From positions 1 to 34,408 of the forward strand of contig JAOUMD010000011.1 of the NCBI GenBank assembly GCA_029881675.1: 34,408 nucleotides of DNA. Direction: 5' to 3'. Shown piece by piece: positions 1 through 34,408 of this stretch (position 1 is the first letter of the stretch; each line of letters opens with the position of its first letter). Made by a program: the position numbers and the translations under genes. Below the pieces are notes generated by a model, which saw nothing but the letters and a program-made list of their open reading frames with translations, did no database searches and had not been told where the DNA came from. Source of the stretch: Minisyncoccota bacterium. GTDB taxonomy: Bacteria; Patescibacteriota; Microgenomatia; UBA1400; PJMF01.

Positions 1-238
1 CGGGTTGAATGGCTCTAATTATTTTGTCAGTTTCTTCTTTGTTAGTTAGATCTACTTTATGAATATTATCTTTATTAATTAGGGAAGAAATATATGCTGA
101 CTTTCCTGAATGCGATGTGACGTGGATATTATGCTCTTTTTTTGAGATAAGATATTCCACTAAGTGAGATCCAGCAAAACCAGTTCCTCCTGTAATTAAG
201 ATAGTGGGATTATTGATCAAATGTGAACCCTTAGCCAT
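1..238 (-). CDS. NAD-dependent epimerase/dehydratase, N-terminal part
   Basis: This is the first 79 residues of a protein that runs off the left edge of the window. The start reads MAKGSHLINNPTILITGGTG and continues FAGSHLVEYL, which is the glycine-rich GxxGxxG dinucleotide-binding motif of the extended short-chain dehydrogenase family (sugar-nucleotide epimerases and dehydratases such as GalE, RmlB and GDP-mannose dehydratase). The family usually acts on UDP-, dTDP- or GDP-sugars in the cytoplasm and supplies glycan precursors, which fits the many glycosyltransferase genes in this window. The substrate cannot be told from this fragment. It lies 17 bases downstream of trmD on the same strand. 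A -10-like TATACT at 246-251 on the minus strand ends seven bases before the ATG, so it may have its own near-leaderless promoter. Confidence 0.85.
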   Translation of the reverse strand, partial: MAKGSHLINNPTILITGGTGFAGSHLVEYLISKKEHNIHVTSHSGKSAYISSLINKDNIHKVDLTNKEETDKIIRAIQP

Positions 239-255
239 GAGAATTAGTATAGCAT

Positions 256-906
256 TTATTTCGTACTATGTTCTTCTCTCCAAGTATTTATTTTTTGATG
301 ATCACCTGACAACAATACTTTGGGGATGCTCCAGTTATTAAAAACTTCTGGACGGGTATACTGAGGATGAGTAAATTGTCCTGGCCTGGAATGAGATTCA
401 TCCTTATTACTTTGATCATTTCCTAATACTCCAGGAATTAATCTAGTGACAGCATCTACAATTATATTGGCTGCTGGTTCTCCTCCAGTTAAGACATAAT
501 CTCCGACTCTTATTTCTTCATCAATTAAGTGTTCTACGACTCTTTCATCTACACCTTCATAGTGACCACAAATAATAGTCAAGTTATCTAATTGGGCATA
601 ACCTGTCGCGATTTGTTGATTAAAGGCAGGTCCTTTTGCTGATGTAAGAATAATTTTTGAGTTTACCTGGCCTTTCTTAATACCTAGTTCTTGCAAGGCA
701 TTGAAAATTGGTTCTATTTTCATAACCATGCCAGGCCCTCCTCCAAAAGGACGATCATCGGCAGTTTGGTGTTTGTCAGTTGAATAATCCCGAATATTAA
801 TTACATTGATGCTGATTTTGTTTGATTCTTGAGCTCTGCCAAGAATACTTTCTTTTAAAGTTGAGTCAAAATAATTCGGGAAGAGAGTTAATATATTTAT
901 GGTCAT
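256..906 (-). CDS. trmD: tRNA (guanine-37-N1)-methyltransferase TrmD
   Basis: TrmD transfers a methyl group from S-adenosylmethionine to N1 of G37, next to the anticodon of tRNAs reading CUN, CCN and CGG, and so prevents +1 frameshifting. The protein has the family hallmarks in order: N-terminal INILTLFPNYF, DDRPFGGGPGMVMK, LTSAKGPAFNQ, the trefoil-knot SAM-binding segments IICGHYEGVDERV and VGDYVLTGGEPAA, and a C-terminal helical domain with SRPGQFTHPQYTRPEVF. I place the start at 906 (MTINILTLFP, 216 residues) and not at the in-frame ATG at 918. The family begins about there, and a TATAAT box at 917-922 on the minus strand overlaps the upstream ATG. The usual companions rimM, rpsP and rplS are not beside it. 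Function is highly confident; the start is likely. Confidence 0.97.
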   Translation of the reverse strand: MTINILTLFPNYFDSTLKESILGRAQESNKISINVINIRDYSTDKHQTADDRPFGGGPGMVMKIEPIFNALQELGIKKGQVNSKIILTSAKGPAFNQQIATGYAQLDNLTIICGHYEGVDERVVEHLIDEEIRVGDYVLTGGEPAANIIVDAVTRLIPGVLGNDQSNKDESHSRPGQFTHPQYTRPEVFNNWSIPKVLLSGDHQKINTWREEHSTK

Positions 907-916
907 AGCAAGTGTC

Positions 917-922
917 ATTATA
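917..922 (-). promoter_or_regulatory. -10 element of trmD
   Basis: The minus strand reads TATAAT here, ten bases before the trmD ATG at 906. Transcription would start about three or four bases before that ATG. The in-frame ATG at 918 overlaps the hexamer and would not be in the transcript. The -35 region is poor (TTCAAG at an 18-base spacing). Confidence 0.5.
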
Positions 923-941
923 TCTTAAAAATATCTTTTTC

Positions 942-969
942 TTGAATCTAGTTAAATATCCTATATAAT
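942..969 (+). promoter_or_regulatory. Sigma-70-type promoter of the 1001 gene
   Basis: TTGAAT at 942-947 and TATAAT at 964-969 are separated by 16 bases. The predicted start is near 976, giving a leader of about 25 bases before the ATG at 1001, without a clear Shine-Dalgarno sequence. Its -35 overlaps the -35 region of the divergent trmD promoter. Confidence 0.6.
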
Positions 970-1000
970 ATATGCTTAATATATATAACTATATTAAACT

Positions 1001-1546
1001 ATGTCTAAAACAAATCTAATTCCAGAAATGTTTCCAGATCCAGCTAAACGCGGGGTTATCATGGAGCCAGTTTGTGGAGAATTAGAAATTCATATTTGGC
1101 GTCTTCTTTTAGACCATTTAGCTAGTGGTGAAGCATTACCATTGCTTGATAAGAGTGCTGTCGGTTTTCAAGATAAAACTCCAAGAACAAATAAGACATT
1201 TTTACTTCATAATTCAGAATTTAAGAATCAACAAGTGGCTGTAACTGGAGAGACTCCAGGTGTTATTACTTATGATTTTCCAGATGATAGCCCAACTCAT
1301 ATTATGAGAGGTATCATCGGTGGAACAAATAGAATTACTAGGACCAGGATGTTAGAGTCTTTACAAAAAAGACATATCCCAGTTGAAAAGCAAGCTATTA
1401 TTATTCCAGAAATAGAAAAGACAGATGAGCTGTGGTTTACCAGTGTTTTCTTAACTATGCTTACTCAAGTTGGTGTGGGTTTATCTGTCCAAGAACGAGA
1501 ACAGCTGATTGCAAACATTGAATGGTTTCACCAAAATTATCGCTAA
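1001..1546 (+). CDS. Conserved-looking hypothetical protein, 181 aa
   Basis: I do not recognise this protein. It is a soluble 181-residue product with no signal peptide or membrane segment. The N-terminal part is mixed, with acidic and proline-containing stretches (YDFPDDSPTHIMRG). A glycine/arginine-rich turn follows around residues 106-115 (IIGGTNRITRTR), then a helical C-terminal third ending SVQEREQLIANIEWFHQNYR. Codon use matches its neighbours, the frame is clean over its whole length, and it has a promoter with good hexamers at 942-969. I therefore take it as a real gene. It diverges from trmD and stands alone in its transcription unit apart from the small possible gene at 1632. No function is proposed. 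Confidence 0.8.
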   Translation: MSKTNLIPEMFPDPAKRGVIMEPVCGELEIHIWRLLLDHLASGEALPLLDKSAVGFQDKTPRTNKTFLLHNSEFKNQQVAVTGETPGVITYDFPDDSPTHIMRGIIGGTNRITRTRMLESLQKRHIPVEKQAIIIPEIEKTDELWFTSVFLTMLTQVGVGLSVQEREQLIANIEWFHQNYR

Positions 1547-1631
1547 ATTTCAATCTATTTGATTATTTTAGTCCTATATTGTACAATTACAACTTGATCT
1601 AATCTTGTTAATTTCACTATGGAGGAACATT

Positions 1632-1862
1632 TTGGATTTTATTCTGACTGCAGACTTAAAGGTAGGTCCCAAGACAGATAATTGGATTGGGATTAGTTCG
1701 AAAACCCGCACAGCAATAAGTGGATCCAATTCTATGAATATTCCAGAAGAAATTCTGATTGGTTATGGAATAGGTCGTTTGGAAATAATCATGGCTAAAA
1801 AAGGCTATAAGTTAGTGCGTGTCGGTCTCGTAAAAATCTGGTTTGAGAAAATTGAACTTTAA
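1632..1862 (+). CDS. Possible small hypothetical protein, 76 aa, TTG start
   Basis: An open frame runs from at least 1605 to the stop at 1862. I choose the TTG at 1632 because GGAGG at 1621-1625 lies six bases before it, a good Shine-Dalgarno placement; the TTG at 1605 has none. The product starts MDFILTADLKVGPKTDNWIG and ends in a lysine/hydrophobic stretch (KKGYKLVRVGLVKIWFEKIEL). It has no motif I recognise and could be a beta-rich small domain. The gene ends 27 bases before a strong hairpin terminator. It might also be a decayed fragment or chance frame, so the call is uncertain. Confidence 0.45.
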   Translation: MDFILTADLKVGPKTDNWIGISSKTRTAISGSNSMNIPEEILIGYGIGRLEIIMAKKGYKLVRVGLVKIWFEKIEL

Positions 1863-1889
1863 TCAGATTAGCATCAAAGAAACAAAAAA

Positions 1890-1915
1890 GGCGTGGAACA
1901 CATCCACGCCCTTTT
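1890..1915. terminator. Bidirectional intrinsic terminator
   Basis: GGCGTGGA (1890-1897) and TCCACGCC (1903-1910) form a perfect 8-bp stem with a five-base loop. It is followed on the plus strand by CTTTTATTAT and preceded by a run of A, so it can stop transcription both from the 1632 gene and from the convergent DsbA-like gene. Confidence 0.85.
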
Positions 1916-1931
1916 ATTATCTATTTTTTAA

Positions 1932-2690
1932 TTAAAGATATTTTTCAATTGTAGCTTTGACTGAAGCATAAGGTAATGCACCAGGAATTAATTCCTTAGC
2001 AACACCGTCTACAACAACGATAGTACCTGGAGTTCCAGTAATACCAGCGCTACCACCAGCAGCAGTTTCATCTTTAACATTGGTCGCAAACTCATCAGAG
2101 TCTAAACAACTCTTGAAAGCACTTGCATTAACTCCGGCTTTAGCAGCAGCTTCTGAGATAGCTTCAGGTGAAAGTTTACCGTCTTTTGAAGTCACATCTG
2201 CGATAGCATCTGAATATTTCCAGAATGCATCATTTCCAGATAACTTTGCCACACATTCAGAACCTTCTGCGGCCTTTTGTGCATTAGGATGGAAAGATAG
2301 TGGATAGTGTCTATAGACCCATGCTATTTTATCGCCCATTTCTTCAACAGCTTGAACCATGGTTGGATGGAATCTAGCACAGAAAGGGCATTCATAATCT
2401 GAGTATTCAACTAAGACAACTTTAGCTTTTGCATTTCCTCTAATGTGATCATTCTGATCAACTTTTGGCATTTTTGAAAGTTGGCTTTCAGTTGGGCCAG
2501 AAGGTGCAGTTGGAGCTCCATCAGCTGGGGCTGCTATCTTGGCGGCTGTTGGGGACCCACTTTTTAATAATGTTTGAGCTCTATTCCAGTTGTATCCACC
2601 CCAGATCGCCAAAACGACAATAATGATTAGAGTGAAATTCCTGTTAATGAGCTTAAATGTTGTTTGTAAATCAGATGACATATAAGACAT
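1932..2690 (-). CDS. Membrane-anchored DsbA-like thiol:disulfide oxidoreductase
   Basis: The 252-residue protein has a short cytoplasmic N-terminus, one membrane anchor at about residues 19-33 (FTLIIIVVLAIWGG), a low-complexity Ala/Pro/Gly linker to about residue 80, and a thioredoxin-fold domain of the DsbA/DsbG (Thioredoxin_4) type. The active site is CPFC at 101-104 in VLVEYSDYECPFC, and the cis-proline is in GITGTPGTIVV (about Pro221). Two further cysteines (SECVAKL, FKSCLDS) lie in the inserted helical region. The family introduces or shuffles disulfides in exported proteins, so the domain should face outwards. Plausible clients are the cysteine-rich surface proteins at 11718 and 12653. 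No VKOR or DsbB partner is seen nearby. A TATAAA eight bases before the ATG suggests a near-leaderless transcript. Confidence 0.92.
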   Translation of the reverse strand: MSYMSSDLQTTFKLINRNFTLIIIVVLAIWGGYNWNRAQTLLKSGSPTAAKIAAPADGAPTAPSGPTESQLSKMPKVDQNDHIRGNAKAKVVLVEYSDYECPFCARFHPTMVQAVEEMGDKIAWVYRHYPLSFHPNAQKAAEGSECVAKLSGNDAFWKYSDAIADVTSKDGKLSPEAISEAAAKAGVNASAFKSCLDSDEFATNVKDETAAGGSAGITGTPGTIVVVDGVAKELIPGALPYASVKATIEKYL

Positions 2691-2785
2691 TTCAATAATT
2701 TATATTAACTAGTTTGTATTTAACTTTTCTTGATTCTATAGTAGTTTAAAACTAGAACATCATTACTATACAATAAATTCAGCTT

Positions 2786-3052
2786 ATGCAAAGAGGTATC
2801 TTAGAAATTACAAAACCAGTTGCTCAAACAGCAATTAATTTATTAGCAAATTCTACGCAAGATTTATCACAATTATTCAGTCGGTTAACAATGGTAATTC
2901 AAGGTAATGAAGAATTGAGTACTATAGAAGTAGATAGAGAAGAGGTTGAAGCACTTTTAGATGCTATGCCAATTCCAAATGAAAATGAGGATATTAATTA
3001 TAAGTTATTGAGAAACATCTTAACAATGTTTCTAGCTAAGAAAAGTTCTTAA
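2786..3052 (+). CDS. Small hypothetical protein, 88 aa
   Basis: This is an 88-residue, mostly helical, acidic protein that I do not recognise. It has no signal peptide and no cysteine. The N-terminal half is amphipathic (AQTAINLLANSTQDLSQLF). The middle has EEVEALLDAMPIPNENEDIN, and the C-terminus is hydrophobic and basic (LLRNILTMFLAKKSS). It is divergent from the DsbA-like gene and lies ahead of dnaE on the same strand, but 168 bases containing a structured element separate it from dnaE, so co-transcription is uncertain. Codon use is like the neighbouring genes. A TACAAT-like box lies about 14 bases before the ATG. Confidence 0.7.
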   Translation: MQRGILEITKPVAQTAINLLANSTQDLSQLFSRLTMVIQGNEELSTIEVDREEVEALLDAMPIPNENEDINYKLLRNILTMFLAKKSS

Positions 3053-3059
3053 TATAAAA

Positions 3060-3133
3060 GACCGTCATGAGGGGAGTGAAGACAAAAGTCTAACAACTAC
3101 CATTCAGATAAATCTGAAACCTCAACGACGGCC
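3060..3133 (-). ncRNA. Candidate three-way-junction structured RNA
   Basis: The segment folds into a closed three-way junction. The outer helix pairs 3060-3066 with 3127-3133 (7 bp) and continues with 3068-3072 against 3120-3124 (5 bp) after a small internal loop. Inside are two perfect hairpins, 3080-3083/3088-3091 (4 bp, 4-base loop) and 3103-3108/3113-3118 (6 bp, 4-base loop). The pair 3061/3132 is a U-G wobble if read on the minus strand but an A-C mismatch on the plus strand. On the minus strand the closing helix is followed directly by TTTTATATT, like a terminator tail. Both points favour the minus strand. I do not match it to a known riboswitch or RNA family. It could instead act in the dnaE leader on the plus strand. 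Confidence 0.4.
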
Positions 3134-3220
3134 TATTGAAATAATAAACATTTTTTTATAAAAAATCTATATCTATTTTTCTTCCTAAATCCTGCAACCA
3201 TTTGGTATAGTGTTCAGTAG

Positions 3221-6200
3221 ATGTCTAAACAGTTTGTACACCTCCATTTGCACACAGAATATTCAATGCTTGATGGCTTGAATATCGTTAATCCTCGTCA
3301 TAAACACCATAAGTTAATTGATAAAGCTGTTGAACTTGGTATGCCTGCTCTGGCTATTACTGATCATGGTGGGATGTATGGTTGTCTGCATTTCTATAAC
3401 GCTTGTAAGAAGGCTGGGATTAAACCAATTATCGGTGTAGAAATTTATTTAGCCAAGAAGTCTAGATTTGATAAGCAAACTAAAATGGGCGCTGACTCAA
3501 CTCATTTAACTTTGTTAGCTAAGAATGAAGAGGGTTACAAAAATATAATGAAGTTAACTTCATTAGCAAATATTGAGGGCTTCTCATATAAACCTAGAAT
3601 TGATAAAGAATTACTCTTTGATCATGCAGCGGGCGTAATTGTTCTAAGTGGTTGTCCTTCAAGTCATTTTAATCGTTTACTGAGAGATGGTAAGGATGAA
3701 GAAGCCTTACAGTTATTTAAAGAATATAAAGAAAAATTCGGGGATGATTTTTATGTTGAAATACAACGTCACCCTGAGATTGATTTCCTTGAAGAGCTTA
3801 ATAAAAAGTTAATTAAGATAAGCCGTGATCTTAATATAAAGATGGTCGCTACTGGTGACGTTCATTATTTAACAAAAGATGATGCCCCAGCTCAAGATGC
3901 TTTAATTTGTGTTGGTACTAGAAAACTAATCTCAGATGAGAAGAGAATGAAGATGAGTAGTTCTGACTACTATCTTAAGACAGCAGATGAAATGTATGAG
4001 TTATTTCATGATTTACCAGAAGCTGTTGAAAATACTATAGAGGTAATGGAGAAGTGTGATTTAACCATTAAGACTGGTCAGCTTATTTTCCCTAAATATG
4101 AGATTCCAGAAGGAGAAACAATTGATAGCTATTTCACCAAGTTTTCTCATGAAAAGTTAAAAGAAAAGTTTAACCCTGTTACCAAAGTAATGACGGATAG
4201 GTTAAATTATGAAATTGATATTATTATAGATAAAGGTTATTCAGCTTATTTTTTAATTACTCAAGATTTTGTTAACTGGGCCAAAGAACAGGGTATTGCG
4301 GTAGGTCCTGGAAGAGGTAGTGCCGCTGGGTCATTGGTTTCTTTTTGTCTTGGTATTACTACTATTGATCCACTTTTCCACAAACTTCCTTTTGAACGTT
4401 TTTTAAATCCAGAAAGACCAACCCCACCTGATATTGACTTAGACTTTGCTGATGTGAGGCGTGATGAAGTTATCAAATATTGTTCTAGAAAGTATGGAGA
4501 TGAGCAGGTTGCTCATGTTATTACTTTTGGAAGAATGGAGTCCAGAGTTTCTATCCGTGATATCGGTCGTGTGCTTGGAATGCCATATGAAGAGCCAGAT
4601 ACTATTTCAAAATTAATCCCAGCAGAACCAGGTAAGAAAACTTCTTTAGTACAAGCAATTGAACAAGTTCCTGAGTTAGCTGAGTATTACAAACAACCCA
4701 AATATAAGAAGTTAATTGATCTGGCCAAGAGAGTTGAGGGTGTTGTCAGACATTCAAGTGTACACGCAGCGGCTGTTATTATCGCTGACCAAGCATTACA
4801 CAATTACACCCCGATTCAAAAAGATTCAAAATCAGGAAAAATGGTCACTCAATATGACATGTATGCTCTTGACTGTAACGTGGATGATGATGCTATCGGT
4901 TTACTTAAATTTGACTTCTTGGGCTTGAGAACCCTTACTACTATTCAATTTTGTGTTGAATTAATTGAACAAACTAAAGGAATAAAGGTTGATATAGATA
5001 ACTTGTCTTTATTTGATCAAAAGACTTATGATCTTTTGTCAAATGGCGAGACGATGGGAGTCTTCCAATTAGAGTCATCAGGTATGAGGAGAGTTTCAAA
5101 AAGTTTAAAGCCTTCCCAGTTTTCTGATGTTTCTGCGTTACTAGCTTTATATCGACCTGGTCCAATGGAACTTATCCCACAATTTGTAGAAGGAAAACAT
5201 AATCCTGAAGGAATAAAGTACCTTCATCCCAAATTAAAACCTGTTTTTGAAGAAACATATGGTGTGATGGTCTACCAAGAGCAAGTAATGGAAATTTTCT
5301 CTGTCATGGCAGGTTATTCTCTTGGTGAAGCGGATATGATCAGAAGAGCGATGGGTAAGAAAAAGATTTCAATTCTTGACGCAAATAAGAAGAGATTTGT
5401 TCTTGAGTCTGGTAAGAGAGGCTATTCAAAAGATATAGCAGAAAAGGTCTGGTTATACATTATGGCTTTTGCTAATTATGGATTTAACAAAGCTCATGCA
5501 GCTAGTTATGCGATGATCTCATATCAAACTGCGTATTTGAAAGCAAATTATCCTGTTGAATATATGGCGGCCCTGATGAGTGTTGAAGCAAACTCACATT
5601 CAATGAATGCTGAAGAAAAAGTGGCCGGTGCAATTGAGGTTAGTAAAAAGATGGGAATAAAAATTCTTCCTCCAAATATTAATCGATCGAGAAATGATTT
5701 TGTTATAGAACAAGATGAAACTTCATTGGAAGGTTTAGCCATCCGTTTTGGATTTAGTGCTGTCAAGAATGTAGGTACGGCTGCTGTTGAGAATATTTTG
5801 GACACACAAAAGTCACATGGAGAGTTTGTTTCTTTTACAGAGTTTATAAATAAAACTGAGGGTAGGAAAGTAAATAAAAAAGTTTTAGAAAGTTTAGTTA
5901 AAGTTGGTGCAATGGATCAGTATGGCACTAGAGCAAGTATGCTTGAAAATCTTGATTCTATTAGGCAAACAGCAAAGCAGTTTGAATCAGAAATAGAAGG
6001 TCAAGATAACCTATTTGGAGATATTGAAGAATCAGTTGGAGCGCTTCAAGATACTTTTGCACAATTACCAGAGTATCCAAAGCAAGAATTACTTTCATTT
6101 GAAAAAGATTTCTTAGGAATGTATTTGACTGAGCATCCAATGGCTAAGAGTCTTCAAAGTGTATCTAAGAGAGCAAATAAGAAGATTGGAGATCTTGATA

Positions 6201-6694
6201 TAAATTTACATGCAGATCAAACTTTTACTATTGGAGGTATTCTGATTAGATACAGAGAAGTTTTAACTAAAAAAGCAGGTAAGAAAATGGCTTTTGGAAC
6301 AATTCAAGATGATAGTGGGAAATTAGAGTTTGTTATCTTTCCTAAGACTTATGAAGAATATGGCAAACTGTTAGAAGAGAATAGTGTTCTTTTATTTAAA
6401 GGCAAGATAGATGTCAGAGAAGAAGAAATGCAGTTAATGATAGACAAGATTTCTTCACCATCCGACTTTAATATGGATCATATTGAGTCAAGTACTCATG
6501 AAGAGATTTATGTGCCAAGAAAGACTAGTAAGGAAACCTTAGCAAAACTTGGAGAGTTGCTTAAAGCCAATCCAGGTGATCAAAGTATGGTTGTATTAAT
6601 CCCCAATGGAGGACAACCAAAAAAAGTTAAGCTTCCTTATGGTGTGAATTGGAATCAGAAGCTAGAGAAAGATGTAAAGAAGTTACTTAGTTAG
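3221..6694 (+). CDS. dnaE: DNA polymerase III alpha subunit DnaE
   Basis: This is the replicative polymerase, a 1157-residue protein of normal length for DnaE. The PHP domain occupies about residues 1-280, with HLHLHTEYSMLDG at 7-19, ITDHGGMYG at 46-54, GVEIY at 72-76 and ATGDVHYL with Asp213 and His215. The family C catalytic core has the PGRGSAAGSLVSFCLG signature and the catalytic pair Asp404/Asp406 in PDIDLDF. The finger and helix-hairpin-helix regions follow (LYRPGPMELIPQF, FNKAHAASYAMISYQTAYLK). An OB-fold domain lies near residues 1005-1090 (FTIGGILIRYREV). A TATAGT at 3206-3211 lies nine bases before the ATG, with no Shine-Dalgarno sequence. The PHP metal-ligand pattern looks complete, so it may carry intrinsic exonuclease activity. 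It stands alone between the RNA-like element and pyrG. Confidence 0.98.
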   Translation: MSKQFVHLHLHTEYSMLDGLNIVNPRHKHHKLIDKAVELGMPALAITDHGGMYGCLHFYNACKKAGIKPIIGVEIYLAKKSRFDKQTKMGADSTHLTLLAKNEEGYKNIMKLTSLANIEGFSYKPRIDKELLFDHAAGVIVLSGCPSSHFNRLLRDGKDEEALQLFKEYKEKFGDDFYVEIQRHPEIDFLEELNKKLIKISRDLNIKMVATGDVHYLTKDDAPAQDALICVGTRKLISDEKRMKMSSSDYYLKTADEMYELFHDLPEAVENTIEVMEKCDLTIKTGQLIFPKYEIPEGETIDSYFTKFSHEKLKEKFNPVTKVMTDRLNYEIDIIIDKGYSAYFLITQDFVNWAKEQGIAVGPGRGSAAGSLVSFCLGITTIDPLFHKLPFERFLNPERPTPPDIDLDFADVRRDEVIKYCSRKYGDEQVAHVITFGRMESRVSIRDIGRVLGMPYEEPDTISKLIPAEPGKKTSLVQAIEQVPELAEYYKQPKYKKLIDLAKRVEGVVRHSSVHAAAVIIADQALHNYTPIQKDSKSGKMVTQYDMYALDCNVDDDAIGLLKFDFLGLRTLTTIQFCVELIEQTKGIKVDIDNLSLFDQKTYDLLSNGETMGVFQLESSGMRRVSKSLKPSQFSDVSALLALYRPGPMELIPQFVEGKHNPEGIKYLHPKLKPVFEETYGVMVYQEQVMEIFSVMAGYSLGEADMIRRAMGKKKISILDANKKRFVLESGKRGYSKDIAEKVWLYIMAFANYGFNKAHAASYAMISYQTAYLKANYPVEYMAALMSVEANSHSMNAEEKVAGAIEVSKKMGIKILPPNINRSRNDFVIEQDETSLEGLAIRFGFSAVKNVGTAAVENILDTQKSHGEFVSFTEFINKTEGRKVNKKVLESLVKVGAMDQYGTRASMLENLDSIRQTAKQFESEIEGQDNLFGDIEESVGALQDTFAQLPEYPKQELLSFEKDFLGMYLTEHPMAKSLQSVSKRANKKIGDLDINLHADQTFTIGGILIRYREVLTKKAGKKMAFGTIQDDSGKLEFVIFPKTYEEYGKLLEENSVLLFKGKIDVREEEMQLMIDKISSPSDFNMDHIESSTHEEIYVPRKTSKETLAKLGELLKANPGDQSMVVLIPNGGQPKKVKLPYGVNWNQKLEKDVKKLLS

Positions 6695-6758
6695 TTCTTC
6701 ATATTTCCCTATCAAGATTGATGTGTTCGTAATTGTAGCGGACTACCACATATTGGGT

Positions 6759-6787
6759 TTGTCATTTAGACATTCATCACTTACAAT
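6759..6787 (+). promoter_or_regulatory. pyrG promoter, near-leaderless
   Basis: TTGTCA at 6759-6764 and TACAAT at 6782-6787 have the ideal 17-base spacing. The -10 box ends eight bases before the pyrG ATG at 6796, so transcription should start within one or two bases of the start codon. Confidence 0.65.
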
Positions 6788-6795
6788 ATATTTCC

Positions 6796-8496
6796 ATGAG
6801 TATTCATGGCCTTTTAACCAAAAAATCTTCAAAGAAGTTCCCTACAAAGTATATTTTCGTCTCCGGCGGTGTTCTGTCAGGCCTAGGAAAGGGCATTACA
6901 GCTGCTTCTTTAGGTGTGATTTTAAAAGAGCATGGTTATAGAGTTACAAATATAAAGTGTGAGAACTATTTAAATATTGATTCCGGAAATATTAATCCTA
7001 CAGAACATGGAGATGTTTTCCTCTGCGAAGATGGTTTAGAAGCTGATCTAGATTTGGGCTCCTATGAGAGATTCCTAGGTGAGGAAGTTGGTCATAATAA
7101 TTTTACGACCATGGGTCAAATTTATTCTAAAGTGATAGAGAATACAAAGAATTTAGAATATGGTGGAAAAACAGTTGATGCTCTGCCATATGTTCCAGAA
7201 GAAGCCATTAAAAGAATTAAAATTGCTGCTAAAGGGTACGACATTATTTTGATTGAACTTGGTGGAACTGCGGGTGAATATCAAAATATGATTTACTATG
7301 AAGCATACAGAACGCTTAATTTAAGAGAACCAAATAATACTCTTCATCTACATTTAACTTATTTTCCAAGACCATCTCATATTAATGAATTAAAATCCAA
7401 ACCTACACAATTATCTGTCCGGTTATTAAATAGTATGGGTGTCCAACCTGACTTTATCATTGGTCGTGCTGAAGAAGAAATTGATGAGAAGAGAAAAGAA
7501 AAAGTCGCCTACTACTGTAATCTGAACAAAGAAGATGTGATTTCTAACCCTGATTGTGAAACTATTTATCAAATCCCCTTAATTTTTAAAGATCAAAATT
7601 TAGATGTAAGAGTTTTAGAAAAGCTAGGCTTACCTTCTAAAAAAACAGAACTAAAATCATGGAAAAACTTAGTTAAAACTGTTTTGAGTGAGAAAAAGAA
7701 AACAGTTAAAATTGCAATCATAGCTAAATATATTGCTACAGGAGATTACGAGCTCAAGGACTCATATCATTCTTTACTTGAATCTTTAGAACATGCTGGC
7801 TGGTATCATAAAACAAATATTGAGATTGAATTTGTTCATGCTGAGAAACTGGAGAAAGATAATCAAGAAGCTTTAGATAAATTAAAAGCAGCTGATGGAA
7901 TAGTTGTTCCAATTGGCTGGGGATCTCGTGGAGTAGAAGGTAAAATTAAGGCTATTGAGTATGCCAGAGTAAATAAAGTTCCATATTTAGGTCTTTGTTA
8001 TGGTATGCAGTTAGCCAGTGTTGAATATGCTCGTAACGTTGTTGGATTAAATGACGCTCATACAACTGAAGTAGATGAGGAGACATCTAATCCAATTATT
8101 CACGATATTCCATTTAATGAGAAATATCAAAGAATTAAGGGTGAAGGAGCTAGTATGAGACTAGGTGCTTATGATTGTGTTCTAAAAGAAGGTTCATTGG
8201 CACATAAGATCTATAAGAAACACAAAGCCTTTAAGGACGAAAAGAAAAGTATTATTTCAGAAAGACATCGTCATCGATTTGAGTTCAATAATAAATACCG
8301 TGAAGTTTTAGAAAATGCTGGTTTTGTTATCTCTGGTACTTCACCTGATGATTTCTTTGTAGAAATGATTGAGTTACCGCAGAATAAACATCCTTTCTTT
8401 ATCGCTACACAAGCTCACCCAGAATATAAATCAAGACCACTTGACCCTCATCCAATGTTTGTAGAATACATAGGTGCCGTATTGAATACTAAATAA
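6796..8496 (+). CDS. pyrG: CTP synthase
   Basis: PyrG makes CTP from UTP, ATP and glutamine in the cytoplasm. The 566 residues hold an N-terminal synthase domain with the P-loop region KYIFVSGGVLSGLGKGI, the Mg/substrate segment EADLDLGSYERF and ELGGTAGEY, followed by a class I glutamine amidotransferase domain. The amidotransferase nucleophile is Cys401 in PYLGLCYGMQ, and the His541/Glu543 pair is in TQAHPEYKSRP. The C-terminal ERHRHRFEFNNKY is family-typical. Several signature stretches differ from the textbook form: ELGGTAGEYQN where EVGGTVGDIES is usual, and VPIGWGSRG where VPGGFGxRG is usual. I read it as a divergent but complete CTP synthase. The ATG is supported by the promoter eight bases upstream. 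Confidence 0.97.
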   Translation: MSIHGLLTKKSSKKFPTKYIFVSGGVLSGLGKGITAASLGVILKEHGYRVTNIKCENYLNIDSGNINPTEHGDVFLCEDGLEADLDLGSYERFLGEEVGHNNFTTMGQIYSKVIENTKNLEYGGKTVDALPYVPEEAIKRIKIAAKGYDIILIELGGTAGEYQNMIYYEAYRTLNLREPNNTLHLHLTYFPRPSHINELKSKPTQLSVRLLNSMGVQPDFIIGRAEEEIDEKRKEKVAYYCNLNKEDVISNPDCETIYQIPLIFKDQNLDVRVLEKLGLPSKKTELKSWKNLVKTVLSEKKKTVKIAIIAKYIATGDYELKDSYHSLLESLEHAGWYHKTNIEIEFVHAEKLEKDNQEALDKLKAADGIVVPIGWGSRGVEGKIKAIEYARVNKVPYLGLCYGMQLASVEYARNVVGLNDAHTTEVDEETSNPIIHDIPFNEKYQRIKGEGASMRLGAYDCVLKEGSLAHKIYKKHKAFKDEKKSIISERHRHRFEFNNKYREVLENAGFVISGTSPDDFFVEMIELPQNKHPFFIATQAHPEYKSRPLDPHPMFVEYIGAVLNTK

Positions 8497-8498
8497 GG

Positions 8499-8504
8499 TA
8501 TAAT
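8499..8504 (+). promoter_or_regulatory. -10 element before the GT2 gene
   Basis: A consensus TATAAT starts just after the pyrG stop codon and ends six bases before the GTG at 8511. Transcription would start at the GTG itself. No good -35 was found at normal spacing, so the call rests on the hexamer and its position. Confidence 0.4.
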
Positions 8505-8510
8505 GTTTAG

Positions 8511-10007
8511 GTGATCAAGAGATATTTTAGAAGACACCCTGTAAGAACTCAAAGAGCCTTGGAAATTTTACCAGGGTTCTTTTCATGGAGTTTAATTCTC
8601 TTTCCGTTTTGGGGTTCATTAATATTCCCAACAGCTGTCGCATACTACGTAATTTGTTTTGCAGTTTACTGGCTTTATCGTAGTATGAACTTGTCTATTT
8701 TATCTGTGCTGGCACATTTTAAGATAAATGCTTCAAAAAGATTTGATTGGATTGGAGATCTTAAAAGAGCATATCCAAAAAAATGGGATAGTATTCACCA
8801 TATTATAGTTATTCCTACTTATAAGGAACCAATTGCAATATTAGAAAGAACTATCACAGCTCTTGTTGAGCAATCATATCCATTAGAAAAACTTCATGTT
8901 ATGGTTTCCTTTGAAGAACGAGAAGGTAAAGATGCTCAGATTAAAGGCAAGGTTTTACAAGATAAATTTGGTGATAAATTTGGAGATCTTTGGACAACTT
9001 TTCACCCAGACATTGAAGGAGAAGTAAAAGGTAAATCATCAAATACTTGTTGGGGAGCTATTCAAGCAAAAAAATACTTAGTTGATAAAAGAAAGCTAGA
9101 TATAGAAAATATTACTATTACTAGTGAAGACGCTGATGCAATTTTTCATCATCATTATTTTTCAAATTTAACTTATGAATTTATAAAATCTGATAAACCT
9201 TTCAATACTATTTGGCAAGGTAATATAGTTTTTTATAATAATATCTGGAGGGTCCCTGCCCCAATTAGAGTATTAGCTTCAATTTTTAGTGTTACTCAAA
9301 TGTATATTTTGATGAGAAAAGATCGTTTGGTAAATTTTTCTACATATAGTACTTCCTTAAAGCATGTACATGATATTGGATATTGGGATACTGATGTTAT
9401 TCCTGAGGACTATCGCTTGTTCTTTAAATCATATTTTGCAAAAAAAGGTGATTTTGAAGTAGAACCAATATTTTTACCTATTTATTCTGACGCTGCTGAA
9501 TCTGAGGGAACTTGGGCAACTTATGTTAACCAGTATGAACAGTTAAAGAGATGGGCCTGGGGTGCAAGTGATGATGCATATATTATTAAACAATACGTTT
9601 TAACGGAAGGTGTCCCATTTTGGGACAAGTCTATTAGAGTACTTAAAGTAATAGAGGATCATTTTCTCTGGCCAGTCAATTGGTTTGCAATTACTGTATC
9701 AGCAATCTTGCCACCACTTTTAAATGAAGAATTCTCAAGAACTATTTTGGGAAAGACTTTACCACAGGTAATTTCTACTCTATTGACACTTTCTCTTATT
9801 TCTATGGTAACTATTTTTGCGATTGATGCTTTGAATAGACCACCCAGACCAGACAAAAGTGGAATCTTCTCATATATTAAACAACCTTTGGAATTTTTAT
9901 TATTACCTGTAATTGGGTTTTTCTTCTCAGCTCTTCCTGGCCTTGATGCTCATACCAGGTTAATGCTTGGTAAATATATTGAATACAAGGTGACTGACAA
10001 AGTTTAA
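8511..10007 (+). CDS. Processive-type family 2 glycosyltransferase, membrane protein
   Basis: The 498-residue protein has two N-terminal membrane segments (about residues 22-56), a cytoplasmic GT-A domain and three or four C-terminal membrane segments. The GT2 motifs are complete: IVIPTYKEP near 109-116, the D-A-D at 207-209 in SEDADAIF, the acceptor acid in VIPEDYRLFF (about residue 296), and Q-L-K-R-W at 344-348, the QxxRW motif of processive enzymes such as cellulose and hyaluronan synthases. It probably polymerises or transfers a sugar at the inner face of the membrane and may move the product outwards. The sugar is unknown. The start is a GTG placed by the upstream TATAAT and the frame. 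It heads a block with a GT-C enzyme and two surface proteins. Confidence 0.9.
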   Translation: MIKRYFRRHPVRTQRALEILPGFFSWSLILFPFWGSLIFPTAVAYYVICFAVYWLYRSMNLSILSVLAHFKINASKRFDWIGDLKRAYPKKWDSIHHIIVIPTYKEPIAILERTITALVEQSYPLEKLHVMVSFEEREGKDAQIKGKVLQDKFGDKFGDLWTTFHPDIEGEVKGKSSNTCWGAIQAKKYLVDKRKLDIENITITSEDADAIFHHHYFSNLTYEFIKSDKPFNTIWQGNIVFYNNIWRVPAPIRVLASIFSVTQMYILMRKDRLVNFSTYSTSLKHVHDIGYWDTDVIPEDYRLFFKSYFAKKGDFEVEPIFLPIYSDAAESEGTWATYVNQYEQLKRWAWGASDDAYIIKQYVLTEGVPFWDKSIRVLKVIEDHFLWPVNWFAITVSAILPPLLNEEFSRTILGKTLPQVISTLLTLSLISMVTIFAIDALNRPPRPDKSGIFSYIKQPLEFLLLPVIGFFFSALPGLDAHTRLMLGKYIEYKVTDKV

Positions 10008-10064
10008 TTTTCTCTTTATTTATATTAAGTGGACAACAGCTTTTTTTTCCTTCATAATGGGTTT

Positions 10065-11711
10065 ATGCTCAAGAAAATTAAACAACTAGATTGCTGGTTA
10101 GATAAAATCGCCCCTATATTAGCACTACTACTCTTAGTTCTTTTTTTCAGACTTCCTAACCTTTTTGAACCTTATTGGTATGGTGATGAAGGTATTTATC
10201 TAACAATAGGAAATGCTCTTAAAAAAGGCGTTCCAATGTATCAGGGCATTATTGACCACAAGACTCCTCTCATTTACTACTTTGCTATGGTTCCAAGTCA
10301 GATTTGGTTTAGGGTTTTAAATATTGTTTGGAGTGGTGCCAGTGTTATTTTATTCTTTTTCTTGGCAAACAGAATTATTAAGAACATTAAGATTGTTTAT
10401 TTTGTTTCATTGCTATTTACAGTACTTGTTTCAACTCCTATTCTTGAAGGAAATATACCAAATGGAGAATTATTTGTGATGGGCTTCATACTCCTTGGAG
10501 GACTATTTTTTGTCTCAAACTTTATTGCAGAATTTGTAACAGATAAGAGTGAGAAAATTCATCAGCATGGATGTTCTTTATCTTTTTTAACTTCAATAAA
10601 TAAAAAAATGGGTAAGACTGGATGTCCATTAATTTACTTTTTCTCTGGTTTGATGTTTGGCTTAGCCATATTAACAAAGGTCCCAGCAATATTTGATGTA
10701 GCAGCTATGTTGTCTATCGCTTGGTTTACTATTTTTTATAATATTGATTTTAAAAAGTTTAGCTTTAATAAACTTCTGACTAATTTACAAAAAATAATGG
10801 TTAAACTATTTATAGTTTTTGCTGGTATTTTAACACCAATTATTGGTTCAATAGCTTATTATTATGCTAGAGGTAATGGTCAAGATTATTTAGACTTTGG
10901 CTTACTTTATAACTTTAGATATGTACAAAATTGGAGTTTGCCATTTGATGCTCCATGGCTTCAGGCTGCTTTTACTCTACAAGGTAAGTTCGCTATTGCT
11001 TTAGGTATAGTATTATTCCTGACATATATGGGAAAGAAAGTTTCATTAAGATTTAAGCTTGTGGCAACATGGCTAGTCTTAAGTTTATTTGCTAGTACTT
11101 TATCAAATAGACCCTATCCACATTATTATCTTCAAGTAGTGCCAGCTGCAGTTATGGTATTTGGATTCATAATAGAAGAATTAATTAAGCTATTTAGTAA
11201 AAACAGATTTGAAAAAAGATTTAATAAATTTGATGTTGGAATTGGTTTACTATTATTAGGATTAACGGCTAATGTGTTTGTTCTTCTTAACGTTGGTTTT
11301 TATCCTACTGTTAGTTATTACACCCGTTTTTATAAATACATTACAAAACAAGTCAGTAGAGAAGATTATTATCAATCATTTGATAGTCTCATGAATGATA
11401 ACTATAAAGCTGCAACAATTATTCAAAAATCTGATAGTCCATATTTATTCATTTGGGGTACAAACCCTATGCTATATGCACAAACAAAAAAGATCCCAAC
11501 TGGAAGGTTTATCGTAAGTTTCCATGTTAGAGACTTCAATGCATATCAAGAAACTTTGGATGATTTTATTAATAAAAAACCAATGTTTGTAGTTTCGATG
11601 AATAATGAAGAACCAATTGATGGTTTAGAAGAATACTTATCAACAGCTTATATACCTAATTATGATTTTGATCACTTTGTACTTTGGAAAAGAATTTCTG
11701 AAGAACTATAA
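10065..11711 (+). CDS. GT-C membrane glycosyltransferase (ArnT/PMT-like, GT39 family)
   Basis: The product is a polytopic membrane protein of 548 residues with about ten hydrophobic segments, starting KIAPILALLLLVLFF. Just after the first segment comes the acidic pair Asp41-Glu42 in EPYWYGDEGIYL, the extracytoplasmic catalytic motif of ArnT- and protein-mannosyltransferase-like GT-C enzymes. These take a sugar from a polyprenyl-phosphate donor and transfer it outside the membrane to lipid, glycan or protein. A soluble C-terminal tail follows the last membrane segment. I choose the ATG at 10065, which gives a normal short cytoplasmic N-terminus; an in-frame GTG at 10029 would add a 12-residue phenylalanine-rich stretch. 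The next gene starts six bases downstream, so they are probably co-transcribed. The substrate is unknown. Confidence 0.85.
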   Translation: MLKKIKQLDCWLDKIAPILALLLLVLFFRLPNLFEPYWYGDEGIYLTIGNALKKGVPMYQGIIDHKTPLIYYFAMVPSQIWFRVLNIVWSGASVILFFFLANRIIKNIKIVYFVSLLFTVLVSTPILEGNIPNGELFVMGFILLGGLFFVSNFIAEFVTDKSEKIHQHGCSLSFLTSINKKMGKTGCPLIYFFSGLMFGLAILTKVPAIFDVAAMLSIAWFTIFYNIDFKKFSFNKLLTNLQKIMVKLFIVFAGILTPIIGSIAYYYARGNGQDYLDFGLLYNFRYVQNWSLPFDAPWLQAAFTLQGKFAIALGIVLFLTYMGKKVSLRFKLVATWLVLSLFASTLSNRPYPHYYLQVVPAAVMVFGFIIEELIKLFSKNRFEKRFNKFDVGIGLLLLGLTANVFVLLNVGFYPTVSYYTRFYKYITKQVSREDYYQSFDSLMNDNYKAATIIQKSDSPYLFIWGTNPMLYAQTKKIPTGRFIVSFHVRDFNAYQETLDDFINKKPMFVVSMNNEEPIDGLEEYLSTAYIPNYDFDHFVLWKRISEEL

Positions 11712-11717
11712 ATCGGC

Positions 11718-12608
11718 ATGTCTATAATTAAGAAATTATCTTTTTCATTTTTTGTAATATTTCTATCTATATTTATTTTTGTTAGTCCAGTCGAAGCAGC
11801 AGATAACAATGATTCTTCATTTCCTGTATGTGATGTTACTATAAGTGGAGTAGCGGCTGGTCCTGGAAATAATGTCAGATTTGATCCAACCAGACAAGAA
11901 GGTAATCGATATTATTATCCAATTAGAGTATGTACAAATTTTGACACAATTAACGGAGATCAAGAAGATTCTGTTTCTAATTGTCTTGCTGATGGAAACC
12001 AACTTAGAGTTGCAATAAATACTTCACCTTTTTATTGGCGTAAATTTGAAATATCTACATATGATGATGGCTGTTATCTTGGAGAAATTAATGCAAAAAA
12101 TGGAGATGCTTGGACTTCAAGTGGGGTTGATATTGATATTGAACTGGCAAATAATAGAGGAAATTGCCGTGAAGGAATGCCCGTTTGCAGAAGGTTTGAA
12201 TCAAGCTTTGAGAGAAGTTTAGATAATGTTGAGACTGAATCGGTTGATCCAGGTACATATGATATATGTGATTCAAATTTAGAACATAATATTATTGCTA
12301 GAGATAATTGTAGAATTTGTTATGGTAATAAAGGAATTTGGACTGCAATTGGTTGTATTGATCAAGACCCTAAATCAATGGTGGCAAAATTACTTAATAT
12401 TGGAGTGGGAATAATTGGGGGAGTATTTCTAATTAGAGTCTTAGCAGCAGCCTTTATGTTAACTAGCTCTCAAGGAGATGTAAAAAAGACTTCTGAAGCA
12501 AAACAAATGGTCACTGAGGCTATTATCGGAATTATTTTTATTCTTTTCTCAGTTACGTTACTACAATTTATCGGAAGTGGTATTTTAAAAATACCTGGGT
12601 TTGGTTAG
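11718..12608 (+). CDS. Secreted protein with C-terminal T4SS pilin-like membrane module
   Basis: The 296-residue protein has a signal peptide (residues 1-27, ending VSPVEA before ADNND), an ectodomain to about residue 215, and a C-terminal module of two membrane helices (KLLNIGVGIIGGVFLIRVLA and AIIGIIFILFSVTLLQFIG) joined by a short polar loop, LTSSQGDVKKTSEAKQM. This module matches what I know of the T4SS_pilin/TrbC-VirB2-like family common in CPR genomes. The ectodomain has ten cysteines, four in a juxtamembrane motif YDIC..C..C..GC. The following gene encodes a paralogue with almost the same last ~105 residues but a different ectodomain. I infer a surface or pilus-like component anchored in the membrane. 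Whether it polymerises is unknown. Confidence 0.85.
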   Translation: MSIIKKLSFSFFVIFLSIFIFVSPVEAADNNDSSFPVCDVTISGVAAGPGNNVRFDPTRQEGNRYYYPIRVCTNFDTINGDQEDSVSNCLADGNQLRVAINTSPFYWRKFEISTYDDGCYLGEINAKNGDAWTSSGVDIDIELANNRGNCREGMPVCRRFESSFERSLDNVETESVDPGTYDICDSNLEHNIIARDNCRICYGNKGIWTAIGCIDQDPKSMVAKLLNIGVGIIGGVFLIRVLAAAFMLTSSQGDVKKTSEAKQMVTEAIIGIIFILFSVTLLQFIGSGILKIPGFG

Positions 12609-12652
12609 GAGCAGAGTAGAGAAATATGATCAATTAAGATATCATTAAATTA

Positions 12653-13984
12653 ATGATTTTTATTTTAAGAAAAACGCTGTTTATATTTCTTTTATTTGTA
12701 TTTTCTTTTTTTCTTACATTTTTTTCAACAAAGTCGTATGCTCAAGAGGCATGTCCTGAGATTGGTATTGGTTTGAATGCAAAACCATTTGCTGAGAGAA
12801 TAAATCCTGATCCTCTAACAGGTGGTTTTTCAAATTGCTTATACAATGGTGAATTATATAGTTATTGTCCAGGAGGAGGTTATATAACCGGCCCAGGATA
12901 TTGTGTTGATTTATCTGTTTGGGCTTCAGCACAGGGTAATTGTTGTAATAGCGACCAAACTTCATGTACTAATTCAGATGGAGATACTGGATATTGCGTT
13001 GGGATTGGATCAAGTCCAGATGCGACATCCTGTGATTCTGGAAGAGCATGTGTTGGGGCGCCTCCTGATTTGGATACAAGTGATCCTGGCTCTGTGAGTT
13101 GTAGTTGTAGAATTGGTCAAGGTGGGCTTTGGTATTGTAGTGAATCAGGCTTTAATTCAACTGGTTGTGCACCATGGGCTAGTATTGATCAAACGCAATG
13201 TGGTTCAGGAATAGCCAGGCCTTCATGGTGTGATAGAGATACCTGTATGGGTACTGTATCTTGTATCAGTACAATTAGTGATACAGGCCAACCTCTAAAG
13301 GGCCACAATGAAGAATGTACTTGGAGTCCTGGTAGTGATGAATGCGATACAAGTATAGGTTTACAGTGTATGACTGTTGAAGGTACTTATCGTTGTGTTT
13401 ATGGTATCGGGACAAGAGGTGGACCTGGAGGCAATGGAAATAGTTGTATGTATGATTTTGAGTGTATTACAGAATTTGGTCTTGAAACAGATCCTTCTTG
13501 GGATTATGAATGCACTGGTGCTCCTGGAGTTTTATGTGACCCTTTGATTCATGATAGTTGTACTTGTACTGCTCCTGAAGGGACATGGAGAAATGGTGTC
13601 CCAGTGAGTACTAGACCATCTACAACTTCTTATGATATTTGTGCTTCAAATGTAGGCAACAATGATACCGCATACCAAGCATGTGATGCTTGTATGGGAA
13701 ATAATGGGGTTTGGACTTCAATAGGTTGTATTAGTCAGGAACCAAAGAGTTTAGTTGGAAAGCTAATAAATATCGGAATTGGAATCTTGGGTGGTATCTT
13801 CTTACTTAGAGTATTAGCAGCGGCATTTATGCTTACCAGCTCTCAAGGAGATGTAAAGAAAACTTCAGAAGCAAAGCAAATGATCACTGAAGCTATTATC
13901 GGTATTTTCTTTGTCCTATTCTCTGTGACAATCTTACAATTTATCGGTGGAGACGTTTTGAAGCTCCCAGGCTTTGGTGGGTAA
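12653..13984 (+). CDS. Large cysteine-rich secreted protein with T4SS pilin-like module
   Basis: This 443-residue paralogue of the preceding gene has a signal peptide (about residues 1-30, FFLTFFSTKSYAQ before EAC) and a long ectodomain with 32 cysteines, many in pairs or CxC patterns (GNCCN, SCSCR, SCTCT). It ends with the same juxtamembrane block (YDICASN, GVWTSIGCI) and two membrane helices as its neighbour. The ectodomain repeats glycine/serine-rich cysteine knots and resembles short EGF-like repeats, but I do not assign a domain name. Such a protein needs disulfide formation outside the cell, which the DsbA-like protein at 1932 could provide. TATCAT at 12640-12645 sits seven bases before the ATG, so it may be transcribed separately as well as with the preceding gene. 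Its role at the cell surface is inferred. Confidence 0.85.
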   Translation: MIFILRKTLFIFLLFVFSFFLTFFSTKSYAQEACPEIGIGLNAKPFAERINPDPLTGGFSNCLYNGELYSYCPGGGYITGPGYCVDLSVWASAQGNCCNSDQTSCTNSDGDTGYCVGIGSSPDATSCDSGRACVGAPPDLDTSDPGSVSCSCRIGQGGLWYCSESGFNSTGCAPWASIDQTQCGSGIARPSWCDRDTCMGTVSCISTISDTGQPLKGHNEECTWSPGSDECDTSIGLQCMTVEGTYRCVYGIGTRGGPGGNGNSCMYDFECITEFGLETDPSWDYECTGAPGVLCDPLIHDSCTCTAPEGTWRNGVPVSTRPSTTSYDICASNVGNNDTAYQACDACMGNNGVWTSIGCISQEPKSLVGKLINIGIGILGGIFLLRVLAAAFMLTSSQGDVKKTSEAKQMITEAIIGIFFVLFSVTILQFIGGDVLKLPGFGG

Positions 13985-14064
13985 GGTATATTCCAAAAAA
14001 TATAGCAGATGAGTGTAATTAGATAACTTATTAAATTAATATAGTTATTAATTTTAAGACCAAT

Positions 14065-14085
14065 AAAAAACACCCCTAAGGGTGT
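14065..14085 (-). terminator. Terminator of the 16S rRNA transcript
   Basis: ACACCC (14070-14075) pairs with GGGTGT (14080-14085) around a four-base loop, and on the minus strand it is followed by six T. It lies just outside the processing stem of the 16S gene and should end that transcript, leaving no room for a 23S gene. Confidence 0.75.
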
Positions 14086-14092
14086 AGTTTAC

Positions 14093-14130
14093 GAACTTTA
14101 AAATTTGATTCAGACATAGTGATAGATCTT
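14093..14130 (-). repeat. 3' arm of the pre-16S processing stem
   Basis: This arm is an inverted repeat of 15815-15853. The 19 bases 14112-14130 are a perfect reverse complement of 15815-15833, and the remainder pairs with a few mismatches. Such stems flanking rRNA are cut by RNase III during maturation. Confidence 0.85.
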
Positions 14131-14228
14131 GCCTAGACACTAGTTCATAGGACTTTTGTTTATTTTACGTCTCGATTACTCAAGACGGGAATAAGAAGGT
14201 CGTGATTCTTCAAACCCTTACTCCTTAG

Positions 14229-15721
<1,493 letters not shown>

Positions 15722-15787
15722 AATTTGAAAATATAATTTCTGACTTTAAAATTGTTAAAAATAAATTAACGGATTTACATATAAAAA

Positions 15788-15825
15788 TGATAGATCCACT
15801 AAAGAATTTTTGTTAAGATCTATCA
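15788..15825 (-). repeat. Local hairpin in the 16S leader that competes with the processing stem
   Basis: TGATAGATC (15788-15796) and GATCTATCA (15817-15825) form a perfect 9-bp hairpin with a 20-base loop. The second arm is also the core of the 5' arm of the long pre-16S stem, so both structures cannot form at once. Confidence 0.6.
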
Positions 15826-15853
15826 CTATGTCTATTTCAAATTTTTAAAGATC
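15815..15853 (-). repeat. 5' arm of the pre-16S processing stem
   Basis: This is the partner of 14093-14130. Together the arms can form a stem of roughly 38 positions with a 19-bp perfect core, enclosing the whole 16S gene and nothing else. The transcript must start upstream, beyond 15853. Confidence 0.85.
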
Positions 15854-15877
15854 ATTTCTTCATTAAAGATTAAACGC

Positions 15878-15901
15878 AAAAAAACGGACACAATATTGTG
15901 C
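15878..15901 (-). terminator. Probable terminator between tRNA-Lys and 16S
   Basis: On the minus strand the palindrome CACAATATTGTG (15889-15900) sits just before a run of seven T (15878-15884). It could end the tRNA-Lys transcript, and would then force the 16S promoter into the short stretch 15853-15878, where I see no convincing hexamers. The rest of the 309 bases between the 16S 5' end and the tRNA holds only the leader elements listed and no gene. Confidence 0.45.
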
Positions 15902-16030
15902 CTGTAAGCTGGCTGTTTAATTTTTAATTTTGTTGAGATTAGTTTCCTAAAGGACTTGATCTTTGAAGAATATTATTCTAACAGATATTAATTAAGAATA
16001 AAGGAGCAAAATGAATGTTCCTATATAGCT

Positions 16031-16107
16031 TGGTGGGTCCACCGGGACTCGAACCCGGGACGCACAGCTTAAAAGGCTGTCGCTCTAACCGACTGAGCTA
16101 TGGACCC
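16031..16107 (-). tRNA. tRNA-Lys (UUU)
   Basis: The cloverleaf is complete: acceptor GGGTCCA (16101-16107) pairs with TGGACCC, the discriminator is A, and CCA is encoded at 16031-16033. The anticodon loop is C-T-TTT-A-A, giving anticodon UUU. The T arm is CCCGG TTCGAGT CCCGG. It lies upstream of 16S on the same strand with a probable terminator between them. Confidence 0.97.
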
Positions 16108-16244
16108 GCTTAATATATGTTAAAAATGTTACATCTGTTTGTAACAGAAGTGAATTATATCAGACATGAAAAGACTTATCTAGACTAGATTAACTATTTT
16201 ATATCTAGGATAAGTAATAAATAGTTACTATATATTAGACCAAT

Positions 16245-16466
16245 ATGGCAATAATTGATTACGAAAGAAACGTTCATAAGCATTGGATGGAAGTAGTGAG
16301 GAGTGAAAGGAAGCATAAAACAGATGAAGTAATAAGACAAATCAAAGAAAGGTTTGATAGAGAGTCAATTACAGAGGTTCAATTGATTGAGTGGGGAAGA
16401 GAATTTAGAACTTGCCCTCATGCTTTTGTAGAAACACTCCTTTATTACGGGTTAGACTTCGATTAG
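16245..16466 (+). CDS. Small hypothetical protein, 73 aa
   Basis: I do not recognise this protein. It is a charged, helical 73-residue product: MAIIDYERNVHKHWMEVV, a basic stretch RSERKHKTDEVIRQIKERF, then WGREFRTCPHAFVETLLYYG. A helix-rich DNA- or protein-binding role is possible but not shown. TATATT at 16231-16236 ends eight bases before the ATG, the same spacing as at several other genes here. It ends nine bases before mutM and is probably co-transcribed with it. The clean frame, gene-like composition and close coupling support it as real. Confidence 0.75.
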   Translation: MAIIDYERNVHKHWMEVVRSERKHKTDEVIRQIKERFDRESITEVQLIEWGREFRTCPHAFVETLLYYGLDFD

Positions 16467-16475
16467 AATGGTCAA

Positions 16476-17324
16476 ATGCCAGAATTACCAGAAGTAGAAA
16501 CTGTTGTTAGAAAATTAAGAAACCTTATTGTTGATAAAAAGATCTCTAATATAGAGGTACTTAACTCTAAGAGCTTTACTGGAGATATATCTAAATTAAT
16601 AGGTTCCACTGTAATTGATGTCAGAAGAAGAGCAAAGATTATTAATATAGTTATCAATGATGATTTATATTTATTGACTCATTTAAAGATGACTGGTCAA
16701 TATATTTTACAAGATGGTACTATCAGAGCTGGAGGAGGACATCCAAGTAGTGATTGGGTAAATAATCTTCCTAGCAGACATACTAGAGTAGTATTCCATT
16801 TTCAAGATGGTTCAAAACTTTTTTTTAATGATATGCGTAAATTTGGTTGGATAAGGCAGAACACAAAGCAACAGCTAGAGCAATCTTTTGCTAAATTAGG
16901 CCCTGATGTAATAGAACCAGAGTTAACCTATGAATATCTCAAATCACAGTTACAAAGAAGAACTATTCCAATCAAGCAAGCTATTATGATGAATGAAATC
17001 CTCTGCGGAGTAGGTAATATCTATGCCTGTGATTCTCTAAATGATGCAAAAATTTCTCCTTTTAGACCTGCAAAGTCCATATCAGATTTAGAATTAAAAA
17101 ATCTAATATTATCGATGAAAAAAATTGTTAATATGGCAATTGATAAGGGTGGAACTACTTTTGATGGTATGTATGTTGATGTTGATGGTCTAGCTGGTAG
17201 TTATCAAGATAGTGTTCTTACTTACGGTAGAGAAGGAAAGAATTGTTATAATTGTGGAAGTTTAATTAAGAAAGATAAGCTTGGCGGTAGAGGAACATAT
17301 TATTGCCCTACCTGTCAAAAATAA
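16476..17324 (+). CDS. mutM: Formamidopyrimidine-DNA glycosylase
   Basis: Fpg/MutM removes oxidised purines such as 8-oxoguanine and cuts the DNA backbone by beta-delta elimination. The 282-residue protein starts MPELPEVETV, where Pro2 is the catalytic amine and Glu3 the acid. Lys54 in RRRAK matches the conserved Lys57 of E. coli. The helix-two-turn-helix region has MNEILCGVGNIYACDS with the conserved Asn. A C-terminal zinc finger has Cys257, Cys260, Cys277 and Cys280, and Arg272 in GGRGTYYC contacts DNA. All key residues are present, so activity is expected. It is followed after 13 bases by a glycosyltransferase gene, so it sits at the head of a glycan gene run with which it has no obvious functional tie. 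Confidence 0.97.
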   Translation: MPELPEVETVVRKLRNLIVDKKISNIEVLNSKSFTGDISKLIGSTVIDVRRRAKIINIVINDDLYLLTHLKMTGQYILQDGTIRAGGGHPSSDWVNNLPSRHTRVVFHFQDGSKLFFNDMRKFGWIRQNTKQQLEQSFAKLGPDVIEPELTYEYLKSQLQRRTIPIKQAIMMNEILCGVGNIYACDSLNDAKISPFRPAKSISDLELKNLILSMKKIVNMAIDKGGTTFDGMYVDVDGLAGSYQDSVLTYGREGKNCYNCGSLIKKDKLGGRGTYYCPTCQK

Positions 17325-17337
17325 CTAGAATATAGCT

Positions 17338-18252
17338 ATGCCTACTTTAACTGTTCTCATCAATACTAAAAACGAAGAAAAAAATATTTCTAAATGTATA
17401 AAAAGTGTCAGAAAATTTGCTGATCATATTCTTGTTGTGGATATGAATAGTGATGATGCAACAGTAGCAATGGCAGAAAAAGCTGGGGCTAGAGTTATTC
17501 ATTATAAAACTGATCATGGATTTGCAGATCCTGCTCGAGACTTTGCACTAGGTAAAATAAAGACAGATTGGGTTTTTATTCTAGATGCAGATGAAATAGT
17601 TAGTCCAAAGTTAGCTGATAATATTAAGAAGCTTATTAGTTCTGATGAGTTTGATGTTTACTATTTGCCTCGTCAAAACATGATATTTTCTAAGTGGATC
17701 AAGTACACTGGCTGGTGGCCTGATTATCAACCAAGGTTATTTAAAAAAGGACACTTAAACTGGCCTGGGAAAGTCCATGCCCAACCGGTAGTTAAAGGAA
17801 ATGTTAAGCACCTCCCTACAAAAGAAGAGTTTGCTATAACTCACTATAACTATAATGATATTACTCATTTCTTAGGAAAACTTAACAGATATACCACCTT
17901 AACTGCCGAAGCTGTCCCAACTAAAGATAGAAGAACTCCACTTTCTCCAGCAATGACTTTAAATAAATTTTTCTCTGAATTTCTGAGAAGATATTTTGCT
18001 CAAGATGGTATTAAGGATGGTGTACATGGGGCAAGCTTAAGTCTTTTACAAGCAACCTATGAACTTTCTACCTATCTCAAAAAATGGGAATTGGGTAACT
18101 ATCCCACTTCTAATGCAGATAAAGACTCTGGTATTAGACAGTTAAGACAAGTCCAAAAAGAGCTAAACTATTGGATTGCAGATTATAAGGTTAGAGATAC
18201 TACAGGTTTAGTAAATTTATATTGGAGAGTAAGAAGAAAATTATTAATTTAA
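17338..18252 (+). CDS. Family 2 glycosyltransferase (WaaE-like)
   Basis: This is a 304-residue soluble GT-A protein. The N-terminus TVLINTKNEEKNISKCI and VVDMNSDDAT are the nucleotide-sugar binding segments, and Asp83-Ala-Asp85 in ILDADEIVSP is the metal-binding DxD. WWPDYQPRLFKKG and the histidine-containing GKVHAQPV follow, as in the WaaE/KdtX branch of GT2. It presumably transfers a sugar from a nucleotide donor to a lipid-linked or surface glycan at the membrane. The sequence layout is the same as that of the gene at 19212, so the two are likely paralogues. It begins 13 bases after mutM and is separated from the next gene by a strong promoter, so it may be the last gene of the mutM unit. 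Confidence 0.9.
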   Translation: MPTLTVLINTKNEEKNISKCIKSVRKFADHILVVDMNSDDATVAMAEKAGARVIHYKTDHGFADPARDFALGKIKTDWVFILDADEIVSPKLADNIKKLISSDEFDVYYLPRQNMIFSKWIKYTGWWPDYQPRLFKKGHLNWPGKVHAQPVVKGNVKHLPTKEEFAITHYNYNDITHFLGKLNRYTTLTAEAVPTKDRRTPLSPAMTLNKFFSEFLRRYFAQDGIKDGVHGASLSLLQATYELSTYLKKWELGNYPTSNADKDSGIRQLRQVQKELNYWIADYKVRDTTGLVNLYWRVRRKLLI

Positions 18253-18264
18253 TCATTCTTATTT

Positions 18265-18293
18265 TTGCTTTAGCTACCCCCCGCTAGTATAAT
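18265..18293 (+). promoter_or_regulatory. Strong leaderless promoter of the glycosyltransferase run
   Basis: TTGCTT at 18265-18270 and TATAAT at 18288-18293 are 17 bases apart, and the -10 ends seven bases before the ATG at 18301. The start of transcription should fall on or next to the ATG. The hexamers and spacing are identical to those at 23569-23597. Confidence 0.75.
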
Positions 18294-18300
18294 AAAAATT

Positions 18301-19215
18301 ATGGATCACATTTCGATTGTAATAGTTCACTATAATACAGAAAAAGAGACAAAAGAATGTCTTGACTCTCTTGAGAAGATTAAAACAAATCAAAACTTTA
18401 AGTATGACGTAATCCTATTGGATAATGCTTCAAAGATTCCTCTTAAGTTAAAGAAAAATTATACTAATTTTGAACTAATTAGATCAGATTCAAATCTTGG
18501 TTTTACTGGAGGAAACAATCTAGCAGTCAAGTATGCTCTTGAGAAGCATAATAGCGATTATATTCTTTTATTAAATAATGACACTATTGTCGATCCTGAC
18601 TTTTTAAAGAACCTTTATAAGTGTTCTAAAGATCATCCAAAGGCTGGATTAGTTACTCCAAAAATATATTTTGAAAAGAATTTTGAGTTTTATAAGCAGG
18701 ACTATCCTATGAAGGAAAGAGGTAATGTTATCTGGTATGCGGGAGGAAGCATTGATTGGAAACATCTATCTGCTGATCATCGTGGAGTAGATGAAGTTGA
18801 TTATGGCCAATTTGAAGATGTTTCTAAAGTTGATTTTACAACTGGTTGTTGTCTACTTATTAGTAGAGAAATAGTTGAGACAGTAGGTCTACTTGATGAT
18901 AACTTGTTCTTATATAGTGAAGACGTTGATTATTCACTCAGAGTAAAAAAAGCTGGTTATGATTTATTATATTGTCCACAATCTGTAATTTGGCATAAGA
19001 ATGCAGGTTCTAGTGGTGGATCTGGATCTCCTGTACAAAACTACTATCAAACTAGAAACAGACTTTGGATTGCTAAAAGGCATGGAGACTATAGAGCTAA
19101 ATATATTGCCTTTAGATTAATTTTAAGAATCATCTTTGGAAAAAATGAAGTAGAAAAAGAAGCCCTGAACGATTTTATTACAAATAATATGGGCAAGAAA
19201 CCAGTTATCTTATGA
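18301..19215 (+). CDS. Family 2 glycosyltransferase (rhamnosyltransferase-like)
   Basis: The 304-residue protein has a GT-A fold of the WcaA/rhamnosyltransferase type: ISIVIVHYNTEKETKECL, LLDNAS, SNLGFTGGNNLAVKYAL, the metal site Asn92-Asn93-Asp94 in LLNNDTIVDP, and the acceptor segment DDNLFLYSEDVDYSLRVKKAG with its Glu-Asp pair, then VIWHKNAGSSGG. The last ~40 residues are a basic, aromatic, membrane-associating tail without a clear transmembrane helix. Such enzymes add deoxyhexose or hexose units to a growing surface polysaccharide. The sugar cannot be told. It is first in a tight run driven by the promoter at 18265, and its stop codon overlaps the start of the next gene by four bases (ATGA), implying translational coupling. 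Confidence 0.9.
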   Translation: MDHISIVIVHYNTEKETKECLDSLEKIKTNQNFKYDVILLDNASKIPLKLKKNYTNFELIRSDSNLGFTGGNNLAVKYALEKHNSDYILLLNNDTIVDPDFLKNLYKCSKDHPKAGLVTPKIYFEKNFEFYKQDYPMKERGNVIWYAGGSIDWKHLSADHRGVDEVDYGQFEDVSKVDFTTGCCLLISREIVETVGLLDDNLFLYSEDVDYSLRVKKAGYDLLYCPQSVIWHKNAGSSGGSGSPVQNYYQTRNRLWIAKRHGDYRAKYIAFRLILRIIFGKNEVEKEALNDFITNNMGKKPVIL

Positions 19216-20036
19216 GTATTACCGCTATCATTATTGCTAAGAATGAAGAATCAATGATTGCCAATTGTATCGAGAGTCTTCGTTGGTGTGATGAAATATT
19301 AGTTATCGATAATGGATCTATTGATTCAACAGCCTCTGTATCTGAGAAATTAGGGGCAAGAGTGATAGGATTCTCTAGTACAGACTTTTCTAAAGTTCGT
19401 AATGAAGGTCTAAAAAGAAGTAAGACAGACTGGATTTTCTATGTTGATGCTGATGAAAGAGTTTCTCCAGAATTAGCTAGAGAAATAATGGTTAGCATTG
19501 AGACTAATGTTGGTCAGGCATTTAAATTAAAGAGAGATAATATTTGCTATGGTTTTCCTTTAACTCATGGTGGATGGGAAAATGATTATGTGACTAGAGT
19601 TTTTAAAAGAGATGATTTAACATCATGGTCTGGAAAAATCCATGAAAGTGCAAACTTTAATGGTAAAGAAGTAAGCCTACAACAACCACTTTTACATTTA
19701 ACTCATCGTTCTACAAAAGATAACCTATATAAATCTGCAGAATGGACTGGTATTGAAGCAGATCTGTTATATAAATCAGGAATTAAACCTGTCACTTTAT
19801 TTACGTTGATTAGAAAAGGCTTGATGGAGTTTATCAGAAGAGATTTTATCAAACAGGGAAGTAAAAATGGAATGGTTGGTCATGTCGAAGCACTAGTCCA
19901 GGCAATGAATAGGGTAATGGTATACATACAAGTCTGGGAATTACAACAAAAGCCATCTCTACCAGACAGGTATGAGAAAATTGAAAGAGAAATTTCTCAA
20001 AAATGGACTAAGCAAAAGGATTTACAAAAAAACTAA
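19212..20036 (+). CDS. Family 2 glycosyltransferase (WaaE-like)
   Basis: The 274-residue product resembles the enzyme at 17338: ITAIIIAKNEESMIANCIES, VIDNGSIDSTASV, and the DxD Asp79-Ala-Asp81 in FYVDADERVS. It then has GWENDYVTRVFKRDDL and the SGKIHES segment, and a C-terminal helical part (GHVEALVQAMNRVMVYIQVW). It starts in the last codons of the preceding gene (ATGA overlap) and ends one base before the next start codon, so the three must be translated together. The role is addition of a sugar to a surface glycan; donor and acceptor are unknown. The pairing of two WaaE-like enzymes in one locus suggests two different sugars or linkages. Confidence 0.9.
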   Translation: MSITAIIIAKNEESMIANCIESLRWCDEILVIDNGSIDSTASVSEKLGARVIGFSSTDFSKVRNEGLKRSKTDWIFYVDADERVSPELAREIMVSIETNVGQAFKLKRDNICYGFPLTHGGWENDYVTRVFKRDDLTSWSGKIHESANFNGKEVSLQQPLLHLTHRSTKDNLYKSAEWTGIEADLLYKSGIKPVTLFTLIRKGLMEFIRRDFIKQGSKNGMVGHVEALVQAMNRVMVYIQVWELQQKPSLPDRYEKIEREISQKWTKQKDLQKN

Positions 20037-20037
20037 A

Positions 20038-21129
20038 ATGAAAGTTTGCCTTTACTCTCCCTATATTCCAAAACACTTTGGTGGTGGGGAAAAGTATCTT
20101 TTTACAGTTGCACAAGTTTATGCTCAAAAAAGCCTTGTTTATATCGCTGTTACATCATCAATAGCAATTTCCCCTCAACAAAATATTAGATTAAGAAAAT
20201 TATATGAAGAATTCTTAGGGGAAACCCTTCATAAGAATATTAATTTTATAGCGTCTCCTTTAGGTACCCAAAGTAATTTTGTGAGTAAGTTGTTGTGGAC
20301 TAAACAATTCGATGTGATGTATTTTGCTACAGATGGGAGTTTGTTTTTTTCTTTAGCAAAAAGGAATATTCTTCATATTCAAGTCCCATTTATGAACTCA
20401 CACAGTTCACTTGTGAGTAGGATCAAACTGAATAATTGGCAAGTCAAAAATACAAATTCAAATTTTACAAAAAAAATTATAGAAAAATACTGGCAGACAA
20501 AGATAAATTATGTTCATCATCCAGTAATCGTTGATGAGAAAGAAATTGAGAAAGTTAATTTAGAAAAGAAAGAAAAAATCATCTTACATGTCGGTAGATT
20601 TTTTAAACAACTCCATAGTAAAAGGCAGGATATTTTAGTCAGTATATTTGCAAAGTTAAAAGCAGCAGACTGGAAACTTGTCTTAATTGGCTCAGTAGAA
20701 GATGAAAGTTACCTAAATGAGGTTAAAGATATGGCCAAGGGACTAAACATTGATATAAAAACAAAAGTCTCACATAAACAACTGATTGGTTGGTATAAAA
20801 AAGCCAGTATCTATTGGCATGCAACAGGGTTTGGAGTTAGTGATAGTGTTAATCCAGAAAAAGTAGAACACTTTGGCATTAGTACAGTAGAAGCGATGAG
20901 CTATGGATGTGCTCCAATTGTAATAAAGAAAGGTGGCCAAAAAGAAATTCTTAAAGGTGATTTGAAAAAATGGTTGTGGAACGATAAAAATGAATGTGTC
21001 TTATTAACAAGAAAATTAATTAGAAATAAGAAATCATTAATAAAGATTCAGGAGAAAGCCATAGCAAGATCAAAAGAATTTAGCTATAAAAAATTTTCTG
21101 ATAAATTATGGAAGATGACCAATGAATAA
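20038..21129 (+). CDS. GT-B (GT1/GT4-type) glycosyltransferase
   Basis: The 363-residue protein begins MKVCLYSPYIPKHFGGGEKY, with the glycine-rich N-terminal loop of retaining GT-B enzymes. The C-terminal Rossmann domain has ILHVGRFFKQLHSKRQDIL and EHFGISTVEAMSYGCAPIVI, the conserved E(x7)E-type donor-binding motif, with Glu in both positions, and KKGGQKEIL. I choose the ATG at 20038 because the upstream in-frame ATG at 19972 lies deep inside the preceding gene and the family starts here. It is the only GT-B enzyme in the run. It overlaps the next gene by eight bases. It likely extends the same surface glycan with a retaining linkage (inferred). Confidence 0.9.
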   Translation: MKVCLYSPYIPKHFGGGEKYLFTVAQVYAQKSLVYIAVTSSIAISPQQNIRLRKLYEEFLGETLHKNINFIASPLGTQSNFVSKLLWTKQFDVMYFATDGSLFFSLAKRNILHIQVPFMNSHSSLVSRIKLNNWQVKNTNSNFTKKIIEKYWQTKINYVHHPVIVDEKEIEKVNLEKKEKIILHVGRFFKQLHSKRQDILVSIFAKLKAADWKLVLIGSVEDESYLNEVKDMAKGLNIDIKTKVSHKQLIGWYKKASIYWHATGFGVSDSVNPEKVEHFGISTVEAMSYGCAPIVIKKGGQKEILKGDLKKWLWNDKNECVLLTRKLIRNKKSLIKIQEKAIARSKEFSYKKFSDKLWKMTNE

Positions 21130-21934
21130 GAATATTTCCTTTGTGATTCCCACCTATAACGGTAAAAGTCTTTTAGAAAAGAATTTACCGGCTGTAATTA
21201 GTGAGATGAGTAAAAATGATGAGCTTATTATCATTGATGACGCAGGTAACGACTCTACACCCAGCTGGTTAGAAAAAACAGTTAAGAAAAAGGTGACTGG
21301 TAAAGGAGCTACTCTTAAAGTAATTGTTAATAAAGAAAATTTAAGATTTGGTGAGAGTTGTAATAAAGCAGTGAAGGTGGCAAAGCATAACTTAATTTTT
21401 CTCCTTAATAATGATGTTAGTCCACATAAAGGTTGTGTTGATGCTTTAGTTCCTCACTTTGAAGATGAAGATGTATTTGGAGTGGGTTGTTTAGAAAAAG
21501 AAAAAAAAGATGGAAAAGTAGTAGAGCACGGTAAAAACAGATTGTGGTTTGATCAAGGTCTCTTTATTCACTCCAAAGCACATAATATGGATAGTGGTGC
21601 GACAGCTTGGGTGATTGGTGGTAGTGGAATGTTTGACAGAAAAAAATGGTTAGAATTAGGTGGATTTGATAAATTATTTTATCCAGCCTATTGGGAAGAT
21701 ATTGATCTTAGTTTTAGAGCTAGAAAGAAAGGCTGGAAAGTTCTTTTTGAGTCAAAAGCTGTAGTTGACCATAATCATGAGAGTACTAATCTAGATGTTT
21801 TTGGTCAAAGAAAACTAGAAAATATTAGTTGGAATAATTCTTTGAAATTTACTTGGAAAAATGGCCATATTTGGCAAAAGATCTCTTTTATACTTTGGCA
21901 ACCGTATTGGATTTATATGCGTCTTTCAGGATAA
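21122..21934 (+). CDS. Family 2 glycosyltransferase
   Basis: The 270-residue GT-A protein has ISFVIPTYNGKSLLEKNLPA, ELIIIDDAGNDST, NLRFGESCNKAVKVAKHNL, the metal site Asn96-Asn97-Asp98 in LLNNDVSP, a GGSGMFDRKKWLELGGFD block, and the acceptor motif YWEDIDLSFRARKKGWKVLF followed by DHNHEST. This order is typical of rhamnosyl- and galactosyl-transferring GT2 proteins. It has no transmembrane segment, but the C-terminus is aromatic (LWQPYWIYMRLSG) and may sit on the membrane. It overlaps the preceding gene by eight bases and is followed by a GT-C enzyme eight bases downstream, so it belongs to the same transcript. Confidence 0.9.
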   Translation: MNKNISFVIPTYNGKSLLEKNLPAVISEMSKNDELIIIDDAGNDSTPSWLEKTVKKKVTGKGATLKVIVNKENLRFGESCNKAVKVAKHNLIFLLNNDVSPHKGCVDALVPHFEDEDVFGVGCLEKEKKDGKVVEHGKNRLWFDQGLFIHSKAHNMDSGATAWVIGGSGMFDRKKWLELGGFDKLFYPAYWEDIDLSFRARKKGWKVLFESKAVVDHNHESTNLDVFGQRKLENISWNNSLKFTWKNGHIWQKISFILWQPYWIYMRLSG

Positions 21935-21942
21935 AATAAGTT

Positions 21943-23550
21943 ATGTTAAGTTTCTTTAATAAAAACCTTTTTATAGCACTTTCAATTTTAGTTTTAGTCT
22001 TTGCAGCTGGACTTAGATTATATAAGTTAGCAGATGTCCCCCATGGAATGACTTGGGATGAGGCAGCCATTGGTTACAATGGATATGCAATTTTAACAAC
22101 CAGAAGAGATGAGTGGATTTTTAAGTTACCTGTTTCTTTCAGATCTTTTGGTGACTATAAAGCTCCATTTGCAATATATTTAAATGGATTGTTTACTTTT
22201 CTTTTTGGTTTAAACCTCTGGGCAGTTAGATTACCTTTTGTTTTAGTAGGTATTGGATCTGTTTTAGGTATGATATTGTTGACGAAAGAGTTAGGTATTA
22301 AAATAGGCTGGCAGAAAAAACAAATCTTTTGGTTATCATTAATCTCTGGGATTCTTTTATCTATTTCACCATGGCATCTACACTATTCCAGAACTGGGTT
22401 TGAATCAGGGATGGCATTAGGGTTTACAGTATGGGGTGCTTTCTTATTATTAAGAGCATATAACAAAGATAAACTAAATTGGTTTTCTTTATACAGTTCT
22501 GTTTTTTTCTTTGTACTAACTTTATACACTTACCATAGCTCAAAGATTGTGACTCCACTTTTGGTTTTGTCCATTCTTCTTTGGAATAAAGATAAGGTAT
22601 TTAAATACTTTAAGCATTTATTGTTAGCTGGAATTAGCGGGTTGGTTATCCTTTATCCTTTAATTAAAGACAGTATTTATGGCAAAGGATTAGAAAGAGC
22701 TGGTACTCTGATTTTTAATCAAAGTGATTCTACAGTAGAGGTTGTTGTAACATTTATTAAGCAATTGTTTGCTCATCTAACTCCATCATTTCTAGTACTG
22801 GGAGAAACAACTAGTTTCAGACATGGAGATGGAAAGTGGGGAGTACTTTTACCAATTACATACTTTTTAGTCCTGACAGGATTGGTCTTTTTTATTAAAA
22901 AAATTAGATCAGGAAAAATAGATAAAAACTATCTATTTATTTTCTTCTGGATCTTTATTGGAATTATTCCAGCTGCACTTGGAGCTGAGTTAGTCCCACA
23001 CAGTAATAGAGCACTTCTGGCACTACCAGGTTTTTTACTACTGGCTATTTATGGTCTCAATGATTTATCTAGCTGGCTTAAAGCAACTAAATTAAACAAA
23101 CAAATCCCAGGCTCTCATGGAGCTAAAAACATGGTTTGGGTTAGTGTAATGGGGATAATGATTTTCTTACAAACACTCTTTTTTATTAAATATATAAATA
23201 ATTATTACTCTGATTTTGCTAAGATTAGTGCCAATGACTTCACTGATGGTTACCTTGAAGCTTTTGACTATGTTAAAGAGTTTGAGAAGGATAAGGAAAA
23301 AATTGTTTTTACTAGTGAATATGGACAGCCATATATATATGCTCTGTTTTCAAGAAAAACTAATCCTATTTGGTATCAAGGTGGATCATTAATAAAATAT
23401 GAATTTAAGGAAGTAAATGTTGGAGATTTAGAAAGACAGAATGCTGTTATTGTAGCTGGTAAAAGTAGTGAGTTTATTGAGGCTAGTAGAGCAGATAAAG
23501 TTATCTATGGTAGTGATGGAGAAGTTAGATTTAAGATATTCATAAGGTAA
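21943..23550 (+). CDS. GT-C membrane glycosyltransferase (ArnT/PMT-like)
   Basis: This 535-residue polytopic membrane protein has about ten hydrophobic segments, the first at residues 9-25. The catalytic-type acidic pair Asp39-Glu40 lies in PHGMTWDEAAIGYNGY after it, as in ArnT-like GT39/GT83 enzymes. A second conserved-looking loop is SFRSFGDYKAP, and a soluble C-terminal domain of about 120 residues follows the last helix. The family uses polyprenyl-phosphate sugars on the outer face of the membrane. As the last gene of the run it may add the final sugar or modify a surface protein or lipid. The substrate is not predictable from sequence alone. It ends 18 bases before the promoter of the small-gene triad. 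Confidence 0.88.
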   Translation: MLSFFNKNLFIALSILVLVFAAGLRLYKLADVPHGMTWDEAAIGYNGYAILTTRRDEWIFKLPVSFRSFGDYKAPFAIYLNGLFTFLFGLNLWAVRLPFVLVGIGSVLGMILLTKELGIKIGWQKKQIFWLSLISGILLSISPWHLHYSRTGFESGMALGFTVWGAFLLLRAYNKDKLNWFSLYSSVFFFVLTLYTYHSSKIVTPLLVLSILLWNKDKVFKYFKHLLLAGISGLVILYPLIKDSIYGKGLERAGTLIFNQSDSTVEVVVTFIKQLFAHLTPSFLVLGETTSFRHGDGKWGVLLPITYFLVLTGLVFFIKKIRSGKIDKNYLFIFFWIFIGIIPAALGAELVPHSNRALLALPGFLLLAIYGLNDLSSWLKATKLNKQIPGSHGAKNMVWVSVMGIMIFLQTLFFIKYINNYYSDFAKISANDFTDGYLEAFDYVKEFEKDKEKIVFTSEYGQPYIYALFSRKTNPIWYQGGSLIKYEFKEVNVGDLERQNAVIVAGKSSEFIEASRADKVIYGSDGEVRFKIFIR

Positions 23551-23568
23551 TATTTATATCTGTTACAC

Positions 23569-23597
23569 TTGCTTAATAAGTCCCATAGTGTTATAAT
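23569..23597 (+). promoter_or_regulatory. Promoter of small gene 1
   Basis: TTGCTT (23569-23574), a 17-base spacer and TATAAT (23592-23597). Unlike most genes here it gives a leader of about 25 bases, carrying AGGAG at 23618-23622, seven bases before the ATG at 23630. Confidence 0.75.
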
Positions 23598-23629
23598 TAC
23601 TTTCTGTTTTAACTTTTAGGAGCATTTCA

Positions 23630-23848
23630 ATGAAGAAATGGTATGTGGTTTCAGAAGCAGGTTTAAGAGTCAAAATTCAGTCAAAACATTTTACTGAATG
23701 GTTGGCAAATCGAGCTAGAGATAAAGCAGAAAGGGAAGAAGGATTACCCTTCAACCCAGTCATGCCATTGCCTAATTTTGTGGTTATGCATGAAAGTGAG
23801 TGGAAACGTAAAGATAAAAAACGTTCTCTCAAAAGACGTTTCAAATAG
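23630..23848 (+). CDS. Small protein 1 of a tandem triad, 72 aa
   Basis: I do not recognise this protein. It starts MKKWYVVSEAGLRVKIQS, has a charged helix (HFTEWLANRARDKAEREEG) and a second strand-like piece NFVVMHESEW, and ends in a very basic tail (KRKDKKRSLKRRFK). The order, W-x-VVS strand, F-x-x-W/A helix and F-x-VMH-x-x-W strand, recurs in the two small genes downstream, so I infer distant paralogy. It has its own promoter, a clear Shine-Dalgarno sequence and a hairpin behind it, so it is an independent unit. The basic tail would suit nucleic-acid binding, but that is speculation. Confidence 0.75.
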   Translation: MKKWYVVSEAGLRVKIQSKHFTEWLANRARDKAEREEGLPFNPVMPLPNFVVMHESEWKRKDKKRSLKRRFK

Positions 23849-23864
23849 TTTCGACTCAAACATC

Positions 23865-23896
23865 AATAGCCACCCGTTTATAAACGTGTGGCTATT
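23865..23896 (+). terminator. Terminator-like hairpin after small gene 1
   Basis: AATAGCCAC (23865-23873) pairs perfectly with GTGGCTATT (23888-23896), and the enclosed CGTTTATAAACG is itself a palindrome, so the hairpin is long. The T tract behind it is weak (TGCATTTATG). Confidence 0.65.
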
Positions 23897-23983
23897 TGCA
23901 TTTATGTAATAAACTATATTTAAACGATGTCTAAAGATTGTAGAATTTAGAGTCTTTATCGATAGCCTTTCGCTTCGGGCATC

Positions 23984-24011
23984 TTGTTTGCCTTTTACAC
24001 CCTTTTACAAT
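23984..24011 (+). promoter_or_regulatory. Promoter of small gene 2
   Basis: TTGTTT (23984-23989), a 16-base spacer and TACAAT (24006-24011). The predicted leader carries a G-rich Shine-Dalgarno-like AGGGGGA about six bases before the ATG at 24052. Confidence 0.6.
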
Positions 24012-24051
24012 AAAATAACTTATCTATCAACATTATCCCTAGGGGGAACAG

Positions 24052-24231
24052 ATGAGACCTTGGCTAGTAGTTGATCAGAATAGGAAAGTTTACTCCCAGC
24101 ACTTTTTCCTTTGTTTTGCAAAGTGGAAAAGAGATTGGTTAGAAGATAGGGCAACAAAGCCACTTAAATCAATTTTATTGTTGGGTAAATTACACTTTAT
24201 GGTCATCCATAAAGATCAACTTTCTCAATGA
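24052..24231 (+). CDS. Small protein 2 of a tandem triad, 59 aa
   Basis: This is a 59-residue open frame: MRPWLVVDQNRKVYSQHF, then FAKWKRDWLEDRATKPLKSI and a final strand KLHFMVIHKDQLSQ. Its layout matches small protein 1: a W-x-VV start, QHF or KHF before a tryptophan-containing basic helix with an x-x-RA motif, and F-x-V-x-H near the end. The gene has its own promoter, ribosome site and a very good terminator, which is strong evidence that such a short frame is real. It has no signal peptide or membrane segment. Function unknown. Confidence 0.7.
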   Translation: MRPWLVVDQNRKVYSQHFFLCFAKWKRDWLEDRATKPLKSILLLGKLHFMVIHKDQLSQ

Positions 24232-24240
24232 GTACATGAG

Positions 24241-24270
24241 CCCATCAATCACTTGGTGGGTTTATTTTTT
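24241..24270 (+). terminator. Intrinsic terminator after small gene 2
   Basis: CCCATCAA (24241-24248) pairs with TTGGTGGG (24253-24260), including one T-G wobble, around the loop TCAC, followed directly by TTTATTTTTT. The classic form makes this a confident call. Confidence 0.9.
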
Positions 24271-24284
24271 CTATATAGTTTTGT

Positions 24285-24314
24285 TTGAGATATATTTTAT
24301 TGATAGGTTATGAT
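24285..24314 (+). promoter_or_regulatory. Probable promoter of small gene 3
   Basis: TTGAGA (24285-24290), an 18-base spacer and TATGAT (24309-24314) lie directly behind the preceding terminator. The leader to 24356 would be about 35 bases and has no clear ribosome site. Confidence 0.45.
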
Positions 24315-24355
24315 ATATTTAGTCAACTGTTGGACGAGTAGAAAGCGTATTGCTG

Positions 24356-24574
24356 ATGGAATGGTTCATTAATTGGCTCAACTCATTTAAGAAATGGGTA
24401 ATTGTCGTTTCCATTGATGGTGGCGAATTTGAGGAATTTGATGCCTACTTCAGTGAAAAAGAAGCTCACCGTATCTTTGAGATGGTACGGTACAGTAAAC
24501 CAGTTGATGAAGACTCCCCAGTAAGAAAGTATCAACTGATGAGTCGTCAAGATTGGAACCAACAAGCCAGCTAG
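24356..24574 (+). CDS. Small protein 3 of a tandem triad, 72 aa
   Basis: This 72-residue product starts MEWFINWLNSFKKWVIVVS, continues DGGEFEEFDAYFSEKEAHRI and ends YQLMSRQDWNQQAS. The K-K-W-x-x-VVS opening, the helix after an aromatic residue and the hydrophobic-M-x-x-x-D/E-W ending echo small protein 1. Unlike protein 1 it is acidic. An in-frame TTG at 24350 is possible, but the ATG at 24356 is preferred. Two hairpins follow: GCCAGC/GCTGGC over the stop codon and the terminator at 24601. Base composition is less AT-rich than the genes around it. Function unknown. Confidence 0.7.
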   Translation: MEWFINWLNSFKKWVIVVSIDGGEFEEFDAYFSEKEAHRIFEMVRYSKPVDEDSPVRKYQLMSRQDWNQQAS

Positions 24575-24600
24575 CTTAATTGCTGGCACCACAACATAAT

Positions 24601-24630
24601 AGTCCGATCTTACTTAGGGTCGGACTGTTT
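24601..24630. terminator. Terminator between small gene 3 and the helicase gene
   Basis: AGTCCGA (24601-24607) pairs perfectly with TCGGACT (24620-24626), followed by GTTT on the plus strand and by ATTATG on the minus strand. It lies between two convergent genes and may serve both. Confidence 0.7.
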
Positions 24631-24645
24631 ACTTTAAGGATGAAT

Positions 24646-27600
24646 TTATAGGTACTTCAAAAAATCTAAATTTTGGATCTCAGACATTACTTCAATAATT
24701 AGTTTCTTTAAATCTCCCGTATCTTCTTTTGTAATTTCAAAAAGTCTGGTGACTTGTTTCTTAGATGAGTTTGGTTCAATAAACTCAAATGAAGCATGAG
24801 TAACGTCATAGTTAAATGTATGATCATTGTCTATCAGAAGCTTATAAAAGAGTAATTGTCTTTTATATTGCCCTTTGATACTTTCTGGAAGGTTTAACTC
24901 TCTTTCTGAGTAATTAGAGGTTCCTACTGATCCATTTATTTCGTTAATTGACTTAGGTTTACCAGTTTTGTAATCAATCACTTTAATTTGTTTCTTGGCT
25001 TTGTCTAACCAATCAATTCTATCGATTCTTCCAGATAAATGAATTCCATTTTCTAGCACCACTTTATTTTTACTACCCCCAAAGGCTCTTTCTAAATGCA
25101 TTACTTCATAAGGATTACCAATATTTGTATCATAGTATAGTTTGAGAATCTCTTTTCCATGTTCTAATCTTCTTTTATAGTCATCTTGAGTGATAACTTC
25201 TTTTTCTAAATGAACAGAGAGACTCTCATAGAGTAGCTCTATCGGAGGGAACTTACCAGTCTTTTTTTGTACATTAAAGAGAAATTCTAAGGCTGCATGA
25301 ACTGCTGTACCAAATGACATATGGACAGGTTTAGCTTTAGGAATTCTTAGTAAGTTATTTTCTACAAATTCCTTTGGATCTCTTAAATATGTATTTAGTG
25401 CAGTAGAGGATAATTTAAAGTTTTTTACTAAGTGAGAGAAGAAATCTTTAGTGTTTTGTTCTAAAACTTTTTCTGCTTCTATTACTTCTTTTGCCTCGAT
25501 TAGTTTGAGAAGTTTGGCTTCATCAACTTCATTAACTTCAAGGTGTTTAATTTTTGTATTTAGGCCAAGCTCACTAAGAAACATTGTTTCTACCTGTGAT
25601 TTATTATTATTTCCACTTAGTTTTGTTTGGGCCCAGCTGAGATATACTTTTATCTTAGCTCTTGTAATACCAACATAGAATAGGCGTCGATCATCTTCAT
25701 TGCGTTCTTTTTTATCTACATTAGTATTTTTAAGTACACCATCAGGTAAGGGAATTAATTCTCTCTTTTTTGTATTTCCCCATTTACCATTTACTAGTCC
25801 AATCATAAATACGTAGTCCCATTCTTGTCCTTTGGCTTTATGAGCAGTAGAAAGATGAATAGCATTTTCTTTAGTTTGGATGTTTTCTGATTTTATCGCT
25901 ATATTGTGTTCACTCATTAGATCAAGAGCAACTAAAAAGTCATTTAATTTAAGATTGTGATTAGCTTGGTTAAGATTTTTTATTTGGTCAAAAAGAGATT
26001 TTAAAGCAACAATTAATTCATATTTGTTTGGTTGTTGTTTGATGAATTGAAGGTATCCAGAATCATTGAGAACTTTTTCAAACCAGGCAGTAAAAACCAT
26101 ATTAGCATCATCAGATTTAAGTTGACGAAATTTAAGTAACATTGTTTGAATGTTTTTATAACTCTCTTCATTTAGTTTAAATTCACTTAGTTGAGGTTTG
26201 TTTTGATCAAAATCTTGTTCTAAAAGTTCTAGAATGGATAAGTATTTTAGACTAGCTGTCTTAGTTATTTTCATTAAGTCTAATTGATTTAATCCCAACC
26301 ACTTATAATTTAAGACTTCAAATAGATTTAACTCTCTATCATCTGTGTTTATATTGTTAACAACTCTTAAAAATTCAATCAATTGTCTAATTAGCTCTGT
26401 GTCCATAATATTGGCACTACTATCTAACTCATAATCTATGTTCCATTTATTTAAGATATCTTTGAGCTGTTCACTTTCTGCGTTATTTCTAAATAAGATA
26501 GAAATATTTTTGGGATGAACTTTTTTAACATTGATTAATTCTTTAATCTTTTCTACTACATTAATAATCTCAACTGTATGAGAAGGTGCCTTTGTAATTT
26601 CAATATTGGATTTTAATTTAGAAAAACTGACCAATTTCTCATTTAATTTATCTAAAATCATCAATCTATTTTTACTAAGATTAGGAGAAATTGTTTCTTC
26701 TTTGGTTAAGTTATTTTCACTAATTAGAGCGTGGGCAGCATCATAAATGTTTTGAGGACAACGATAGCCGTTTGTTAGAGTAATTACTCCAGCGTCAGGA
26801 TACTTGTCAGAAAAAGATAAAGCATTTTCCACACTAGCTCCCTGGAAACGATAGATTGATTGGTTAGGATCTCCAACAACAAAGATATTGGGTTGTTCTT
26901 CTCTCCAGTATGATGCTAATAAATCAACAATTTTATTTTGGGCACTATTGGTATCTTGGTATTCATCAACTAAAAAATAGTGAAGGTTCTCTTGATAATC
27001 AAGAAGTAGGTCTTCATGGTTTCCAAATGCTTCGACAACTAATGTAATCATGTCATCAAAGTCATATCTTAGATTATCGCGTAGCTTAATTTGATAGTGA
27101 GAATAAATTAAATTTAACTCTTTATTTTTTGCGATCTTTTTTTCTAATTTGGTTCTAGCAGTTTTTTTAAGATCCTCATCTAGATTTTTTTCTTCTTCCT
27201 CAATCATGACTGAGAATTCTTCAATTGAAATATTTTCTCTTTTTAGGTCTGAGATGGATTTCATCACATCACGAAGATAAAAGAGGGGACTATTCAGTGG
27301 TTTAAGAGTTTTAATGTCTAAATCAAAAATAATTTGACTAAAAAAGTCATATCTTTCAATATCTGAGAGTGGTTCACTATCTCTATCGATTGAAAAGTAT
27401 TCTGGATTTGAAGAAATTACTTCACTACAGAAAGAATGAAAAGTAGTGATCTGGACATAGTAACCAGTCTTTCCTATCATTTTAACTAATCTCTCCCTCA
27501 TATTGGAGGCGGCAGACTCAGTAAAAGTTAGCGCAAGAATACTATGAGGATTAGTATCAGTTTTTTTTAGAATATTAGCGATTCTAGTTGCTAAAACTTG

Positions 27601-27714
27601 AGTTTTACCAGTCCCAGGACCTGCTATGACCATGACAGGCCCATCGATTAAATCAACAGCAGTCTTTTGAGCTTTATTTAAGATAGAATAGGAACTTTTG
27701 AAATCCTTCGACAT
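24646..27714 (-). CDS. UvrD/Rep-type DNA helicase fused to a RecB-like PD-(D/E)XK nuclease
   Basis: The 1022-residue protein starts with a complete superfamily 1A helicase: Walker A GPGTGKT at 32-38, LTFTESAASNMRERL (motif Ia), LVDEYQDTNSAQ (Walker B, motif II), VVGDPNQSIYRFQGA (III), a TNGYRCP segment (IV), LSTAHKAKGQEWDYVF (V) and RRLFYVGITRAK (VI). From about residue 770 a PDDEXK_1 nuclease follows: FGTAVHAALEF, RIDRIDW, VIDYKTGK with Asp914 and Lys916, and the helical QYKRQLLFYKLL motif. The same domain order is found in AddA, AdnA/AdnB and RecB, which process double-strand breaks for recombination. No iron-sulfur cysteine set is visible. No AddB, RecC or second Adn subunit lies alongside; the only partner in the operon is the coiled-coil protein gene 22 bases upstream. 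Confidence 0.93.
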   Translation of the reverse strand: MSKDFKSSYSILNKAQKTAVDLIDGPVMVIAGPGTGKTQVLATRIANILKKTDTNPHSILALTFTESAASNMRERLVKMIGKTGYYVQITTFHSFCSEVISSNPEYFSIDRDSEPLSDIERYDFFSQIIFDLDIKTLKPLNSPLFYLRDVMKSISDLKRENISIEEFSVMIEEEEKNLDEDLKKTARTKLEKKIAKNKELNLIYSHYQIKLRDNLRYDFDDMITLVVEAFGNHEDLLLDYQENLHYFLVDEYQDTNSAQNKIVDLLASYWREEQPNIFVVGDPNQSIYRFQGASVENALSFSDKYPDAGVITLTNGYRCPQNIYDAAHALISENNLTKEETISPNLSKNRLMILDKLNEKLVSFSKLKSNIEITKAPSHTVEIINVVEKIKELINVKKVHPKNISILFRNNAESEQLKDILNKWNIDYELDSSANIMDTELIRQLIEFLRVVNNINTDDRELNLFEVLNYKWLGLNQLDLMKITKTASLKYLSILELLEQDFDQNKPQLSEFKLNEESYKNIQTMLLKFRQLKSDDANMVFTAWFEKVLNDSGYLQFIKQQPNKYELIVALKSLFDQIKNLNQANHNLKLNDFLVALDLMSEHNIAIKSENIQTKENAIHLSTAHKAKGQEWDYVFMIGLVNGKWGNTKKRELIPLPDGVLKNTNVDKKERNEDDRRLFYVGITRAKIKVYLSWAQTKLSGNNNKSQVETMFLSELGLNTKIKHLEVNEVDEAKLLKLIEAKEVIEAEKVLEQNTKDFFSHLVKNFKLSSTALNTYLRDPKEFVENNLLRIPKAKPVHMSFGTAVHAALEFLFNVQKKTGKFPPIELLYESLSVHLEKEVITQDDYKRRLEHGKEILKLYYDTNIGNPYEVMHLERAFGGSKNKVVLENGIHLSGRIDRIDWLDKAKKQIKVIDYKTGKPKSINEINGSVGTSNYSERELNLPESIKGQYKRQLLFYKLLIDNDHTFNYDVTHASFEFIEPNSSKKQVTRLFEITKEDTGDLKKLIIEVMSEIQNLDFLKYL

Positions 27715-27736
27715 TATTGTTAATGTCTATTCTAAA

Positions 27737-28252
27737 CTAATTTTTTCTAGATTTTACTTTTGCTCTAACTGAGAATTCCCATTGGTCACCATCTGTTGTA
27801 TCAAAACTTTTGGAGTTGGTAAGAGAGTAGTAGTTTACTAGGTGGTTACTTAATGTCTCTTCAATTTCTTTCTTTTGTTGTGAGAGCTCTCCGACTTGTA
27901 CCTTTAGAGAAGTAACTTGTGGGTCTGATTGTAAGACAGCTCTTCTTTCTTTGACCTTACTTGAAGATTCCTTAGCTAAATTTTGAGCTTCACTTAAAGA
28001 TGCATCATTATCAAATACATTTTTTAATTCTTCTCTTTTGAGCTTCATCTCGTTAGCAATAGTCTCTAAGTGTTGAGCATTTCTTTCAATGACTCCTTGC
28101 AGAGAGGATAGAGTCTCAGCGAGTTGATTAGATTCTTCTAACTCCTGATCTTCAGAAGTTGCAGCTAATGCTGGAGTACTCTGGCTCGCTTCTGATAATG
28201 CATCAAGTGCTAAGTCATCACTTGTTTGAAGTTTCTTTTGATCGTCTGACAT
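27737..28252 (-). CDS. Coiled-coil hypothetical protein, 171 aa
   Basis: I do not recognise this protein. Residues 1-45 are acidic, Ser/Ala-rich and probably disordered. From about 45 to 135 heptad-like repeats predict a long coiled coil (ETLSSLQGVIERNAQHLE; LKVQVGELSQQKKEIEETL). A short C-terminal region, SFDTTDGDQWEFSVRAKVKSRKN, may be folded. There is no signal peptide. It is the first gene of a two-gene unit with the helicase-nuclease, 22 bases apart, so it might be a partner or scaffold for it; this is inference from position only. It diverges from pyk. Confidence 0.75.
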   Translation of the reverse strand: MSDDQKKLQTSDDLALDALSEASQSTPALAATSEDQELEESNQLAETLSSLQGVIERNAQHLETIANEMKLKREELKNVFDNDASLSEAQNLAKESSSKVKERRAVLQSDPQVTSLKVQVGELSQQKKEIEETLSNHLVNYYSLTNSKSFDTTDGDQWEFSVRAKVKSRKN

Positions 28253-28317
28253 GGATAAGATTCTTTCCTTAGTTACTTTTTCTTAATAATTCGTTAATAT
28301 TAAATATATACTATATG

Positions 28318-28358
28318 GATAATTAATTATCTAGGTGTATAATTAATTTCTCTATAAT
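28318..28358 (+). promoter_or_regulatory. Candidate pyk promoter region with palindrome
   Basis: A perfect 14-base palindrome GATAATTAATTATC (28318-28331) precedes two TATAAT hexamers (28338-28343 and 28353-28358). No good -35 is visible for either. The palindrome could be an operator, but it is AT-only at its centre and may be chance. Confidence 0.35.
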
Positions 28359-28394
28359 ACACACTAATTACATAAAATAATAAAAGAATAATAT

Positions 28395-29801
28395 ATGAAA
28401 AAATTCACAAAAATTGTTGCTACTATCGGACCAGTGACAGAAACAAAGGAAGTTCTTACCCAGCTAGTTAAAGCAGGTATGAACATCGCTCGTTTTAATA
28501 CAAAGCATTCAACCCCAGAGTGGCATAATGACCGTATTAAAAGGGTCAGAGAAGTTTCACAAGATTTAAAAACTCCAGTAGGTGTTCTTTTGGATTTACA
28601 AGGGCCTGAAGTTAGAATTAATCTTCCTGGTGAAGAATCTTTTCAGCTTAAAACAAAAGAAATTCTTACTTTTACTTCAAATCAAGCAAGTACTGCAAAC
28701 AAAATTGCATTCGTTCCACAAAATGTTATTGAAAGTATGAGTGTTGATGACTTAGTTTTACTAGATGATGGTTCATGTGAATTTACAATTGTAAAAAAAG
28801 GTAAAGACTATTTTGAAGCTGAAGCAATTCATGAATGTAAAGTTGGACATCGTAAAACAATGAACACTCCAGGTGTTATTCTTGATATGCCTTCATTAAC
28901 TGATAGAGATTTAGATTATCTAAATGGAATTGATTCAGAGTTAATTGATTATGTCGGTTTGTCTTTTGTTAGAGATGCCCAAGATATTAAAGATTTACAA
29001 AAAGCATTAGACAAAATTAACTCAAAAGCAAAAATTGTTGCTAAGATTGAAAATCAAGCTGCGATTGATAACTTAGATGAAATTATTGAAATTTCTGATG
29101 CTGTCATGATCGCTCGTGGTGATCTTGGTGTAGAAGTTGCATTTGAACAATTAGTCAAATGGCAACATGTCATTATCGCTAAATGTCGTCAAGCTGGTAA
29201 GCCAGTTATTACTGCCACTCAAATGTTAAAGTCTATGGTTGATAATCCAAGACCTACCAGAGCTGAAGTCAGTGATGTCGCACATGCTATCTATGATGGG
29301 ACTGATGCAGTTATGTTATCTGAAGAAACAACAATTGGTGAATATCCTGTCAGAGCAGTTGCTACTCAAGCTAAGATTGCTAACTTTAATGAGCCATTAA
29401 TAGTCGATGATTTTGTCTGTCAAAGAGGAAACGATAAACCAACAGCTTTAGCGAGATTAATTGCTGATGTTATTAAAAATGATTCCTTAAAGATTGATAA
29501 AGTAGTTGTTCTAACTGAAACAGGTCGTACTGTTCAATTGATTTCAAGATTTAGACCAAATGTTACTATTCATGCCGTTACAAGTACAGAACTTACTTAC
29601 AGAACACTAGCCTTAAGTTATGGTGTTAAGTCACATATTATTGATATGGTAGAAGGAGCAACCTTAACTGTAGATGAATTATTACCTCATTTAAAGAAAG
29701 CTGAAGTTGTAAGTTCTGGTGATAGAATTGTTATCGTTCATGGTAAGAATTGGAAGAAGAGTGGATTTACAAATACTTTGTCATTGTTAGATATAAAATA
29801 A
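28395..29801 (+). CDS. pyk: Pyruvate kinase
   Basis: Pyruvate kinase makes ATP and pyruvate from phosphoenolpyruvate and ADP at the end of glycolysis. The 468-residue length is normal. Key features are present: TKIVATIGP, GMNIARFN with Arg33 and Asn35, the catalytic lysine and Mg ligand in VAKIENQAAI, IARGDLGVEV, TATQML and NPRPTRAEVSDVAHAI, followed by a C-terminal domain. The potassium site is unusual. Where most bacterial and animal enzymes have N-F-S-H, this one has N-T-K-H (Lys37 in place of the Ser ligand), and LDTKGPEIR is here LDLQGPEVR. I infer altered or absent potassium dependence. It has its own terminator at 29821. Confidence 0.97.
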   Translation: MKKFTKIVATIGPVTETKEVLTQLVKAGMNIARFNTKHSTPEWHNDRIKRVREVSQDLKTPVGVLLDLQGPEVRINLPGEESFQLKTKEILTFTSNQASTANKIAFVPQNVIESMSVDDLVLLDDGSCEFTIVKKGKDYFEAEAIHECKVGHRKTMNTPGVILDMPSLTDRDLDYLNGIDSELIDYVGLSFVRDAQDIKDLQKALDKINSKAKIVAKIENQAAIDNLDEIIEISDAVMIARGDLGVEVAFEQLVKWQHVIIAKCRQAGKPVITATQMLKSMVDNPRPTRAEVSDVAHAIYDGTDAVMLSEETTIGEYPVRAVATQAKIANFNEPLIVDDFVCQRGNDKPTALARLIADVIKNDSLKIDKVVVLTETGRTVQLISRFRPNVTIHAVTSTELTYRTLALSYGVKSHIIDMVEGATLTVDELLPHLKKAEVVSSGDRIVIVHGKNWKKSGFTNTLSLLDIK

Positions 29802-29820
29802 TTAGTTTTGTACTAGTTAA

Positions 29821-29847
29821 GCCCTCACATTATGTGGGGGCTTTTTT
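29821..29847 (+). terminator. Intrinsic terminator of pyk
   Basis: GCCCTCACA (29821-29829) pairs with TGTGGGGGC (29833-29841), with one wobble, followed by six T. It begins 19 bases after the pyk stop. Confidence 0.9.
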
Positions 29848-29871
29848 ATTGATGTTTGGGTTTTTTACTAC

Positions 29872-29901
29872 TTGGCAGAGCAGACTATTATTCGTTAAAA
29901 T
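29872..29901 (+). promoter_or_regulatory. Probable promoter of the YtxH-like gene
   Basis: TTGGCA (29872-29877) and TAAAAT (29896-29901) are 18 bases apart, placing the transcript start about 20 bases before the ATG at 29929. There is no clear Shine-Dalgarno sequence. Confidence 0.45.
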
Positions 29902-29928
29902 TAGATAAATAATAATTAAGAAATTCAT

Positions 29929-30213
29929 ATGTCAAAAAAAGGCGGAGGACTATTTTCATTTGTGGTTGGTGTTGCCGCTGGAGCAGCAGCATTATTCCTA
30001 TCTAATGAAGAAAATCGAAAAACAACAAAAAAAGTAGCAAAGAAAGTTGCTTCAAAAGCAAAGACTGCAAAAGCAGAATATAAGAAGAATCCAACTGCAT
30101 TTAAGAAAAAAGTAGTTACAAAAGCTAAATCAACTGCAAAGAAAGTAGTAAAAAAAGCAGTAGCAAAGAAAGCTGTGAAAAAATCTACTAAGAAAGTTGC
30201 TAAGAAAAAATAG
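29929..30213 (+). CDS. YtxH-like membrane anchor with histone-H1-like Lys/Ala tail
   Basis: The 94-residue protein has a glycine-rich start (MSKKGGGLFSF), one short hydrophobic segment (VVGVAAGAAALFL, about residues 12-24), then SNEENRKTTKK and a tail made almost only of lysine, alanine, valine, threonine and serine (KKVVKKAVAKKAVKKS). The N-terminus resembles the YtxH family of small membrane-associated proteins, and the tail resembles the C-terminal part of histone H1 and bacterial H1-like proteins. I infer a protein that sits on the membrane and binds DNA, RNA or acidic surface polymers through the tail. Lysine content is extreme, so homology searches will be misled by low complexity. It stands alone between the pyk terminator and the hairpin at 30245. 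Confidence 0.75.
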   Translation: MSKKGGGLFSFVVGVAAGAAALFLSNEENRKTTKKVAKKVASKAKTAKAEYKKNPTAFKKKVVTKAKSTAKKVVKKAVAKKAVKKSTKKVAKKK

Positions 30214-30230
30214 TTTTCTATATAATAATT

Positions 30231-31484
30231 TTAGTTGAATTTATAAAGAGTGGTACCAAAGTGCCACTCTTTTAAATTATTATCTATCGAACCATCTAAG
30301 AATTGTTTTAAATACTGCTCTTTATTTTGTTGTCCTGTTATATATCTCAAACTTCTCACATTAACTATAAGTCTTGGAGCAAAGTTAATCAGTGACGATA
30401 ATATGATTGAGATCACAACTGGTAAAAAATAGTTTCTATTTTCTTTAATAAAGTAATTAATAATTTTAAAATAAAATATAGTTAAAACAATAAATCCAGA
30501 AATAGCATATCGACTAGAGGTAGGAGGTAAGAACCACCATAATAAGTATTGAAAAATACTAAAGATAAATAAGAATAAATTTTTCTTAATCAATACTTTT
30601 TTATAATTATAAATTACCAAAGGTAAAAATAATAAGAATATAAAACTTACGTAATCCTTACTTAAAAATAGTTCAAATAATGAGTACGGTAATTTAGTGA
30701 TTCTTTCAAATATATAAATAAGAGGTGAAGAGTTTCCACCAATTTCACCCAATTTATCAATATGAATCATAAATGAATAAAAAGGGTTTCCTGTCTTTAG
30801 ATAAGCAAAAAGATAATAGGGAAAAGGTAAAACTAAGGAAGATAATAAAAATAATAAAGAATTTTTTATTTTATCTGACTTAGAAAAAATAAAAACTATA
30901 AGTAAATAGACTGGCAATAAAAAAATACTAAATAACTTGGTAGCTAATGAAGCACCAAATAGTAAGGCTGATATTAATAATAATTTCTTCTCTTTTTTAT
31001 TTTCTCCACTCACTATCACAGATCCATCAAAGATAAAATAATATAGAAATAATAGTGAAGATATTTCAAAAAAAGCTTTTGCAATATCTACGTAAAAACT
31101 AGCTGATTGCCATGAGATTGCTTGAAAAGTACTAATTAATAGAATAAGTAGTAAAGACCAGTGTGTTTTTAGAAATTTTATTGATAGTTTATATGAAACA
31201 AATATTAAGCCTAAAGCAAATAAATAGGCAACAATTTTAGTACCTAATTCACCAAGAAATAAATATCCTAAAGCAAAATATAGATCGCTAAACAAGGGGT
31301 TAATTGATTGATATAAGTCTGGAAGGTAAACTAAGCCTTTATTCTCTATAACTGCCTTTATAACAGGTAAGTGGTACCACAAGGCATCAAAACCTGTTTC
31401 AGGAACTAAAACTTGTATAAAGTGAGATAACCAAACCAATAATATTAAAATAATAAGTAGAGGTTTATAATTATACTGTTTCAC
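30231..31484 (-). CDS. Polytopic membrane protein, GT-C (GT39-like) candidate
   Basis: The 417-residue protein has about ten hydrophobic segments, the first at residues 9-28 (LLIILILLVWLSHFIQVLV). After it comes GFDALWYHLPVIKAV with Asp33 and His38, the place where GT-C glycosyltransferases carry their catalytic acid in the first extracytoplasmic loop. The rest is leucine/phenylalanine-rich membrane sequence, including a TGNPFYSF motif near the middle, also seen in GT39-like proteins. The tail of about 35 residues is soluble. The likely start is the GTG at 31484; no ATG fits better. The family is a cautious call; a different lipid-linked sugar membrane enzyme is possible. It is AT-rich even for this window and converges with the YtxH-like gene. 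Confidence 0.7.
   Translation of the reverse strand: MKQYNYKPLLIILILLVWLSHFIQVLVPETGFDALWYHLPVIKAVIENKGLVYLPDLYQSINPLFSDLYFALGYLFLGELGTKIVAYLFALGLIFVSYKLSIKFLKTHWSLLLILLISTFQAISWQSASFYVDIAKAFFEISSLLFLYYFIFDGSVIVSGENKKEKKLLLISALLFGASLATKLFSIFLLPVYLLIVFIFSKSDKIKNSLLFLLSSLVLPFPYYLFAYLKTGNPFYSFMIHIDKLGEIGGNSSPLIYIFERITKLPYSLFELFLSKDYVSFIFLLFLPLVIYNYKKVLIKKNLFLFIFSIFQYLLWWFLPPTSSRYAISGFIVLTIFYFKIINYFIKENRNYFLPVVISIILSSLINFAPRLIVNVRSLRYITGQQNKEQYLKQFLDGSIDNNLKEWHFGTTLYKFN
30245..30275. terminator. Terminator hairpin inside the 3' end of the minus-strand gene
   Basis: AAAGAGTGGTAC (30245-30256) pairs with GTGCCACTCTTT (30261-30272), with one wobble, around the loop CAAA, then TTAAATT on the plus strand. 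It would terminate the YtxH-like transcript. It is built from the last codons of the convergent GT-C-like gene. Confidence 0.75.
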
Positions 31485-31517
31485 AAGTGTATTGTAGCAA
31501 GATTATGCAAGATGGGT

Positions 31518-31523
31518 TATAAT
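31518..31523 (+). promoter_or_regulatory. -10 element of the tRNA pair
   Basis: TATAAT lies 19 bases before tRNA-Arg, inside the small palindrome GGGTTATAATAACCC. The nearest -35-like TTGTAG (31492-31497) is 20 bases away, longer than normal. Confidence 0.45.
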
Positions 31524-31542
31524 AACCCCTCTAGGTATATAA

Positions 31543-31616
31543 GCGCCAATAGCTCAGCTGGATAGAGCAATTGCCTTCTAAGCAATAGGTCGCAGGTTCG
31601 AGTCCTGCTTGGCGCA
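31543..31616 (+). tRNA. tRNA-Arg (UCU)
   Basis: Acceptor GCGCCAA (31543-31549) pairs with TTGGCGC, and the discriminator is A at 31616. The anticodon loop C-T-TCT-A-A gives UCU. The T arm is GCAGG TTCGAGT CCTGC. CCA is not encoded (CTT follows), so it must be added after transcription. Confidence 0.97.
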
Positions 31617-31643
31617 CTTTATTTAACAACTTAATATCCCTAT

Positions 31644-31718
31644 GGTGCTTGTAGCTCAGTTGGTTAGAGCGTCGGTTTGTGGTACCGAAGGTCGCGAGTT
31701 CGAACCTCGTCAGGCACC
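31644..31718 (+). tRNA. tRNA-His (GUG)
   Basis: The gene encodes the extra G at -1: GGTGCTTG (31644-31651) pairs over eight positions with CAGGCACC (31711-31718), one T-G wobble, so C73 is the histidine-type partner. The anticodon loop T-T-GTG-G-T gives GUG. CCA is not encoded (CAT follows). It follows tRNA-Arg by 27 bases and is probably in the same transcript. Confidence 0.96.
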
Positions 31719-31795
31719 CATCTTACTTTCACAAAAAAAATACTTCTTTACATTTATAAAATTAATTAATATACAATACAGATATTAAAATATTA

Positions 31796-31827
31796 ATCCC
31801 GTCTGAGAATACATAATACAACGGGAT
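31796..31827 (+). promoter_or_regulatory. Hairpin in front of the double ATP-grasp gene
   Basis: ATCCCGT (31796-31802) and ACGGGAT (31821-31827) are perfect inverted repeats with an 18-base loop, ending five bases before the ATG at 31833. A TACAAT at 31772-31777 with a weak -35 upstream could start the transcript just before it. It could hide the start region in the mRNA or be a protein-binding site. Confidence 0.45.
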
Positions 31828-31832
31828 ATAAA

Positions 31833-34268
31833 ATGCCAACAAAAAATTCTACTGTATCAGGTTCTGATTCAAAAGAACAAACTCTTCTCGTAGTAAACAC
31901 TGGAAATACTCTAAAAAGATTTATTTTCCAAGAACTTAAAAAACTTCCAGTCAAAGTAGTCGCAATCAACTCAGAAAAGAACTGGGCAGAACCATATGTA
32001 GATGACTGGATTCTGGTAGATACGACTGATCATCTTAAAACTCAGCTTGCTGTAAAAAAATATTCAAAGAATCACCCTGTTCATGGAGTAATAACTTTTT
32101 GGGAGGATGATGTCTTACTGACAAGTAAGCTTACAGATATGCTTTCTCTTCCCGGAGTACCACTTAAAGTAGCCCAATCTATTCGTAATAAATATGAATT
32201 TCGTGCGTTATGTAAATCTGAAGGACTTCCAACTCCAAAATATATTAAAGCAACTGATCCAACTCATATCGAACATGCAAAACAGACCTTACAGTTCCCA
32301 CTAGTTATTAAACCGGTCTATGGAACTAGTAGTGCTTATGTTATTAAAGTTTTAGATGTAGAAGAATTAGATAATGCACTTAACTACATTAAGACAAATA
32401 TTTCAAGTCTGGTCGAAACTTCACTCCATGAAGGTACTGAAATTATGATAGAAGAGTACATCGATGGAGATGAAGTCGATATTGATATGCTCTTACAAAA
32501 TGGTAAATTGAAATTTTGGTCCATTACAGACAATCATGCTTGTACAGAACCATTTTTTATCGAAACTGGTGATACGTTCCCTTCAATACTTGATTTAAGT
32601 ATTCAAAAACAATTAGTCGATATGGCAGAGACAATCCTAGAGAAATTTGGTGTCACTGATGGACTAGTTCATTTTGAAGCAAAATATACATCAAAGGGTC
32701 CAGTTCCAATCGAAGTAAATTTAAGGCTTGGTGGTGGTTATTATTACTCATTTATCAAAAGAGCCTGGGGAGTAGATCTTATTAAACAAGCAGTTAATAT
32801 TGCAGTAGGCACACATATTCCAAGAATTGAAAAGCCCGCTATTCCTAAAGAATACTTTAATGGTTTTTGTTTTATACAAAATACTTCAGGAATAATTTCT
32901 AGTTTAGATTTTCCTGAAAAATTTGACAAATCTTTGCGGGTACATGATTTTACATTTTTTAATCAACTAGGTGATACAATCCTCACTCCACCGGCTAGCT
33001 ATGATTACCTTGGATGGATTACTGCTGCTGGTGACACTCCACAGGACGCAGAAGATAATTTAGAAAAAGCTAAAAAACTTATTTCATATGAGATAGTCCC
33101 ATTTAGTAATGAATCCAATATGGGTCGTACTCAAAGGACAAAACCATCTTCACCTGCCTGGCTCCAACCACAGTATTTAAAGGGGAAAGCTCGGCTTGAA
33201 AGATTACGTCATACTGACAGAATCCAACAAAGAACCCTCAAAATTGGTATTGCTTGTAATGCATATAGTAATCAAGATGGATCTGTAGAGTCTGAATTAG
33301 CTTCTGTTGGAAATACAATTCAAAATACTCTAAATGCAAGAGGTTATACCACTACTTTCTTAGATTTTAACAATATTGAGTCTGTAATAAATATATTAAA
33401 AAGTAATAAGATAGACCTTGTGTTTAATGTTGGTGAAAGACTGAACTCCTCAAGTTTACTAGAACCTCACATTGCATCACTCTTTGACATGTTTCAAGTA
33501 CCTTATACTGGTTCAAATCCACTTACACTTGGGTTTTGCATAGATAAAATAAAAGTCAAAAAACTACTAACATATCATGAGATACCAACTGCAAAGTGGG
33601 ATTATATCTATAATTTGGAAGAAAAAGTTAGAGATGATTTGTCATATCCCTTAATTGTTAAACCAAGTAATACAGATAATTCAATTGGAATTACTCAGGA
33701 CTCTGTTGTCAGAAACCCAGAGGAATTGAAAAAGCAAATGACTTATGTGATTAAGGAGTTAGGATGTCCTGCATTAATTGAGGAGTATTTAGAGGGAGAT
33801 GAATATGATGTTTCAATTATAGGTACGGATCCAGATAATATTAGAGTTCTCCCACTTTCTAGAACTGTATTTAGTAGGATTCCAAAAGGAATGTGGAACA
33901 TTTATTCTTTTGACTCAAAATGGGCAGAACAAGATTTTAAGTCATATATCGATGAGGAACGCCCTCCTAAAAAGGTTAATAAAAAATTACTTAGTCTAAT
34001 TACTGAGATTGCACTGGATACCTATTCAATACTAGAATGTCATGACTATGGCAGGGTAGAGATAAAACTTGATGGGAAGGGAAATCCTCATGTCTTAGAG
34101 CTTAACCCAAATCCTTCTATCAATACTGCAGACTGTTTGCCTTCAGTTGCAGCTTTGAGTGGAATAGATTATGGAGACTTTTTAGAAGAAATTATTGCTT
34201 CAGCCATAAAGCGTTACAAAGATAAGCCTGCTTATAGTCATTTGCAACCAAGTACTATCTTTAAATAA
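31833..34268 (+). CDS. Double ATP-grasp ligase: amino-acid-ligase-like plus D-Ala-D-Ala-ligase-like halves
   Basis: The 811-residue protein joins two ATP-grasp enzymes of different branches. Residues about 12-425 resemble the L-amino-acid ligase/carnosine synthase branch: a pre-ATP-grasp domain (LLVVNTGNTLKRFIFQELKK), PLVIKPVYGTSSAYVIKV, MIEEYIDGDEVDIDML, the metal site in PIEVNLRLGGG, and a C-terminal region like the LAL_C2 domain (DYLGWITAAGDTPQDAEDNL). Residues about 468-800 resemble D-alanine-D-alanine ligase: DLVFNVGERLNSSSL, QVPYTGSNPLTLGFCIDKIK, YPLIVKPSNTDNSIGI, ALIEEYLEGDEYDVSIIG and the metal site LELNPNPSIN. Both halves keep their ATP- and metal-binding residues, so both may ligate a carboxylate to an amine. 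I infer synthesis of a small peptide or amino-acid conjugate in two steps. Substrates are unknown. The gene is alone downstream of the tRNA pair. Confidence 0.85.
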   Translation: MPTKNSTVSGSDSKEQTLLVVNTGNTLKRFIFQELKKLPVKVVAINSEKNWAEPYVDDWILVDTTDHLKTQLAVKKYSKNHPVHGVITFWEDDVLLTSKLTDMLSLPGVPLKVAQSIRNKYEFRALCKSEGLPTPKYIKATDPTHIEHAKQTLQFPLVIKPVYGTSSAYVIKVLDVEELDNALNYIKTNISSLVETSLHEGTEIMIEEYIDGDEVDIDMLLQNGKLKFWSITDNHACTEPFFIETGDTFPSILDLSIQKQLVDMAETILEKFGVTDGLVHFEAKYTSKGPVPIEVNLRLGGGYYYSFIKRAWGVDLIKQAVNIAVGTHIPRIEKPAIPKEYFNGFCFIQNTSGIISSLDFPEKFDKSLRVHDFTFFNQLGDTILTPPASYDYLGWITAAGDTPQDAEDNLEKAKKLISYEIVPFSNESNMGRTQRTKPSSPAWLQPQYLKGKARLERLRHTDRIQQRTLKIGIACNAYSNQDGSVESELASVGNTIQNTLNARGYTTTFLDFNNIESVINILKSNKIDLVFNVGERLNSSSLLEPHIASLFDMFQVPYTGSNPLTLGFCIDKIKVKKLLTYHEIPTAKWDYIYNLEEKVRDDLSYPLIVKPSNTDNSIGITQDSVVRNPEELKKQMTYVIKELGCPALIEEYLEGDEYDVSIIGTDPDNIRVLPLSRTVFSRIPKGMWNIYSFDSKWAEQDFKSYIDEERPPKKVNKKLLSLITEIALDTYSILECHDYGRVEIKLDGKGNPHVLELNPNPSINTADCLPSVAALSGIDYGDFLEEIIASAIKRYKDKPAYSHLQPSTIFK

Positions 34269-34269
34269 T

Positions 34270-34365
34270 ATGATGTCCTTCTTTATTTTTAAAGATAACT
34301 TTATTGTAAAAAAAATGATTGGAATAGTTGGTTTAACTGCTGGGTTATTGTTATTTTTTCTTTAA
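34270..34365 (+). CDS. Possible very small membrane protein, 31 aa
   Basis: A 31-codon frame starts one base after the stop of the ATP-grasp gene: MMSFFIFKDNFIVKK followed by MIGIVGLTAGLLLFFL, which would make one membrane segment. There is no ribosome site, but start placement directly after a stop codon would allow reinitiation. It is short and AT-rich, so it may be chance. The remaining 43 bases to the right edge hold nothing I can support. Confidence 0.25.
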   Translation: MMSFFIFKDNFIVKKMIGIVGLTAGLLLFFL

Positions 34366-34408
34366 TTTGACAAAAATAGCCACATACTAATCCCATAATA
34401 TTGACTAC

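Follow-up and report, generated by a model that had tools for sequence, protein, structure and literature searches.

A fusion of two different ATP-grasp ligases in CPR bacteria is a predicted two-step peptide ligase

We found that a gene of a Minisyncoccota bacterium encodes, in a single open reading frame, two ATP-grasp modules that are each complete and belong to different families, joined by a conserved linker, and that the same arrangement occurs in several phyla. The reading we favour, and consider reasonably probable, is that the protein is a bifunctional, two-step peptide ligase that acts independently of NRPS, with substrates and product that are predicted. The window in which the gene lies is the whole stretch of DNA analysed, 34,408 nucleotides in length.

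Results

Two ligase modules in one chain

The gene is on the plus strand (31833-34268, stop codon included), starts with ATG, has no internal stops and encodes 811 amino acids. The original prediction had seen two different ATP-grasp ligases in this protein, and the domain and fold matches do differ between its halves. The N half (residues 12-430; 31866-33122, plus strand) has the fold of an L-amino-acid ligase. ATPgrasp_N, ATP-grasp_4 and LAL_C2 cover residues 36-421 in Pfam, and in an AlphaFold2 model built from 76 sequences (pLDDT 88, pTM 0.57) residues 12-430 matched the L-amino-acid ligase BL00235 (3vot_A) with a Z of 37.4 and an rmsd of 2.8 over 397 residues, at 24% identity. K120, K160, E282, E294 and R298 are invariant in all 76 aligned fusions and N296 is kept in 73, and the catalytic Lys pair, the metal-binding Glu/Glu/Asn and the Arg of an L-amino-acid ligase are all present. 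In a profile alignment to 3wo1, E294 and R298 align with E324 and R328 of BacD.

The C half (residues 467-805; 33231-34247, plus strand) is a Ddl-like ATP-grasp ligase. Dala_Dala_lig_C (PF07478) spans residues 589-788 in Pfam, and residues 461-803 of the model matched Ddl (8evy_A) with a Z of 32.6 and an rmsd of 2.7 over 304 residues, at 21% identity. K576, K610, E650 and E657 are invariant in 76 of 76 sequences; E756 is found in 74, N758 in 67 (with Asp in eight), R741 in 66, and Glu or Asp at position 743 in 70. The Ddl fold and PF07478 are present, but the HGxxGEDG loop and the NTxPGMT signature of D-Ala-D-Ala ligases are absent. In their place, as had been predicted, the protein carries FNVGERLNSSSL (33423-33458, plus strand) and NPNPSIN (34104-34124, plus strand), and both motifs are typical of the family, which has FNVxERhNxSSL at the loop. 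The N-terminal domain PF01820 had no match in the fusion in Pfam, whereas the canonical Ddl of the same genome does match it. Two adjacent Ddl-like genes related to the C half were seen at eight loci, and genomes of the same order often have such paired genes, in tandem or divergent.

Between the modules lies a linker (residues 428-466; 33114-33230, plus strand) that begins with a near-invariant motif, SxxG[KR]TxR (S428-x-x-G431-[KR]-T433-x-R435; 33114-33137). G431 and R435 are invariant, and S428 and T433 are each present in 75 of 76 sequences. The motif sits in a low-confidence part of the model. In a stand-alone paralogue of the N half, the C-terminal end of the protein precedes it.

The metal-binding acids and asparagines, which the original prediction saw as kept in both halves, are conserved in most or all of the 76 sequences. 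As the catalytic residues are conserved in both halves, both active sites look workable on the strength of the alignment, which speaks against one dead half. A protein with a single active half, the other being a regulatory or structural relic, is decidedly unlikely: it draws on the finding that the window's N half alone, among 76, lacks Asp302, but the catalytic Lys, Glu and Arg residues of both halves vary little or not at all, position 302 is not one at which metal ligands align, and the equivalent site of BL00235 holds Ser.

The codon for residue 302 is GGT (32736-32738, plus strand), and Gly is found there only in the window's copy, with Asp in the other 75 aligned members. Profile alignment to 3wo1, which is a W332A mutant from which we counted the numbering, places this residue at position 332 of BacD, which has Trp. 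Trp332 of BacD is a key residue of the binding pocket for substrate specificity (PMC6920838). As Gly302 occupies the equivalent position, the substrate specificity of the window's N half may be altered. The stand-alone N-half paralogue mentioned above also has Gly at this site. Alternatively, Gly302 may stem from an erroneous consensus in the assembly.

Among proteins with two ATP-grasp modules carbamoyl-phosphate synthetase is the best known, and Foldseek listed it when the whole model was compared. The fusion might work in the same manner, with an activated or carboxylated intermediate made by one half and consumed by the other, and with a product that need not be a tripeptide. We consider this unlikely, since the whole-chain superposition was poor (rmsd about 25 Å), the halves are two different amino-acid-ligase families and not internal duplicates, and the partner genes described below are homologous to peptide epimerases. 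Given the low pTM of the model, the way in which the two halves are placed relative to each other is unreliable, and channelling cannot be read from it.

Distribution of the fusion

The same fusion was sought in CPR bacteria and turned out to be widespread, in many lineages. When 84,980 species genomes were scanned, at least 79 loci were obtained; among the matches listed, nearly all were full-length single open reading frames. These loci come from many CPR lineages and from Elusimicrobia, and also from four Gammaproteobacteria MAGs and two archaeal MAGs. Of 380 evenly sampled Patescibacteria genomes, 16 (about 4%) have the fusion, and it was full length in six of 42 genomes of the window's family, the window's own included, the other five being 51-60% identical. 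Two of the Gammaproteobacteria contigs bear Gram-negative genes (DUF748/AsmA, PqiA), so at least these two placements are likely to be genuine; the two archaeal placements are putative. Besides the window's copy there are at least 75 intact single-frame fusions, full length and 40-60% identical. These rule out a frame error or chimera, which would have undone the prediction of a fusion, as intact frames occur in distant relatives. At one locus the fusion is split, either by a frameshift or by a real break. The between-sequence distances of the N and C halves are only weakly correlated (Spearman 0.21), which suggests that different pressures may act on the evolution of each half.

Cell-wall genes of the same genome

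The Ddl fold and PF07478 of the C half would suit a D-Ala-D-Ala ligase of the cell that has gained an extra domain and serves the cell wall. We regard this as very improbable. A separate ddl, a point raised by the original prediction, is present in the genome; it is canonical (PF01820 and PF07478) and directly follows alr, and there are four Mur-ligase genes. With this alr-ddl pair and the Mur ligases, the fusion is not needed as a Ddl, and a role as the sole cell-wall Ddl is ruled out. The missing loop signature and PF01820 match of the C half argue in the same direction.

On contig C23 of this genome (locus L181, 3719-6470), murD overlaps a MurL-like gene (NF041275, E 7e-72). Glutamate racemase (PF01177) was not found in the genome, which is 94.6% complete, and the MurD2/MurL route is probably the one by which this organism obtains D-Glu.

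Gene neighbourhood

The original prediction held that the gene stands alone behind a leader hairpin, and that this suggests independent control. Neither part of this was upheld. The contig ends at 34408, only 140 bp 3' of the gene, and two tRNA genes, tRNA-Arg(TCT) (31543-31617, plus strand) and tRNA-His(GTG) (31645-31719, plus strand), precede it on the same strand. For contig C19 of this genome, an extension was sought through overlaps with other contigs, and none was found. The putative hairpin (31796-31827, plus strand), directly 5' of the start codon, is weak: it has nine pairs and a z of -2.4 over 56 nt, compared with -1.0 over 141 nt. No equivalent was found in the upstream sequences of four relatives, and no terminator was found. 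As a control element the hairpin was rejected on its z of -1.0 over 141 nt and its lack of conservation, and in the family the gene is often in an operon. The upstream region at one other locus is able to fold a hairpin unrelated to this one. Elsewhere in the window (29929-30213) there is a lysine-rich protein of 94 amino acids with KKAVKK repeats, resembling histone H1.

For 77 fusions we counted the partner genes that lie within 6 kb and are on the same strand. A MurL-like PP-loop gene accompanies 20 of these fusions, in 15 cases within 60 bp. GNAT genes are near 15 fusions, SET genes near 11, an ornithine/DAP-type PLP decarboxylase near 10, a further ATP-grasp ligase near 10 and a DegT-like gene near five. 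An enolase-superfamily gene like L-Ala-D/L-Glu epimerase is near eight, always with a MurL-like gene at the locus. At least one of these partners is present for 37 of the 77 fusions and none for the other 40. In the sample of 380 genomes, 16 have the fusion and nine a full-length MurL-like protein; the two occur together and close by in four, where about 0.4 would be expected. The MurL-like partner is scattered over the family tree (15 changes), as are the other partner genes. Peptide epimerases, a decarboxylase and extra ATP-grasp ligases in these operons strengthen the case for a two-step peptide ligation.

Partner genes were not found in the four nearest relatives of the window's fusion, and an HMM search of all open reading frames of its own genome gave no close partner of the MurL-like, DegT, SET or GNAT kinds; the MLE matches that it gave were weak. 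At locus L119 (5832-13431) the fusion is followed by three ATP-grasp ligases and a PLP decarboxylase, which makes five ATP-grasp modules in one operon. In a Gammaproteobacteria MAG (locus L076, 7125-11685) it is flanked by a GNAT gene and a gene for a PLP-dependent (PALP) enzyme, and at three further loci a stand-alone N-half-like ligase of 448 amino acids overlaps its end. A role in anti-phage defence was considered and rejected, as neither the fusion nor four of its partners had a PADLOC match.

The SET and GNAT genes that adjoin the fusion in several relatives could also be seen as further modifiers beside an enzyme that acts on a protein or ribosomal peptide, in the manner of graspetide ligases or of RimK-like tailing, and graspetide clusters have been reported from CPR bacteria (PMC8939145). 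This too seems improbable to us, because both halves match ligases of free amino acids over their full length and not the RimK or microviridin types, and because no conserved short precursor stood out among the open reading frames of at least 80 amino acids that were clustered from the neighbourhoods, although a precursor below this length may exist.

The MurL-like partner

The MurL-like partner matched no Pfam family above the cut-off and no sequence among PDB structures. Its model (pLDDT 91) matches QueC and QatC with a Z of about 15, a PP-loop ATPase fold. From this fold we took it for a QueC-like protein, and an amide or nitrile step of the QueC kind is possible, but NCBIfam and a homologue in the window's own genome favour MurL. 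This homologue, of 468 amino acids, aligns with the partner (hhalign probability 97.5), and its best NCBIfam match is MurL (E 7e-72, 242 bits), although below the curated cut-off. The partners match NF041275 with E values of 4e-6 to 6e-10 and 25-38 bits, which is less than the curated cut-off of 700 bits. By these scores the partner is MurL-like, and not MurL. In the 380-genome sample, many CPR frames of 840-900 amino acids match the MurL-like profile over part of its length; they are possibly MurD-MurL fusions.

MurL is an ATP-dependent peptide epimerase whose chemistry has been described (PMC5808125, PMC8788868). The presence of a MurL-like gene beside a peptide ligase suggests that the partner may epimerize the C-terminus of a peptide.

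Discussion

In sum, the window's protein appears to contain two working ligases, and a two-step non-ribosomal ligation, as originally predicted, is still its likeliest use in view of the two modules and the operon partners. The tripeptide-like or capped product named in that prediction would follow from the proposed reactions. We propose that in the N half an L-amino acid is converted to its acyl phosphate and coupled to a second one, which gives an L,L-dipeptide and releases ADP. The C half would then activate the carboxylate of the dipeptide, or of another acid, again as an acyl phosphate, and join a further amine to it with the release of ADP, so that the product would be a tripeptide or a capped dipeptide. 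Where they are present, the MurL-like enzyme, the dipeptide epimerase or both may turn a residue to the D form, between the ligations or after them, and decarboxylase, GNAT, SET or extra ATP-grasp enzymes may tailor the product. In the Pacebacteria-like clade of the window the ligase appears to be free of partners, and in the window's organism the specificity of the N half is perhaps altered.

More tentatively, we suggest that these genes form an NRPS-free peptide pathway of CPR bacteria, consisting of a two-module ligase, MurL-like and dipeptide epimerases and variable tailoring enzymes, and that this pathway has spread to Gammaproteobacteria and Elusimicrobia as well. CPR bacteria are regarded as having very little biosynthesis of their own. 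The fusion suggests that these reduced organisms probably make a small peptide without ribosomes, perhaps for use in dealing with host cells. If this is true, a peptide ligase that is kept full length across several phyla, while its tailoring genes are exchangeable, would be a rare biosynthetic trait in CPR. The fusion would also provide two steps of peptide ligation in one compact enzyme, and its MurL-like partner suggests that ATP-dependent peptide epimerases form a broader family, with members that act outside the cell wall.

Each part of this system resembles something known. With the L-amino-acid ligases BL00235, RizA and BacD/YwfE the N half shares the fold, the metal- and phosphate-binding residues and LAL_C2, but it is only 24% identical and is fused to a second ligase; BacD has Trp332 where the fusion family has Asp302, or Gly in the window's copy. 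With Ddl the C half shares the fold, PF07478 and the catalytic residues, and differs in its two family motifs. In roughly one relative in four the operon partner is distantly homologous to MurL; it scores 25-38 bits where the MurL of the window's own genome scores 242, and its substrate is probably not UDP-MurNAc.

There are also known proteins that carry two ligation steps or modules in one chain, such as carnosine synthase and the bifunctional glutathione synthase GshF. One module of GshF is a glutamate-cysteine ligase; Pfam found no such domain in the fusion, whose N half has the L-amino-acid ligase fold. To our knowledge, neither GshF nor carnosine synthase combines a module of the L-amino-acid ligase kind with one of the Ddl type. 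In the mycosporine pathway, MysC, an ATP-grasp ligase, is followed by the Ddl-like MysD, but these are separate proteins that act on a cyclohexenone, unlike the single-chain fusion. GshF is cited in PMC13338154, and PMC11983340 gives MysD as an ATP-grasp ligase. No report of the fusion or its operons was found in the open literature, to which our search was largely confined, most subscription papers lying outside it. Dipeptide ligases of the ATP-grasp type have been described before, as have Ddl and bifunctional ligases; the pairing of an L-amino-acid ligase with a Ddl-like module, together with the operons in which it occurs, appears to be new in the literature covered by this search.
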